NCBI GenBank assembly: GCA_947625905.1
Contig: CANQQJ010000023.1
Span: forward strand, 1-53,521
Length of the DNA: 53,521 bases
DNA from: an uncultured Clostridia bacterium
Lineage (GTDB): Bacteria > Bacillota > Clostridia > Monoglobales > Monoglobaceae
Direction of reading: 5' to 3'
The translations under genes were made by a program, and so were the position numbers. Below are positions 1 to 53,521 of the stretch, one piece after another. Position 1 is the first letter of the stretch. Every line of letters starts with the position of its first letter. The notes below the pieces were generated by a model. It ran no database searches. It had not been told where the DNA came from and worked only from the letters and a program-made list of their open reading frames with translations.

Positions 1-76
1 CTTTGTTCTTTAACATTATATCATATTTGGAGTTCATTTTCCTTTTTATTTGTCACCCATCAATTGTATCGTAACA
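1..76. repeat. Left copy of 76-bp terminal inverted repeat
   Basis: The first 76 bases are the exact reverse complement of the last 76 bases (53446–53521); identity stops at position 77. The repeat is AT-rich and holds no gene. At the right end it lies directly upstream of a small ribbon-helix-helix gene. Here it is followed by unrelated sequence, so it is a repeated sequence found in two settings and probably the point where assembly broke. Confidence 0.9.
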
Positions 77-249
77 AGATATCCGATTTTAGGTATTTAG
101 GCAAAACCAACGCTTAGAGGCGGTCTTAAAGCATCCGCGTTTATTTCCGTTTGTGTTTGTGTTTGTGTTTTTGTTTCCTGTTATAATACGTTCATTTCAA
201 GAATAATCCTTGCAGGGGCGACATAAGATTTACTCAGGAGGTGACCTTA
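77..249 (+). promoter_or_regulatory. Leader of the PdaB-like gene
   Basis: No gene is visible here. A simple GTTTGT-type run fills about 149–177. A TATAAT box lies at 182–187 but has no good −35 box 17 bases upstream, so a sporulation sigma factor is possible. A very strong ribosome binding site (AGGAGGTGA, 236–244) precedes the ATG at 250 and decides that start over the GTG at 241, which lies inside it. Confidence 0.5.
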
Positions 250-1032
250 ATGAAAATCTGGTTTGTCGGCAGGCGCCTCGGAGCCGCGCTCGGTGTTATG
301 GCGGTACTGTTTTTCGCCCTGGCGCTCGCGGGCTGGGCCTCCAAGCGGGACGCCGCCATAACCGCGGCCGCCGCGGGGGAGCGCGACCTGCCGATATACT
401 GCGTCCAAAAGGACGAGAACGATAAAAAGCTGTCTGTCAGCTTCGACGCCGCTTGGGGCAATGAAGATACGCAGAATCTGATAGACATACTCAAAGAGAG
501 AAATATAAGGACGACGTTTTTTGTGGTCGGGGAGTGGGTAGACAAATATCCCGAATCGGTCAAGGCGCTCTCCGACGCGGGCCACGAGGTCATGAACCAC
601 TCGGCCGACCACCCGCACATGACGCAGATCTCGATCGAGGATATGAAAAAGCAGCTTAATGAATGCGGCGACAAGATCGAGGCGATAACCGGACGACGCC
701 CCGACCTGTTCCGCCCGCCCTACGGCGACTACAACAACGACGTCGTGCGCACCGCCCGCGAGTGCGGGTACTACACGATACAGTGGAGCATAGACAGCCT
801 CGACTGGAAGGACCTGTCGGCCGACGAGATCTTCAGCAGAGTCGTGCCAAAGGCCGAGCCCGGCGCGATCATACTGTTCCACAACGCCGCCAAGCACACC
901 CCCGAGGCGCTGCCCAAAATACTCGACGCGCTGATCGAGCAGGGGTACGAGGTCGTGCCGATATCCGAGCTTATCATGCGGGAGAACTACAAGGTGGACC
1001 CCAACGGAAAACAATGCAGCGCAAATAATTAA
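250..1032 (+). CDS. pdaB: Polysaccharide deacetylase, PdaB-like, membrane anchored
   Basis: A 260-residue NodB-fold carbohydrate esterase 4. Residues 10–30 form one hydrophobic segment, an uncleaved anchor or signal, so the enzyme should act outside the membrane. The five family motifs are visible: SFDAAWGN at 64–71 in place of the usual TFDDG, HSADH at 117–121 (metal histidines), RPPYGDYN at 155–162, IDSLDWKD at 181–188 and LFHNAAKH at 209–216. The SFDAAWG form of motif 1 is typical of the sporulation PdaB group rather than of chitin deacetylases. Family knowledge points to N-deacetylation of peptidoglycan in spore cortex; substrate and timing here are inference. It is followed 17 bases later by an SSB-like gene, probably co-transcribed. 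The symbol is given at family level. Confidence 0.85.
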   Translation: MKIWFVGRRLGAALGVMAVLFFALALAGWASKRDAAITAAAAGERDLPIYCVQKDENDKKLSVSFDAAWGNEDTQNLIDILKERNIRTTFFVVGEWVDKYPESVKALSDAGHEVMNHSADHPHMTQISIEDMKKQLNECGDKIEAITGRRPDLFRPPYGDYNNDVVRTARECGYYTIQWSIDSLDWKDLSADEIFSRVVPKAEPGAIILFHNAAKHTPEALPKILDALIEQGYEVVPISELIMRENYKVDPNGKQCSANN

Positions 1033-1049
1033 AATCGGAGGTCGCGAGA

Positions 1050-1718
1050 ATGTCGGAAATATCGGAATACGCGTATGATGAAAACAGCCGCTGCTCCAGC
1101 AACATCGCAAGGCTTTGCGGCGAGGTGATATCGAGCCCCGCCCTTTCACACGAGATATACGGAGAAAAATACTACAATGTAATACTCGCGGTCCCGAGGC
1201 TGAGCGGGAACCGCGACCTGATACCCGTGACGATCTCCGAGCGGCTGTTCTGCGAGTATAAGCCCGCGGTCCGCGACGTGATCGCCGTCACGGGGCAGTA
1301 CCGCTCGTACAACAACTACTCGGGCGTCGGCAGCAGGCTTATACTCACGGTGTTCGCAAAAGAGCTCGGTTACCTCGGAAAATGCGGCGAGGTTCGGCCC
1401 GAGGGGAACCCCAACGAGGTCTTTTTGAACGGATACCTGTGCAAGCGCCCCACCTTCCGCACGACGCCTTTTAACCGCGAGATCTCGGATATTCTGCTGG
1501 CGGTCAACCGCTCCTACAAAAAATCAGACTATATCCCCTGCATCGCCTGGGGCAGGAACGCCAAATATTTAAGCGGCCTGAGCGTTGGCGCCAACCTTAA
1601 AATATGGGGCAGGATACAAAGCCGCGAATACAAGAAATTCATAAGCGAGAGCGAAACGATAACCAAAACCGCCTACGAGGTCTCGATCTCAAAGCTTGAA
1701 AACGTGAGCTGTGAATAA
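1050..1718 (+). CDS. Tandem OB-fold single-stranded-DNA-binding-like protein
   Basis: 222 residues with two consecutive OB-fold halves. The first (about 18–115) contains LCGEVISSPALSHE and PVTISERL. The second (about 120–220) contains VFLNGYLCKRP, TPFNREISDILLAV, DYIPCIAWGRNA and IWGRIQSREY, which match the SSB family. The acidic DDLPF-type tail of replicative SSB is missing; the true ssb lies at 39491. It is therefore an accessory SSB paralogue, seen often in Clostridia and of uncertain role. The ribosome binding site CGGAGG starts about 14 bases before the ATG. A strong hairpin follows the stop. Confidence 0.8.
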   Translation: MSEISEYAYDENSRCSSNIARLCGEVISSPALSHEIYGEKYYNVILAVPRLSGNRDLIPVTISERLFCEYKPAVRDVIAVTGQYRSYNNYSGVGSRLILTVFAKELGYLGKCGEVRPEGNPNEVFLNGYLCKRPTFRTTPFNREISDILLAVNRSYKKSDYIPCIAWGRNAKYLSGLSVGANLKIWGRIQSREYKKFISESETITKTAYEVSISKLENVSCE

Positions 1719-1724
1719 CAAAAA

Positions 1725-1756
1725 GGCGCCCGGGACCCCGGGCGCCGAATTGTTTT
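1725..1756. terminator. Convergent terminator hairpin
   Basis: A perfect 10-bp GC stem (GGCGCCCGGG with its complement, 1725–1746) has a 2-base loop and is followed by TTGTTTT on the plus strand and preceded by an A run for the minus strand. It separates the SSB-like gene from the small minus-strand ORF whose stop lies at 1755. Confidence 0.85.
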
Positions 1757-1901
1757 AATCCTCTAATATTTGCTGCAAATTGTCAATGACCTTTTGCAGC
1801 TTTTCTTTTTCCTTGCCGTCCGGCATATTGGCTATGACCTCTGTCAAGTCGTCTAATATAAACCGAATAAATCCGTTAAACTGTTTATCTGTCATTCCCA
1901 T
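1755..1901 (-). CDS. Small acidic hypothetical protein (48 aa)
   Basis: Starts at an ATG preceded by AAGGAG and encodes 48 residues, beginning MGMTDKQFNGFIRF and ending NLQQILED. The chain looks all-helical and amphipathic, with a charged DGKEKEKLQK segment. I recognise no family. It follows another tiny ORF (1927–2079) by 25 bases on the same strand, and together they have a plausible promoter at 2119–2147. The ribosome binding site, length-consistent ORF and terminator at its end argue for a real gene. A second Met at residue 3 could be the true start. Confidence 0.6.
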   Translation of the reverse strand: MGMTDKQFNGFIRFILDDLTEVIANMPDGKEKEKLQKVIDNLQQILED

Positions 1902-1926
1902 AATTAACAGCTCCTTTTATTTTAAG

Positions 1927-2079
1927 TTATTTTTGTACCAAACCCGCTATATACGCCTTTATGATCTCTTTGATCTCAGCCGGCGTATAATTGTTTTTCT
2001 CACTGTTTGATTCGATCGTGTCTATCAAATCATATGCCATAGCCTTTTTTATTTCTTCGGCTTCTCTGTCCGTCGGCAT
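1927..2079 (-). CDS. Small hypothetical protein (50 aa)
   Basis: A 50-residue ORF starting MPTDREAEEIKK, preceded by AAGGTGGTG about 8 bases upstream. It contains helical segments (AMAYDLIDTIES and PAEIKEIIKAYIAGL). No family recognised. It is the first gene of a two-gene small-protein unit with 1755–1901, and both products have similar size and composition. It could be a remnant regulatory or toxin–antitoxin-like pair, but nothing in the sequence proves that. Confidence 0.6.
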   Translation of the reverse strand: MPTDREAEEIKKAMAYDLIDTIESNSEKNNYTPAEIKEIIKAYIAGLVQK

Positions 2080-2118
2080 TGAGTTTCACCACCTTCGCGA
2101 TATTGATCCGACATATTT

Positions 2119-2147
2119 ATAATATCATAAACACGTTAAATAATCAA
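2119..2147 (-). promoter_or_regulatory. Promoter of the small-ORF pair
   Basis: On the minus strand, TTGATT (2142–2147) and TATTAT (2119–2124) are separated by 17 bases, about 40 bases before the start at 2079. The −35 box lies just after the stop of the upstream TIM-barrel gene, so the small genes can be transcribed independently of it. Confidence 0.55.
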
Positions 2148-2150
2148 GTC

Positions 2151-2984
2151 TTATTTGTTCCAGATCGCTCTGATCTTCTCGGCGGTGGAACCGAAATTTT
2201 CCTCGCTGTTGGTCTCGAGTATCGCGTTTATGACGGGCGAGTATTCTTTGGCGTATTTGAACAGATACTCGTAGTCGTAAACCCCGTCGCCCGCGAGCCT
2301 GCCCTCTTTTTTACCGTCGATGACCTCAAAATCCTTAAAGTGCAGTATGCCTATGCGGTCGCCGTAGAGCGAATACACCTCGTCAACGATCTTGTGCTGC
2401 TGCTCAATATCATTCATGTCCGTGATGTTCACGGGGTCGAATATGACCGTCACGTTGGGCGAGTTTATCTCGTCAAGGAAACGCTTTGTCATTTTGGGGT
2501 TCCACATACTGTGCTTGGTGACCGTCTCAACGCCCACAATGCTGCCCAGTTTTTCGGCGCAACCGACCAGCTCCCGCATGCTGCGCAGGAACCTCTGGTA
2601 ATTTTCCTCGGTGTGGGTCTCGTCGATGTTGTTATAAAAGCCCGTCTCGGTGCCGACCATGTCGCAGCCCAGGTGCTTCGCGAATTTAAGGTGCGCCTTG
2701 AACCATTCGAGCTCGCCTCTGCGCTTATCCTCGTCGGGATTGACGGGGTTTATGTAGCACCCGAGCACCGACACGCGCACGCCGTGCCTCGCCAGAGTGT
2801 CCTTGATATACTTGCCGAGCTCGGGCGTCAGCACGCTGTTTCTCCACTTTATATCCTTAAACGATTTTTTGAGCGCGAGCTGCACGTGCGTCGCTCCCAC
2901 GCTCTCGAGGGTCGCGGCCAACGTCTCGATATCCTTGGCCTTGGTGTCGTGGCCCCTCATGCCGAGATTTAATTGATTAAACAT
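2151..2984 (-). CDS. Sugar phosphate isomerase/epimerase-like TIM barrel (AP endonuclease 2 fold)
   Basis: 277 residues of the xylose-isomerase-like TIM-barrel superfamily (PF01261). Barrel-strand signatures are visible: MRGHDTKAKDIETLAATLESVGATHVQLAL at the N-terminus is split by strand 1, GVRVSVLGCYINPVNPD near 68–84, IVGVETVTKH, VTVIFDPVNI and GILHFKDFEV. Glu, Asp and His at these strand ends are the usual metal ligands. Substrate cannot be named; relatives act on keto-sugars or inositol catabolites. The adjacent divergent gene is a GH105 hydrolase, which fits carbohydrate use. The start is set by AAGGAGATG about 10 bases upstream of ATG. Confidence 0.8.
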   Translation of the reverse strand: MFNQLNLGMRGHDTKAKDIETLAATLESVGATHVQLALKKSFKDIKWRNSVLTPELGKYIKDTLARHGVRVSVLGCYINPVNPDEDKRRGELEWFKAHLKFAKHLGCDMVGTETGFYNNIDETHTEENYQRFLRSMRELVGCAEKLGSIVGVETVTKHSMWNPKMTKRFLDEINSPNVTVIFDPVNITDMNDIEQQHKIVDEVYSLYGDRIGILHFKDFEVIDGKKEGRLAGDGVYDYEYLFKYAKEYSPVINAILETNSEENFGSTAEKIRAIWNK

Positions 2985-3020
2985 ATCTCGTTCATCTCCT
3001 TATCGGTTTTTGTTTCTTTA

Positions 3021-3049
3021 ATTATATCTTAATTTATCGGATTTGTACA
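3021..3049 (-). promoter_or_regulatory. Promoter of the TIM-barrel gene
   Basis: Minus-strand TGTACA (3044–3049), 17-base spacer and TATAAT (3021–3026) stand about 35 bases before the start at 2984. The divergent GH105 gene must use a separate, less clear promoter in 3050–3160. Confidence 0.6.
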
Positions 3050-3173
3050 GTATTTTTTTGGTCAAAATCACATTTTTTATCGCGGATGGCAAGTTGCGCT
3101 TGTTATATCGCTCAAAATAAGTTAAAATTAGATGGATAAAATTCGGAGAATGTTACACTCGGAGGATATTTTT

Positions 3174-4268
3174 ATGGATAAGCGGGAATTTTTAAAAAAG
3201 GCGGTAAAGCTGGCCGACACGATCATGCGCGAAAATCAACCGATCATATGCGAGAAGTGGCAGTACGACCGCGGCGTGTGCCTGATGGGCATGGCTGCGG
3301 TGTACGAGCTGACGGGCGATAAGAAATATTTTGACTACATAAAGCGCAGCATGGACTATTTTATAAACGAGGACGGAAGCATAAACAAATACGACCGCAC
3401 GCAGTACAACCTCGACCACACCAACAACGGCAAAAACTGCCTCTGGCTCTATAAAAAGACCGGGGAGGAAAAATATCTCAAAGCCGCGGACAATCTTATA
3501 GAGCAGCTGAACGAGCAGCCGCGCACCAAGTCGGGCGCATACTGGCACAAGCGCATCTATCCCAACCAGGTCTGGCTCGACGGCCTGTATATGGCCGAGC
3601 CGTTTTCGGCGCAGTACGCCGAGATCAGAGGCTTTGACGAGCGGTTCAACGACGTGCTGCTGCAGTTCACAAACGCCGAAAAACTCACCTACGAGCCCCG
3701 CTGCGGCCTAAACGTCCACGCCTGCGACGAATCAAGGACCGCGTTCTGGGCCGACAAAAACACCGGAAAGTCGCTCAACGTCTGGGGCAGGGCGCTGGCG
3801 TGGTTCACAATGGCGATAGTAGACGCGCTGGACTTTATGCCCAAAGACCACGACGGCAGAAAAGTTCTTATCGAGATGCTGAACAAGATAATGTCAAATG
3901 TGGTTCTGTACCAAAGCCCCGAGGGCGGCTGGCATCAGGTGCTCGACAACTGCCGAGAGGACAACTACCTCGAATCTACCTGCACGATCATGTTCGCCTA
4001 TACTCTGGCTAAAGGAATAAAGCAAAAATACCTTGACGAAAAATATTACCGCCCGCGCCTTGACAGAGCGATCGGCTGCGTGTTCCAAAAATTCGCGCGC
4101 GAGGACGGAAACTCGCTGTATATCACGGACTGCTGCGCGGTATCGGGTCTCGGCCCCGACGGGAACTTCCGACGAAACGGGACCCTCGACTACTACTTCA
4201 GCGAGCCGATCACAGAAAATGACTGCAAAGCGACCGGCCCCTTAATGAAACTCGCCGCGGAGCTTTGA
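3174..4268 (+). CDS. GH105 unsaturated glucuronyl/rhamnogalacturonyl hydrolase
   Basis: 364 residues of the six-hairpin alpha/alpha fold of GH88/GH105 (PF07470, YteR/YesR-like). The signature YPNQVWLDGLYMAEPF (residues 129–144) contains the catalytic Asp136, and WGRALAW (204–210) is the second conserved block. No signal peptide is seen, so it should act in the cytoplasm on imported unsaturated disaccharides from pectin or related polysaccharide lyase digestion. I chose the ATG at 3174 because CGGAGG lies about 8 bases upstream; an in-frame ATG at 3132 has no such site. No transporter or lyase gene is adjacent, so the exact substrate is inference. Confidence 0.88.
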   Translation: MDKREFLKKAVKLADTIMRENQPIICEKWQYDRGVCLMGMAAVYELTGDKKYFDYIKRSMDYFINEDGSINKYDRTQYNLDHTNNGKNCLWLYKKTGEEKYLKAADNLIEQLNEQPRTKSGAYWHKRIYPNQVWLDGLYMAEPFSAQYAEIRGFDERFNDVLLQFTNAEKLTYEPRCGLNVHACDESRTAFWADKNTGKSLNVWGRALAWFTMAIVDALDFMPKDHDGRKVLIEMLNKIMSNVVLYQSPEGGWHQVLDNCREDNYLESTCTIMFAYTLAKGIKQKYLDEKYYRPRLDRAIGCVFQKFAREDGNSLYITDCCAVSGLGPDGNFRRNGTLDYYFSEPITENDCKATGPLMKLAAEL

Positions 4269-4269
4269 T

Positions 4270-4318
4270 ATCTTATTCAAAGAAACCGGGCGGGGCCTTT
4301 GGGGCTCCGCCTATTTTA
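4270..4318. terminator. Convergent hairpin between GH105 gene and whiA
   Basis: An imperfect GC hairpin (GGCGGGGCC … GGGCTCCGCC) is followed by TATTTT on the plus strand. It lies in the short gap between two convergent genes and overlaps the whiA stop at 4311. Confidence 0.6.
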
Positions 4319-5219
4319 CGCAGTTCATTATTTTTTTCAGTCTGTGGTTCACGCCCGATTTGGTTAGGGGCGGATTAAGGCGCTTGCCGAGCTCGGTCAG
4401 GCTCAGGTCCTTGTGCTCGAGCCTGAGGCGCGCTATCTCCCGAAGGTCGTCGGGCAGGCTGTCGAGCCCGACCGTGTCCCTGATCTTGTGTATCGCCTTT
4501 ATCTGCTCGACCGAGGCGTTTATCGTGCGCGACAGATTCGAGGTCTCGCCGTTGGCGTTTCTGTTAACGTCGTTCCTGATCTCCTTTTCGATCTTGATGT
4601 TTATAAGCTCCATCTGGGAGCCGCACGCGCCGAGGAACGCCAGGATGTCCTCGATCACCTCGCTGTTTTTCACGTAGGCCACGTATTTTTTCTTTCTCGG
4701 GGTGAGCTGCATCGGGAAATCAAAATCGCCGAACAGCTTCACAATATCGCCGCACAGAGCCTCATCGGGCGCCGATATCTCAAGGGCGTAGTTCTTATAC
4801 GGGTCGCTGACCGCGCCCGCTCCCAAAAACGCACCCTTTAAAAACTCGCGCTTGCAGCACGGCTTTTTTATGTCTCCCGAGCGGCGGATCACCTGACCGT
4901 CGCCGTCCAGCATTTTCAGGTCATACAAAAGCTGCGCGACCCTCACGCTGTCGCGTAACTCGGCTTTGTACTTTCCGTTTTGGTCGCCGCTCTGGCGCGC
5001 CTCGGCCTCTATCCCGAGCCTGCGCGCGGTCTCCACAAAGCTGCCGATAACGTCGGGATTGTCGCTCCTCAGCTTTATCCCGCTCTTTGAGATCTCGGAC
5101 GCGCCAAGCAGTATAAGGCCCCTGAATCGGGACCGCACGCAGCACTTGTCCCGCGGCGCGGCTCTGTAGAGCTCACGCTTGATCTTTCTCGAAAATGATG
5201 TTTTGCCGCCTTCACGCAA
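4311..5219 (-). CDS. whiA: DNA-binding regulator WhiA
   Basis: About 302 residues. The N-terminal two-thirds is the LAGLIDADG-like domain (SFSRKIKREL, CKREFLKGAFLGAGAVSDP); the C-terminal HTH region contains NLSRTINASVEQIKAI, LSLTELGKRLNPPLTKSGVNHRL. WhiA influences chromosome segregation, division and, in actinobacteria, sporulation. A GTG at 5228 overlaps the yvcK stop. However, the ribosome binding site GGAGGTGAT sits 8 bases before a TTG at 5219, so I prefer TTG. It is the last gene of the hprK operon; no crh/HPr gene follows. Confidence 0.93.
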   Translation of the reverse strand: MREGGKTSFSRKIKRELYRAAPRDKCCVRSRFRGLILLGASEISKSGIKLRSDNPDVIGSFVETARRLGIEAEARQSGDQNGKYKAELRDSVRVAQLLYDLKMLDGDGQVIRRSGDIKKPCCKREFLKGAFLGAGAVSDPYKNYALEISAPDEALCGDIVKLFGDFDFPMQLTPRKKKYVAYVKNSEVIEDILAFLGACGSQMELINIKIEKEIRNDVNRNANGETSNLSRTINASVEQIKAIHKIRDTVGLDSLPDDLREIARLRLEHKDLSLTELGKRLNPPLTKSGVNHRLKKIMNCVK

Positions 5220-5224
5220 GCTTA

Positions 5225-6340
5225 TCACCTCCGCTTGAATTTCGGACTGTAAAGCAGAACTCCCTCTCCGCTGACTTTCCGGCCTTCCTCGTCTCTGTTA
5301 ATGCTGATTATGTCGATAAGCGCGTCCGCCAGCGCGTATGTGTTATGGCGCACGTGCCCCTCGCTGTCCTCGGTCACCAGGTCGCGCTCGATGACGGTCA
5401 TGTCGGTCGAGCCGAATCGGCTGCTGTCGAACTCCACGGGGCAGGCGCCGTCGTCTTTGTATTTTTTGATTATTTCCGGGCTGATCTTGCCCGTGTTCAC
5501 TATGCAGTAATCCAGAAAATCGTCAAATGTGTGGTCGAGGATGGCGAGCGCGTGGTCAAACGCGGTGTAGCCGTCGGTCTCGCCCGGCTGCGTCATGATG
5601 TTGTTTATGTACACGACGGGCGCATTTGACCTGCGCGCCGCGTTTTTAAGGTCCTCGATGACCAGGTTCGGCAGCACGCTTGTGTAAAGGCTGCCCGGGC
5701 CGAGCGTTATCAGGTCGGCCTCCTCTATCTCGCGCAGCACCTCGTTAAGCGTCTCGACGGGCAGCACTCCGCCCGACTTTTTCCTGAGCCTGACTTTTTT
5801 GATAGCGCCGTTGCTCTCGCTGACCGAATGACCTATTCTGGATTCGCCCACGACTGTGCTGCCGTCCTCCATGGTCGCGATAAGCTCCACGTCCGACGCG
5901 GTCACCGGATAGACGCGGCCCGTTATGTTGAGCACCTCGCACACGTTGCGCACCGCCTCGACAAAGTCGCCGCCGAACGTTCCCGTCATCGCGGCCAGGA
6001 ACAGGTTGCCGAAGCTCTGGCCCTTGAGACGCCCGCTCTCAAAGCGGTAGCTCAGCAGCCGCTCCATCACGGGCTCGACCTCGGACAGAGCCAGTATGCA
6101 GCTGCGTATGTCGCCCGGGGGCGGTATCTTAAGGTCCTCGCGCAGAACGCCGCTGCCGCCTCCGTCGTCCGCCACGCTCACAACGGCGGTAATATCGTCG
6201 GTATAGCGCTTTATCCCGCGCAGCATGGCAGAAAGCCCGGTGCCACCGCCGATCGACACGATCTTGGGGTTAAACGGCTGAAAACCGCCGCCGCGCCCGC
6301 GCTCAAGCTGTTTATATTTTGAAGATCCGGAACCCGACAT
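5225..6340 (-). CDS. yvcK: YvcK/CofD-like gluconeogenesis factor
   Basis: 371 residues of the UPF0052/CofD family. The nucleotide-binding start IGGGTGLSAML lies at about 31–41, followed by VSVADDGGGSGVLRE and PPPGDIRSC. In Bacillus the protein binds UDP-sugars and is needed for growth on gluconeogenic substrates and for cell-wall precursor balance. It sits between rapZ and whiA, separated from rapZ by 2 bases, as in most Firmicutes. The first 25 residues (Ser/Gly/Arg-rich) are an extension of no clear function. The ribosome binding site is weak (GAAGGG). Confidence 0.93.
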   Translation of the reverse strand: MSGSGSSKYKQLERGRGGGFQPFNPKIVSIGGGTGLSAMLRGIKRYTDDITAVVSVADDGGGSGVLREDLKIPPPGDIRSCILALSEVEPVMERLLSYRFESGRLKGQSFGNLFLAAMTGTFGGDFVEAVRNVCEVLNITGRVYPVTASDVELIATMEDGSTVVGESRIGHSVSESNGAIKKVRLRKKSGGVLPVETLNEVLREIEEADLITLGPGSLYTSVLPNLVIEDLKNAARRSNAPVVYINNIMTQPGETDGYTAFDHALAILDHTFDDFLDYCIVNTGKISPEIIKKYKDDGACPVEFDSSRFGSTDMTVIERDLVTEDSEGHVRHNTYALADALIDIISINRDEEGRKVSGEGVLLYSPKFKRR

Positions 6341-6342
6341 AT

Positions 6343-7206
6343 CTATACACCCTTCTGAATATCCCTGTGCGTTATCACAACGCTGTTCTCGTCGTCCGAC
6401 TTTAAGAACTTATACAGCTCCTCGGCCAGAGTCACGCTGCGGTGGTGTCCGCCCGTGCAGCCGACCGCGATGACCAGCTGGTTCTTGCCCTCTTTGATAT
6501 ACTCGGGCACGAGAAAATCTATCATCGCCGTCAGCATATTCAAAAAGCGGCGGCTCTCGTCGAAGCCCATAACGTAGTCGTGCACGTTGGTCTCAAGCCC
6601 CGTGCTGTGCTTGAGCTCGGGGATATAAAACGGGTTCGGCAAGAACCTCACGTCGAACACAAGATCCGCGTCGAGCGGTATCCCGTATTTAAACCCAAAT
6701 GACATCACGTTTATGATTATCCCGGTCCTGCGGCTGTCGGCGAACATCGCCTTTATCCGCGCGCTGAGCTGAGCCGCGGACAGGTCGGTGGTGTCGAGCA
6801 CATGGTCGGCCATCGCCTTGGCCGCCGCGAGCAGACGGCGCTCCTTTAATATTCCGTCGATTATCCTGCCGCCTCCCGCTCCGGGGTGCAGCCTTCTGGT
6901 CTCTTTGTATCTTTTTATCAGCGCCTCGTCGGACGCGTCGAGGAACAAGATCTCGCGCTCAAGGCCCATCTCGTCAAGCTCGTCGATCGCCTCCGAAAAC
7001 TCGCCGAACATATCCTTGCCCGCGCGCACGTCGCTCACGACCGCCACGCGCTCCATGCCCTCGCCCGCCTTTGAGCACAGCTCGGCGAACTTGGGGATGA
7101 GCTCGGGCGGTATGTTGTCCACGCAGTAATAGCCGACGTCCTCAAGCGCCTTTATCACTCCGGTCTTGCCCGCGCCGCTGAGGCCCGTCACGATCAATAA
7201 ATTCAA
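6343..7206 (-). CDS. rapZ: RNase adapter / nucleotide-binding protein RapZ
   Basis: 287 residues with Walker A GLSGAGKT at 8–15 and the family blocks DVGYYCVDNIPPELIP, SFGFKYGIPLDADLVFDVRFLPNP and IAVGCTGGHHRSV, the last in the C-terminal GlcN6P-sensing-type domain. In E. coli RapZ directs an RNase to GlmZ; in gram-positives (YvcJ) the RNA role is unclear. Its place beside murB and yvcK ties it to cell-envelope precursor control. The start is TTG, fixed by GGAGGTGA eight bases upstream. Confidence 0.93.
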   Translation of the reverse strand: MNLLIVTGLSGAGKTGVIKALEDVGYYCVDNIPPELIPKFAELCSKAGEGMERVAVVSDVRAGKDMFGEFSEAIDELDEMGLEREILFLDASDEALIKRYKETRRLHPGAGGGRIIDGILKERRLLAAAKAMADHVLDTTDLSAAQLSARIKAMFADSRRTGIIINVMSFGFKYGIPLDADLVFDVRFLPNPFYIPELKHSTGLETNVHDYVMGFDESRRFLNMLTAMIDFLVPEYIKEGKNQLVIAVGCTGGHHRSVTLAEELYKFLKSDDENSVVITHRDIQKGV

Positions 7207-7222
7207 GTTACGTCACCTCCGG

Positions 7223-8134
7223 CTAAAACTCTCCGATAAGCTTTACCTCGGTCTCGAGATCCACGCCGTATTTTTCAAGCACGGTTTTTTGCACGTGCCT
7301 AATAACATTCATAACGTCCTCCGCCGTCGCGCCGCCGTTGTTTACCACAAAGCCCGAATGCTTTTCGGAAACGGCAGCGCCGCCGCGCGTATAGCCCTTG
7401 AGCCCCGCCCGGTCGATAAGAGCCGCGGCGTAATATCCCTCGGGGCGCTTAAAAGTGCTGCCCGCGCTGGGCTTGTCGATCGGCTGCTTTGAGACGCGCC
7501 TCTCGGTAAGCTCCTTTATATCGTCAAGTATAACTCTGATATTCTTGTGCACAAGCTTCATCTCGGCCTCGAGGATAACATAGTCCTTATCGGTGAAAAA
7601 GCTGTGCCTGTAGCCGAAATCGCATTTGTCGGCGGGAAGCTCCCTCACGTCGCAGTTGTCGTCGAGGTAGGTGACCTTTGTTATAACGTCCCTCATCTCG
7701 CCGCCGTAGGCGCCCGCATTCATGTAGACCGCGCCGCCCAGCGAGCCCGGTATGCCCGACGCGAACTCAAGGCCCGAAAGCCCGTTGCGCGCCGCCGAAT
7801 TGGCGAGCTTTGACAGCAGCACGCCGCTTTGGGCGGTTATCGTGTTGCCCGAGATGCTTATCTCGCCGAGCGCCTTTCCTATCTCGATCACCGCGCCGCG
7901 TATGCCCTTGTCGCCCACAAGCAGATTCGAGCCGTTGCCTATGATCTGATATTTATATCTTAGCTGCTTAAACAGCTTTATCGCCGCGATAAGCGCGCTT
8001 CGGCTCCGCGGCGTCACGAACACATCCGCGGGACCGCCTATCTTGAACGTGGTGTGCGCGCTCATCGGCTCGTTTATTCTCACGTTTCCGTCGCCGACGA
8101 CGCCCTTCGCCATAGCCACAACCGTGTTGATCAT
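7223..8134 (-). CDS. murB: UDP-N-acetylenolpyruvoylglucosamine reductase
   Basis: 303 residues. MurB reduces UDP-GlcNAc-enolpyruvate to UDP-MurNAc with NADPH and FAD, the second committed step of peptidoglycan synthesis. FAD-binding signatures are IGNGSNLLVGDKGIRG and SGLEFASGIPGSLGGAVYMNAGAYGGEM, split here across two strands. The C-terminal GSTFKRPEGYYAAALIDRAGLKG block carries the catalytic Ser and neighbouring contacts. The length and lack of the Tyr-loop insertion indicate the type II enzyme usual in gram-positives. GGAGGG precedes the ATG. Confidence 0.95.
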   Translation of the reverse strand: MINTVVAMAKGVVGDGNVRINEPMSAHTTFKIGGPADVFVTPRSRSALIAAIKLFKQLRYKYQIIGNGSNLLVGDKGIRGAVIEIGKALGEISISGNTITAQSGVLLSKLANSAARNGLSGLEFASGIPGSLGGAVYMNAGAYGGEMRDVITKVTYLDDNCDVRELPADKCDFGYRHSFFTDKDYVILEAEMKLVHKNIRVILDDIKELTERRVSKQPIDKPSAGSTFKRPEGYYAAALIDRAGLKGYTRGGAAVSEKHSGFVVNNGGATAEDVMNVIRHVQKTVLEKYGVDLETEVKLIGEF

Positions 8135-8154
8135 TTTTGCCCTCCGATCCTGCC

Positions 8155-8880
8155 TTATATATTCTTGCCCGACGCGCGCAGAAAATCAATAAATTTCTCC
8201 GCGCTCAAATTCATTATCAGTTCCTCGGGAAAGTCGATCTCCTCAAGCATTTTGACGGCGCTTGAGAAATTGCCGACGTCCCACGGGGTGTGGGCGTCCG
8301 AGCTGACGACTATCCCGCAGCCGACCTCCTTGCACTTCTCGGCTATCTTTCTGCAGTTCTCGGCGCTTTTTTTGGGGCGCACCGAGTATGTGTGGTTGTT
8401 TATCTCTATGCACTTTCCCGAATCTTTGGCGGCGCGCACCACCTTGTCGATGTCATAGGGGCAGCGCGGGTCGCCGCTGTGACCCAGGATATCCACATAC
8501 GGATCTTTGAGCACATTAAGCCACGTTTCGGTGTGGTCGGGCATCGCCCTGTCCTCGTAGCACGGCTGGTGTATCGACGCCACAACGACCTGCGCCCTCT
8601 CGAGCAGGCGCGGCTCGAGGCTGATCTCGCCATGTCTGTTTAAAACGTTCGATTCGCAGCCCTTGAGCAGGCGCACGCCCTCGATATATTCGGGCAGCTC
8701 GTGCATCGTGGTAAAGTGCCAGTCGTGCGGCGAATCGGGCATCGGCCCCGTGTGGTTCGTCATGCACACGAGCTCAAGGCCCCTGCCTGCCGCGGCGCGC
8801 ATATTCTCCCAAATCGTTCCGAAGGCGTGGTCGCTGCAGTTTGTGTGGGTGTGCGCGTCAACTTTTATATCAATACTCAT
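8155..8880 (-). CDS. PHP-domain phosphoesterase (YcdX-like)
   Basis: 241 residues of the PHP superfamily (PF02811). Metal-binding motifs in order are DAHTHTNCSDHAFG (8–21), MTNH (about 40), E75 in the KGCESNV region, ASIHQ, DILGHSGDPR and SSDAHTPWDVG. This resembles the trinuclear-zinc YcdX phosphatases rather than polymerase-linked PHP domains. The physiological substrate is unknown. Its position between hprK and murB is conserved in many Clostridia, so it probably belongs to the same operon. Confidence 0.88.
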   Translation of the reverse strand: MSIDIKVDAHTHTNCSDHAFGTIWENMRAAAGRGLELVCMTNHTGPMPDSPHDWHFTTMHELPEYIEGVRLLKGCESNVLNRHGEISLEPRLLERAQVVVASIHQPCYEDRAMPDHTETWLNVLKDPYVDILGHSGDPRCPYDIDKVVRAAKDSGKCIEINNHTYSVRPKKSAENCRKIAEKCKEVGCGIVVSSDAHTPWDVGNFSSAVKMLEEIDFPEELIMNLSAEKFIDFLRASGKNI

Positions 8881-8898
8881 AACAATATCCCGCCTTTA

Positions 8899-9843
8899 TT
8901 ACTTATTCTGCTCGCTGAAGCGGTTCATCTGCTCGGTTATGCGGCGGTTAAGCTCCTCTGCCGCGTTGTAGCCCATCCGCTTCTGCCTGTTGTTCATCGC
9001 CGCGACCTCGAATATGACCGCCAGGTTTCGTCCGGGTCTCACCGGAACGGTCAGCGACGGGATATCAAGGCCGAGAATGTTGGTGTACTCGTCGACAAGG
9101 CCCAGGCGGTCGTACTGCTTGTTGCGGTCCCAGGTCTCGAGGTGGATTATCATGTCAATATTCTCGGAATCCTTGACCGCGCCCATGCCGAATATGTTTT
9201 TGACGTCGACTATGCCTATGCCGCGAATCTCGATAAAATGCCTGATTATATCGGGCGAAACGCCGATCAGGGTCTTTGACGAGACCTTCTTTATCTCCAC
9301 CGCGTCGTCGGCCACAAGGCGGTGTCCGCGCTTTATGAGCTCCACCGCGGTCTCGCTCTTGCCGACGCCGCTCTCACCCAAAATAAGCACGCCCTGGCCG
9401 TATATCTCGACCAGAACGCCGTGGCGCGTGATCCTCGGCGCCAGCTCAAAGCTCAGGTACGCGTTGAGTGTGCTGGTGAAATACGAGGTGGGCTGCGGCG
9501 TTCTCAAAACGGGCGTCTCGTACTCCTCGGCGAGCTTCAGCATCTCGGCGGACGCGTTTCCGTTTCTGGTGAGTATCATTGCCGAGATGTGCTTTTCAAA
9601 AAGCCGCTTTAAGCTCTTGTACCTGACCTCGGCCGAAAGGCCCGTGAGATACGTGTTTTCGACCATGCCGAGTATCTGAATGCGGCTGGGGTCAAAATAA
9701 TCAAAAAAGCCCGTTATCTGCAGGCCGGGACGGTTCACGTCCGCGGTCTCTATAAATATTTCCTTGTCGGGATAATAAAGCTTCTCAAGCTTCATCTCGC
9801 GAATAACCTTTTCAAGACTGACGGTAAAAATTTCTTTCTCCAT
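8899..9843 (-). CDS. hprK: HPr kinase/phosphorylase
   Basis: 314 residues. HprK phosphorylates and dephosphorylates Ser46 of HPr, linking glycolytic state to carbon catabolite repression. Visible features are His141 in HGVLVEIYG, Walker A GESGVGKS at 156–163, the VADDAVEI block, and the signature EIRGIGIVDVKNIFG of the C-terminal catalytic core. The N-terminal domain is complete. It is first in a six-gene operon ending with whiA and has a textbook promoter upstream. Confidence 0.95.
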   Translation of the reverse strand: MEKEIFTVSLEKVIREMKLEKLYYPDKEIFIETADVNRPGLQITGFFDYFDPSRIQILGMVENTYLTGLSAEVRYKSLKRLFEKHISAMILTRNGNASAEMLKLAEEYETPVLRTPQPTSYFTSTLNAYLSFELAPRITRHGVLVEIYGQGVLILGESGVGKSETAVELIKRGHRLVADDAVEIKKVSSKTLIGVSPDIIRHFIEIRGIGIVDVKNIFGMGAVKDSENIDMIIHLETWDRNKQYDRLGLVDEYTNILGLDIPSLTVPVRPGRNLAVIFEVAAMNNRQKRMGYNAAEELNRRITEQMNRFSEQNK

Positions 9844-9880
9844 AGGATCTACCTCTACTGCAAATTTTTCTGTAAAATAT

Positions 9881-9909
9881 ATTATAATTCAAGCTTTACC
9901 GTTTGTCAA
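9881..9909 (-). promoter_or_regulatory. Consensus promoter of the hprK operon
   Basis: On the minus strand, TTGACA (9904–9909) and TATAAT (9881–9886) are exactly 17 bases apart, about 40 bases before the hprK start. It is a perfect housekeeping sigma-factor match. The mosaic repeats start immediately upstream of the −35 box. Confidence 0.85.
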
Positions 9910-9911
9910 GG

Positions 9912-10430
9912 GGAGTGATTAGCGATTAGCGAATAGTGATTAGGACGGGCGGCCGGGGTCGTCCGCCCCTACGGGTGCCGATGATATACCGAATCGCCGC
10001 GAACCGCGCAAATTGCGCCAAACCCTGTAGGGGCGGATATTATCCGCCCCTACGGCGTTTTGCGCACCACGGTCGTAGGGGACGACGACCTCGGCGTCCC
10101 GCGGGCGGATATTATCCGCCCGCTCTATTCACTATTCGCTAATCACTACGTTGGCCCGGGCGGCCGGGGTCGTCCGCCCCTACGGCGTTTTGCGCACCAC
10201 GGTCGTAGGGGACGACGACCTCGGCGTCCCGCGGGCGGATGATATCCGCACGCTCTATTCACTATTCGCTAATCACTACGTTGACACCTCATCAGTCTGC
10301 TTCGCAGACAGCTTCCCCTCAAGGGGAAGCCTCTCTTGCCTTCCCCTCAAGGGGAAGGTGGCAGGCGCAGCCTGTCGGATGAGGTGTTCTATTCACTATT
10401 CGCTAATCACTAATCCCTACGTTCCCACAT
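9912..10430. repeat. Mosaic palindromic repeat cluster with 130-bp tandem duplication
   Basis: No gene. The cluster joins several short modules: AT-rich strings of the GATTAGCGAATAGTGATTAG type; a GGCCGGGGTCGTCC module (9945–9973 and 10156–10184); a GACGACGACCTCGGCGTCC module (10074–10101 and 10204–10231); GGGCGGATATTATCCGCCC palindromes; and a GGAAGGTGGCAGGCG-type hairpin (10286–10387). About 109 bases at 10045–10153 recur at 10175–10283 with few changes, a tandem duplication of period 130. Confidence 0.9.
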
Positions 10431-10497
10431 TCCCACGTCAAAACAATACTCTTATAATTTTTTGTTTTATTCTTATATACATATATATTTGAAAATT

Positions 10498-10601
10498 ATG
10501 CGAGAATGCGAGACATTGGCCCGAAACCCACGTATCCACGGGCTTTGCGATGTCTCGCATGATTCAAATTTACGCGAGACATTGCGAGATATGCGAGACA
10601 T
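10498..10601. repeat. Iteron-like cluster of the 11-mer ATGCGAGACAT
   Basis: The 11-mer occurs at 10506–10516, inverted at 10550–10560, with one change (ACGCGAGACAT) at 10572–10582, and again at 10591–10601. Partial copies (ATGCGAG at 10498, TGCGAGAT at 10583) lie between. The first and inverted copies could form the base of a 55-base hairpin. The cluster lies just after the stop of the DUF927 ATPase gene and ahead of an AT-rich stretch (10440–10500). It is unrelated to the GC-rich mosaic repeats. Confidence 0.75.
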
Positions 10602-10610
10602 TTTTAACGT

Positions 10611-12551
10611 CTATTCGATTGAATTATCATTGGTTTGCAATTTTATGTATCTTGCCTTTGTACCATAGCAACTGGTGCAATGATCAAACCTCCCGTCGGG
10701 GTTCCTCACCAAAAACCCGTCGGAGACCCATTCGTTTTTCACTGCCTCGAAGGAATATCCCTCGTTCTTAAGCTCGCGGCACAGGATGGTCTTGTTAAAA
10801 AGCACCGTGTCGCCGTCGATCTTGCCCCAGATCTCGCGGCTGATGTTGCCGGGCGAGAACATATTGACGTTCGCAGCGATCAGGCCCTCGGTGAACTCCC
10901 GCGCGCGTTTCGCGGCGCTGACCGCGGTGTCCGACTTCATGAACCGCGCGGCGGTCTCGGCCGATATCGGCGTTTCGTTTTTAAACAGGTATTCGCAGGC
11001 AAGGCGGTCGCCCGTCAGGATCGCTGCCATTGCCGAGGCCTGCTTGCCCGTGGCGTCGAGGCGGACGAGCTTTCCGAAGTATTCGTCGTAGATTCTTTTC
11101 GCGGCGCTCGGGTCTTTTTGGTATTCCTCGATAAACAGCCGCCCCGCCGAGCCGTAGTTTTCGGAAAACAGCCCCGCCAGTTCCGCGGGCGAGACGGACG
11201 GGCGGCCGGGGTCGTCCGCCCCTACGGCATTTTGCGCACCACGGTCGTAGGGGAGGCAGGATTGGTAGGCTCCCCTTCCGAAGGAGGGGGAGCTGTCGCG
11301 GAGCGACTGAGGGGGTGTGTCTCCGCTACAATAACCCCTTCCACCGCTGTCGCGGTCCCCCTCCCCCACCTTACGGCAGGGGAGGCAGGTATCCGCGCCC
11401 GCATTTACGCATATCACGCGGTTGACGGCGCCGCCGCCCGACGATGTATCAACGCACGGCTCCTCGCCCGTGAACAAAAACGCGCACCGCCATGTCCGCG
11501 TCCTGTTAAGGCTCGAGTATGTCATTCTTGCGCGGTCCATGCCCTCGGTGCAGCTCATTATAAGGCGGTCGTAGTTCTCGCGCCTGTTCTTGATTATCTG
11601 CAGCTCGTCGCCCCCGAACGGCAGGTTGCGCAGAAAGGCCGAGGTGCTCAGCATGGCGTTTAGGGTCATGTTCATGGTTTTGGTCATGCCGCCTATCCTC
11701 GGGTCGCCCCAGACCGACATGGCCGCTTGCAGCGTCAGCGTCTTGCCGCAGCCCGTCGGGCCCCAGAGGCAGAACACAAACGGCTGCAGGTTGAGAGGCT
11801 CAAGCAGCGGCGAGGCGAACGACGCGCCCATCATCAGGCGGAACGCGAGGCTTTCGCGGTATTTCGCCATGCCCGTTACCCATTTTTCGAGCGAGCCCTT
11901 TTCGCGCACGGGCTCGAGCAGGTGTTTGTTGTCGCCGGGGTTGATGTATGTGGCGAAAGATTGGCGCGTTCCCACCTCCGTCGGGCTGTCGCCCGACACC
12001 TCCTCCCCGGAGGAGGCAGGCGGGACGTCGAGGGCGCCGTCCCCTACGGATCGGGAGGAGGCAGATATTGCGGCGTAGGGCAAAAATTCGCCGTCGAACC
12101 AGCCGAGGCGGGAGGCCGTTTTGCGCTCCGGGATCCTGTCGGGGTTCAGGCTTATGACCTCGGCCAGGAATTTCACCAAATTCGCCGCGGTCTCGCTCGT
12201 GACCTCGATCCCCTTGTCGGCCAGCTGCACTATCTTCACCGCGCTTGATATCTGCGAGCGCGGGCACACCACGGTGCGCCACCTGCCGCGGACGCGCGTC
12301 TTGAGCTCCACCGACGCGAGCTCACTCTCGGGGTCATAGAGCAGCGCGGTCGGCATGATCGGCGCGGCCGAGGCCGTTCTCCTGACCATGGCTCCGCGGC
12401 TGTCGATGTACTCAAGGCGCACGCCGCTGTCGTCCGCGGTCCACTCGCCGCAGCGCAGCCTCAGTGCCTGACCCTCAAACTCGGTCTCGTTGTCGCCGTT
12501 GTTTTCCATTATCTCGGATATTAAGTTTTTGATATATGTTTTACTGTTCAT
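10611..12551 (-). CDS. DUF927-type helicase-like ATPase with two in-frame repeat insertions
   Basis: 646 residues. A Walker A motif GPTGCGKT lies near residue 266, followed by FGGDELQ and a GAVNRV block, as in DUF927 (PF06048) proteins of phages and integrative elements, which act with primases. Residues 164–195 and 389–451 are translations of the mosaic repeat modules found between genes in this window; without them the protein would be 551 residues. Both insertions (96 and 189 nt) are multiples of three and contain no stop. The start codon overlaps the stop of the CHC2 gene by one base, so the two are translationally coupled. DNA-replication function is inferred from family and neighbour. 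Whether it is still active is uncertain. Confidence 0.8.
   Translation of the reverse strand: MNSKTYIKNLISEIMENNGDNETEFEGQALRLRCGEWTADDSGVRLEYIDSRGAMVRRTASAAPIMPTALLYDPESELASVELKTRVRGRWRTVVCPRSQISSAVKIVQLADKGIEVTSETAANLVKFLAEVISLNPDRIPERKTASRLGWFDGEFLPYAAISASSRSVGDGALDVPPASSGEEVSGDSPTEVGTRQSFATYINPGDNKHLLEPVREKGSLEKWVTGMAKYRESLAFRLMMGASFASPLLEPLNLQPFVFCLWGPTGCGKTLTLQAAMSVWGDPRIGGMTKTMNMTLNAMLSTSAFLRNLPFGGDELQIIKNRRENYDRLIMSCTEGMDRARMTYSSLNRTRTWRCAFLFTGEEPCVDTSSGGGAVNRVICVNAGADTCLPCRKVGEGDRDSGGRGYCSGDTPPQSLRDSSPSFGRGAYQSCLPYDRGAQNAVGADDPGRPSVSPAELAGLFSENYGSAGRLFIEEYQKDPSAAKRIYDEYFGKLVRLDATGKQASAMAAILTGDRLACEYLFKNETPISAETAARFMKSDTAVSAAKRAREFTEGLIAANVNMFSPGNISREIWGKIDGDTVLFNKTILCRELKNEGYSFEAVKNEWVSDGFLVRNPDGRFDHCTSCYGTKARYIKLQTNDNSIE
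11199..11387. repeat. 189-nt mosaic repeat inserted in frame in the DUF927 gene
   Basis: Contains the GGCCGGGGTCGTCC module at its left and a long GC palindrome at its right whose last 53 bases closely match the intergenic module at 42021–42073. On the gene strand it reads as 63 sense codons. Gene-like sequence resumes on both sides (NAGADT before, SVSPAELAGLF after). Confidence 0.85.
11967..12062. repeat. 96-nt mosaic repeat inserted in frame in the DUF927 gene
   Basis: Consists of a TTCCCACCTCCGTC hairpin module, a CTCCTCCCCGGAGGAGG palindrome and a GGGACGTCGAGGGCGCC module that also occurs at 42178–42206 and 46554–46580. It encodes 32 sense codons between YAAIS and RQSFATYIN. Confidence 0.85.
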
Positions 12552-13081
12552 TATATCACCTCATTTCGATATTGTTCATCTATCAAATTGATCAGCAGCT
12601 CGGTTTGATTGAGCTTTTTCGCAAGCGCCGCCTTTTCGTCGCCCGGAGGCTCGGCGTTCATCGCTTCTCTGAGGCGGTGCATCTCGCCGCACAGCGCCGA
12701 GTAGAGCCGCTTTTCCTTTTCTGCCTCACGGTCGCGTCTGAGCATCTCGCGGAAGTGCCGCTTCTTGGCGCGCAGCATGATGTCGCGCCGCTCGGATCCC
12801 GGTATCTCGCGGTCAAGGCCGAGGCCCAGGGCGCAGTCGATAAATTTAGCGGCCTCGGGCGCGCTCAGACCCTCGTGCAGCTGCGCCAGCGTTATGATAT
12901 CGCCGCCCGCGCCGCAGCCGAAGCAGTAAAACAGCTGCTTTTCGGCGTCGATCTTCATGCTGGGCGTTTTGTCGTCGTGCAGCACGCAGCGGCACATTCC
13001 GCGCCTGTCGGGCACGCCCCCGAACAGCCGCGCCAGGTCCTCGATCCGCGCCGCCGCCTTGAGCTCGGTGAATTTTATCAT
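12551..13081 (-). CDS. CHC2 zinc-finger primase-like protein
   Basis: 176 residues. The N-terminal 75 residues form a DnaG-type CHC2 zinc finger: CVLHDDKTPSMKID then FYCFGCGAGGDIITL, with Cys-His-Cys-Cys ligands. The remainder is helical and basic (LRAKKRHFREMLRRDREAEKEKR). No TOPRIM catalytic domain is present, so this is only the template-binding part of a primase. Together with the next gene (DUF927 ATPase) it looks like a phage or integrative-element replication pair. The start is fixed by AAAGGAGGTGATTTTTTT before ATG at 13081. A 10-bp AT hairpin (13098–13119) lies just upstream, between dnaJ and the ribosome binding site, without a T run. Confidence 0.85.
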   Translation of the reverse strand: MIKFTELKAAARIEDLARLFGGVPDRRGMCRCVLHDDKTPSMKIDAEKQLFYCFGCGAGGDIITLAQLHEGLSAPEAAKFIDCALGLGLDREIPGSERRDIMLRAKKRHFREMLRRDREAEKEKRLYSALCGEMHRLREAMNAEPPGDEKAALAKKLNQTELLINLIDEQYRNEVI

Positions 13082-13143
13082 AAAAAAATCACCTCCTTTC
13101 AATTAAAAGTTTAATTGAAAAGAAGTGACAAAAAATGTCGTTT

Positions 13144-14289
13144 TTATTCAAAAAAGTCCTTGATTTTTTCGCCGAAGCTTTTTCTGCGCTTGTATTTTGC
13201 GGGATCGACGCTGTCGTCGAACTGCCGCAGCAGGTCCTTCTGCTTTTCGGTTATACCCTTGGGGATCTCGACCTGCACCTTGACGTACTGGTCGCCCCTT
13301 GTCGAACCGTTCAGCCTGACCGCGCCCTTGCCCTTGAGCCTGAACACGGTCCCGGGCTGGGTACCCTCGGGGATATTGTAAGTAACGCTGCCGTCCACCG
13401 TGGGCACCTTCACCTCGCCGCCCAGAGTGGCCTGGACAAAGGTTATCGGATAGTCGCACATTATGTCGCTGCCCTGACGGACGAAGAGCTTGTGCGGCTT
13501 CACGCGGACGGTTATAAGCAGATCGCCCGCGGGGCCGCCGTTTTTGCCTATGTCGCCCTCGCCGCGCACGTTGAGCGTCTGGCCGGTGTCTATGCCGCCC
13601 GGTATGTTGACGCTGATTTTTTTGCTGTTGCGCATGGAGCCCTCACCGCGGCAGGTTTTGCACGGGTCGTTAATGATCGTGCCCTTGCCGCGGCACACCT
13701 CGCAGGTGCGGACCGACTGCATATTGCCGAACGGGGTCCGCTGCACCGAGCGCACCTGTCCCGTGCCGCCGCAGTTTGTGCACCTTGTCGGCTTGCTTCC
13801 GGGCGCCGCGCCGCTGCCGTGGCAGGTGTGGCACTCCTCCATATGGCTGACCGTGACGTCCTTCTTGGCGCCGAAGCAGGCCTCCTCGAACGTCAGGTCA
13901 ATATTCATGCGCACATCGCGGCCGCGCTGCGGACCGTTTTGGTTCCGCCTCGTCGCGCCGCCTCCGAAAAAGCTGCCGAATATGTCGCCCAGGTCGAAGT
14001 CGTCAAAGCCGCCGAAGCCGCCGAAGCCCCCGCCGCCGTATCCGGCAGCCGCGTTCGGGTCAACGCCCGCGTGCCCGAATTGGTCGTATCTCGACTTTTT
14101 ATCGGGGTCGCTCAGCACCTCGTAGGCCTCGCTGGCCTCTTTGAACTTCGCCTCCGCGCCTTCCTTGTCGTCGGGGTTCAGGTCCGGATGATACTTTTTC
14201 GCCAGTTTTCTGTATGCTTTTTTTATCTCGTCGGCCGAGGCGTTTTTGTCAACCCCGAGCACCTCGTAATAATCTCTTTTATCTGCCAT
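13144..14289 (-). CDS. dnaJ: Chaperone DnaJ
   Basis: 381 residues, type I Hsp40. The J domain (1–70) has the HPD triad in [11 protein letters not shown], followed by a Gly/Phe-rich linker (about 83–110) and four CxxCxGxG zinc repeats ([32 protein letters not shown]; about 153–215), then the two substrate-binding beta domains. It stimulates DnaK ATP hydrolysis and delivers unfolded clients. It follows dnaK, but a 259-base repeat-filled gap separates them. GGAGGA precedes the ATG. Confidence 0.97.
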
Positions 14290-14295
14290 TTTGTG

Positions 14296-14545
14296 TCCTC
14301 CACAGCGGGCGGATGATATCCGCCCCCAAACGTAGTGATTAGGGATTAGTGAATAGTGATTAGAACGGGCGGCCGGGGTCGTCCGCCCCTACGGCATTTT
14401 TCGTACCAATTTCGTAGGGGACGACGACCTCGGCGTCCCGGCTCGCCCCAAGGGGGCGCCTATCTAATTCTGCCTCCTCCCGGGAGGAGGTGGATTTTCG
14501 CCGAAGGCGAAAAGACGGAGGTGGGAACCTATCGCTCTAAATTTT
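14296..14545. repeat. Mosaic repeats between dnaK and dnaJ
   Basis: No gene. The stretch contains, in order, a GGGCGGATGATATCCGCCC palindrome, a GATTAG string, the GGCCGGGGTCGTCC module (14365–14394), the GACGACGACCTCGGCGTCC module (14412–14440) and a CCTCCTCCCGGGAGGAGG hairpin module (about 14480–14531). It lies inside the heat-shock operon. Confidence 0.88.
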
Positions 14546-14547
14546 TG

Positions 14548-16913
<2,366 letters not shown>

Positions 16914-17480
16914 CTACGTTGCTACCTTTACCATCGAATGGCGGATCACGCGCTCGGCGCCTTCGGACTTATAGATATAGCCTTTGGCGAACTCGTCGGT
17001 TATCGTGTTGCTCGGCTCATCGCTCTCTCCGGTCATTACAGCGTTGTGAAGCTCGGGGTCAAACTCCTTGCCGACCGCCTCGATCTCGGTGACGTTCAGC
17101 GCGCCCAGCGCCTCGATAAACTGCCCGCGCACCATCTTTATGCCGCTGAGCAGGGCGTCCTTGTCGTCGTTGGTCTCGGCCGCGGCTATGGCTCTGTCAA
17201 GATTGTCGAGCACGGGCAGCAGCTTATCGACCGCCTCGCAAAGGCCTAAAGTGAAGTTCTCGGTCTTTTCCTTGGCCGTGCGCTTTTTGAAGTTGTCGAA
17301 CTCCGCAACCTTGCGCAAAAACTTGTCCTTGGCCTCCTCCAGAAGGGCGGTCAGCTTTTCCTCCGCCGACTCCTCGGGCTCGGGCTCGCTTTGCTTCTCG
17401 GGCTCCGCGGCCTCGTCTTTGACATCCTCTTTTTCGACCGCTTCCCGGTCCTGCTCTTTATTCTTATCTTTTGATTTCAA
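16914..17480 (-). CDS. grpE: Nucleotide exchange factor GrpE
   Basis: 188 residues. The N-terminus (1–45) is highly charged, rich in Lys and Glu; a long dimer-forming coiled coil follows (about 45–110). The C-terminal beta domain contains EAVGKEFDPELHNAVM and GYIYKSEGAERVIRHSMVKV, the family signature. It releases ADP from DnaK. Translation starts at TTG 2 bases after the hrcA stop, with AAGGAG ten bases upstream. The final codons are GCA ACG TAG, where ACGTAGGG is the conserved edge of the mosaic repeat, so the stop comes from the repeat. Confidence 0.95.
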   Translation of the reverse strand: MKSKDKNKEQDREAVEKEDVKDEAAEPEKQSEPEPEESAEEKLTALLEEAKDKFLRKVAEFDNFKKRTAKEKTENFTLGLCEAVDKLLPVLDNLDRAIAAAETNDDKDALLSGIKMVRGQFIEALGALNVTEIEAVGKEFDPELHNAVMTGESDEPSNTITDEFAKGYIYKSEGAERVIRHSMVKVAT

Positions 17481-17482
17481 AT

Positions 17483-18565
17483 TTAACCATCTCCTTCTTC
17501 GTCCGGTCCTTTGCCGGGCCCCAGCCTGTCATTGAGCATGGAGCTCAGCGTGTCGGACAGATACTTGATACCCGACACCACTTTGGCGTAGTCCATGCGC
17601 TGCGGGCCGATAACGCCGACAATGCCGACCAGATCGTCTCCGACGCTGTAGCGCGACACGATTATGCTGTTTTCCTTAAGCTGCGGCAGGGGAAGCTCGT
17701 CGCCTATGTAGATGCTCACTCCCTCGCCGTCGGGCGCGATCTCGATCGCGTCGATAGCCTCATTAAGCACGCTCTTGTCGTCAAAGAACTCAAGTATATT
17801 TTTAATTTTTTCCACATCTTTATACTCCGGGAACCGAAGAATGTTCGCCGCGCCCTCGACAAACACCTGCTTGCTGTCGATCTCGCGCTCCGCCTCGTGT
17901 ATCAGCTCAAGCACCGAGGCGAAGATCTCCGTGTTCTCGCCGACCGCCCCGAGCGCTCCGATCAGGCTGTCAAGATTGGCGTATCCGCCCATCCCTATGC
18001 CCGAGATATGCTCGCTGATTATGCGGTTCATGCGGTCGACCTCGTCGTCGGTCACCGATTTGCGCAGCCTGAGCAGCTTGTTCTTGATTATGCCCGACGA
18101 GCTTGAGACGATGACCATGATGTTCCTGCCGTCGATGTTCGCGAGCTTAACGCTCTTTGAGCCGCCCAAACGGCTTATCGGGCTTATGGCGAAGGTCGGC
18201 ATGCTCGTCACCGCCGAAAACGCCGAGGACACTCCTTTAATTATATTGTCAAGCTCGATAAACTTTCCCAGCATCGCGCTTTTGAGCCTCTGTATCTCAA
18301 GAGCAGTCATCTGGTACCTGTCCATCAGATTGTCAACATAAAACCGAAGTCCCGCGTTTGACGGTATTCGCCCCGCGGAGGTGTGCGGCTGGACCAAAAG
18401 GCCCATCTCCTCGAGGTCGCCCATCTCGTTGCGAATCGTGGCCGCGCTCAGATTGAGCCCCGTCTTTTTGGCGATGGTCCTTGAGCCCACAGGCTCGGCA
18501 TTCTTGATATAATCCTCGACAACAGCCCGAAGTATCAGCTTTTTTCTGTCGTCAAGCTCTGCCAT
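17483..18565 (-). CDS. hrcA: Heat-inducible transcription repressor HrcA
   Basis: 360 residues. The N-terminal winged helix (about 5–75) includes SRTIAKKTGLNLSAATIRNEMGDLEEMG, split by the recognition helix, then QPHTSAGRIPSNAGLRFYVD, the family signature. The C-terminal GAF-like and dimer region is complete. HrcA binds CIRCE and represses the operon; a matching CIRCE lies 23 bases upstream, implying autoregulation. GAGGTGG precedes the ATG at 18565; a longer in-frame start would lie inside CIRCE and is unlikely. Confidence 0.95.
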   Translation of the reverse strand: MAELDDRKKLILRAVVEDYIKNAEPVGSRTIAKKTGLNLSAATIRNEMGDLEEMGLLVQPHTSAGRIPSNAGLRFYVDNLMDRYQMTALEIQRLKSAMLGKFIELDNIIKGVSSAFSAVTSMPTFAISPISRLGGSKSVKLANIDGRNIMVIVSSSSGIIKNKLLRLRKSVTDDEVDRMNRIISEHISGIGMGGYANLDSLIGALGAVGENTEIFASVLELIHEAEREIDSKQVFVEGAANILRFPEYKDVEKIKNILEFFDDKSVLNEAIDAIEIAPDGEGVSIYIGDELPLPQLKENSIIVSRYSVGDDLVGIVGVIGPQRMDYAKVVSGIKYLSDTLSSMLNDRLGPGKGPDEEGDG

Positions 18566-18587
18566 AATACCACCTCTTTTGTTTTTG

Positions 18588-18614
18588 TTAGCACTCAACA
18601 CCTCTGAGTGCTAA
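18588..18614. promoter_or_regulatory. CIRCE operator
   Basis: TTAGCACTC (18588–18596), a 9-base spacer and GAGTGCTAA (18606–18614) match the CIRCE consensus exactly. It sits between the promoter and the hrcA start and is the binding site of HrcA. Confidence 0.98.
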
Positions 18615-18623
18615 TCCTGTATT

Positions 18624-18652
18624 ATAATAGCACCGCGGTAAATATTTGTCAA
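18624..18652 (-). promoter_or_regulatory. Promoter of the hrcA operon
   Basis: Minus-strand TTGACA (18647–18652), 17-base spacer and TATTAT (18624–18629), with an overlapping TATAAT three bases further. CIRCE begins about 10 bases downstream, at the expected transcription start. Confidence 0.85.
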
Positions 18653-18759
18653 TACCTATTTTGAAAATTTTTTTGAACTTTTTGTGAATAAAAACCGACC
18701 GAGGATCGCTTTGGATTTTACAGCCTCTCAAAAATTTAATTCATTTTTGAGATTTAATA

Positions 18760-18788
18760 TTTACATCTTCGTTTGATTATGTTAGAAT
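18760..18788 (+). promoter_or_regulatory. Promoter of the LRR protein gene
   Basis: TTTACA (18760–18765), 17-base spacer and TAGAAT (18783–18788), about 75 bases before the start codon. The surrounding 18650–18860 is AT-rich and holds no other gene. Confidence 0.55.
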
Positions 18789-18862
18789 ATAATAAATATA
18801 CAAAATTCGGTATTCAAAATGTTTACGCAATTAAAAAAATTAATATAATCGGAGGAGTTATT

Positions 18863-21800
18863 ATGATAAAAAGAATCGGGGCACTATTGCTGATACTGTC
18901 TTTCATGTGCAGCGCGTGCGTATATGACGCGTCGGCTTTGACCGTTGATAACGCACAAAGCCAAGATGTGACGGACGCGCCGCAAAGTTTGCAAAGCGAT
19001 ATCGCTTTGCAGTCGGCGGACGACGAATGGTCTTATGAGCAAATCGAATACGGCGGCGAGACGGGTATGCTTCTCACGGAATACAAAGGCGCCGAGATCG
19101 ACGTGTTTATCCCTTTGGAGATCGAGGCGGACGGCGTGTCGTATCCTGTGTTAAAGCTTGGCGACGGGCTGTTTAAAAATAATACAAACATAAACAGTGT
19201 GACGCTCTCCGCGAACGTAAAGGCGATCGGCGCGGAGGCGTTTTCGGGCGCCGAAAATATGGTATGCGTAGTCGCGAACGAGGGGCTTTCTGAGATAGGC
19301 GACAGAGCCTTTTCGGGCTGCTCGAAATTCAACTCTATCGTGCTCTATGACGCGGTGACCTCGATCGGCGCGGACGCCTTTGAGGGCTGCGGCAGCGTTA
19401 AGGTATACTGCAACGAGAACTCCGCGGCCTGTGAATATATGAAGCAGAACAAAATCAATTACGTTCTTATGAGCACCGACGCGAAGCCCGAGGTCGTTGA
19501 TATTGACGATATCAGCTATTATATAACAAACGGCTCGGTGATACTTATGAGCGGCGCAAACGCGAGCGGCGATGTTGTCATTCCGGCGGAGATCCGCGGG
19601 TATCCGGTAACGCGTGTAAATGCGAAAGCATTCTCCCAAAACACGGCGATACGCTCGGTTTATCTGCCGGACACTGTCACGGATCTGGGCGATCAGATTT
19701 TTAGCAATTGCACATCGCTTGAAAGTGTTCGTCTGCCCCAAGGTATATCAAAAATACCCAGCGGAGCATTTGACTCTTGCTGGGCGCTGCAGGGAATTGA
19801 TTTACCCGATGGTATATCCAGGATTGGAAGGACTGCTTTTTTCGCCTGCGGAAACATCAAGGAGATAACAATACCCAAAAATGTAAGTGCTATGGAATAT
19901 GCGTCTTTTTACGGCTGCTCAGGATTGAGAAAAATAGATATACCGTCCGGTGTCCGCGTAATCGAGACCTACGCTTTTGATTCTTGCGCAAACCTCGAGA
20001 GCGTAACAATCGGCGAGAACGTCACCACAATACAATATAAAGCTTTTTCCTTTTGTTCCTCTTTGACAAGCATAAATATACCAAGCAGTGTGACAAATAT
20101 CGAAGCATCAGTGTTTAACTCTTGCGAAAAACTCAGTTATGTGTATTTGCCTCAAGGCTTAACAAATATTGATCCGAGCGCATTTTCCAATTGTGCGGGT
20201 ACTTTACTGTTGATAGTTTACGAAGATTCCTATTCTCACCGATATGCTGTAGAGAATAGTATTCCTTTTATGTTTAACACCGAAAATATTGATGATGTTA
20301 TAGTTGAAAGTTATCCTGTAAAATACTATCTGCATGATGGCAAAGCATCGCTTATGTATTGTGACCGTGAGGCCTGTGGCGATATTATTGTTCCTGACAA
20401 AATCAACGATATTCCGGTAACCGAAATCGGAGTAAACGCTTTTAGGGATTGTTATAATGTAGCGCTGACTTTACCCGACACGATCACTAAAATTAACAAC
20501 GGAGCATTTTATGGATGTGGATTGACCTCTGTAAATATTCCGGATGGAGTAGAATATATTGGCGAAGATGCTTTTAACCGAGCCGGGGGACTGGAAAACG
20601 TTGTTTTGCCGAGCAGTCTTAAAGAGATAGGAAAAAGCGCATTTTACAAATCCACGCTAAAGGATGCCTCAATCCCGGACGGAACAGAAAAAATCGGCAC
20701 AGGGGCTTTCTCGCGTTCCTCTATCCGCCATTTATCATTGCCAAGCACTTTAAATGAATTCCCGGATAATTTGTGCTGGGGCTGTAATTATTTAAAAAGC
20801 GCTGAAATAAAACACGGTACGCAAATCATCGGAAGATCTGCTTTTTTAGAATGTCCCTCCTTAAAAGAAATAACAATTCCCGATACGGTGCAAACAATTA
20901 GAGATTATGCATTTTGCGGATGCACTGCATTACAATCAATAATTTTACCCGTGGGAGTACAAATAATAGAAGCAGACGCTTTCTCGGGGTGCTCGTCATT
21001 GGAAACCCTGAAAATACCCGAAAGCGTAGTCAGTGTGGGAAGTGAAATTGTCAGCAGATGCAAGAATTTGATCGCTTTATATGTTCCGGCATCGCTGACA
21101 GATATTACAGATAACGCATTTCTCGGCGGGAATTTTATTATGTTTGTTCACAGAGATTCCGAAGGTTATCAATACGCCGTAGACCATGATATCAAATATT
21201 GGTTTATTGACGAATCCGAACCCGAAATACAAAACTCGGACGGACTGGTTTATTTGGTTAATGAAAACGAAGCAATATTAATGACCTGCGACGCGGAAAA
21301 AGCCGGAACCGTCATAATACCCGAAACCGTTGATAATAAACCGGTTGTTGAAATTTATCAAAGCGCGTTTGCGAACTGCGGCTTGATACAATCTGTTTCC
21401 ATACCAAGCACCGTAAAAAAAATCGGCAGCCACGCGTTTGAATTCTGTTCGCAGCTTGAAACGATCGACTTATCAGATCTTGATATAGACACGCTTGAGT
21501 TAAATACATTTAGTTGGTGCGAAAAGTTAACAAATATATCCCTTCCCCGAAACCTGAAGGTCATAAAAGGTTATGTTTTTTCCGGTTGTTCCGCGTTAAA
21601 AGAAATCAATATACCGGATACCGTAACAAGTATCGGCGAGTCTACTTTCTATCAGTGTGCAGCGCTTGACAATATAGAATTGCCCGACGGTCTCGAAGAA
21701 TTAGGCTGCGATGCATTTTATGACTGCAAGGCTTTACGCAGCATTAAGATCCCCGCGGGCATCAATACTATACCATTATATTTGTGTTACGGCTGCGAGT

Positions 21801-24364
21801 CGCTTGTTGATGTGGAAATACATGAAAATGTAAAAACAATAGAAAATCGCGCATTCTCCGGCTGCACTTCACTTCGTAAAATAAGACTACCCGAAAAACT
21901 GGAAATCCTTGGACCGCTTGTTTTTGAAAACTGCACTTCCTTAGAATCTGTTAATATTCCGGCAACAATAGAATATTTAGACGCAAATTTATTTGAAAAT
22001 TGCGTGTCGCTAAAACTGTTGTTTGTGCCGGAAAATGTTAAACCGGCCCAGCATCTCTGGGATTTTGAAGAATCTATATTTTTGAATTGCCGCGATCTTA
22101 TAGTATGCGTTGTTGAGAACAGTCAGATGCACCAATATGTTAAACAATTTAATGTGCCGTATTTTGTGATTCCTCATACCGAAAATCCGTTTGTGTCTCA
22201 GGGCGCGCCGGTGAGCGGGGTCATTACCTCTCTTTCGGGCGCGGCCGTGGAGGGCGCCGCGGTTGAGCTTATCGACAAAAACGGCGCTGTGCGCGAAACT
22301 GTCACAACGGACGAGAACGGCTCATACAGCTGCACATACGCCGAGGTCGGCTCCTACACCGTCCGCGCGACCGACCAAAGCGGAAACACAGGCTCTAACA
22401 GCTTTTATGTAAAGCGGCTTGACGCTTTTGATGTGTATGTCACAGACGGAACGGACGTCACGATCAAGGACGGAGCGGCGGTCAGGGGAACCGTGTCAAA
22501 CGAGGGCGGGGCGCCGATCGAGGGTGCCAAGGCCGAGCTTATCGATGAGAACGGAATGGTGGCCGCGTCCGCCGAAACGGATCCGAGCGGCGGCTATATT
22601 TTCCCGTATGTGCCGGGAGGCACCTATATTATCCGCGTGACCGACGAGAGCGGCAACGCGGCCTCCTGCGAGATCACCGTGTTCCCGTCAAACGGAGACG
22701 TTGCGCGTGATCTCACGATACGTCAAGGCGCGGCCCTGAGCGGACGCGTGATATATGAGGACAATATGCCCGCGTATTGGGCGGAGGTCATAATAACCAA
22801 TGACGCGGGCGACAGGATAGCGGCGCTCAACACCGACGCCGAGGGACGTTACTCGATATCGGGCATCCCCGTCGGATATTACAACATCACCGCGGTTTAT
22901 GATTACGGCAATATTAAATATACAGGCGCGACCGCCGTGACCATAAGCGAGCCGTCTGACATAACCGCCGGCGACATAGTGCTTAAAGCCTCCGCGCAAA
23001 ATCTCGGAAACGCCACGATCGAGGGCAAGGTCACCGGACACGGACAGACGCAGGATTCGACCGTTGTGCTGAAAGACGCGTTCATGAACGAGATCGCGGT
23101 CTGCACAACGGGCAAAAACGGCAAATACGCTTTCTATAACGTTCCCGACGGCGCATATACTATAATCGCGACTACATCATCGCTGGGCGCGGGATACACC
23201 GTTATAACCGTCGAAAACGGCAAGGTGACGGCGGGCGACACGGATATAACCGTGTATAAGTCAGGAACAGTCGAGGACCTTGAGACCCTGATCGACCTTT
23301 TGCCCGATCCGACGGATACCGCCGCGGTATCGGCCTCGCGTGACGATATATCAAAAGCGAAAAATATCTATGACAGCTTATCGGACAAAAACAAACGCCG
23401 CGCGGATAAAGAAAAAATCGAAAAGCTCAACAGCCTTATCGCCGCGATATCCAATTTGTATATAGGCATATCGGGCGCGCCGCAATATGCGCCGACGGCC
23501 GAGGGACTTGAAACGCTGATCTCCGATACCGAGATGCTTTCGCAAAACTCGGGCAGTATTTCGCTTGACGTTTCGGTATTTAATGAAGTCTATTCGGAAG
23601 AAGACCCGCTCACCGAAAAATATGATATGGAACAAATACATAAAACAGCTGCGGACGCAGGCGTAACGATCGCGGAATATTTTGACATATCACTCACAAA
23701 ATCAACCGAGAGCGGCGAAAAGAAAATTACGGACATATCAAAGGATTCTGTCGGCACGGGCGAGGTGAAGATCACACTGATGCTGTCGGAACAACTTAAA
23801 GGACACGAGAACTATTATATGCTCCACACGCACAACGGACGCGCCGAGCTGCTCGCGGATATCGACAACGATCCCGACACCGTAACATTTGAAACCGGCA
23901 AGTTTTCAAAATTCGCCATGGTATATGACGATATAGAAAGGGCGGGAGAAGGAACCGATGAACCCGATCCGACCGCTGAGCCCACAACAGAGCCGACCGC
24001 TGAGCCCACAACAGAGCCGACCGCTGAGCCCACAACAGAGCCGACCGCGGAGCCCACAACAGCGCCGACTGCGTCTCCGGAGCTTGGATATGATTATGAT
24101 ATGATCTCGGCAGAATATGACGACAGCGGAAAGCTGAATATTATCTTGAAATATACAGGCGAATCGGCGAATCCCAAAGCAAAACTCATTGCCGCCGTGT
24201 ATAACGAGAACGACATCATGATCAGCGCCGATATGTATGATATCGAGGGAACGGAAATCAAAGATTTAGATTTTGTTAAGCCGGACTATGGATCCGTGAA
24301 GCTGTTTATCTGGAGCGATACAGACACCGCTAAACCGCTGAGCGAACCAAAACGACTGAATTAA
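18863..24364 (+). CDS. Giant secreted leucine-rich-repeat (BspA-like) surface protein
   Basis: 1833 residues. A signal peptide covers about 1–26 (LLLILSF core; no good lipobox despite nearby Cys). Residues about 95–1110 are LRR_5/BspA repeats of roughly 23 residues. They fall in four modules, each opened by a cap such as YYLHDGKASLMYCD and followed by IGxxAFxxCxxLxxIxIP repeats. Next come four carboxypeptidase-regulatory-like beta domains (about 1113–1466), a helical segment, a mixed domain, a Thr/Glu/Pro linker (about 1700–1736) and a C-terminal domain ending KLFIWSDTDTAKPLSE, common on clostridial surface proteins. No LPXTG or SLH anchor is seen. Adhesion or host/particle binding is family-based inference. 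The ATG follows CGGAGGAG; an upstream in-frame ATG is not supported. The LRR core is clearly more AT-rich than both flanks. Confidence 0.88.
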   Translation: MIKRIGALLLILSFMCSACVYDASALTVDNAQSQDVTDAPQSLQSDIALQSADDEWSYEQIEYGGETGMLLTEYKGAEIDVFIPLEIEADGVSYPVLKLGDGLFKNNTNINSVTLSANVKAIGAEAFSGAENMVCVVANEGLSEIGDRAFSGCSKFNSIVLYDAVTSIGADAFEGCGSVKVYCNENSAACEYMKQNKINYVLMSTDAKPEVVDIDDISYYITNGSVILMSGANASGDVVIPAEIRGYPVTRVNAKAFSQNTAIRSVYLPDTVTDLGDQIFSNCTSLESVRLPQGISKIPSGAFDSCWALQGIDLPDGISRIGRTAFFACGNIKEITIPKNVSAMEYASFYGCSGLRKIDIPSGVRVIETYAFDSCANLESVTIGENVTTIQYKAFSFCSSLTSINIPSSVTNIEASVFNSCEKLSYVYLPQGLTNIDPSAFSNCAGTLLLIVYEDSYSHRYAVENSIPFMFNTENIDDVIVESYPVKYYLHDGKASLMYCDREACGDIIVPDKINDIPVTEIGVNAFRDCYNVALTLPDTITKINNGAFYGCGLTSVNIPDGVEYIGEDAFNRAGGLENVVLPSSLKEIGKSAFYKSTLKDASIPDGTEKIGTGAFSRSSIRHLSLPSTLNEFPDNLCWGCNYLKSAEIKHGTQIIGRSAFLECPSLKEITIPDTVQTIRDYAFCGCTALQSIILPVGVQIIEADAFSGCSSLETLKIPESVVSVGSEIVSRCKNLIALYVPASLTDITDNAFLGGNFIMFVHRDSEGYQYAVDHDIKYWFIDESEPEIQNSDGLVYLVNENEAILMTCDAEKAGTVIIPETVDNKPVVEIYQSAFANCGLIQSVSIPSTVKKIGSHAFEFCSQLETIDLSDLDIDTLELNTFSWCEKLTNISLPRNLKVIKGYVFSGCSALKEINIPDTVTSIGESTFYQCAALDNIELPDGLEELGCDAFYDCKALRSIKIPAGINTIPLYLCYGCESLVDVEIHENVKTIENRAFSGCTSLRKIRLPEKLEILGPLVFENCTSLESVNIPATIEYLDANLFENCVSLKLLFVPENVKPAQHLWDFEESIFLNCRDLIVCVVENSQMHQYVKQFNVPYFVIPHTENPFVSQGAPVSGVITSLSGAAVEGAAVELIDKNGAVRETVTTDENGSYSCTYAEVGSYTVRATDQSGNTGSNSFYVKRLDAFDVYVTDGTDVTIKDGAAVRGTVSNEGGAPIEGAKAELIDENGMVAASAETDPSGGYIFPYVPGGTYIIRVTDESGNAASCEITVFPSNGDVARDLTIRQGAALSGRVIYEDNMPAYWAEVIITNDAGDRIAALNTDAEGRYSISGIPVGYYNITAVYDYGNIKYTGATAVTISEPSDITAGDIVLKASAQNLGNATIEGKVTGHGQTQDSTVVLKDAFMNEIAVCTTGKNGKYAFYNVPDGAYTIIATTSSLGAGYTVITVENGKVTAGDTDITVYKSGTVEDLETLIDLLPDPTDTAAVSASRDDISKAKNIYDSLSDKNKRRADKEKIEKLNSLIAAISNLYIGISGAPQYAPTAEGLETLISDTEMLSQNSGSISLDVSVFNEVYSEEDPLTEKYDMEQIHKTAADAGVTIAEYFDISLTKSTESGEKKITDISKDSVGTGEVKITLMLSEQLKGHENYYMLHTHNGRAELLADIDNDPDTVTFETGKFSKFAMVYDDIERAGEGTDEPDPTAEPTTEPTAEPTTEPTAEPTTEPTAEPTTAPTASPELGYDYDMISAEYDDSGKLNIILKYTGESANPKAKLIAAVYNENDIMISADMYDIEGTEIKDLDFVKPDYGSVKLFIWSDTDTAKPLSEPKRLN
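23973..24068 (+). repeat. 24-bp tandem repeat encoding a TEPTAEPT linker
   Basis: Four near-identical 24-base units (GACCGCTGAGCCCACAACAG plus four bases) encode alternating TEPT and AEPT. This is an extended, probably glycosylatable spacer between the core and the C-terminal domain. Copy number in such arrays often varies. Confidence 0.85.
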
Positions 24365-24371
24365 CCGACAC

Positions 24372-24396
24372 AGCGGAGCTTCGGCTCCGCTTTTTG
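24372..24396 (+). terminator. Rho-independent terminator of the LRR gene
   Basis: AGCGGAGC, loop TTCG, GCTCCGCT, then TTTTT: a perfect 8-bp stem closed by the very stable UUCG tetraloop. Confidence 0.95.
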
Positions 24397-24410
24397 ATTA
24401 TGAATATAAA

Positions 24411-24437
24411 AAATAACGGCACAGGTCGTGCCGTTTT
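24411..24437 (-). terminator. Terminator of the peptidoglycan-binding operon
   Basis: ACGGCAC and GTGCCGT form a 7-bp stem, and a T-rich run follows on the minus strand. It ends the minus-strand operon that finishes at 24443. Confidence 0.75.
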
Positions 24438-24442
24438 TGCCG

Positions 24443-24685
24443 CTACCTCGCGGTGTGGTATTTTTTTGTTATGGCGGCCCAGGTTTTTAGGTCCACTTCG
24501 CCGGTCTCGTCAAGGCCCAGGATCTTCTGGATGTCCCGGACGGCTTTGGCGGTCTCCTTTTTAAACAGGCCGTCGGGGTTTATAAGGTCGAGGCCGTCGG
24601 TCGTTTTGCTGATCTCTCTCAGCATCGACTGAAGCTCAAACACGTTGCGCCTGCCGTCATATATCGAGCTGAAATTGCCGCGCAT
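24443..24685 (-). CDS. Small peptidoglycan-binding-domain protein
   Basis: 80 residues made almost entirely of one PG_binding_1 fold (PF01471): FELQSMLREISKT, LINPDGLFKKETAKAVRDIQKILGLDETGEVDLKTWAAI. No signal peptide is visible. It starts one base after the stop of the larger peptidoglycan-binding protein and may be a partner or a split-off fourth repeat of that protein. Confidence 0.8.
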   Translation of the reverse strand: MRGNFSSIYDGRRNVFELQSMLREISKTTDGLDLINPDGLFKKETAKAVRDIQKILGLDETGEVDLKTWAAITKKYHTAR

Positions 24686-24686
24686 A

Positions 24687-26099
24687 TTATTCCGCCTCCT
24701 CTGTCATAACATAGCCGGGGTACTGCCCGGCCGATCTTTGATTTCCGTTCACTATGTCGGAATAGAGCTCGGTCACGCTGTCCCACGTTATCGGGCCCAC
24801 GGTGCCTCGCGGCGGCAGGCCGAACAAATTCTGGTACGCCACGACCGCCTGCTCGGTGTCGGATCCGAAATATCCCGTTATCGCCGTCTTGGGTATCTCG
24901 TCGTACACATCCGATATCCTCGAGAGATATGTCTGCAGCGTCCGCACCGCGGGCTCGCTCGAGCCGCGCGTCAGCACCGTGCCTTGGAACGGGATCACGT
25001 TCTCGCCCGCGTAGTCGTCGGGCAGGCGGTCGAGTATCGACTTATAGACCGAGTACATCCTGTCCCAGGTCGCCTTGTTGACCGTTCCGGTCTCGGGCAC
25101 GCCGTAGGCCGCCTGGAACGCGCGGACCGAATTTTCGGTGGCGGGGCCGAATATCCCGTCGAGCATAAGGCTCGGTATATAATCATTGAAGGTTGAGATA
25201 AATCTCAGAAAATACTGGATAAGCTGCACGCCCGGGCCTTGGTCGCCGTTTTGGAGCATCTCGGAATACTGGCGGTTCACGTCCTCGACCGACAGGCCCT
25301 CGGCGTCGAGCTCGGCCAGCCGCTTGACCGCGTTATAGATTCGATTTACCTGGTACCATGTGGCGTTGCCGATCACACCGTCGGCCTCGAGGTTAAATAT
25401 CCGCTGGAACGCCTTGACGGCGTCCTCGGTTATCACGTCGAAAAACCCGTCGGGATAGGCGATCTTGGGTATCGCGGGATAGTTTTTGGATATCCTGTTG
25501 AGCTGTATCTGCATCCGCTTGACCTCAAAGCCGCGGTCGCCGACCTTGAGCGGGGTCCCGGGATAGGTCTCGGACACCTCGGCGACGGGCGCGTTTTCCA
25601 CAAGAGTTATGTCGTCGCCGTAGTAATACCTGAGTATCTCGAGCGGCGACAGACCTTGGTTCGCGAGCTCGACCGTGCCCCACTGGGAGAGGCCGCCGGG
25701 GCAGACGGACGTGGTGCCGTTGCAGTACCTCGGGAAGAACGGAAAAAAGTTCCCCTCGCGCACTATGTATGAGTTAAACAGCTCGTCGACCAGCCGCCCG
25801 ATGTTTTCGAAATAATCTCTGCCGCTTGTGAAGGCCTGGTCGTATTCCTGCAGCGACGTGATGTCGAAATTATAGCCCTGGCTCCTGTAGAACTCGGTGG
25901 TGACGCGGTTGAGCGCAAACGTTATCTGCGCGAGAATATTGGCTCTTATGGCGTTTTCGGGCCAGGTGGGATAGATCTCGCTCGAGGCGACGTTTTTGAT
26001 ATAATACGAGAAAGGAACCGTGATATTGGGCGCCGATGCGTCGTCGGGAGCGCCCAGATGCACCACGATGCTTTCCGGGATTTTTACTCTAAGGTCCAC
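24687..26099 (-). CDS. SpoIID-like protein with three peptidoglycan-binding domains
   Basis: 470 residues. The N-terminal part (about 1–180) resembles the SpoIID/LytB amidase-enhancer fold: VPFSYYIKNVASSEIYPTWP near the start and CPGGLSQWGTVELANQGLSPLEILRYYYGDDI at the end, where SpoIID proteins have GMSQYGA and a KHYYPG-type ending. Three PG_binding_1 repeats follow (about 195–275, 285–375, 385–460), each ending GTVxxxTWD/Y. No signal peptide is seen, so it may be a mother-cell or spore-coat protein. Start is GTG, fixed by GGGGGTGAG upstream. Lies 11 bases after the preceding gene. A role in spore cortex is inference. Confidence 0.7.
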   Translation of the reverse strand: MDLRVKIPESIVVHLGAPDDASAPNITVPFSYYIKNVASSEIYPTWPENAIRANILAQITFALNRVTTEFYRSQGYNFDITSLQEYDQAFTSGRDYFENIGRLVDELFNSYIVREGNFFPFFPRYCNGTTSVCPGGLSQWGTVELANQGLSPLEILRYYYGDDITLVENAPVAEVSETYPGTPLKVGDRGFEVKRMQIQLNRISKNYPAIPKIAYPDGFFDVITEDAVKAFQRIFNLEADGVIGNATWYQVNRIYNAVKRLAELDAEGLSVEDVNRQYSEMLQNGDQGPGVQLIQYFLRFISTFNDYIPSLMLDGIFGPATENSVRAFQAAYGVPETGTVNKATWDRMYSVYKSILDRLPDDYAGENVIPFQGTVLTRGSSEPAVRTLQTYLSRISDVYDEIPKTAITGYFGSDTEQAVVAYQNLFGLPPRGTVGPITWDSVTELYSDIVNGNQRSAGQYPGYVMTEEAE

Positions 26100-26110
26100 G
26101 GTCTCACCCC

Positions 26111-26728
26111 CTACTTTTCCCGATCGGGTATCATTTCCACGTTCTGGATGGAGCACACGTTGTCGAACACCAGGGCCGCGATAACGCCGTCCGAGCCGAA
26201 CTCGGGCTCGACGTAGTACCCGTCAAGCTCGGCCGTCACGCCGTACACCGCGTAGGGCCGCACCTCATCCTGCGCCTGCATCGAAAAGTGCATATCGGGC
26301 GCGGGCAGGAATATTTTCTCGGTCTTGCCGCTTTGGTCGGTGTACCTGACCTCGCTGACGCCGTTCGGAGCGTTCTCGAGCGACTTTATCGTCACCTTGA
26401 CGTTTTCAAGCGGCAGTGCTTGACGCGCGAGGTACACCTGCACCACTATCCCGCCTTTGCCGCTGTAGGGCGGTACGTATTCGGTATTCCCCGATTTTTC
26501 GCTTCGAACGCTCGGAAGATAGACCGTTTCATGAGTGTCGGGCTCCGCTCCGTTTTGCTCGCTTTCGGGCGGCTCCCGATTTGTCTCGGGCGCTGAAGGC
26601 ACGCCGAATCTCGGCGCGTTTGCCGGCTCGTTTTGAGGTATCACCGCGGGCGGCTCCTTAACGCGCTCCGCCCCGCTTTGCTCATCGGCCTTAAGGCTTA
26701 TATCCACTCCTTTAAAAAATCCGTTCAT
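26111..26728 (-). CDS. Hypothetical protein with transthyretin-like beta domain
   Basis: 205 residues. The first 90 are low-complexity, rich in Pro, Glu, Ala and Asn. The rest begins GGIVVQVYLARQALPLENVKVTIKS and continues with YTDQSGKTEKIFLPAPD, the pattern of carboxypeptidase-regulatory-like (prealbumin-like) beta sandwiches. It ends with CSIQNVEMIPDREK. No signal peptide is visible. It leads a three-gene unit with the SpoIID-like and small peptidoglycan-binding genes, suggesting one envelope or spore structure. GGAGAGTG precedes the ATG. Confidence 0.65.
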   Translation of the reverse strand: MNGFFKGVDISLKADEQSGAERVKEPPAVIPQNEPANAPRFGVPSAPETNREPPESEQNGAEPDTHETVYLPSVRSEKSGNTEYVPPYSGKGGIVVQVYLARQALPLENVKVTIKSLENAPNGVSEVRYTDQSGKTEKIFLPAPDMHFSMQAQDEVRPYAVYGVTAELDGYYVEPEFGSDGVIAALVFDNVCSIQNVEMIPDREK

Positions 26729-26778
26729 AAAAAATCACTCTCCTGCGTTATACTATGCGGGAGAGCGGTATTTGTGCC

Positions 26779-27147
26779 CTAAAATATTAAATTAAATACA
26801 AATATTATAATTTCGATATACAGGCTCATCAGGGCGTATCCGCCCAAAATACCCGTTATGAACCTGCGGACATTGTTTGACTTGAGTATGTTCTTTTTCT
26901 GCAGGAACCAGTCGATAAACATACACAGGCAAAACGCCGCGATAATATAAAGCCTCGGCCTGCATACGAAAATCAGCGCGAGGGATATGAGCCAGCCCAG
27001 GTACACGCCCGCGCAGCGCGCGCAGACCGGGAACTGACGGCCTTTTATAAAAAAGCTGCGCTCGGGCATCTGGTGGCAGCCCGTTTTTCCGCCGATCTCC
27101 ATGGCTCTGAGCCATATCCTGTCGGCTCTGCCGAAATCGCCGCTCAT
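26779..27147 (-). CDS. DUF2085 membrane protein
   Basis: 122 residues. The cytosolic part has the family motif GCHQMPERSFFIKGRQFPVCARCAG, split here as CHQxPxRSF and PVCARCAGVYLG, resembling a metal site. Three hydrophobic segments follow (about 47–62, 66–80 and 98–120). Function unknown. It starts 3 bases after the zinc-ribbon gene and is probably co-transcribed with it. Confidence 0.82.
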   Translation of the reverse strand: MSGDFGRADRIWLRAMEIGGKTGCHQMPERSFFIKGRQFPVCARCAGVYLGWLISLALIFVCRPRLYIIAAFCLCMFIDWFLQKKNILKSNNVRRFITGILGGYALMSLYIEIIIFVFNLIF

Positions 27148-27150
27148 ATA

Positions 27151-27486
27151 TCAACCGCCGAATCTGCGGCCGCAGTCTTTGCACACCCAGTAGTTGTTGT
27201 GCGTGGTCCTGGGCTCGCTTCCGCACAGGCCGCAAAGCAGGCCTATAGGGCCGAACAGGATATATCCGCAGCAGCCCGAGCCCGCGTCGTACCCGCCGCC
27301 GTTTATGTTGGTCTCCTGCATGGGCTGGCAGTTGTGGCCGCCGCAGTGGGGGCAGCTTATGCCCGAATATGACGCGCCGTCGTTGTTCACCACCTCGGCG
27401 TCGTATACCGGCACATCGGCGTGGGCGCCGCAGTTTGGGCAGTATGTCGCGTTTCCCATGTCCGCTCCGCAATGTCTGCAATACAT
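27151..27486 (-). CDS. Zinc-ribbon protein
   Basis: 111 residues with three Cys clusters: YCRHCGADMGNATYCPNCG (2–20), ISCPHCGGHNC (about 43–53) and WVCKDCGRRFGG at the end. A Gly/Cys-rich central piece (SGCCGYILFGPIGLLCGLCG) is hydrophobic and could touch the membrane. GAGGTG precedes the ATG at 27486. Function unknown; pairing with the DUF2085 protein suggests a joint membrane role. Confidence 0.75.
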   Translation of the reverse strand: MYCRHCGADMGNATYCPNCGAHADVPVYDAEVVNNDGASYSGISCPHCGGHNCQPMQETNINGGGYDAGSGCCGYILFGPIGLLCGLCGSEPRTTHNNYWVCKDCGRRFGG

Positions 27487-27504
27487 AATAACACCTCGCA
27501 AATA

Positions 27505-28428
27505 TTATTTTATCTCGCTTATATCGTATGGGGTCGTCTGATAAACAAAGTAGTTCAGCCAGTTGGAATAGAGCAGGTTGGCGTGGGCCCGCCACGTGTT
27601 TTTGGGCACGGTCGTCGGGTCGTCGCCTTCAAAATAATTCTTCGGGACCTTTATGTCAAGGCCCTTTTCCACGTCTCTGAAATACTCGCTCGCCAGAGTT
27701 ATGTTGTCGTACTCCGAGTGGCCCGTGACAAAAAACTGACGCTCGCTCTTAGCCGTGACGATATACACGCCCGCCTCGTCCGACTTGGCCAGGACCTCAA
27801 GCTCGGGCACCTTGGCTATGTCCTCCTCGCGCACCTCGGTGTGGCGGGAATGCGGCGCGTAAAACTTGTCATCAAAGCCGCGGAGCAGTATTTTTTTCTT
27901 TTTCTCGGGCACGACGTAGTGCTCGTATATTCCGAACATTTTTTCTTTCAGGTCGTACTTTGGTATGCCGTAGTGGTAATAGAGCGCGGCCTGCGCTCCC
28001 CAGCAGATATGGAAGGTCGAGGTCACGTTGGTCTTGGACCACTCCATGATCTCGCACAGCTCGTCCCAGTAATCGACCTCCTCAAAGGGCATCTGCTCGA
28101 CCGGCGCGCCCGTGATTATGAGCCCGTCGAACTTGCGCTTTCTGTAGGCGTCGAACGTGTCATAAAAAGCGTCAAGATGGCTCTTGGGCGTGTTCTTTGA
28201 CTCGTAGCTCTTGGTGCTCATGAGGCTTATGTTTATCTGCAGAGGCGTGTTGCCCAGCATACGCATGAGCTGCGTCTCGGTCACTATCTTGGTGGGCATG
28301 AGGTTCAGGATCAGTATCTCAAGGGGTCTGATCTCCTGCGTTATCGCCCTGGTCTCGGTCATGACGAATATATTTTCGTTGCTTAATATATCCGTGGCCG
28401 GTAAATCATTCGCTATTTTAATAGGCAT
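27505..28428 (-). CDS. metA: Homoserine O-acetyltransferase (MetA family)
   Basis: 307 residues. Catalytic Cys142 lies in [10 protein letters not shown], and the His/Glu partner block is FVTGHSEYD. The acyl-choice residue at position 111 is Glu (GAPVE), which in studied enzymes favours acetyl-CoA over succinyl-CoA, so the product is predicted to be O-acetylhomoserine for methionine synthesis despite the common name succinyltransferase. No other methionine gene or riboswitch is adjacent. GAGGTGATACC precedes the ATG. It lies 9 bases downstream of trmFO. Confidence 0.94.
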
Positions 28429-28437
28429 GGTATCACC

Positions 28438-29730
28438 TCAGAATTCGTTTATAATATTGAGCGAGCGCTCGGCGATCATCTCGGCCTTTTTGCGCTTGTC
28501 TCTGACCCTCTCGGCGAGCGGGGTTATAATTCCGTAGTTCACGTTCATCGGCTGAAAATCGGCGCAGCCCTCGTTTGAGACGTAGGCCGCCAGCGCGCCT
28601 ATCGCGGTCTCGGGCGGGATAAGTTTCGGAGGTTTGCCCAAAAGCCGCTCCGCCGCGTATCTTCCCGCGAGCAGGCCGCTTGAGGCGGACTCGACATAGC
28701 CCTCAACTCCGGTTATCTGACCCGCGAAGAATACGTTTGGCCGCTCCTTCATCGAATAGTCGGCGGAAAGCAGGCCGGGGGAATTTATATACGTGTTTCG
28801 GTGCATGACCCCGTATCTGACGAACTCGGCGTTCTCGAGCCCCGGTATCATGCCGAACACCCGCTTCTGCTCGCCGAATTTGAGATGGGTCTGAAAGCCG
28901 ACGATGTTGAACATGGTGCTTGCGGCGTTGTCCTGCCGCAGCTGAACGACCGCGTAATATTTTTCGCCCGTCTCGGGGTTATCGAGGCCCACGGGCTTTA
29001 AGGGGCCGTATCTCATGGTGTCCTCGCCGCGCCTAGCCATGACCTCGATCGGCATACAGCCCTCGAACACCTTTTTGTTTTTTTCAAACTCATGGAGCTC
29101 GGCCGTCTCGGCGGAGACCAGCGCCCTGTAGAACGCGAGATATTCGTCTTTGCTCATCGGGCAGTTGATGTAATCGGCGCCGCCCTTGCCGTATCTGGCG
29201 GCGCGGAACGCCTTTGTCATGTCTATGCTGTCGCAGGTCACGATCGGGGCCGCCGCGTCGAAAAAGTGCAGATATTCCTTTCGGGTCAGCTGCGCTATCT
29301 TTTCGGCCAGCTTGTCCGATACCAGCGGGCCCGCGGCTATGATAAGGTCATCGCCGGCGTCTATCTCTGTCACCTCGCCGAGCTTTACGTCGATCAGCGG
29401 ATGCGCCTTTATCTTGTCGGTGACCGTTTTTGAAAATCCGCCGCGGTCGACCGCCAGCGCGCCTCCCGCGGGGACACGGCAGGCGTCGGCGCACTGCATT
29501 ATGAGCGAGCCGAGGCGCCGCATTTCCTCCTTCAGAAGGCCGACCGCGTTATATATGCCGTCGGCTCTCAGCGAGTTGCTGCAAACCAGCTCGGCGAAAT
29601 TTTCGCTCTTGTGGGCGGGCGAGTATTTTTCGGGCTTCATCTCGCACAGCGTAACATGAACGCCGCGGCTTGCGGCCTGCCACGCCGCCTCGCAGCCCGC
29701 GAGGCCCGCTCCTATTATTTTCAGCTCCAT
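28438..29730 (-). CDS. trmFO: tRNA (uracil-54-C5)-methyltransferase, folate/FAD dependent
   Basis: 430 residues. The N-terminal FAD site is [34 protein letters not shown] and [11 protein letters not shown] follow, then the C-terminal [23 protein letters not shown] block. TrmFO makes ribothymidine-54 in tRNA using methylene-tetrahydrofolate, the usual enzyme in gram-positives. The topA–trmFO order is conserved. Starts just after the topA stop. Confidence 0.95.
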
Positions 29731-29733
29731 AAT

Positions 29734-31863
29734 TTATTGCTCTTTCTTTTTTGACTTGCTCTCGGGTTTCCTGACATAATCGCAGTTCTCGTTATAGCAA
29801 ACATAGCTTATCGGGCCCCTGCGGTACATCCGCTTTTTCATCAGCGTGCCGCCGCACTCGGGGCATTTCTCGTTTGTCGGCTCGTCCCAGGATATGAAGT
29901 CGCACTCGGGCGAGTTTGCGCAGGCGTAGAACGTGGCGCCTTTTCTGGACTTGCGCACAAGCACCTTGCCGCCGCATTTGGGGCAGGGGACGCCCAGCTC
30001 GACGGTTATTGCCTTGGTGTTGCGGCACTCGGGGAAGCCCGGGCAGGCGAGGAATTTTCCGAATCTGCCCTGCTTGTATACCATGAGCCTTCCGCATTTT
30101 TCGCACACAACGTCCGAGACCTCGTCTTTTATCTCGACATTTCCTATCTTTTCCTCAGCCTCTTTGAGAGTCTTTTCAAACGGGCCGTAGAAGTCGCCGA
30201 CCACCTTGTGCCAGTCGGTCGTGCCGTTGGCCACGTCCTCGATCTTGTCCTCCATGTTGGCGGTGAACTTGAGGTCCACTATGTCCTTGAAATTCTCTTT
30301 CATCAGGTCGGTGACGATATAGCCCAGCTCGGTGGGATAGAGCGTCCTCTTTTCGCGGGCAACATATCCGCGCGCCGTTATCGTGGCGATCGTGGGCGCG
30401 TAGGTGCTGGGCCTGCCTATGCCCTCTTCCTCCATGGCCTTAACGAGCGACGCCTCGGTATAGCGCGGGGGCGGCTGGGTAAAATGCTGCTCGGGAGTTA
30501 TCGCCGCCGCCTTGAGGCTTTGCCCCTCGGTCAGGGCGGGCAGCTTTTTCAGCTTCTCCTCCTCGGTGTCGCGGCCCTCCACATAGAGCGTGGTGAAGCC
30601 CGCGAACTTGACCGTGCTGCCGCTCGCCTTGAGCATATATTTGTCGGTCGTTATGTCGGCGTTCACGGTGTCGAGCACCGCGTCCTCCATCTGGCTGGCT
30701 ATGAACCTCTGCCAGATCAGGCGGTACAGCTTATACTGGTCGGGCTTAAAGGTCGCCTTGTATTTTTCCGGATTGTTGGCCGCGAACGTGGGCCTTATCG
30801 CCTCGTGGGCGTCCTGCGCCGATTTTTTCGCCTTGTAGACCTTGGGCCTTACGGGGACGTATTCACTGCCGAATTTATCGGCTATATAGGCTCTGGCCTC
30901 GCTTTGGGCCACAGACGCTATGCGCAGCGAGTCGGTCCTCATATAGGTTATAAAGCCCATCTCGTAAAGCTGCTGCGCCGCCATCATGGTCCTGCGCGTC
31001 GTGAAATTGAGCTTTCGCGACGCCTCCTGCTGCATGGTGCTGGTGGTGAACGGAGGCGCGGGACGGCGCTTTGTCTCTTTTTTGATGATCTTTGAGACAG
31101 TGAAGTCGGAGCCCTTGAGCTCGTTTGTTATCCTCATCGCCGTTTCCTCGTCCTCGACCGCCAGCTTTTTGCCGTCGCTCAGGCCGTGGAACCTGGCTGT
31201 AAACGGCAGTCTGCCCTTCTCGTTTGTGAGCTTGGCCTCGATCGACCAGTATTCTCGCGGGATAAACGCGTCGATCTCGCGCTCCCTGTCCACGATCATC
31301 CTCGTCACGGCGGACTGCACTCTGCCCGCGCTGAGGCCCTTTTTAACCTTTTTCCAAAGCAGCGGGCTGATTTGATAGCCCACTATCCTGTCAAGCACCC
31401 TGCGGGTCTGCTGGGCGTCGACCAGGTCCATGTCTATCGCTCTCGCTTGTTTTACGGCCTGCTTTACCGCGTCTTTGGTGACCTCGTTGAAGGTTATGCG
31501 GCAGGCGCTTTGCGGGTCGATGTCTAGTATGTGCGCCAGGTGCCAGGATATCGCCTCGCCCTCGCGGTCGGGGTCGGTCGCGAGGTACACGGCGGACGCC
31601 GCCTTGGCCTTTTTCTTGAGCTTGGCGATAACGTCGCCCTTGCCCCTGATCGTGATATACTTGGGCTCGAAATTATTGTCAAAGTCTATGCCGAGCTGAC
31701 TCTTGGGCAGGTCCCTAAGATGCCCCATGGTCGCCTCGATATTGTATGTGCTGCCGAGATACTTTTTGACGCTGCCGACCTTTGTGGGAGACTCCACGAT
31801 CACCAGCTTCTTTTTTCTCTCGGCCGTTGTTTTCTTGGTCGTTGTTTTTCTTTTCTCAGCCAT
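29734..31863 (-). CDS. topA: DNA topoisomerase I
   Basis: 709 residues. Type IA enzyme: TOPRIM domain (LVIVESPTKVGSVKKYLG near the N-terminus, ATDPDREGEAISWHL), catalytic Tyr in GFITYMRTDSLRIA near 310, and three C-terminal four-Cys zinc ribbons (CEKCGRLMVYKQGRFGKFLACPGFPEC, split by the loop; CPKCGGKVL; CPECGGTLM). It relaxes negative supercoils. N-terminal Lys/Thr-rich extension of about 17 residues. CGGAGGA precedes the ATG. Confidence 0.96.
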   Translation of the reverse strand: MAEKRKTTTKKTTAERKKKLVIVESPTKVGSVKKYLGSTYNIEATMGHLRDLPKSQLGIDFDNNFEPKYITIRGKGDVIAKLKKKAKAASAVYLATDPDREGEAISWHLAHILDIDPQSACRITFNEVTKDAVKQAVKQARAIDMDLVDAQQTRRVLDRIVGYQISPLLWKKVKKGLSAGRVQSAVTRMIVDREREIDAFIPREYWSIEAKLTNEKGRLPFTARFHGLSDGKKLAVEDEETAMRITNELKGSDFTVSKIIKKETKRRPAPPFTTSTMQQEASRKLNFTTRRTMMAAQQLYEMGFITYMRTDSLRIASVAQSEARAYIADKFGSEYVPVRPKVYKAKKSAQDAHEAIRPTFAANNPEKYKATFKPDQYKLYRLIWQRFIASQMEDAVLDTVNADITTDKYMLKASGSTVKFAGFTTLYVEGRDTEEEKLKKLPALTEGQSLKAAAITPEQHFTQPPPRYTEASLVKAMEEEGIGRPSTYAPTIATITARGYVAREKRTLYPTELGYIVTDLMKENFKDIVDLKFTANMEDKIEDVANGTTDWHKVVGDFYGPFEKTLKEAEEKIGNVEIKDEVSDVVCEKCGRLMVYKQGRFGKFLACPGFPECRNTKAITVELGVPCPKCGGKVLVRKSRKGATFYACANSPECDFISWDEPTNEKCPECGGTLMKKRMYRRGPISYVCYNENCDYVRKPESKSKKKEQ

Positions 31864-31877
31864 AAATTATCCTCCGT

Positions 31878-33086
31878 TTATTCAAGAGTATATAAATTTC
31901 CGGCATGCTGTCTGATTATGCCCTTGAGCTGAAGCAGCACAACCGAGCTGTTCACGTCGGAAGTATTTAGCTCAGTATTCCTTATTATTTCATCAATATG
32001 CACAGTCTCGCCCGACTTGCACATATATTTTACGATTTTTGCCTCTTTCGGGCCGAATTTTGAAAAATCAAAACGGCTCATCCTGCTCTCCGCGGTCTCG
32101 GCGGCGGGTCTGCTTTCGGGCGCCGCTCCGGCTTGCGGCTCGGACGTCACGACGGTTTTCTCGCGGGGCGGCTTTACTATCGCCGCAGCTCCGTGATCAA
32201 GCATATCGCCGAAACGGTCCGCATACTCGGAAATTATGTCGCCGCAGCCCAGCACCGCCGCGGCTCCGTCGCGGATAAGCCCGTTGGGCAGCGCGGCGCC
32301 GTCGTCGAGCGGACTTCCCGGGATCGCGAAAACATCCCTGTCGTACATCTGCGCGTATTTGGCGGTTATGGCGGTACCGCTGCGCTCGGTCCCTCCCGAG
32401 ATAAGCACGCCGCTTGAAACGCCCGCGATTATTCTGTTGCGCTCGCGGTAGAAATAGTCTCTGCCCTTGACGCCCGGCGGCTGCTCTGAAATTATCATGC
32501 CGCGCTTTAATATTTTTCCGTAGAGCTCCGTGTTGCTTTTCGGATATATGACATTGACGCCGCCCGCCAGCACCGCGACGGTGAGCCCGCCCGCGTCGAG
32601 CGCGCCCAAATGCGCCTCGGCGTCAAGCCCTCTCGCCATGCCGCTGACTATGACCGCGCCGCTTTTCGCCATGTCTTCACACAGTTTGCGGGTGAAGCGG
32701 AGCTTGTCGTCCGACGCCTCCCTGGAGCCGACGACCGCAACGGTAAAATACTCGTTTAAGTCAATGTCAAGCCCCGCGGCGTACAGGATCTGCGGCGGCG
32801 CCGGAGTGTTGCGCAGCAGATCGGGATAATCGCCGTCCGAGATATGGATAGGCCTTATGCCCTTATCCTCGCAGTCTCTCAAAATCTGCTCCGCGCCGCT
32901 CAGGTCTTTATCAAGGGCGGACGGATAATACGAGCCGAGCACGCGCTCGATCTCGCGGACGCTCACGCCGCCGTCAAAAATATTCTCCGCGCCGCCGAGC
33001 TCCGTCACGCATTTTTGTATCACCGTGGGTCTGTGACCGCACACTCGGGTCAGCCACAGGCTTTTAAGGAGTTTATCTCTTTCCAT
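31878..33086 (-). CDS. dprA: DNA-processing protein DprA
   Basis: 402 residues. The Rossmann-like core carries VAVVGSREASDDKLRFTRKLC, VSGMARGLDAEAHLGAL and VLAGGVNVIYPKSN; the RNRIIAGVSSGVLI and GTAITAKYA blocks follow. A 40-residue Pro/Ala linker leads to a winged-helix C-terminus (EAKIVKYMCKSGETVHIDEIIRNTELNTSDVNSSVVLLQL, split). DprA loads RecA on incoming DNA during transformation. The dprA–topA–trmFO order matches Bacillus. Confidence 0.94.
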   Translation of the reverse strand: MERDKLLKSLWLTRVCGHRPTVIQKCVTELGGAENIFDGGVSVREIERVLGSYYPSALDKDLSGAEQILRDCEDKGIRPIHISDGDYPDLLRNTPAPPQILYAAGLDIDLNEYFTVAVVGSREASDDKLRFTRKLCEDMAKSGAVIVSGMARGLDAEAHLGALDAGGLTVAVLAGGVNVIYPKSNTELYGKILKRGMIISEQPPGVKGRDYFYRERNRIIAGVSSGVLISGGTERSGTAITAKYAQMYDRDVFAIPGSPLDDGAALPNGLIRDGAAAVLGCGDIISEYADRFGDMLDHGAAAIVKPPREKTVVTSEPQAGAAPESRPAAETAESRMSRFDFSKFGPKEAKIVKYMCKSGETVHIDEIIRNTELNTSDVNSSVVLLQLKGIIRQHAGNLYTLE

Positions 33087-33115
33087 ATCAAACCACCCGA
33101 ATCAAACCAACGATT

Positions 33116-33901
33116 TTAATTACGCAGAGCGTACATCAGCACGCCCGCCGCGACCGCCGCGTTGAGCGACTCGACCTTGCCGTCCATCGGTATGCGCACT
33201 CTGACGTCGGAAAGTCCGAGTGCCTCTTTCGAAACGCCTCTCGCCTCGCTGCCGATAATCGCGGCTATCTTTTTTCCGTGCGTTTCTTTGGCGTATTCAA
33301 ACAGGTCAACGCTGCCCGAAAGCTCGGTTGCCGCAATCTCAAAGCCGCGCTCCTTGAGCCCGCGGATAACATCGAGCCCGCAGCCGCAGGCAAACTTCAC
33401 GCGGAAGATCGAGCCCATCGTGGAGCGGACGGCCTTGGGGTTATATATGTCCGCGCAGCCGCTCAGCATATACACCGCGTCGATTCCTGCCGCCTCGGCG
33501 GTTCTGAGCATCGCGCCCACGTTCCCGGGCTCCGAGACCCCGTCGAGTATAAGGACTCTTGACATATCGTCCGTGAGCTTCGGCACCCCGCCGCCCGTCT
33601 CAAGCAGCGCCGAGACGCCCTGGGGCGTCACCGTGTCGGACGCGGCGCGGAACAGTCTGTCGGGCACCGAGCATACCGAGAACCCAGCCTTGTCGAGCGC
33701 GCCCGGCAGAGGGTCGCCGTCCGCAAACGTTTCCGAAACAAAAATATGCCTGATCCTGCCCGGAGCGTCGGCGGCCGCCTCCTCGGTCATGCGCCTGCCC
33801 TCGACAAGGTAAAGGCCGTGTTTTTTCCTGCCCTTTAAGGTCGCGGCGGCGGTCATCAGCTTCAGTTTTTTGTTGTCCTTTGATGTGATTTTCTCGATCA
33901 T
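33116..33901 (-). CDS. TrmH/SpoU-family RNA 2′-O-ribose methyltransferase
   Basis: 261 residues. A short N-terminal substrate-binding domain (KLKLMTAAATLKGRKKHGLYLVEG) precedes the SPOUT knot domain, with motifs LDGVSEPGNVGAMLRTAEAAG, IIGSEARGVS and VRIPMDGKVESLNAAVAAGVLMYALR. The target is probably 23S rRNA (RlmB-like), and the exact nucleotide cannot be told. It commonly follows rplT in Firmicutes, as here. GAGG precedes the ATG. Confidence 0.9.
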   Translation of the reverse strand: MIEKITSKDNKKLKLMTAAATLKGRKKHGLYLVEGRRMTEEAAADAPGRIRHIFVSETFADGDPLPGALDKAGFSVCSVPDRLFRAASDTVTPQGVSALLETGGGVPKLTDDMSRVLILDGVSEPGNVGAMLRTAEAAGIDAVYMLSGCADIYNPKAVRSTMGSIFRVKFACGCGLDVIRGLKERGFEIAATELSGSVDLFEYAKETHGKKIAAIIGSEARGVSKEALGLSDVRVRIPMDGKVESLNAAVAAGVLMYALRN

Positions 33902-33924
33902 ATTTTACCTCGGGTTCCGATATT

Positions 33925-33969
33925 CAAAAAAATGCAAAAGTTATACCCGCGATATCGGGTATAACTTTA
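33925..33969 (-). terminator. Terminator of the infC operon
   Basis: AAAGTTATACCCG and CGGGTATAACTTT form a 13-bp stem, with a T-rich run after it on the minus strand. It separates rplT from the methyltransferase gene. Confidence 0.88.
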
Positions 33970-33975
33970 AGCTGC

Positions 33976-34320
33976 TTATTTTACCTTCTCAACAAGCTGC
34001 GTGAACGCTTCCGGGTCGGAAATCGCTATCTCGGACAGCATTTTTCTGTTGATGTTTATGTTGTTCTTTTTGAGTCCGTCCATAAACTTGCTGTAGCTTA
34101 TGCCGTTTGCTCTCGCCGCCGCGTTGATACGGGCGATCCAAAGCTGTCTGAACTCTCTCTTCTTGGCCTTTCTGTCTCTGTAGGCATACGCCAGGGACTT
34201 CATAACAGCCTGATTGGCCGTTCTGAACAGCTTGCTCTTGGCGCCTCTGTAGCCCTTGGCCAGCTTTAAAACTTTTTTGCGTCTCGCGCGTGTCTTGACC
34301 GCGCCCTTTATTCTTGCCAT
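33976..34320 (-). CDS. rplT: Ribosomal protein L20
   Basis: 114 residues, strongly basic, with the family start [25 protein letters not shown] and the conserved core [21 protein letters not shown]20 binds 23S rRNA early in 50S assembly and in many bacteria represses its own operon through the leader. Length is normal. Confidence 0.98.
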
Positions 34321-34373
34321 AGTAATTTTCCTTTCTGATTTCTAAAGTTTTATAAACCGAATCGGTACGCGGT

Positions 34374-34571
34374 TTATTTGTAAGGCATCATAGCCTTGAT
34401 CGTGGCCTCGTTGGCCTTGGCGAGATAACCGCCCTTTCTGAGCTTTCTCTTTCTCTTGGTAGACTTCTTGTTAAGAATGTGGCTCCTGTAAGCCTTACCT
34501 CTCTTCACCTTGCCGTTTTTGGTAACGCTGAAACGCTTTGCCGCGGCTCTGTGTGTCTTAATTTTAGGCAT
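34374..34571 (-). CDS. rpmI: Ribosomal protein L35
   Basis: 65 residues, starting [21 protein letters not shown], with [16 protein letters not shown] typical of L35. The ATG at 34571 follows GAAGGAG; the upstream in-frame extension is not supported. Central gene of the infC–rpmI–rplT operon. Confidence 0.97.
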
Positions 34572-34627
34572 TTTCTTTTCTCCTTCCGTTTTGTTATTCT
34601 GATTAAAGCATATCATGCAATGTTTGA

Positions 34628-35143
34628 CTACTTCTTTTTGGGTGTGATAAACATAGCCATATTTCTGCCTTCCATTTTGAGACCCTTGTCAACGTCGCCG
34701 TACTCGGCGGCGCCCTCCTTGAATCTCATCAGGATGTCTCTGCCCATGGATGAATGGGTGATCTCACGACCTCTGAACCTGACCGAAACCTTGACCTTGT
34801 CGCCGTTTTTGAGAAACTTCAAAGCGGCCTTGAGCTTGGTGTTGAAATCATGATCGTCGATATTCGGACTCAGGCGAACCTCTTTGACCGCCACGACCTT
34901 CTGGTTCTTGCGGTTCTCTTTCTCGCGCTTTGAAAGCTCGAACTTATGCTTGCCGTAGTCCATGATCTTGCACACCGGCGGCTTGGCCTGGGGCGCGATC
35001 TTCACCAGATCAAGATTTTTCGAATCGGCGGCCGCCTGAGCTTTCGCTATCGGCACGATACCCAGCTGCTCGCCGCCCGGCCCGATCAGACGAACCTCTT
35101 TGTCTCTGATCTGGTCGTTGATCATCAAATCCTGCTTAGCTAT
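34628..35143 (-). CDS. infC: Translation initiation factor IF-3, probable AUA start
   Basis: 171 residues with the family start [23 protein letters not shown], linker region and C-terminal [25 protein letters not shown], split by the beta turn. The ribosome binding site GGGAGGTG lies eight bases before an ATA codon at 35143, reading [10 protein letters not shown]. The first ATG in frame is six codons later, too far from the site. Rare start codons on infC are the known basis of IF3 autoregulation in other bacteria (AUU in E. coli). First gene of the operon, behind a leader hairpin. Confidence 0.93.
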
Positions 35144-35172
35144 ACAAAACACCTCCCAAATTAATATTGCAT

Positions 35173-35202
35173 AAAAAATGCGGCGCGCAAAAGCACGCCG
35201 CA
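35173..35202 (-). terminator. Attenuator hairpin in the infC leader
   Basis: In the minus-strand RNA, UGCGGCGUGC pairs with GCGCGCCGCA around a UUUU loop and is followed by six U. It lies between promoter and infC and looks like a leader terminator. Operon control by L20 or IF3 would act here; the factor is inference. Confidence 0.8.
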
Positions 35203-35292
35203 ATATAAACCCAAATAAAAATTCAAATTATATTGCCCTTTCGCTGTTCGCTGAGGGGAGAAGCGCGACTTCTGCTTTATTCAACGCATGAT

Positions 35293-35321
35293 ATTTTAGC
35301 ACACTTAAAACCGTATGTCAA
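35293..35321 (-). promoter_or_regulatory. Promoter of the infC operon
   Basis: Minus-strand TTGACA (35316–35321), 17 bases, TAAAAT (35293–35298). It gives a leader of about 145 bases before infC, long enough for attenuation. Confidence 0.82.
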
Positions 35322-35377
35322 GCATTTTTTTGAAAAATTTTTAAATTTATCCCGACGCGCGCGACGCCAAAAAACTC

Positions 35378-35406
35378 TTGTCAAATTATGGCGCCTGTGT
35401 TATAAT
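35378..35406 (+). promoter_or_regulatory. Promoter of the DHHW-domain gene
   Basis: TTGTCA (35378–35383), 17 bases, TATAAT (35401–35406), then GGAGGG and an ATG at 35425. The untranslated leader is only about 12 bases. Confidence 0.8.
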
Positions 35407-35424
35407 GTGCTGCGGAGGGTTTTT

Positions 35425-36918
35425 ATGAATACAAAAATAATGAAAGAAAAACTTAACGGTTTAAAAAAATATCTCAAGCGCCTCAAAAACAAAAAGGTGC
35501 TCGTCTGCGCGGCGGTGTGCGCGGCGGTCATATGCATCGCGATAGCCGCGTGCTCGCGCCCGTCGGATAACGGCATCAGGCTTTTCGCCAAGGGCGAAGA
35601 GGTCGTTTGCCCCGCTCCGATATACACTGAGAACGGGTCGGCCATGGTGCCCCTGCGGGCTGTCTGTGACGCTTTCGGTGCCTCGATCAAGTGGGACGAC
35701 AAGACCGAGAGCATGGCGGTCACCCTTGAGCCGGTGACCGTGCATTTCGCGATCGGCAGCGACAAAATGATAAAATACGGTCAGCCCGTGGATATGGGCG
35801 CGGCGGCCTGCTTTTCGGGCGATTACGCCATGGTCCCCGTCAGAGCGATAGCCGACGCCTTCGGATATCCCGTCGAGTGGGACGATAAAAACAAAGCGAT
35901 ATTCATGGGCGAGAGGGTCGAGCTTGACCCGAACCCGGTATCGGGCACGGTCGTGACCGACGAGTTCAGACACGAGCAAGATCTGGGCACATACAACAGC
36001 ATAAGCGTTTTTTCAAACGGGAGCGAGAATTTCGGCATGGAGCTTCTGAGTCTTGACGACAGCAGCGGGGCCTACGCCGACGCGGTCGAAAAGATAGCGC
36101 GCTCGGTGCCCGACGCGGATGTGTATAATATTCTGGCGCCGACGGCGCAGGAATTCTACGCGCCCAACTCACGACGGACAAATCAGACCGCGGGCATCAA
36201 GGCGGTTTACGACGACCTGATCTCGCGCGACATACCCAACCTTGAGCTTATAAACGTTGTCGGCACTCTGTCGGAGCACGCGGGCGAAAAAATCTATTTC
36301 TGCACCGACCACCACTGGACCCAAAGAGGCGCCTACTACGCCTACGCCGAATACTCGGCTGAAAACCCAAACATAGACAATCTTGAGCCTCTTCAGAATT
36401 ACCGCACAGAAAACCGATACGGAATGCTGGGATCGCTCACGTCGTTTATGTCCGGCACGCGCGGCAGCGATCTGATCGCTCAAAATCCCGATATGCTGCA
36501 GCTGTTTTATCCCAAATCGGAATACGAGGGCGCGGTCTACAGCGACCCGTTCATGACCTCGTATATGCAGAGCGTCGTGCCTGTCTATCCGTGGCTCAAC
36601 AATTACAGCTGTTTTCTCCAGGGCGATTACCCGCTGGAGGTTTTCAAGACCAACGTCAATAACGGCAGGAAGATATGCATAGTGAAGGAATCTTTCGGCG
36701 ACGCGTTCTCGGTTTGGGCGCTGAATAATTACGAGGAAGTCTACATAATAGATTACAGGATGTGGAACGGCGGCACCTACGGCGGCTACGGCAGCGGAGC
36801 GTACTCATTTAAGCTCAGGGAGTTTTACGATTTTGTGAAATTCGACGATCTGGTTATAATAAGCTATCCCGTCTCGGTGAGCGTGAAGCAGCAGACCGAC
36901 CTGCTTGGGGCACTGTAG
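35425..36918 (+). CDS. Membrane-anchored stalk-like domain fused to DHHW/AlgX-like SGNH domain
   Basis: 497 residues. A hydrophobic segment at about 26–43 ends in AACS and could be a lipobox or anchor. Two copper-amine-oxidase-N-like repeats follow (about 60–165): NGSAMVPLRAVCDAFGASIKWDD is split at the turn, then AMVPVRAIADAFGYPVEWDD. From about 180 the protein is DHHW/AlgX-like: FCTDHHWTQRGAYYAY is the signature, IVKESFGDAF corresponds to the SGNH nucleophile region but with Glu before Ser. Relatives help O-acetylate surface polysaccharides; no acyltransferase partner is adjacent. The stop TAG is the edge of the following repeat (TAGGGAC). Confidence 0.8.
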   Translation: MNTKIMKEKLNGLKKYLKRLKNKKVLVCAAVCAAVICIAIAACSRPSDNGIRLFAKGEEVVCPAPIYTENGSAMVPLRAVCDAFGASIKWDDKTESMAVTLEPVTVHFAIGSDKMIKYGQPVDMGAAACFSGDYAMVPVRAIADAFGYPVEWDDKNKAIFMGERVELDPNPVSGTVVTDEFRHEQDLGTYNSISVFSNGSENFGMELLSLDDSSGAYADAVEKIARSVPDADVYNILAPTAQEFYAPNSRRTNQTAGIKAVYDDLISRDIPNLELINVVGTLSEHAGEKIYFCTDHHWTQRGAYYAYAEYSAENPNIDNLEPLQNYRTENRYGMLGSLTSFMSGTRGSDLIAQNPDMLQLFYPKSEYEGAVYSDPFMTSYMQSVVPVYPWLNNYSCFLQGDYPLEVFKTNVNNGRKICIVKESFGDAFSVWALNNYEEVYIIDYRMWNGGTYGGYGSGAYSFKLREFYDFVKFDDLVIISYPVSVSVKQQTDLLGAL

Positions 36919-37250
36919 GGACGTCTGCCTCGCCCCTTGGGGAGAGGTGCCCGCTTGCGGGCGGAGAGGGGTCAACATAGGTACCAGAGATTAGGGTCTA
37001 GGGACTAGGAGCCCCTCTCAGTCGCCTTCGGCGCCAGCATTAAGGAAGCTCTTGGTCAAAATTGCAAGCAATTTTGAAAGATAGCTTTGAACCCGCAAGC
37101 AAGCTTGCTGATTATCCCCAAGGGGCGAGCCGGGACGCCGAGGTCGTCGTCCCCTACGACCACATTACGCATAATGCCGTAGGGGCGGACGACCCCGGCC
37201 GCCCGTTCTATTCGCTATTCACTATTCACTAATCACTACGTTTGGAGGTC
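36914..37250. repeat. Mosaic repeats between DHHW gene and ung
   Basis: No gene. A large inverted structure opens with GCCTCGCCCCTTGGGGAGAG, closes with CCCCAAGGGGCGAGCC, and holds variable filler that includes an AAAATTGCAAGCAATTTT palindrome. It is followed by GACGCCGAGGTCGTCGTC (37131–37158), GTAGGGGCGGACGACCCC (37177–37205) and ACTATTC strings that end 5 bases before the ung ribosome binding site. Confidence 0.88.
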
Positions 37251-37255
37251 ATTTT

Positions 37256-37927
37256 ATGGTTAATATTGGAAACGACTGGGATGAAATATTGGGCGGCGAG
37301 TTTAAAAAAGATTACTACTTGAAGCTTCGGGCGTTTCTGGCTCGGGAGTACAGGACCGGCACGGTCTATCCCGATATGTACGATATATTCAACGCCCTTA
37401 AATACACGCCATACAATGATGTCAAGGCGGTCATACTCGGGCAGGACCCGTACCACGGCCCGGGTCAGGCGCACGGCTTGTGCTTCTCGGTGCTTCCGGG
37501 GATAACGCCTCCGCCGTCGCTCAAAAATATTTACAGGGAAATATACGACGAATACGGCACCCCGATGCCCGAGGGGGGCGAGCTGACCGGCTGGGCGAAG
37601 CAGGGGGTGCTGCTTTTAAACACGGTGCTGACCGTGAGAGCGGGCATGGCGAACTCGCACCGCGGCATGGGCTGGGAGATACTGACCGACAGGATCATAT
37701 CGCTCTTAAACGAGCGCAAGCAGCCGATCGTGTTTATGCTCTGGGGCGCGAACGCCAGACAGAAAACCGCGCTGATCACAAACCCGAGCCATCTTGTGCT
37801 GACCGCGGCGCACCCGAGCCCGCTCTCGGCGTACAACGGATTTTTCGGCTGCGGGCATTTCAGAAAATGCAACGATTTCCTCTCGGCAAACGGCTGTGAG
37901 GCGATAAACTGGCAAAAAACGGTCTGA
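37256..37927 (+). CDS. ung: Uracil-DNA glycosylase, family 1
   Basis: 223 residues. Catalytic Asp64 is in GQDPYHGPGQAHGL (62–75); Asn122 in LLNT contacts uracil; His186 is in HPSPLSA (186–192). It removes uracil from DNA to begin base excision repair. Length and motif spacing match E. coli Ung. TTTGGAGG before the ATG directly abuts the mosaic repeat, and no separate promoter is visible, so transcription probably comes through the repeat. Confidence 0.97.
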   Translation: MVNIGNDWDEILGGEFKKDYYLKLRAFLAREYRTGTVYPDMYDIFNALKYTPYNDVKAVILGQDPYHGPGQAHGLCFSVLPGITPPPSLKNIYREIYDEYGTPMPEGGELTGWAKQGVLLLNTVLTVRAGMANSHRGMGWEILTDRIISLLNERKQPIVFMLWGANARQKTALITNPSHLVLTAAHPSPLSAYNGFFGCGHFRKCNDFLSANGCEAINWQKTV

Positions 37928-37959
37928 AAAAATTTAAATAAGAATATATCGTTTTGATT

Positions 37960-38264
37960 CGCTGCGTTCCCACCTCCGTCTTTCCGCCTTTGGCGGAAAT
38001 CCACCTCCTCCGGTGAGGAGGCAAACGGGCGGATAGTATCCGCCCGCGGGACGCCGAGGTCGTCGTCCCCTACGATCACATTACGCATAATGCCGTAGGG
38101 GCGGACGACCCCGGCCGCCCGTTCTATTCACTATTCGCTAATCGCTAATCACTACGTTCCCACCTCCGTCTTTCCGCCTTTGGCGGAAATCCACCTCCTC
38201 CCGGGAGGAGGCAAACGGGCGGATAATATCCGCCCGCGGGACGCCGAGGTCGTCGTCCCCTACG
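37960..38264. repeat. Mosaic repeats with two hairpin-module copies
   Basis: No gene. Two copies of a TTCCCACCTCCGTC…GGAGGAGGCAAACGGGCGGA module (37967–38036 and 38157–38226) each lead into GGGACGCCGAGGTCGTCG (38047–38074 and 38237–38264). A GTAGGGGCGGACGACCCC module (38092–38120) and ACTATTC strings lie between. The right edge overlaps the end of the next gene and gives its stop. Confidence 0.9.
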
Positions 38265-38907
38265 ACCTATTTGTTTTCGCCTTTACGAATTCGCTCAGGA
38301 GCTTCGCGCTGCCCTCGGGGCCGAGGACCGCGCTGTCGATCGAGATGTGGTAATTCGACACGTCACCCCACTTGCGGTCGGTGTAGAAATTATAATAATT
38401 CGCCCGCTTTTTGTTGGTCGATTTTATCTTGTCGAGCGCCTCTTTTTCCTTGAGCTTATAAATATCCATCACGCGCTCTAATTTATAGTCGTCCGCGGCG
38501 TGGATGAAAACGTTTATCACGTTGGGACGGTCGCGCAGGACATAGTCGGAGCAGCGGCCGACGATAACGCAGGTCTCGGTGTCGGCAAGCTCCTCGATCA
38601 CCTGCGACTGTATCCTGAAAACCGCGTCGGAGTTCAGTATGTCGCCCGAGCGGTGGTACACGTGCCTGTCGTGCTGCATACCCATGACGAGCGAGTAGAG
38701 CAGGCTGTTGGTATGCTTTTCGTCTATGCCCTCAAACAGGTCCTCCGACAGCCCGCTGCGCTTTGCGGCCATGGCGATGAGGCCCTTGTCGTAAAATCCG
38801 ATTCCGAGGATCTCGGCAAGCATTTTTCCGATCTTCATACCGCCCGAGCCGAACTGCCGTCCGAGGGTTATAACATATTTGCCGCTGTTTTCCGTCTTTT
38901 CTTCCAT
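38260..38907 (-). CDS. Cytidylate kinase-like family protein
   Basis: 215 residues of the Cytidylate_kin2 group (PF13189). P-loop-like start VITLGRQFGSGGMKIGKMLAE, then FYDKGLIAMAAKRSGLSEDL, CVIVGRCSDYVLRDRPNVINVFIHA and a basic lid (KIKSTNKKRANYYNFYTDRKWGD, split). It resembles CMP kinase but the true substrate of this group is not established. GGAGGTGCGCGAA precedes ATG at 38907. The last codons are AGG TCG TAG, where CGTAGGGG is the edge of the repeat module, so the repeat set the C-terminus. Confidence 0.85.
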   Translation of the reverse strand: MEEKTENSGKYVITLGRQFGSGGMKIGKMLAEILGIGFYDKGLIAMAAKRSGLSEDLFEGIDEKHTNSLLYSLVMGMQHDRHVYHRSGDILNSDAVFRIQSQVIEELADTETCVIVGRCSDYVLRDRPNVINVFIHAADDYKLERVMDIYKLKEKEALDKIKSTNKKRANYYNFYTDRKWGDVSNYHISIDSAVLGPEGSAKLLSEFVKAKTNRS

Positions 38908-39075
38908 TTCGCGCACCTCCGGGATAGGTCTATATATTTTATCACATTACGCGCCCGAATGCAAAGGCAAACAGAAAATTTGTTGTATAAAATTAGTGTG
39001 TTCTAATTGTGCAGATTTACTAATTATCGATCGGTTTTGTTTTTTTAATTTACATACGGGCGTGAAAAATTTATA

Positions 39076-39104
39076 TTGACAAGATTTTGAAAATGGTTTA
39101 TAAT
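39076..39104 (+). promoter_or_regulatory. Promoter of rpsF–ssb–rpsR
   Basis: TTGACA (39076–39081), 17 bases, TATAAT (39099–39104): a perfect housekeeping promoter. The leader of about 78 bases contains a CCCAA…TTGGG hairpin (39149–39166), a possible site for S6:S18 feedback. Confidence 0.88.
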
Positions 39105-39188
39105 GTTAAAGTTGTATAAATTCTTTAAATGTACAATCCTTACTCCCAACGAGAGATTGGGGGTCAAAGTCCAAAAGGAGGTGACAAA

Positions 39189-39488
39189 ATGGCAGAACAC
39201 ATTAACAAGTATGAGACGATCATGGTCCTGGACGCTACCCTGACCGAGGAAGAAACCGCGGCTCTGCTTGGCAAGTTCACGTCATTGATCGAAAAACACG
39301 GCGAGATTGAGAGCGTCGATGAATGGGGCAAGCGCAAGCTGGCCTATCCGATCAATTTCATGAACGAGGGCTACTACGTGTTGGTTAACTTTAAATCCGA
39401 TCCCGAGTTCCCCAGGGAGCTTGAGCGTGTTTACAAGATAACCGACGGCGTTATGAGAAGCATTGTCGTAAGACGCGAGGAGGATTAA
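39189..39488 (+). CDS. rpsF: Ribosomal protein S6
   Basis: 99 residues. Typical S6 blocks: YETIMVLDATLTEEE, DEWGKRKLAYPINFMNEGYYVLVNF (split by the turn) and RVYKITDGVMRSIVVRRE. S6 binds S18 on the 30S platform, and its gene clusters with ssb and rpsR across bacteria. AAAAGGAGGTGAC lies before the ATG at 39189; a longer upstream frame overlaps the leader hairpin and is rejected. Confidence 0.97.
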   Translation: MAEHINKYETIMVLDATLTEEETAALLGKFTSLIEKHGEIESVDEWGKRKLAYPINFMNEGYYVLVNFKSDPEFPRELERVYKITDGVMRSIVVRREED

Positions 39489-39490
39489 TT

Positions 39491-39973
39491 ATGATTAACA
39501 AAGCGATTATAATGGGCAGACTCACTCGTGACCCCGAGGTTCGGACGACGAACTCGGGAAAATCTGTATGCAGCTTCAGCGTTGCGGTAGACAACGGCTA
39601 CGGCGAGAACAGACAGACGGATTTCATCAACTGCGTGGCGTGGCAGAGCCAGGCCGACTTTATCGGAAGATACTTCACAAAGGGCATGATGATAATCGTT
39701 ATCGGACGTATCTCGACAAGAAGCTGGGAAGGTCAGGACGGACGCAAGAACTACACGACCGAGATCGTGGCAAGCGAGGTAAGCTTCGGAGAAACCAAGA
39801 AGGCGAGAGAGGCCAACGCGGGCTACGCGCCGCAGCAGAGCTACGCTCCCTCGTATAACCGTGCTCCGCAGCAGCAGTACGCGCAGCCGGCTCCGCAGCC
39901 GACTATGCCGAACGATCTTGACGACGACGAGTTCCTGCCGATTTCCGAGGTCGATGACGACCTTCCGTTCTAA
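39491..39973 (+). CDS. ssb: Single-stranded DNA-binding protein
   Basis: 160 residues. OB-fold from 1 to about 105 (NKAIIMGRLTRDPEVRTTNSGKSVCSFSVAV split, DFINCVAW, GRISTRSWEGQDG). A Gln/Pro/Ala/Tyr-rich linker follows, then the acidic partner-binding tail DDDLPF. This is the replicative SSB, unlike the paralogue at 1050. Starts 2 bases after rpsF. Confidence 0.97.
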   Translation: MINKAIIMGRLTRDPEVRTTNSGKSVCSFSVAVDNGYGENRQTDFINCVAWQSQADFIGRYFTKGMMIIVIGRISTRSWEGQDGRKNYTTEIVASEVSFGETKKAREANAGYAPQQSYAPSYNRAPQQQYAQPAPQPTMPNDLDDDEFLPISEVDDDLPF

Positions 39974-40008
39974 AATTTGTTAAAAATTTAATTTAAGGAG
40001 AATTTATC

Positions 40009-40254
40009 ATGGCTGAAGAAAGAAGAAACGACAGACCCCGCAGACGTCCCAAGAGAAAAGTCTGCTCGTTCTGTGTTGATAAGGTTGACCACATCGACTA
40101 TAAGGATGTGGCCAAGCTCAGAAGATATGTGACGGAGCGCGCAAAGATCCTTCCCAGAAGAATCAGCGGCTGCTGCGCCAAGCATCAGAGGCAGCTGACC
40201 GTTGCCATAAAGAGAGCGCGTCAGATTGCTCTTATGCCTTACACATCAGACTAA
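40009..40254 (+). CDS. rpsR: Ribosomal protein S18
   Basis: 81 residues. A basic N-terminus ([11 protein letters not shown]) leads to [30 protein letters not shown] and [24 protein letters not shown], the family core. The Cys pattern (CSFC, CCAKH) is the zinc-retaining form. Ends the operon before a clear terminator. Confidence 0.97.
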
Positions 40255-40261
40255 TACGGCA

Positions 40262-40292
40262 AAGGCGCCTCTGTTTCGGGGCGCCTTTGTTA
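40262..40292 (+). terminator. Terminator of the rpsF operon
   Basis: AAAGGCGCC and GGCGCCTTT form a 9-bp stem around a CTGTTTCGG-type loop, ending in TTTGTTAT. Confidence 0.88.
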
Positions 40293-40384
40293 TACTGTTA
40301 ACAATATCGAACATTCATGATTTTTATATCACGGCAACACGTTATTCTTATCATATAAACATCAACTAAAACAGGAGGATAAAA

Positions 40385-41914
40385 ATGACACAACAAAATA
40401 TCTGCATTATGATTTCCATAGTCCTTTACATGATAATCGTTCTCGGTATCGGAGTATGGTTTTCAAGACGCAACAAGACGGCCGACGACTTCTATCTCGG
40501 CGGCAGAAAGCTCGGCCCCTTCGTAACCGCGATGAGCGCCGAAGCCTCGGACATGAGCAGCTATCTGCTGATGGGCGTGCCCGGACTGGCGTATCTCACA
40601 GGTCTGGCCGACGCGTCATGGACGGCTATCGGACTTATTATCGGTACATATTTAAACTGGCTCATCGTGGCCAAAAAGCTGAGGAACTACTCGAGCTATA
40701 TCGGAGCCGCGACGATACCCGCTTTCTTCTCGGAGAGATTCAAGGATAAATCAAGAATGCTCAGCGTTATCGCGGCCATTGTTATCATCATATTCTTCGT
40801 GCCCTACACGGCCTCGGGCTTCGCGGCCTGCGGCAAGCTCTTTAACTCGCTGTTCGGCGTAAGCTATGTGGGCGCGATGATCGTGTGCGCGGCCGTTATC
40901 ATAATCTACACCATGCTTGGCGGATTCCTGGCGGCCAGCACCAGCGACTTTTTGCAGGCGATCATTATGTCGATCGCGCTTATCGTCGTTCTGATCTTCG
41001 GAACGGTTCAGGCGGGAGGCCTGGGTCAGGTCATCGAAAACGCCAAAACCCTGCCCGGATATCTGAGCCTCAGGAACATCTACGTGCCCGAGACGGGCGG
41101 CTCCGAGGTATACGGCTGGTTCCGCAGCTGCTCCATGCTGGCCTGGGGCTTGGGCTACTTCGGAATGCCCCATATTCTGCTCAGATTCATGGCCATCGGA
41201 GACGCGAAAAAGCTCAAGCTTTCAAGACGCGTGGCTTCGGTATGGGTGGTTATCTCCCTTGCGGTCGCGGTATTTATCGGCATAATCGGCATGGGTCTTG
41301 TTACAAACAACGTTATCGCGCCTCTGGCCGATTCCGAGCGCGTTATAATCGAGATATCAAAGCTTCTGAGCGGATTCGGAATCATCCCCGCTCTGGTGGC
41401 GGGCGTTATCCTCGCGGGAATCCTCGCGGCCACGATGTCCACTGCGGACTCGCAGCTGCTGGCGGCTTCCTCCTCCGTTTCTCAGAACATCGTTAAGGAA
41501 AAGCTGTTCCCCAAAATGAGCGAGGAAACCACAATGGTTATCGCGAGATTCACGCTTGTGGCGATAGCTATCGTGGCCGCTATCCTGGCGAGAGACCCCG
41601 ACAGCTCGGTATTCGGAATCGTTTCGTTCGCGTGGGCGGGCTTCGGAGCCTCGTTCGGCCCCGTTATGCTTGCGGCCCTGTTCTGGAAGAGAACCAACAA
41701 ATGGGGCGCTCTGGCGGGCATGATCGCGGGCGGCGCGATGGTATTCATCTGGAAGTACGGCATAGCGAAGCTCGGCGGACTGTTCGCCATCTACGAGCTG
41801 CTCCCCGCGTTTATCACCGGCCTGATTGCCATCATCGTCGTAAGCCTTCTCACCAAGGCCCCCGACAAGGATATAATCGACACGTTCGAAACCGTAACGG
41901 CAATGAAAGACTAA
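40385..41914 (+). CDS. putP: Sodium/proline symporter PutP
   Basis: 509 residues of the SSS family, about 13 membrane spans. The N-terminal motif FYLGGRKLGPFVTAMSAEASDMSSYLLMG is split at the turn; the sodium-site region includes ILAAIMSTADSQ-like GILAATMSTADSQLL near 350. It imports proline with Na+. AACAGGAGG precedes the ATG. It is a single-gene unit, ended by a strong terminator, with no visible proline-catabolic genes nearby. Confidence 0.93.
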   Translation: MTQQNICIMISIVLYMIIVLGIGVWFSRRNKTADDFYLGGRKLGPFVTAMSAEASDMSSYLLMGVPGLAYLTGLADASWTAIGLIIGTYLNWLIVAKKLRNYSSYIGAATIPAFFSERFKDKSRMLSVIAAIVIIIFFVPYTASGFAACGKLFNSLFGVSYVGAMIVCAAVIIIYTMLGGFLAASTSDFLQAIIMSIALIVVLIFGTVQAGGLGQVIENAKTLPGYLSLRNIYVPETGGSEVYGWFRSCSMLAWGLGYFGMPHILLRFMAIGDAKKLKLSRRVASVWVVISLAVAVFIGIIGMGLVTNNVIAPLADSERVIIEISKLLSGFGIIPALVAGVILAGILAATMSTADSQLLAASSSVSQNIVKEKLFPKMSEETTMVIARFTLVAIAIVAAILARDPDSSVFGIVSFAWAGFGASFGPVMLAALFWKRTNKWGALAGMIAGGAMVFIWKYGIAKLGGLFAIYELLPAFITGLIAIIVVSLLTKAPDKDIIDTFETVTAMKD

Positions 41915-41925
41915 AACAAAACATC

Positions 41926-41959
41926 AGCGTCACGTTTTAAAAACGTGACGCTTTTTTTT
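41926..41959 (+). terminator. Terminator of putP
   Basis: AGCGTCACGTTT and AAACGTGACGCT form a 12-bp stem followed by eight T. Confidence 0.96.
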
Positions 41960-42221
41960 ATTTTCGATATTCGCTATTCGCTAATCACTGCGTTGCTGCC
42001 TCCTCCCGGGAGGAGGCATACCCCTACCACCGCTATCGCGGTCCCCCTCCCCCACCTTACGGCAGGGGAGGCAAAATAGGCTCCCCTGCCTAAAGGAAGG
42101 GGAGCCGGGCGGCAGATTGCCGCCCCTACGGATTTGGCGTAATTCATGCGGATTGTGAAAAACCCTGTGAGGGCGAGACGGGACGTCGAGGGCGCCGTCC
42201 CCTACGAACTTGTCCCTACGT
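41960..42221. repeat. Mosaic repeats between putP and the glycine/alanine symporter
   Basis: No gene. Holds ATTCGCTAATCACT strings, CCTCCTCCCGGGAGGAGG, a module (42021–42107) closely matching the insertion in the DUF927 gene, a GGCGGCAGATTGCCGCC palindrome and GGGACGTCGAGGGCGCC (42178–42206). An ACGTAGGGAC edge directly follows the symporter stop. Confidence 0.9.
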
Positions 42222-43721
42222 TTATTCTCCGCCTTGTCTTACGGCGTCTTCGTTCTCGGCCTGGATCTTGGGGTCCATCGAGAGCATCGGCGTCACGTCG
42301 AGATGTCTGAAATGGCGGTCCACATAGTTCTTTGTACACTTATAAACAAGCGGCGACAGAACCAGCACGCCTATCAGGTTGGGCAGCATCATAAGTCCGT
42401 TGAACGTGTCCGAAAGGTCCCAAGCCAGGTTTTCACCCATCAGCGCGCCGCCCAGGATAGCGACAACGAATATGATCCTGTAGGGCATGGTCGAGCCCGT
42501 TCCGAACAGGAACTCGCAGGCTTTGGTGCCGTAATGGCTCCAGCCGAGCACCGTGGAGAACGCGAATAGCAGCATCGCTATCGCGACGAACCAAGCACCG
42601 ACAGGGCCGAAGGTCTGACCGAAAATGCTTCCCACAAGGTCACCCGTGTTGGCGATCTCGTTATAGGGCATACCGGTCTCAAGATTGAACAGTCCCGATG
42701 AAAGGATCGAAAACGCGGTCAACGTGCAGACAACGATAGTGTCGGCGAATACCTCGAAGATTCCCCACATACCCTGTCTGATAGGCTCTCTGACGTTCGA
42801 GCTTGAGTGCACCATGACCGACGAGCCGAGACCCGCCTCGTTTGAGAAAACGCCGCGCTTCATGCCCATCTGTATCGCCATGGCTATACCCGCTCCGACG
42901 CCGCCGCCCGCGGCGGCCTTGACCGAAAACGCGCCCTTGAATATCGCTCCGAACACCTCGCCGAACCTGCCGATATTTATAACGCAGATCGCGATCGTGC
43001 CCAGGAAATACAGCACTACCATGACGGGAACGATCTTTTCGGTAACGGCGGCGATCCTCTTGATACCGCCGATGATAACCAGACCCGCGAGTACCATTAC
43101 CACAATGCCCGTCACGATCCTCGGGATGTTAAAGGCCGACTGCATATTGGTGGTGATCGTGTTGACCTGCGTCATGTTTCCGATGCCGAACGACGCCAGC
43201 ATACAGAAGCAGCTGAACAGCACGGCCAGCACCATGCCTATATACTTGCAGTGCGGCTTTGAGCCCAGACCGTCGCGCAGATAGTACATTGCGCCGCCGC
43301 TCCATTCTCCGTCTCTGTTCTTTATTCTGTACAGAATACCCAGAACATTCTCCGAATAGTTTGTCATCATTCCGAAGAACGCGATCAGCCACATCCAGAA
43401 CACCGCTCCGGGGCCGCCGATAACGATTGCCGAGGCCACGCCCGCGATGTTTCCCGTTCCGACGGTGGCCGCCAGCGCCGTGCAGAGGCTCTGGAACTGC
43501 GATATCGACTTGTCCTTGGTGTGCTTTGTTACGTGCTTGTCGCCGAATATGGCGCCGATCGTGTTTTTGAACCAATGACCGATATGGCTCAGTTGGAAAA
43601 ATTTGGTAAGGCAGGTCATGAGAACGCCGACAAACGCCAGTAATATAAGTGCGGGCCATCCCCAGACTATGCCGTTTACCACGCCGTTGACCTTCGCAAC
43701 GACGTCAAGAAAGCTTTGCAT
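42222..43721 (-). CDS. Sodium:alanine/glycine symporter (AGCS family)
   Basis: 499 residues, about 11 membrane spans. Family motifs are CTALAATVGTGNIAGVASAIVIGGPGAVFWMW (split by the unwound helix), GGAMYYLRDGL and GMKRGVFSNEAGLGSS. It imports glycine or alanine with Na+. A glycine riboswitch and terminator lie in its leader, so glycine is the likely substrate. It stands alone. The weak GGGGAG site precedes the ATG. Confidence 0.93.
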   Translation of the reverse strand: MQSFLDVVAKVNGVVNGIVWGWPALILLAFVGVLMTCLTKFFQLSHIGHWFKNTIGAIFGDKHVTKHTKDKSISQFQSLCTALAATVGTGNIAGVASAIVIGGPGAVFWMWLIAFFGMMTNYSENVLGILYRIKNRDGEWSGGAMYYLRDGLGSKPHCKYIGMVLAVLFSCFCMLASFGIGNMTQVNTITTNMQSAFNIPRIVTGIVVMVLAGLVIIGGIKRIAAVTEKIVPVMVVLYFLGTIAICVINIGRFGEVFGAIFKGAFSVKAAAGGGVGAGIAMAIQMGMKRGVFSNEAGLGSSVMVHSSSNVREPIRQGMWGIFEVFADTIVVCTLTAFSILSSGLFNLETGMPYNEIANTGDLVGSIFGQTFGPVGAWFVAIAMLLFAFSTVLGWSHYGTKACEFLFGTGSTMPYRIIFVVAILGGALMGENLAWDLSDTFNGLMMLPNLIGVLVLSPLVYKCTKNYVDRHFRHLDVTPMLSMDPKIQAENEDAVRQGGE

Positions 43722-43770
43722 AGAATTTTACTCCCCTTATTTAATATATTAATTTATTTTTTTACATAAC

Positions 43771-43802
43771 AAAAAGAGCTGAAATCCAACGGATTCAAGC
43801 TC
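43771..43802 (-). terminator. Expression-platform terminator of the glycine riboswitch
   Basis: In the minus-strand RNA a GAGCU…AGCUC stem with an inner GAAUCC/GGAUUU part is followed by five U. It lies between the aptamer and the symporter start, so ligand can control read-through. Confidence 0.75.
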
Positions 43803-43843
43803 AAACAAAAATGAAGAAAAATATCGCAGCTCGCGCTGAAATA

Positions 43844-43930
43844 CCTCCGTCCTTTTGCCTGAGAGATTGGCTCTCGCCGTACACCTTCGGCCCCCGATCG
43901 GCGGCACGGTGCCGCGCGGGTTTCTCCGGA
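43844..43930 (-). ncRNA. Glycine riboswitch aptamer
   Basis: On the minus strand the hallmark strings appear in order: GGAGAAACCCG, GGGCCGAAGGTGTA, GCGAGAGCC, CTCTCAGGCAAAAGGAC. This is the conserved core of the glycine aptamer. Only one aptamer is visible, not the classical tandem pair. It controls the Na+ symporter downstream; on or off behaviour cannot be decided by eye. Confidence 0.9.
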
Positions 43931-43961
43931 GCGCCGCGCCGAATTTGACGCGACAATTTTA

Positions 43962-43992
43962 ATTATAATAATTATATCATTACATTTGACAA
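43962..43992 (-). promoter_or_regulatory. Promoter of the riboswitch–symporter unit
   Basis: Minus-strand TTGTCA (43987–43992) with TATTAT (43965–43970, 16-base gap) or TATAAT (43962–43967, 19-base gap), ending about 30 bases before the aptamer. Confidence 0.6.
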
Positions 43993-44017
43993 AATGCAAG
44001 CTTTTTTTACAAATAAT

Positions 44018-44046
44018 TTGACAAGTTTTAAATACTATAGTAAAAT
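44018..44046 (+). promoter_or_regulatory. Promoter of the zinc-ribbon/SPFH pair
   Basis: TTGACA (44018–44023), 17 bases, TAAAAT (44041–44046), 22 bases before the ATG. It is divergent from the symporter promoter. Confidence 0.82.
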
Positions 44047-44068
44047 ATATTTGATTCGAGGTGATATT

Positions 44069-45370
44069 ATGAGCGACGAAGTAAACAACGGCGCCGCCGC
44101 GCCCGACAAGGAACCCGAGATACAAAGCTTCAAATGCCCCAACTGCGGCGGCATTATGAAATGGAACATTAAAAAACGCGGCTTTATGTGCTCGTCATGC
44201 GGCACGCCCGGAGAGCTTGACACCGACAACAAAAAAGTGCTCGAACACCCTCTGTCGCAATATCAAAAGCGCGAGGACGAGCTGACGGGCGCCTCGGTCA
44301 CAAGCACCTCCGACAATTCGGACGCGGTGAACGCGCCCTCAAGCGTGCGCCGCGTCATATACTGCAAGACCTGCGGCAGCCAAATTGAGTTTGAGGCAAA
44401 CCAAACCGCGGCCGTGTGCCCCATGTGCGGCTCGTCTCAGGTGGACGCCAAGAGCCAGGTTTTCGGCATACCGCCCGACGGGGTCGTGCCCTTTATGATA
44501 GACGAGGACGACGCCAAGGCGCGCTTCAAGCAATGGGTAAGGCACCGCTGGTTCGCGCCGAGCAAACTGAAGCTGGCCTATCAGAGCGGAAAGCTGACGC
44601 CCGTCTATATCCCGATCTGGACTTACGACGTGGACGTGACCGCCGCATACGCGGGCATGGGCGGCAGAATCGTATCGGTGCGCGACGGAAAGGGAAACAT
44701 ACGCTCGCAGACCAACTGGTTCCCGGTCAGCGGCACCGTTTCGGAGCGTCTGAACGACGTTCCCGTGTTCGCCGGGACCGACAAAAACGCGAAAACGCTC
44801 AGCGGCATACTTCCGTTCAACACCCAGGAGGGCAGCTATCCCTATTCCCCCGCTTTTCTGTCGGGCGTGAACTCTGAGAGATACGCGTTTTCGGCGGTCG
44901 AGGGCTTCGGCCGCGTCAAGGCTCAAATCGACGCCGAACTGAAGGCCCGCGCGCAAAACTCGATAATCGCGCAGGGCTTCAACACCGCCACGGTCACAAG
45001 GGTAAGCGCGGATTACGGCGAACCGGGCTACAAGCAGATACTGGCGCCCGTGTGGATATCAAACTTTGTGTACAATAAAAAGAATTATACCTACGCCATA
45101 AACGGCGACACGGGCAACGTATGCGGCGAGCGGCCCTACAGCCCGATAAAGATAGCGGCCGCGGCCCTTATCGCGGCTGCCGCATTAGTGCTGTTTTTGA
45201 TATGGGATATGTCAACGCTGAACAACGGCACGCAGCCTCAGGAGCCCGGCGGCTACTATCAGTATTATGACGACTATGATGATTACGAAGGCTATGACGG
45301 CTATTATAACAGCGGCGGTTCTTATTACAGCTATCCCGACCTGAGCGGCGGAGAGATAACGCAGAATTAA
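44069..45370 (+). CDS. Double zinc-ribbon membrane protein (YdjG-like)
   Basis: 433 residues. Two N-terminal four-Cys ribbons are seen: FKCPNCGGIMKWNIKKRGFMCSSCG (split by the loop, about 22–46) and YCKTCGSQIEFEA…AVCPMCGSSQ (about 97–122). A soluble beta-rich region (about 125–365) carries YIPIWTYDVDVTA and APVWISNFVYNKKNYTY. One membrane span (IAAAALIAAAALVLFLIW, about 375–392) and a Tyr/Asp/Gly-rich tail follow. It resembles YdjG of the Bacillus ydjFGHI envelope-stress group. It is followed at 38 bases by an SPFH gene, the expected partner. GAGGTG precedes the ATG at 44069. Confidence 0.75.
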   Translation: MSDEVNNGAAAPDKEPEIQSFKCPNCGGIMKWNIKKRGFMCSSCGTPGELDTDNKKVLEHPLSQYQKREDELTGASVTSTSDNSDAVNAPSSVRRVIYCKTCGSQIEFEANQTAAVCPMCGSSQVDAKSQVFGIPPDGVVPFMIDEDDAKARFKQWVRHRWFAPSKLKLAYQSGKLTPVYIPIWTYDVDVTAAYAGMGGRIVSVRDGKGNIRSQTNWFPVSGTVSERLNDVPVFAGTDKNAKTLSGILPFNTQEGSYPYSPAFLSGVNSERYAFSAVEGFGRVKAQIDAELKARAQNSIIAQGFNTATVTRVSADYGEPGYKQILAPVWISNFVYNKKNYTYAINGDTGNVCGERPYSPIKIAAAALIAAAALVLFLIWDMSTLNNGTQPQEPGGYYQYYDDYDDYEGYDGYYNSGGSYYSYPDLSGGEITQN

Positions 45371-45408
45371 TAATATTTATTATAAAACAGGAAAGAGAGG
45401 TAATTATT

Positions 45409-46395
45409 ATGGCATGGTTCGGACAAGGCAGAGACACTATTGAATGGGACGAGTCGCGATCGGACGTCCTTTGCCGCAAGTGGCCCGCCAAGGAGATCAA
45501 GAAGGGCTCGCACCTTATCGTGCGTCCCGGTCAGAAGGCTGTCTTCTATGCCGACGGAGTGGAAACGGGTGTGTTTGAAAAAGAGGGAAATTTTGATATC
45601 GACTCGGAGATCACGCCGTTCCTCGGCACCTTAAAGGGCTGGATACACCTGTTCGGCGACACGGGCATGAGAGCCGAGGTATACTTTATAAACACAAAAC
45701 AGGTGACGGTCAACTGGGGAACAAGACAGAGGATCATGATACCCACAGCCGAGGTCCCCACGGGCATCCCTGTGGGAATGAACGGAAACGTCATAGTGAA
45801 GTTCTCGGACGACCCAGAGGCGATAAAAGGCTTTATATCGGCTATCGCGGGCGTTAAGGACGAGTTCACTATCGACGATATATCGGAGCGTATCATGGGC
45901 AAGCTCAACGCTGTCGTTGCCGAGGCTGTTTTAAAGGGCCAAAGCAACATATCGACCAACGCGCTGATCAGCATACAGGCGAACAGCCTCGAGATAGGAA
46001 ACGATATATGCGCGCGCCTGAACACGATCACCAACACCTTCGGAATGGACACGGTCGATCTGACGATCGCCGACGTGAACTATCCGGAGGACGTTATGAA
46101 GGTGGCCGAGCAGGTAGCGGCGACATCGTTTGTCGGAAACAACGTGGCGAACTACGCGGCGGTGCAGATGGCCAACAGCATGAACAACCCGGGCGCGGGA
46201 AACAACGTGGCGGCCGCGGGCGCACAGATGGGAATGGGGCTGGCCATGGCGCAGCAGATGACGCAGCAGATGAACGCGCAGCAAAACGCAGCCGCGGCGC
46301 AGCAAACGGCGCCCGCGGGAGACAGATTCTGCCCCAAATGCCGCAAAATGGTGACAGGCAAATTCTGCTCCGAATGCGGCACCGAAACGGTTTAA
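45409..46395 (+). CDS. SPFH/band-7 protein with C-terminal zinc ribbon (YdjI-like)
   Basis: 328 residues. The SPFH-type domain runs from about 15 to 240 (HLIVRPGQKAVFYADGVETGVFEKEG split, VTVNWGTRQRIMIPTAEVP). A Gln/Ala/Met-rich flexible segment follows (GLAMAQQMTQQMNAQQNAAAA split), then a zinc ribbon FCPKCRKMVTGKFCSECGTETV. No signal peptide. Relatives form membrane-bound scaffolds with YdjG-like partners under envelope stress. A decayed copy of its last 15 codons lies at 50388–50440. Confidence 0.82.
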   Translation: MAWFGQGRDTIEWDESRSDVLCRKWPAKEIKKGSHLIVRPGQKAVFYADGVETGVFEKEGNFDIDSEITPFLGTLKGWIHLFGDTGMRAEVYFINTKQVTVNWGTRQRIMIPTAEVPTGIPVGMNGNVIVKFSDDPEAIKGFISAIAGVKDEFTIDDISERIMGKLNAVVAEAVLKGQSNISTNALISIQANSLEIGNDICARLNTITNTFGMDTVDLTIADVNYPEDVMKVAEQVAATSFVGNNVANYAAVQMANSMNNPGAGNNVAAAGAQMGMGLAMAQQMTQQMNAQQNAAAAQQTAPAGDRFCPKCRKMVTGKFCSECGTETV

Positions 46396-46398
46396 TAT

Positions 46399-46757
46399 TT
46401 AACGGGCGGCAATCTGCCGCCCGTTTGCCTCGCCCCTTGGGGAGAGGTGGATTTCCGCCATTGGCGGAAAGACGGAGAGGGGTCAACATAGGTACTAGAT
46501 ATTAGTAACCCCTCTCAGTCGCCTTCGGCGCCGGCTCTCCCCAAGGGGCGAGCCGGGACGTCGAGGGCGCCGTCCCCTACAACTACTTCCTCCCGGGAGG
46601 TGGTGTCTGCGGCCGGAGCCGCGAAGCGGGTTCGTGGCACCATAATATTCCATTTCCTCAGATAAACGAGGCCACAAATCATTAACGCAAGAGGGCATGA
46701 GGCGATAGCCTGACGGAGGTGGGAATGTAGTGATTTGTGAATCACTAATCACTACTT
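46399..46757. repeat. Mosaic repeats after the SPFH gene
   Basis: No gene. Starts with a perfect ACGGGCGGCA–TGCCGCCCGT hairpin that can end transcription. Then come the GCCCCTTGGGGAGAGG…CTCTCCCCAAGGGGCGAGCC inverted structure (46427–46553), GGGACGTCGAGGGCGCC (46554–46580) and a longer TCCTCCCGGGAGG…GACGGAGGTGGGAA module with about 100 bases of filler, ending in GTAGTGATTTGTGAATCACTAATCACTAC-type strings. Confidence 0.88.
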
Positions 46758-46860
46758 TAATTTTTTGACATCATTTTTCAAAAAACACTTTTATTAGATA
46801 TTTATAATTTGTCGTTTCTTTGATTAATTATTGACTTAGCCCGATTTGCGGCGGGGTTTA

Positions 46861-46890
46861 TTGACAATCGCTTTTTCTCTGTGCTAAAAT
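46861..46890 (+). promoter_or_regulatory. Promoter of the ABC exporter pair, apparently leaderless
   Basis: TTGACA (46861–46866), 18-base spacer, TAAAAT (46885–46890). The start codon ATG is at 46898, exactly where transcription should start, and no ribosome binding site is present between them. Confidence 0.75.
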
Positions 46891-46897
46891 TTACACC

Positions 46898-48637
46898 ATG
46901 GATAACACTAAAAACACGGGAATTTACAAAAGCATCGCGAAATACGCGAAAACATACATCTTGTGGGCCGCCGCCGCTGCCGCGGGAACGGTTTTGTCGT
47001 CATGGCTCGAGGTAAGAAAGACCGACTGCCTGAGACGGATCGTGGACTCCGCCCAAGCGGGCGAGCTTTCGACTGTGCCGCGCATATTTATCATCGCGGC
47101 CCTCTGCGTCGCGGGCATTATGGCGGCGGTATATATAAGCACATACGCCGCGGGCAGATTCTCGACGGGAATGATCCGCGACATCAAGCGCGACAGCGCG
47201 GAAAGGATAGCAAATATCCCGACAGACTACATGAACTCGGTCCGCAGCGGCGAAATGCTGTCCAAAATGAGCTCCGACGCGGACAACGTCCAGTTTTTTA
47301 TGGAGAGCGACTTTATCGCGATGATGGAGATACCGTTCACTTTTATATTCTATCTGGTTTTTCTGATACGTCTGAACCCCTCCCTGCTTTTTGCTTCAAT
47401 AATTTCTGCGCCGATCTTCGTTGCGATAGGCGCGCGCTTTTCGATACCGTTTAAAATCGGCTCCAAAAAATATATGCGCTATCTGGGTCTTGTGAGCAAC
47501 ACGGTGGCCGACATGGTTGGCGGCATACCGATCGTGAAAGCGTATAACATCGAGGACGCTCTCGCGGAAAAGTATGACAAAGGCATTGACAAAGCCACGG
47601 ACATGGCGCTCGGCAACGACAGAATACAGTACCGCGGCATCTTCTTTTTCCAGCTGGCGCGGCATGTGCCTCTCACCGTTTGCCTGATATACGGCGGACT
47701 GCTGTGCTTTAAGGGCGATCTGACACTCGGCGCGCTGGTCGCCTTCACCTCGCTTATATCTCAGCTTTTGAGCCCGATCATCAGATCCTCGCAGATGCTT
47801 TTCAACTTCCGCACGGCCACGGCCTCGGCGGAGCGTCTGTTTTCGATAATAAACGAGCCGGTCGAGCGAGAGGGCGGCATCGTTTCAAGCGACCTGCCGA
47901 GCGATGTTCCCGCGATCGAGTTCTCGGACGTGTCGTTTGAGTACGAAAGCGGGAAGCCCGTTCTGAAAGGCGTCTCGCTCAGCATCGCGAAGGGCGAGCA
48001 GGTCGGGTTCGCGGGAGCAAGCGGCTGCGGAAAGAGCACGCTTTTGGGATTGGTGTGCGGATTTTACGCTCCTGATTCGGGCAGCATCAAGATCGGCGGC
48101 ATCGACTTAAACGAGCGCGAGCTTAAATCGACCCGCGCCATGATCTCGTATGTTTCTCAGGAAACCTATCTGTTTCCCGAATCAATTTACGACAATATAG
48201 CCATGGGCAAGCCCGGAGCCTCGCGGGACGAGATAGTCGCGGCTGCCAAAGCGGCCTACGCCCACGATTTTATAACCGCGACCGAAAACGGATATGATTC
48301 CAAGGTCGGCGAGCGCGGCTGCCGTCTCTCGGGCGGTCAGATACAGCGGATAGCGATAGCGCGCGCGTTTCTCAAAAACGCGCCCATCCTGCTGCTGGAC
48401 GAGGCCACCAGCGCGCTTGATGTCAAGGCCGAAGCCGAGGTGCAGAAAGCGCTTGACGATCTGAGCCGCGGCAGGACCGTGCTGGTAGTGGCGCATCGGC
48501 TGTCCACGATAAAGGACGCCGACCGCATAGCCGTCATTGACGGCGGAGTTATCGCCGAGTCAGGAAAGCACGACGAGCTGATGAGTCTTGGCGGAGTTTA
48601 CGCCAAGCTCAACAACACGGGAGGTGATCCCGAATGA
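46898..48637 (+). CDS. ABC exporter half-transporter, subunit 1
   Basis: 579 residues. About 1–310 is a six-span type I exporter domain; the nucleotide-binding domain has Walker A GASGCGKST near 373, Q-loop SYVSQETYLF, signature LSGGQIQR, Walker B LLLDEATSALD near 497 and H-loop VVAHRLST. All catalytic residues are present. Its stop overlaps the start of subunit 2 by four bases, indicating a heterodimer of the multidrug or peptide-export kind. Substrate unknown. Confidence 0.92.
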   Translation: MDNTKNTGIYKSIAKYAKTYILWAAAAAAGTVLSSWLEVRKTDCLRRIVDSAQAGELSTVPRIFIIAALCVAGIMAAVYISTYAAGRFSTGMIRDIKRDSAERIANIPTDYMNSVRSGEMLSKMSSDADNVQFFMESDFIAMMEIPFTFIFYLVFLIRLNPSLLFASIISAPIFVAIGARFSIPFKIGSKKYMRYLGLVSNTVADMVGGIPIVKAYNIEDALAEKYDKGIDKATDMALGNDRIQYRGIFFFQLARHVPLTVCLIYGGLLCFKGDLTLGALVAFTSLISQLLSPIIRSSQMLFNFRTATASAERLFSIINEPVEREGGIVSSDLPSDVPAIEFSDVSFEYESGKPVLKGVSLSIAKGEQVGFAGASGCGKSTLLGLVCGFYAPDSGSIKIGGIDLNERELKSTRAMISYVSQETYLFPESIYDNIAMGKPGASRDEIVAAAKAAYAHDFITATENGYDSKVGERGCRLSGGQIQRIAIARAFLKNAPILLLDEATSALDVKAEAEVQKALDDLSRGRTVLVVAHRLSTIKDADRIAVIDGGVIAESGKHDELMSLGGVYAKLNNTGGDPE

Positions 48638-50367
48638 AACATGAGAAAATAAAAAGCGGAATAAAAATCTGCTTCTCGATAATGCGCGTCCGCAAGCGCA
48701 TGTATTTTGCCATGGTCGCCCTTGACGCGGCGCTCACCTACGCGGCGGATATACTGTTCGCGCTGCTCAACCGCGGCGTGGTCAACTCGGTCACCGCCAT
48801 GGATTTTCACCTTTTCATGATATCCCTATGGTTCGGCGTTTCGGCTTTGATATTTTACACAGCGGATATTTTCTCTCGGTTTTATAAAATAAAGGCGATA
48901 CGCCATATAATGCGAGATATCCGCTGCCGCCTGTTTCGGCACATGGAATTTCTGCCCGTGGACTATTACGAGAAGAACCACAGCGCGGACAGTATTTACA
49001 GGCTCAACAGCAATGTGGAAAACATGAAACGGGCGTACACCAACAGCTTTCCGAACATAGTGCGCGCGATATTCGGCGGCGGCGCCTCGTGCGTATTTAT
49101 TCTGGCGCTTGACGCCCGTTTGGGGTTAGTGTCGATCATAGCCTGCGTTATCACGTTTATAGTGAATCTCAGATTCGCGGTGCCTCTGCGCCGTCTGGGC
49201 AAGGAGATACAGCGGAGCGAGTCGGCGCTTTTGGCTCGGCTTTCGGACCTGCTGGCGGGGTTCAGGATAATAAAGCTGTTCGATATCGACGGAAGATCGG
49301 TCAAAAAATACGAGGACGCAAATAACACCGTGGCCGGCAAGAGAATAAAGCGAATATCAAAAACAGGCGCCCTGAGCGGCGTTGACATCCTGCTTATTTT
49401 CCTGAATAATTTCGTGCTGATAACGATAGGCGCGGTCATGGCCGCCTTGGGGCGCTGCGACTTCGGAACCGTGTTCGCGATACTCAGCGTTCAGGGAAAC
49501 GTGAGCAGCATGCTGATGACATTCGGAAACTCATGGGGCATGATGCAGGAGAGCGCCGCGGCGGCCGAGCTGATCGACGAGATACTCGACAGCGACCGCG
49601 AGACACGCGCGCCACTCATGGACAGAAATGCCGATACCGACAAGGACTATATAAAATTCGAGAACGTGGAATTCACGTATGACGACAAGCGCGGCCGCGT
49701 TCTGCGTGGGCTGAGCCTCACCGCCGACGAAGGGAAAGTCACGGCGCTGGCGGGACCGAGCGGAGGCGGAAAAAGCACGACACTCAAGCTCCTGCTCGGC
49801 TTTTACAGAAACAGCACCGGGAAAATATATTTCGCCCGCCGCAATATTAACTCATATTCTTTGGAGGAACTTCGAGACAAGATATCATACGTGCCTCAGG
49901 ACGCGTATCTGTTCGACACGACCGTGCGCGAGAACATAAGCTACGGCAGGCCGGACGCCTCGGACGAGGAGATAATCGCGGCGGCAAAGGCCGCGGGCGC
50001 GCACGATTTTATCACAAATATGCCCAAAGGCTACGATTCGCATGTAGGCGAGCGCGGCGAGAGCCTGTCGGGCGGACAGCGCCAAAGGATAGCTATCGCC
50101 AGAGCTTTTCTGAAAAACGCGCCCATCCTGCTGCTGGACGAGGCCACCAGCGCGCTTGACACCGAAAACGAGCGCGTGGTGCAAAAGAGCATTGACGCGC
50201 TGATGAAGGGCCGCACGGTGATAGTGATAGCGCATAGGCTATCGACCATCGAAAGGGCCGATCGGATCTGCGTCCTCGAGCGCGGGCGCGTCACGCAGTG
50301 CGGGACCCATGAGGAGCTTAAAAACATCCCGGGGACCTACGCAAACCTGCTGCACCTCGCAAATTGA
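48634..50367 (+). CDS. ABC exporter half-transporter, subunit 2
   Basis: 577 residues with the same plan: membrane domain about 1–310, Walker A GPSGGGKST near 373, Q-loop SYVPQDAYLF, signature LSGGQRQR, Walker B LLLDEATSALD near 498 and H-loop VIAHRLST. Both subunits keep the catalytic Glu, so neither site is degenerate as in some heterodimers. A stretch of about 40 bases around Walker B is identical between the two genes. GGAGGTGATCCCGA precedes the ATG, inside the end of subunit 1. Confidence 0.92.
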   Translation: MKHEKIKSGIKICFSIMRVRKRMYFAMVALDAALTYAADILFALLNRGVVNSVTAMDFHLFMISLWFGVSALIFYTADIFSRFYKIKAIRHIMRDIRCRLFRHMEFLPVDYYEKNHSADSIYRLNSNVENMKRAYTNSFPNIVRAIFGGGASCVFILALDARLGLVSIIACVITFIVNLRFAVPLRRLGKEIQRSESALLARLSDLLAGFRIIKLFDIDGRSVKKYEDANNTVAGKRIKRISKTGALSGVDILLIFLNNFVLITIGAVMAALGRCDFGTVFAILSVQGNVSSMLMTFGNSWGMMQESAAAAELIDEILDSDRETRAPLMDRNADTDKDYIKFENVEFTYDDKRGRVLRGLSLTADEGKVTALAGPSGGGKSTTLKLLLGFYRNSTGKIYFARRNINSYSLEELRDKISYVPQDAYLFDTTVRENISYGRPDASDEEIIAAAKAAGAHDFITNMPKGYDSHVGERGESLSGGQRQRIAIARAFLKNAPILLLDEATSALDTENERVVQKSIDALMKGRTVIVIAHRLSTIERADRICVLERGRVTQCGTHEELKNIPGTYANLLHLAN

Positions 50368-50387
50368 CAAGCAGCGGACGGCAAGTT

Positions 50388-50440
50388 CGAAAACGTTGAC
50401 CGGCAAATTCTGCTCCGACCGCGGCACCGAAACAGTTTAG
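50388..50440 (+). pseudogene. Decayed 3′ fragment of an SPFH gene
   Basis: Reads LTGKFCSDRGTETV and a stop, against VTGKFCSECGTETV at the end of the SPFH gene (46350–46395); the following ATTTAA bases also match. One zinc-binding Cys is now Arg. It is a relic of a second SPFH copy, or a duplicated end, left after the ABC pair. Confidence 0.75.
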
Positions 50441-50449
50441 AATTTAAAA

Positions 50450-50494
50450 AAACACGAGCGGATGAGAAATTCCTCCGCCTTTTGCTTTTTTTGA
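50450..50494 (+). terminator. Terminator after the ABC exporter pair
   Basis: A GCGGA…TCCGC stem with a loop of about 11 bases is followed by CTTTTGCTTTTTTT. Confidence 0.65.
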
Positions 50495-50530
50495 AGATTC
50501 ACTTATATGTTCTCAAAATTGTCGGTTTAC

Positions 50531-50707
50531 TTATAACCCCCTGATCCCTCCGTAAATACAATTCGGCGTCGCACATTCAACAGCTATCGAGTTGCCTCTT
50601 TTCTCATAAATAATTTCATTCCCACATCTGGGACATTTAATGGCCTTTTCGGGATCATTGAGTTTTTCCTCCAAAGCCTCATAGTCTTTTTCGGTCATTT
50701 GGATCAT
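50531..50707 (-). CDS. Small zinc-ribbon protein (58 aa)
   Basis: 58 residues. A charged helix (MTEKDYEALEEKLNDPEKA) is followed by CPRCGNEIIYEKRG and VECATPNCIYGGIRGL; the four Cys (CPRC and CATPNC) suit one zinc ribbon. AAAGGAGGATG precedes the ATG by a standard distance. Function unknown. It is downstream of another small gene on the same strand (50751–51059), with a 43-base gap, and they probably share a promoter. Confidence 0.75.
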   Translation of the reverse strand: MIQMTEKDYEALEEKLNDPEKAIKCPRCGNEIIYEKRGNSIAVECATPNCIYGGIRGL

Positions 50708-50750
50708 AAATCATCCTCCTTTATTTTACCGTTTTCTTATCGTATCATGT

Positions 50751-51059
50751 CTATATCGGCTCTTTTAAAACATATTCCTCAAATTCGTCCGATAATCTCA
50801 TATTATAACGTTCAACATAATAAATTATATCGGAGCGCCAATTGTACACCCCGTCCGACATTGCGACCAACTCGCCCTTAATTCTTTGACCGGTAAAAAT
50901 ATTTCTTGCAAATCCGGCGGCTACTGCAACTGTTTTGCCTTTTTTGAGATATTGCAATATCTTGTCTTTATTTAAATATTCATTTTCAGAAATAACACTT
51001 TCCAAATATCGTTTTCCGTTATCGCCGTATAGTTGTTCTATATCACAAACATCTTTCAT
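50751..51059 (-). CDS. Hypothetical protein (102 aa)
   Basis: 102 residues beginning MKDVCDIEQLYGDNGKRYLE. A central segment KKGKTVAVAAGFARNIFTGQRIKGE suggests a beta-rich fold; the end EEYVLKEP is acidic. I do not recognise the family. A GTG three codons upstream is possible, but the ATG at 51059 has AAAGG at better spacing. Expressed with the small zinc-ribbon gene from the promoter at 51119–51146. Confidence 0.65.
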   Translation of the reverse strand: MKDVCDIEQLYGDNGKRYLESVISENEYLNKDKILQYLKKGKTVAVAAGFARNIFTGQRIKGELVAMSDGVYNWRSDIIYYVERYNMRLSDEFEEYVLKEPI

Positions 51060-51118
51060 ATATTTCACAGCCTTTTAATCTTGAATTATGATTATTGCAG
51101 ACAATTATCTCTTCTTGC

Positions 51119-51146
51119 ATTATATCACTCTCATCGGATAAGTCAA
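51119..51146 (-). promoter_or_regulatory. Promoter of the two small minus-strand genes
   Basis: Minus-strand TTGACT (51141–51146), 16 bases, TATAAT (51119–51124), about 55 bases before the start at 51059. Confidence 0.7.
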
Positions 51147-51159
51147 CCGTTTCTTCTAT

Positions 51160-51307
51160 TTGCTATTTGCTATTTGCTAATCACTAATCGCTACGTTCCC
51201 ACCTCCGTCTTTTCGCCGAAGGCGAAAAGCCACCTCCTCCCGGGAGGAGGCAAACAGGCGGCCACAGCCGCCCGCCCTAGTGCCTAGATCCTATTTCCCG
51301 GTCCCTA
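51160..51307. repeat. Mosaic repeats before the tRNA remnant
   Basis: No gene. CTATTTGCTATTTGCTAATC strings, one TTCCCACCTCCGTC…GGAGGAGGCAAAC module (51196–51253), then the CCGGTCCCTACGTTG edge also seen at the end of grpE. Confidence 0.85.
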
Positions 51308-51311
51308 CGTT

Positions 51312-51589
51312 GGCTCCCGCAAAGCGCCAACGCAGTGCGCTTTGTGGGAAAAGCGGAAAAATGACCGCCCAAAAAAGAAAGTCATGCTTTGCATGACTTT
51401 CGTAAACAGGCGGTCTCTTAGGGCTCCCACGGAACGCCAGCGGAGCGCGTTTCGTGGGATAAGTGCCGCATCTTAGGGCTCCCGCAAAGCGCCAACGAAG
51501 TGCGCTTTGTGGGAATAGCGGAAAATCAACCGCCACAAAAAGAACACCTTGCTTGCAAGGTGTTCGCAAAAAGGCGGTTGATTTTCCGC
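51312..51589. repeat. Tandem nested hairpins next to the tRNA remnant
   Basis: Three related GGCTCCCGCAAAGCGCCAAC-type palindromes start at 51312, 51421 and 51477. Two of them carry a longer arm pair with an inner hairpin: GACCGCC…GGCGGTC around AAAGTCATGC/GCATGACTTT (51363–51415), and a 17-bp arm at 51518–51534 with 51573–51589 around GAACACCTTG/CAAGGTGTTC. On the minus strand each inner hairpin is followed by five or six T and would end tRNA transcription. Confidence 0.85.
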
Positions 51590-51632
51590 TGGTATGCCCG
51601 GCGGGATTCGAACCCGCGACCTTCAGAGTCGG
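51590..51632 (-). other. tRNA 3′ fragment, probable attachment site
   Basis: On the minus strand this reads the end of a tRNA: variable loop, T-arm GCGGG–TTCGAAT–CCCGC, acceptor strand CGGGCAT, then A and CCA. The 5′ acceptor half (it should start ATGCCCG) is absent; the sequence to the right is AT-rich foreign DNA. Such 3′ ends are standard integrase target cores. The anticodon arm is not intact, so amino-acid identity is uncertain. Confidence 0.8.
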
Positions 51633-51922
51633 AGTGACGATCAGCACTTTCAGTGATTTTTCATAATCTCCCGAAATCAACGTTTTTACGGCGTTTTCAG
51701 CGTTTTTACTTTTTGTGACCTTTGTTAAAATATCGGCGTTTTTGGCGTCTGTAGTCGCCAAATAGTCACCAAGAAATCACCTAAAATCAACGCAATAACG
51801 TCACTCTTATTTTGAGCAGTCGCCAAAAATCGAAAATCATGGTATATTCGGCGAATTATACACGAAATAATATAATTTTATCAACTTGAAGTAAAAGTCA
51901 AAACAAGTTTGTAGAAAACAAA

Positions 51923-52528
51923 TTAAAAATATTTAAGCATTTGCAATAAATATTTTCCTTCAAACTGATCTTCTTCGTCCCTATCAAGTTGACGCTTACC
52001 AAATTCAACAAAACCGTTATCACTGTAAAAAGATACAAGGCGTTCTTTATCTTCACATTCCAAGTATACAAATTTTCCGCCAATAAGTAGTTGAGCCTGT
52101 TGTACGGTATCACATGCCATTTTCAGTAATTCGTCACCTGTAATTTGTTCATTATATCCATTAGTATAATTTTTTCCCAACTGCGCAATTAACGGTATAG
52201 GTATAGCATATCCGCCATAAATATCATTGTATTGTGAAAATTTATTAATCCTTTTTCTAAGAGTTTTAGATAAAGATTTTTTTGTTGTATTTATAATTTT
52301 ATTAGCAAGCGTAAAATATCCAACAAGAACTGGTTTCTCTTGATATGAGGCAAAAACCAAATGTGTTTGAGATATTTTTTGTTTTGCAAACTCTATTGAT
52401 TTGTTGCGCAAAAAATTCTCTACGTCCAAGTTAAGAGGACAACTAAACTCGGAAATAACGCTTTTAGTGGCGGTTTCTCCGAGTCTAGCAATCATATCCA
52501 TTAAGTTTATTCTTGTATATCCTGACAT
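51923..52528 (-). CDS. GNAT-type acetyltransferase, putative toxin
   Basis: 201 residues. The C-terminal half has the acetyltransferase pattern KMACDTVQQAQLLIGGKFVYLECEDKERLVSFYSDNGFVEFG (split), and the N-terminal half contains VGYFTLANKII. Its start overlaps the preceding small gene by 22 bases in another frame, showing coupling. Pairs like this recur on Firmicutes mobile elements and resemble GNAT toxins with a small antitoxin; the toxin role is inference. Codon use is AT-rich like its neighbours. Confidence 0.78.
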   Translation of the reverse strand: MSGYTRINLMDMIARLGETATKSVISEFSCPLNLDVENFLRNKSIEFAKQKISQTHLVFASYQEKPVLVGYFTLANKIINTTKKSLSKTLRKRINKFSQYNDIYGGYAIPIPLIAQLGKNYTNGYNEQITGDELLKMACDTVQQAQLLIGGKFVYLECEDKERLVSFYSDNGFVEFGKRQLDRDEEDQFEGKYLLQMLKYF

Positions 52529-52701
52529 TTATTAACTCCAAAAAATTTATTTATATCGTCACCTTTAACTTCCTTAACGGTTCTTGTATAAGAAACAGTT
52601 TTAGATGTTTTATTTTGGGCATTTTCCAAAGCGCTAATAAATTTTCTTGCAGAAGACTTATCAGTAATATTTACATTTTTCAATATAGACTTTGTCGCCA
52701 T
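52507..52701 (-). CDS. Small partner protein of the GNAT gene, putative antitoxin
   Basis: 64 residues starting MATKSILKNVNITDKSSARKF, containing FISALENAQNKTSKTVSYTRTVKEVKGDDINKFFG (split). I know this type only as an uncharacterised small protein encoded before GNAT genes. GAAGGCGG precedes the ATG at 52701. It has a strong promoter with direct repeats that could be its own operator. Confidence 0.75.
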   Translation of the reverse strand: MATKSILKNVNITDKSSARKFISALENAQNKTSKTVSYTRTVKEVKGDDINKFFGVNKCQDIQE

Positions 52702-52749
52702 ACTTTTACCGCCTTCTTTCAATAAAGTTTAAGTTATTCTTTTATAATT

Positions 52750-52794
52750 TACGCTCTTTTTAGGTATTATACGCTATTTTTAGATATTTGTCAA
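52750..52794 (-). promoter_or_regulatory. Promoter with direct-repeat operator of the GNAT pair
   Basis: Minus-strand TTGACA (52789–52794), 17 bases, TATAAT (52766–52771). Two 14-base direct repeats, CTAAAAATAGCGTA (52770–52783) and CTAAAAAGAGCGTA (52750–52763), are spaced 20 bases start to start. The first overlaps the −10 box and the second the likely transcription start, a layout suited to autoregulation. Confidence 0.75.
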
Positions 52795-52918
52795 TGTTTT
52801 TTCAGTGTCAAAATCAATTCTTCTTGTAATTATTTTAAGATATATTCCGCACCGTTACAAAATGCACAAATAGACATATTACCTCTTTTGCCGTTTTAAC
52901 ATGAGTCTGAGTCTTGTA

Positions 52919-53122
52919 TTACAACTCGATCTTCTCGCCCGTATCGGTTAAAATTTTGGCTTGTAAAGCCTTTTTTGTATATCCGTTAAGACTGTCACCT
53001 TGCTGTTCGGCTATAGCTTGTAAAACCTTTTTTTGCCCTTTTTTAACCCTAAAAGGAACTTGCTCATAAGCTTTGGCGTTATATTTAGCATTAGCTCTTT
53101 TTCTCGCCTCGGATAACGGCAT
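52919..53122 (-). CDS. Ribbon-helix-helix (Arc/CopG-like) protein 2
   Basis: 67 residues. A beta strand (EQVPFRVKK) is followed by two helices (GQKKVLQAIAEQQ, SLNGYTKKALQAKI), as in small RHH DNA-binding proteins. AAGGGGTG precedes ATG at 53122. Its likely promoter shares a symmetric operator with an opposing small-RNA promoter. It is paralogous to the protein at 53252–53434 (shared VNGYIKKA/LNGYTKKA block). Confidence 0.8.
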   Translation of the reverse strand: MPLSEARKRANAKYNAKAYEQVPFRVKKGQKKVLQAIAEQQGDSLNGYTKKALQAKILTDTGEKIEL

Positions 53123-53133
53123 AAAATCACCCC

Positions 53134-53162
53134 TTGACATAGATTATATTATGTGTTATAAT
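53134..53162 (+). promoter_or_regulatory. Plus-strand promoter of a probable small RNA
   Basis: TTGACA (53134–53139), exactly 17 bases, TATAAT (53157–53162). Its −35 box lies over the complement of the ribosome binding site of the RHH gene at 52919–53122. Confidence 0.8.
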
Positions 53163-53164
53163 CT
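53141..53164. promoter_or_regulatory. Symmetric operator-like dyad
   Basis: AGATTATA, 8 bases, TATAATCT is a perfect inverted repeat. Each arm holds a TATAAT: one is the −10 of the plus-strand promoter, the other a possible −10 for the minus-strand RHH gene. A ribbon-helix-helix dimer could bind here and close both promoters. Confidence 0.65.
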
Positions 53165-53168
53165 GAGT

Positions 53169-53253
53169 ACAGAGGAACGGCTTTGGCTGTTCCGCGATTG
53201 GCTATAAAAATATAACCGCCCGCAGTCTACCAAACGAGGGCGGTTATTTTTTT
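53169..53253 (+). ncRNA. Candidate 85-nt small RNA between two RHH genes
   Basis: From the expected start near 53169 the transcript would fold an 8-bp hairpin (GGAACGGC–TTTG–GCTGTTCC, 53174–53193). It would end at a terminator (ATAACCGCCC with GGGCGGTTAT, 53212–53247, then seven T). It contains no plausible ORF and lies antiparallel to both flanking genes. The layout resembles counter-transcribed copy-control RNAs beside CopG-like genes on plasmids. Confidence 0.65.
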
Positions 53254-53434
53254 ATGCGTCTCGATCCATTCTATCATTTACCGCCTTTTTAATATACCCA
53301 TTTACGCTCTCTTGTGCTTTATCCGCAGCGAATTTAATTTGCTGATATTTTTCTTTGGTTACATCTAAAGGTATGCGCTTTAAATTCTTTTTTGCATACT
53401 CCATATCATATTGTGCTTTATTAGTTTTTGCCAT
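53252..53434 (-). CDS. Ribbon-helix-helix (Arc/CopG-like) protein 1
   Basis: 60 residues: MAKTNKAQYDMEYAKKN, then strand LKRIPLDVTKEKY and helices QQIKFAADKAQ and SVNGYIKKAVNDRM. No ribosome binding site is visible before the ATG at 53434, and a TTG at 53458 is an alternative. The stop overlaps the T run of the small-RNA terminator, which can also end this gene. The 76-bp terminal repeat lies immediately upstream and must contain or abut its promoter. Confidence 0.75.
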   Translation of the reverse strand: MAKTNKAQYDMEYAKKNLKRIPLDVTKEKYQQIKFAADKAQESVNGYIKKAVNDRMDRDA

Positions 53435-53445
53435 ATTAAAAATCA

Positions 53446-53521
53446 TGTTACGATACAATTGATGGGTGACAAATAAAAAGGAAAATGAACTCCAAATATG
53501 ATATAATGTTAAAGAACAAAG
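53446..53521. repeat. Right copy of 76-bp terminal inverted repeat
   Basis: Exact reverse complement of 1–76. It forms the upstream region of the RHH gene. A TATAAT read outward lies near the very end, without a clear −35 box. Confidence 0.9.

Follow-up and report, generated by a model that had tools for sequence, protein, structure and literature searches.

Palindromic repeats in frame at two sites of a phage-type helicase gene in four Monoglobus species

The closest described counterparts of the case reported here are GTAG REPs that lie inside genes, many of them genes of replication and repair (PMC3733652). The cases set out in that source include a double insertion in one gene (uvrA of O. 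terrae), REP clusters that code for 43-82 residues, recB genes of two Xanthomonas species that hold different REPs at roughly one position, and some species with one modified gene only; it also associates REPs with RAYT transposases, and its main text contains no match for the words Clostrid- or Firmicutes. Rickettsia palindromic elements (RPEs), as described in PMC10969869 and PMC2229807, are palindromic repeats of ~100-150 bp with an open frame that lie in frame within protein genes and occur in many genes; RPE-4 and RPE-6 have CGTC ends (PMC3733652). Intragenic ERIC and Correia elements are small repeats fused in frame to genes, and the stop-rich form of Correia is found almost only between genes and the open form in genes (PMC2229807). 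Among the papers listed by keyword searches of the open-access literature, none concerns repeats of the genus considered here.

We analyzed a stretch of 53,521 nt (the window), contig C23 of a genome that comprises 68 contigs and 2.96 Mb. A first-pass annotation had read two stretches of its DUF927 gene as intergenic palindromic repeats inserted in frame, and comparison of the sequences supports that reading. The parallel that it drew with Rickettsia stands insofar as palindromes lie in frame within a protein gene, as in RPEs. The nearer kind, on the cases presented in PMC3733652, is the intragenic GTAG REP: the tagged modules bear GTAG and not the CGTC end tag, and insert content differs between species, unlike that of RPEs as described in the sources above. 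The likeness to ERIC and Correia, as outlined in PMC2229807, is that small repeats lie in frame with the gene. Compared with the REPs that PMC3733652 describes, those at this locus are mixed with untagged two-hairpin modules, and the case spans four species and two sites, at which modules turn over and have probably passed from one site to the other. Intragenic REPs are an already known kind, including double insertions and insertions near one position in two species (PMC3733652); what is new is the lineage, the presence of untagged modules beside the REPs, a series of four species compared at both sites, and the indications of exchange. Protein-coding palindromes are thereby extended to a clostridial gut lineage. 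Below, G000 denotes the genome from which the window comes; G002, G004, and G010 are close sister species, and G006 is a diverged one.

The 646-aa product of the host gene matches the family profile PF06048 (DUF927; E = 2.1e-25) and, in PHROGs, the DNA primase/helicase family phrog_8841 (E = 1.9e-119). A profile search of the Protein Data Bank finds two solved sequence relatives, the chains of 8tch ("Pathogenicity island protein") and 5dgk ("Active helicase"); by phmmer, with flanking pieces that are weak alone, 8tch has ~9 and ~12 residues where the DUF927 protein (P0001) has ~40 and ~74. The neighboring CHC2 gene is without any repeat run in our repeat-run scan. The two genes form a pair that in G000 is located between dnaJ and hprK. 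Gene order around the pair is the same on both sides in G004; G010 agrees on the hprK side, its contig starting in front of the CHC2 gene, and in G002 the pair lies at another place. The dnaJ-hprK interval (window 8899-14289; L251, L252) varies in the genus, with the helicase-primase pair in G000 and G004 and two-component-type genes in G005 and G002. By our reading of a tally that includes module-only matches, the DUF927 gene (matches along most of the protein) is present in five of the 12 genus genomes: G000, G002, G004, G006, and G010. Close relatives of the CHC2 gene are found in the same five. Gene names without a family match, the signal peptide, and RAYT catalytic motifs are likewise our reading of translations.

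Table 1. Coordinates in the window of the host gene, its inserts, their modules, and related repeats
Feature	Position	Strand	Remarks
DUF927 gene, phage-type primase/helicase, 646 aa, two in-frame repeat inserts	10611..12551	-	PF06048, phrog_8841
CHC2 zinc-ribbon primase partner gene	12551..13102	-	PF01807, E = 6.9e-14
Insert at site 1 (residues 164-195): GTAG hairpin, then two-hairpin module	11967..12062	-	Modules placed by blastn
M5, GTAG-tagged hairpin, read SVGDGALDVP	12021..12050	-	Folds with GTAG unpaired
M4, two-hairpin module, 51 nt, 3-nt loop, read ASSGEEVSGDSPTEVG	11968..12018	-	
Insert at site 2 (residues 389-451), 63 residues	11199..11387	-	86 residues vs. 23-28 in 68 homologs
M1, left half of composite element	11334..11387	-	96% to 42020-42073 (family D17)
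Linker between composite halves	11317..11333	-	Similar in G010 sites 1 and 2
M2, right half of composite element	11268..11316	-	
M3, GTAG-tagged hairpin (11199-11225) at its end	11199..11258	-	
Intergenic copy of M1	42020..42073	-	
Intergenic repeat array directly downstream of DUF927 gene, GTAG hairpins and AT-rich linkers	10027..10428	.	

The two stretches, of 96 and 189 nt, are multiples of three, stop-free, and begin at codon boundaries of the gene, as the first-pass annotation had them. They are made of modules abundant between genes, again as proposed. The 189-nt stretch has at least 61 matches in its own genome (E ≤ 0.001) and the 96-nt stretch at least 54, its own place included in each case; both numbers are lower bounds because only 40 of 121 and 40 of 117 candidates, respectively, were scored. 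The longer stretch is matched in nine of the 12 genus genomes, and the repeat content of both far exceeds chance.

Site 2 is laid out as left half, linker, right half, and a further module with a GTAG hairpin at its end. The match of one end of the longer stretch to DNA at about 42021-42073 is borne out by M1 (Table 1), one 45-nt window of which is identical to a fetched G010 locus. M2 matches DNA outside the gene at 44/45 nt, vs. 32/45 for the same site in G010, and positions 11199-11254 of M3 agree with 10157-10212 at 98% over 56 nt. The common form of M4 is 50 nt long with a 2-nt loop and holds a stop in the gene's frame. GTAG stays unpaired in the folds of the in-gene hairpins at site 1 of G000, G002, and G004, as it does in REPs, and M1, M2, M4, M7, and M8 are without the tag and are not filed as REPs. 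The complete composite element is matched solely within this genus, and its right-half core in 24 of 196 sampled genomes of the class, four of these in the genus. Readings of the inserts include the residue stretches SVGDGALDVPPASSGEEVSGDSPTEVGTR and GEGDRDSGGRGYCSGDTPPQSLR, and polar residues are abundant in the translations. Since 27.9% of 96-nt windows and 8.0% of 189-nt windows in intergenic repeat arrays are stop-free, openness alone is weak evidence; the argument for insertion draws on the shared sites, the homologs, and the selection on the gene.

For comparison with homologs, a scan of viral contigs gave no relatives with a narrow alignment and 288 with a broader one; the best 80 loci yielded 68 distinct proteins, all of which were aligned, and site lengths were counted between two conserved residues. 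Site 1 has 28 residues in all 68 homologs. Site 2 has 23 residues in 61 and 24-28 in the other seven. In the window's gene and its close sisters, site 1 has 65 (G000), 52 (G002), 84 (G010), and 91 residues (G004), and site 2 has 86, 82, 67, and 58, respectively. The near-constant lengths in the homologs therefore indicate insertions into length-constant places; the segments are missing from the homologs, as had been predicted, and none of the 68 has the extra length that the same residues in unrelated homologs would bring. The predicted insert sizes hold for the second (63 residues; 86 minus 23), whereas the first amounts to 37 (65 minus 28) and not 32. The diverged G006 gene has 47 residues at site 1 and 25 at site 2, with no module match at either. 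The 19 surplus residues at its site 1 (L012, G006:C159), without a recognizable module, are possibly an old decayed insert.

The inserts are not private to G000. Three sister species are filled at the same two sites with other modules, so that all four close orthologs have inserts at both, and all eight inserts are multiples of three, stop-free, and in frame. We compared insert DNA in windows of 45 nt, for which inherited core DNA would be expected to give ~39-41 matches (87-90.5% identity). Out of 43 windows, 21 have a match of ≥40/45 in outside DNA, here meaning DNA with the DUF927 genes masked but not necessarily intergenic; good outside matches are favored because that DNA was fetched for its likeness to the inserts. 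By our own count on this comparison, in which related copies are non-independent observations, the same site of a sister species is at least five matches worse or absent in 17 of the 21 windows and within three matches in four. Junctions and linkers are among the remaining 22 windows, and gene copies give the best match for several of these, as plain inheritance predicts. Shared sites, together with sister sites clearly worse in 17 windows, therefore make the sites look old and their content subject to turnover.

The reading that we favor, with a probability of roughly 0.7, is that palindromic repeat DNA entered two length-constant sites of the helicase gene, where modules have since been replaced or added in frame. 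GTAG-tagged REP hairpins and untagged two-hairpin modules would have entered the two sites, probably before the split of the four Monoglobus species that share the inserts. Later in-frame replacements and additions of modules would have drawn on the intergenic pool and on exchange between the two sites, possibly through ectopic recombination, and the GTAG hairpins may have been mobilized by a RAYT-like transposase of the same genome. Translation of each insert would add a polar segment of 24-63 residues, presumably a loop. The explanation builds on what we observe: the identity of the modules, the sharing of both sites, the open reading frames, purifying selection elsewhere in the gene, and mosaic relationships. 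Because the four sisters differ at the same two places, the turnover of repeat-derived segments can be followed, and not single frozen insertions. This suggests that repeat DNA between genes keeps supplying new protein segments, and the question of whether protein evolution draws on selfish repeats can be tested directly.

Module content that varies among species would also be expected if hot or tolerant sites had independently received each species' own repeats, with no exchange, a history that we consider unlikely. Site 1 in all four genes has GCCTC, 10 nt, and GTAGGGG, behind which the hairpins are all different, with 27 nt in G000, 27 nt in G002, and 24 nt in G004, that of G010 being collapsed. 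The 10-nt spacing is common to the four site-1 copies and G002 site 2 (5/5), which speaks against independent insertions; it is not private to the gene, since two of 26 contexts outside the gene have it too, and to that extent independent insertions gain. Against them is also the linker type that G000 site 2 shares with G010 sites 1 and 2, found in none of the 11 other sampled composites with the same left half; its presence in the G000 and G010 inserts points to common descent.

There are hints of sequence exchange between the two sites of the same gene, as judged from local alignment. Site 1 has its best local score with its own site 2 in G002 (57.5), G010 (95), and G004 (45.5, a narrow lead over two scores of ~44), whereas in G000 the two sites have little in common (11.5), unlike in the three sisters. 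M3 and M4 keep one frame and one orientation in every in-gene match of ≥18 nt in the gene direction. In G010, differing loop lengths shift the frame within M1 at site 1 and within M2 at both sites, after which it returns. AT-linker motifs are present in none of the eight inserts, whereas of the 16 repeat runs elsewhere in the window 14 have them within 60 nt. The M4 loop is ACA in all three in-gene copies, vs. one of 66 other copies (P = 8e-5, Fisher's test; copies related), and has 3 nt in 22 of the 66 others (P = 0.044, Fisher's test; copies related). Stop purging in M4 was set aside as proof of selection; it is weak, since the compared copies are related. The derivation of the gene linker from a stop-rich AT linker by point changes was dropped because composites elsewhere carry the same stop-free linker type. 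All four composites with a ATGCGATTTGGAACACAAA-type linker captured by pattern (L140, L141, L146, L110) are stop-free in the gene's frame, and three captured composites with AT linkers contain stops.

A dead or decaying gene might tolerate inserts since it is unimportant, and the DUF927 gene is indeed accessory, with its presence in fewer than half of the genus genomes. The G004 gene has an in-frame TAG in its start region, which deprives it of the usual start, so that a later one must serve. Moreover, aligned blocks with the pair (inserts and flanks) have 81-90% nucleotide identity, vs. 93-95% in neighboring blocks, and the pair is therefore less conserved than its surroundings. However, protein identity among the four sister genes outside the inserts is 88.5-92%, and dN/dS is 0.13-0.14 (dN 0.044-0.063, dS 0.34-0.49; NG86, inserts excluded) in all six pairs of the four species, G004 included. 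Many motif residues are unchanged across 48 aligned proteins. The dN/dS ratio therefore indicates that the gene is maintained, with the purifying selection on its core that the first-pass annotation had anticipated, and the sister genes are open, though that of G004 is without its usual start. We regard decay of the gene as quite improbable.

Slightly lower still do we rate the chance that the inserts are untranslated, either because ribosomes bypass the hairpins or because the repeats are mRNA structures only. The predicted folds are strong, and the M4 stem in G000 differs by a paired change from A-T to G-C, which could reflect constraint on nucleic acid rather than protein. Bypass needs neither a multiple of three nor an open frame, yet all eight inserts have both. 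An assembly artifact, with repeats wrongly placed in the gene by the assembler, is scarcely credible. Metagenome assemblies underlie the named sister records, the other genomes are fragmented, and both window ends are an 80-nt repeat, but the two places are occupied in four separate genomes by in-frame inserts that differ in content. Normal variable loops or low-complexity linkers of the family that merely resemble repeats, which would account for polar-rich inserts, have next to no likelihood given the near-constant site lengths in the homologs and DNA identity to copies elsewhere of up to 45/45 nt.

Beyond the DUF927 gene, the fetched DNA (777 kb, partly overlapping, DUF927 genes masked) contains 157 distinct GTAG hairpin contexts, with 50 inverted pairs. 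REPs are likewise numerous, lie mainly between genes, and often form inverted dimers; hairpin position relative to genes was checked here for samples. A length of 24 or 27 nt is shared by 151 of the 157 hairpins that the pattern search retrieved outside the gene, and exchange of one for another therefore keeps the frame. The tolerance of such insertions thus has a possible reason, because the main hairpins are multiples of three.

The view that DUF927 is the only gene with inserts was withdrawn after three further candidate cases. A scan for repeat runs of ≥28 nt, which is blind to a lone 24- or 27-nt hairpin, gives 132 runs in 284,769 bases of own DNA, three of them in the DUF927 gene and the other ORFs apparently spurious; 135 runs in 261,760 bases of sister DNA reveal no further credible gene. 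A peptide search of the 12 genomes gives 377 matches; among the ~150 listed, we inspected those with an open frame of ≥150 aa outside DUF927 genes, which led to a second gene at G002:C4. A search of G000 and G002 with GTAG-hairpin peptides gives 82 matches at E up to 10, mainly inspected in frames longer than ~115 aa, and led to the three candidate cases; peptide searches cover one reading frame only. At G002:C4:57501-57620, two GTAG hairpins and a third hairpin lie in frame in a 7815-aa open frame (L268:2004-2085), directly behind what we take, from the translation, to be the signal peptide of a secreted giant protein. In contig C12 of the own genome (L270:1-2412, plus strand), the frame of a CopA-like P-type ATPase continues across four GTAG hairpins, identified by blastn, and on into an HMA domain resembling CopZ. 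The junction is possibly a read-through spacer and not an insertion, because the HMA part may retain its own start. The match at G002:C31:5301 (695 aa) is at the 5′ edge of its frame, and other long-frame matches inspected are upstream extensions or spurious.

The third case is a 171-aa RAYT-like ORF in contig C3 of the own genome (L272:833-1348, minus strand), with two GTAG hairpins in frame in opposite orientations. Its neighbors are presumably luxS-like and purine nucleoside phosphorylase-like genes, on our reading of the translations. The ORF matches NCBIfam NF047646 over residues 71-155 (E = 7e-15; 55.2 bits, below the curated cut-off of 80) and has no Pfam match. PF01797 is absent from the own genome and present in two of the 12 genus genomes, and the absence of a RAYT from the own genome, concluded from PF01797, was revised on the NF047646 match below cut-off. 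For the untagged modules no mobilizer is known to us, the search for one having covered Y1_Tnp.

No relative of the RAYT-like ORF was found in viral contigs. Two full-length relatives, on Leptolinea and Spirosoma plasmids, are without the first hairpin segment, where the own ORF is seven residues longer than both. At the second hairpin it is no longer than either; this is therefore a variable stretch that need not be an added piece. The Leptolinea gene has six GTAGGG sites within 1.1 kb, all outside the coding region and one of them folding poorly, and the Spirosoma record has no GTAG hairpin at the RAYT-like gene. A plasmid transposase of Monoglobus pectinilyticus has one GTAG hairpin 5′ of the gene and one inverted inside it, the latter in the same stretch as the inverted hairpin of the own ORF. 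In NZ_OY725736.1 (L277:664-1029) this transposase, whose inverted GTAG hairpin reads TRADMESAPT, adjoins methyltransferase genes. GTAG hairpins in or beside RAYT-like genes are thus found in three records. The RAYT-like ORF is a candidate mobilizer in the same genome, and its neighborhood fits the REP-RAYT association described in PMC3733652.

A wider and distinctly more tentative reading, which we think possible and would not bet on, treats the GTAG hairpins of 24 or 27 nt as frame-neutral cassettes. The RAYT-like transposase, which itself carries hairpins in frame, would spread them, and ectopic exchange would continually move them between intergenic arrays and variable protein segments in the helicase, the transposase, and the giant secreted protein. 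If this were true, the REP pool would be a standing source of new protein segments.

Several other elements of the window were noted in passing. The contig ends (1-80 and 53442-53521) are inverted copies of each other at 99% identity, and the assembly therefore probably broke at a repeat. A short tandem repeat (GAGCCGACCGCTGAGCCCACAACA) lies at 23966-24085, near the end of a 1863-aa ORF, and a separate local repeat family (GGCTCCCGCAAAGCGCC...) has three copies at 51306-51554. An L20 leader and a glycine riboswitch are located on the minus strand at 35166-35283 and 43837-43939, respectively.
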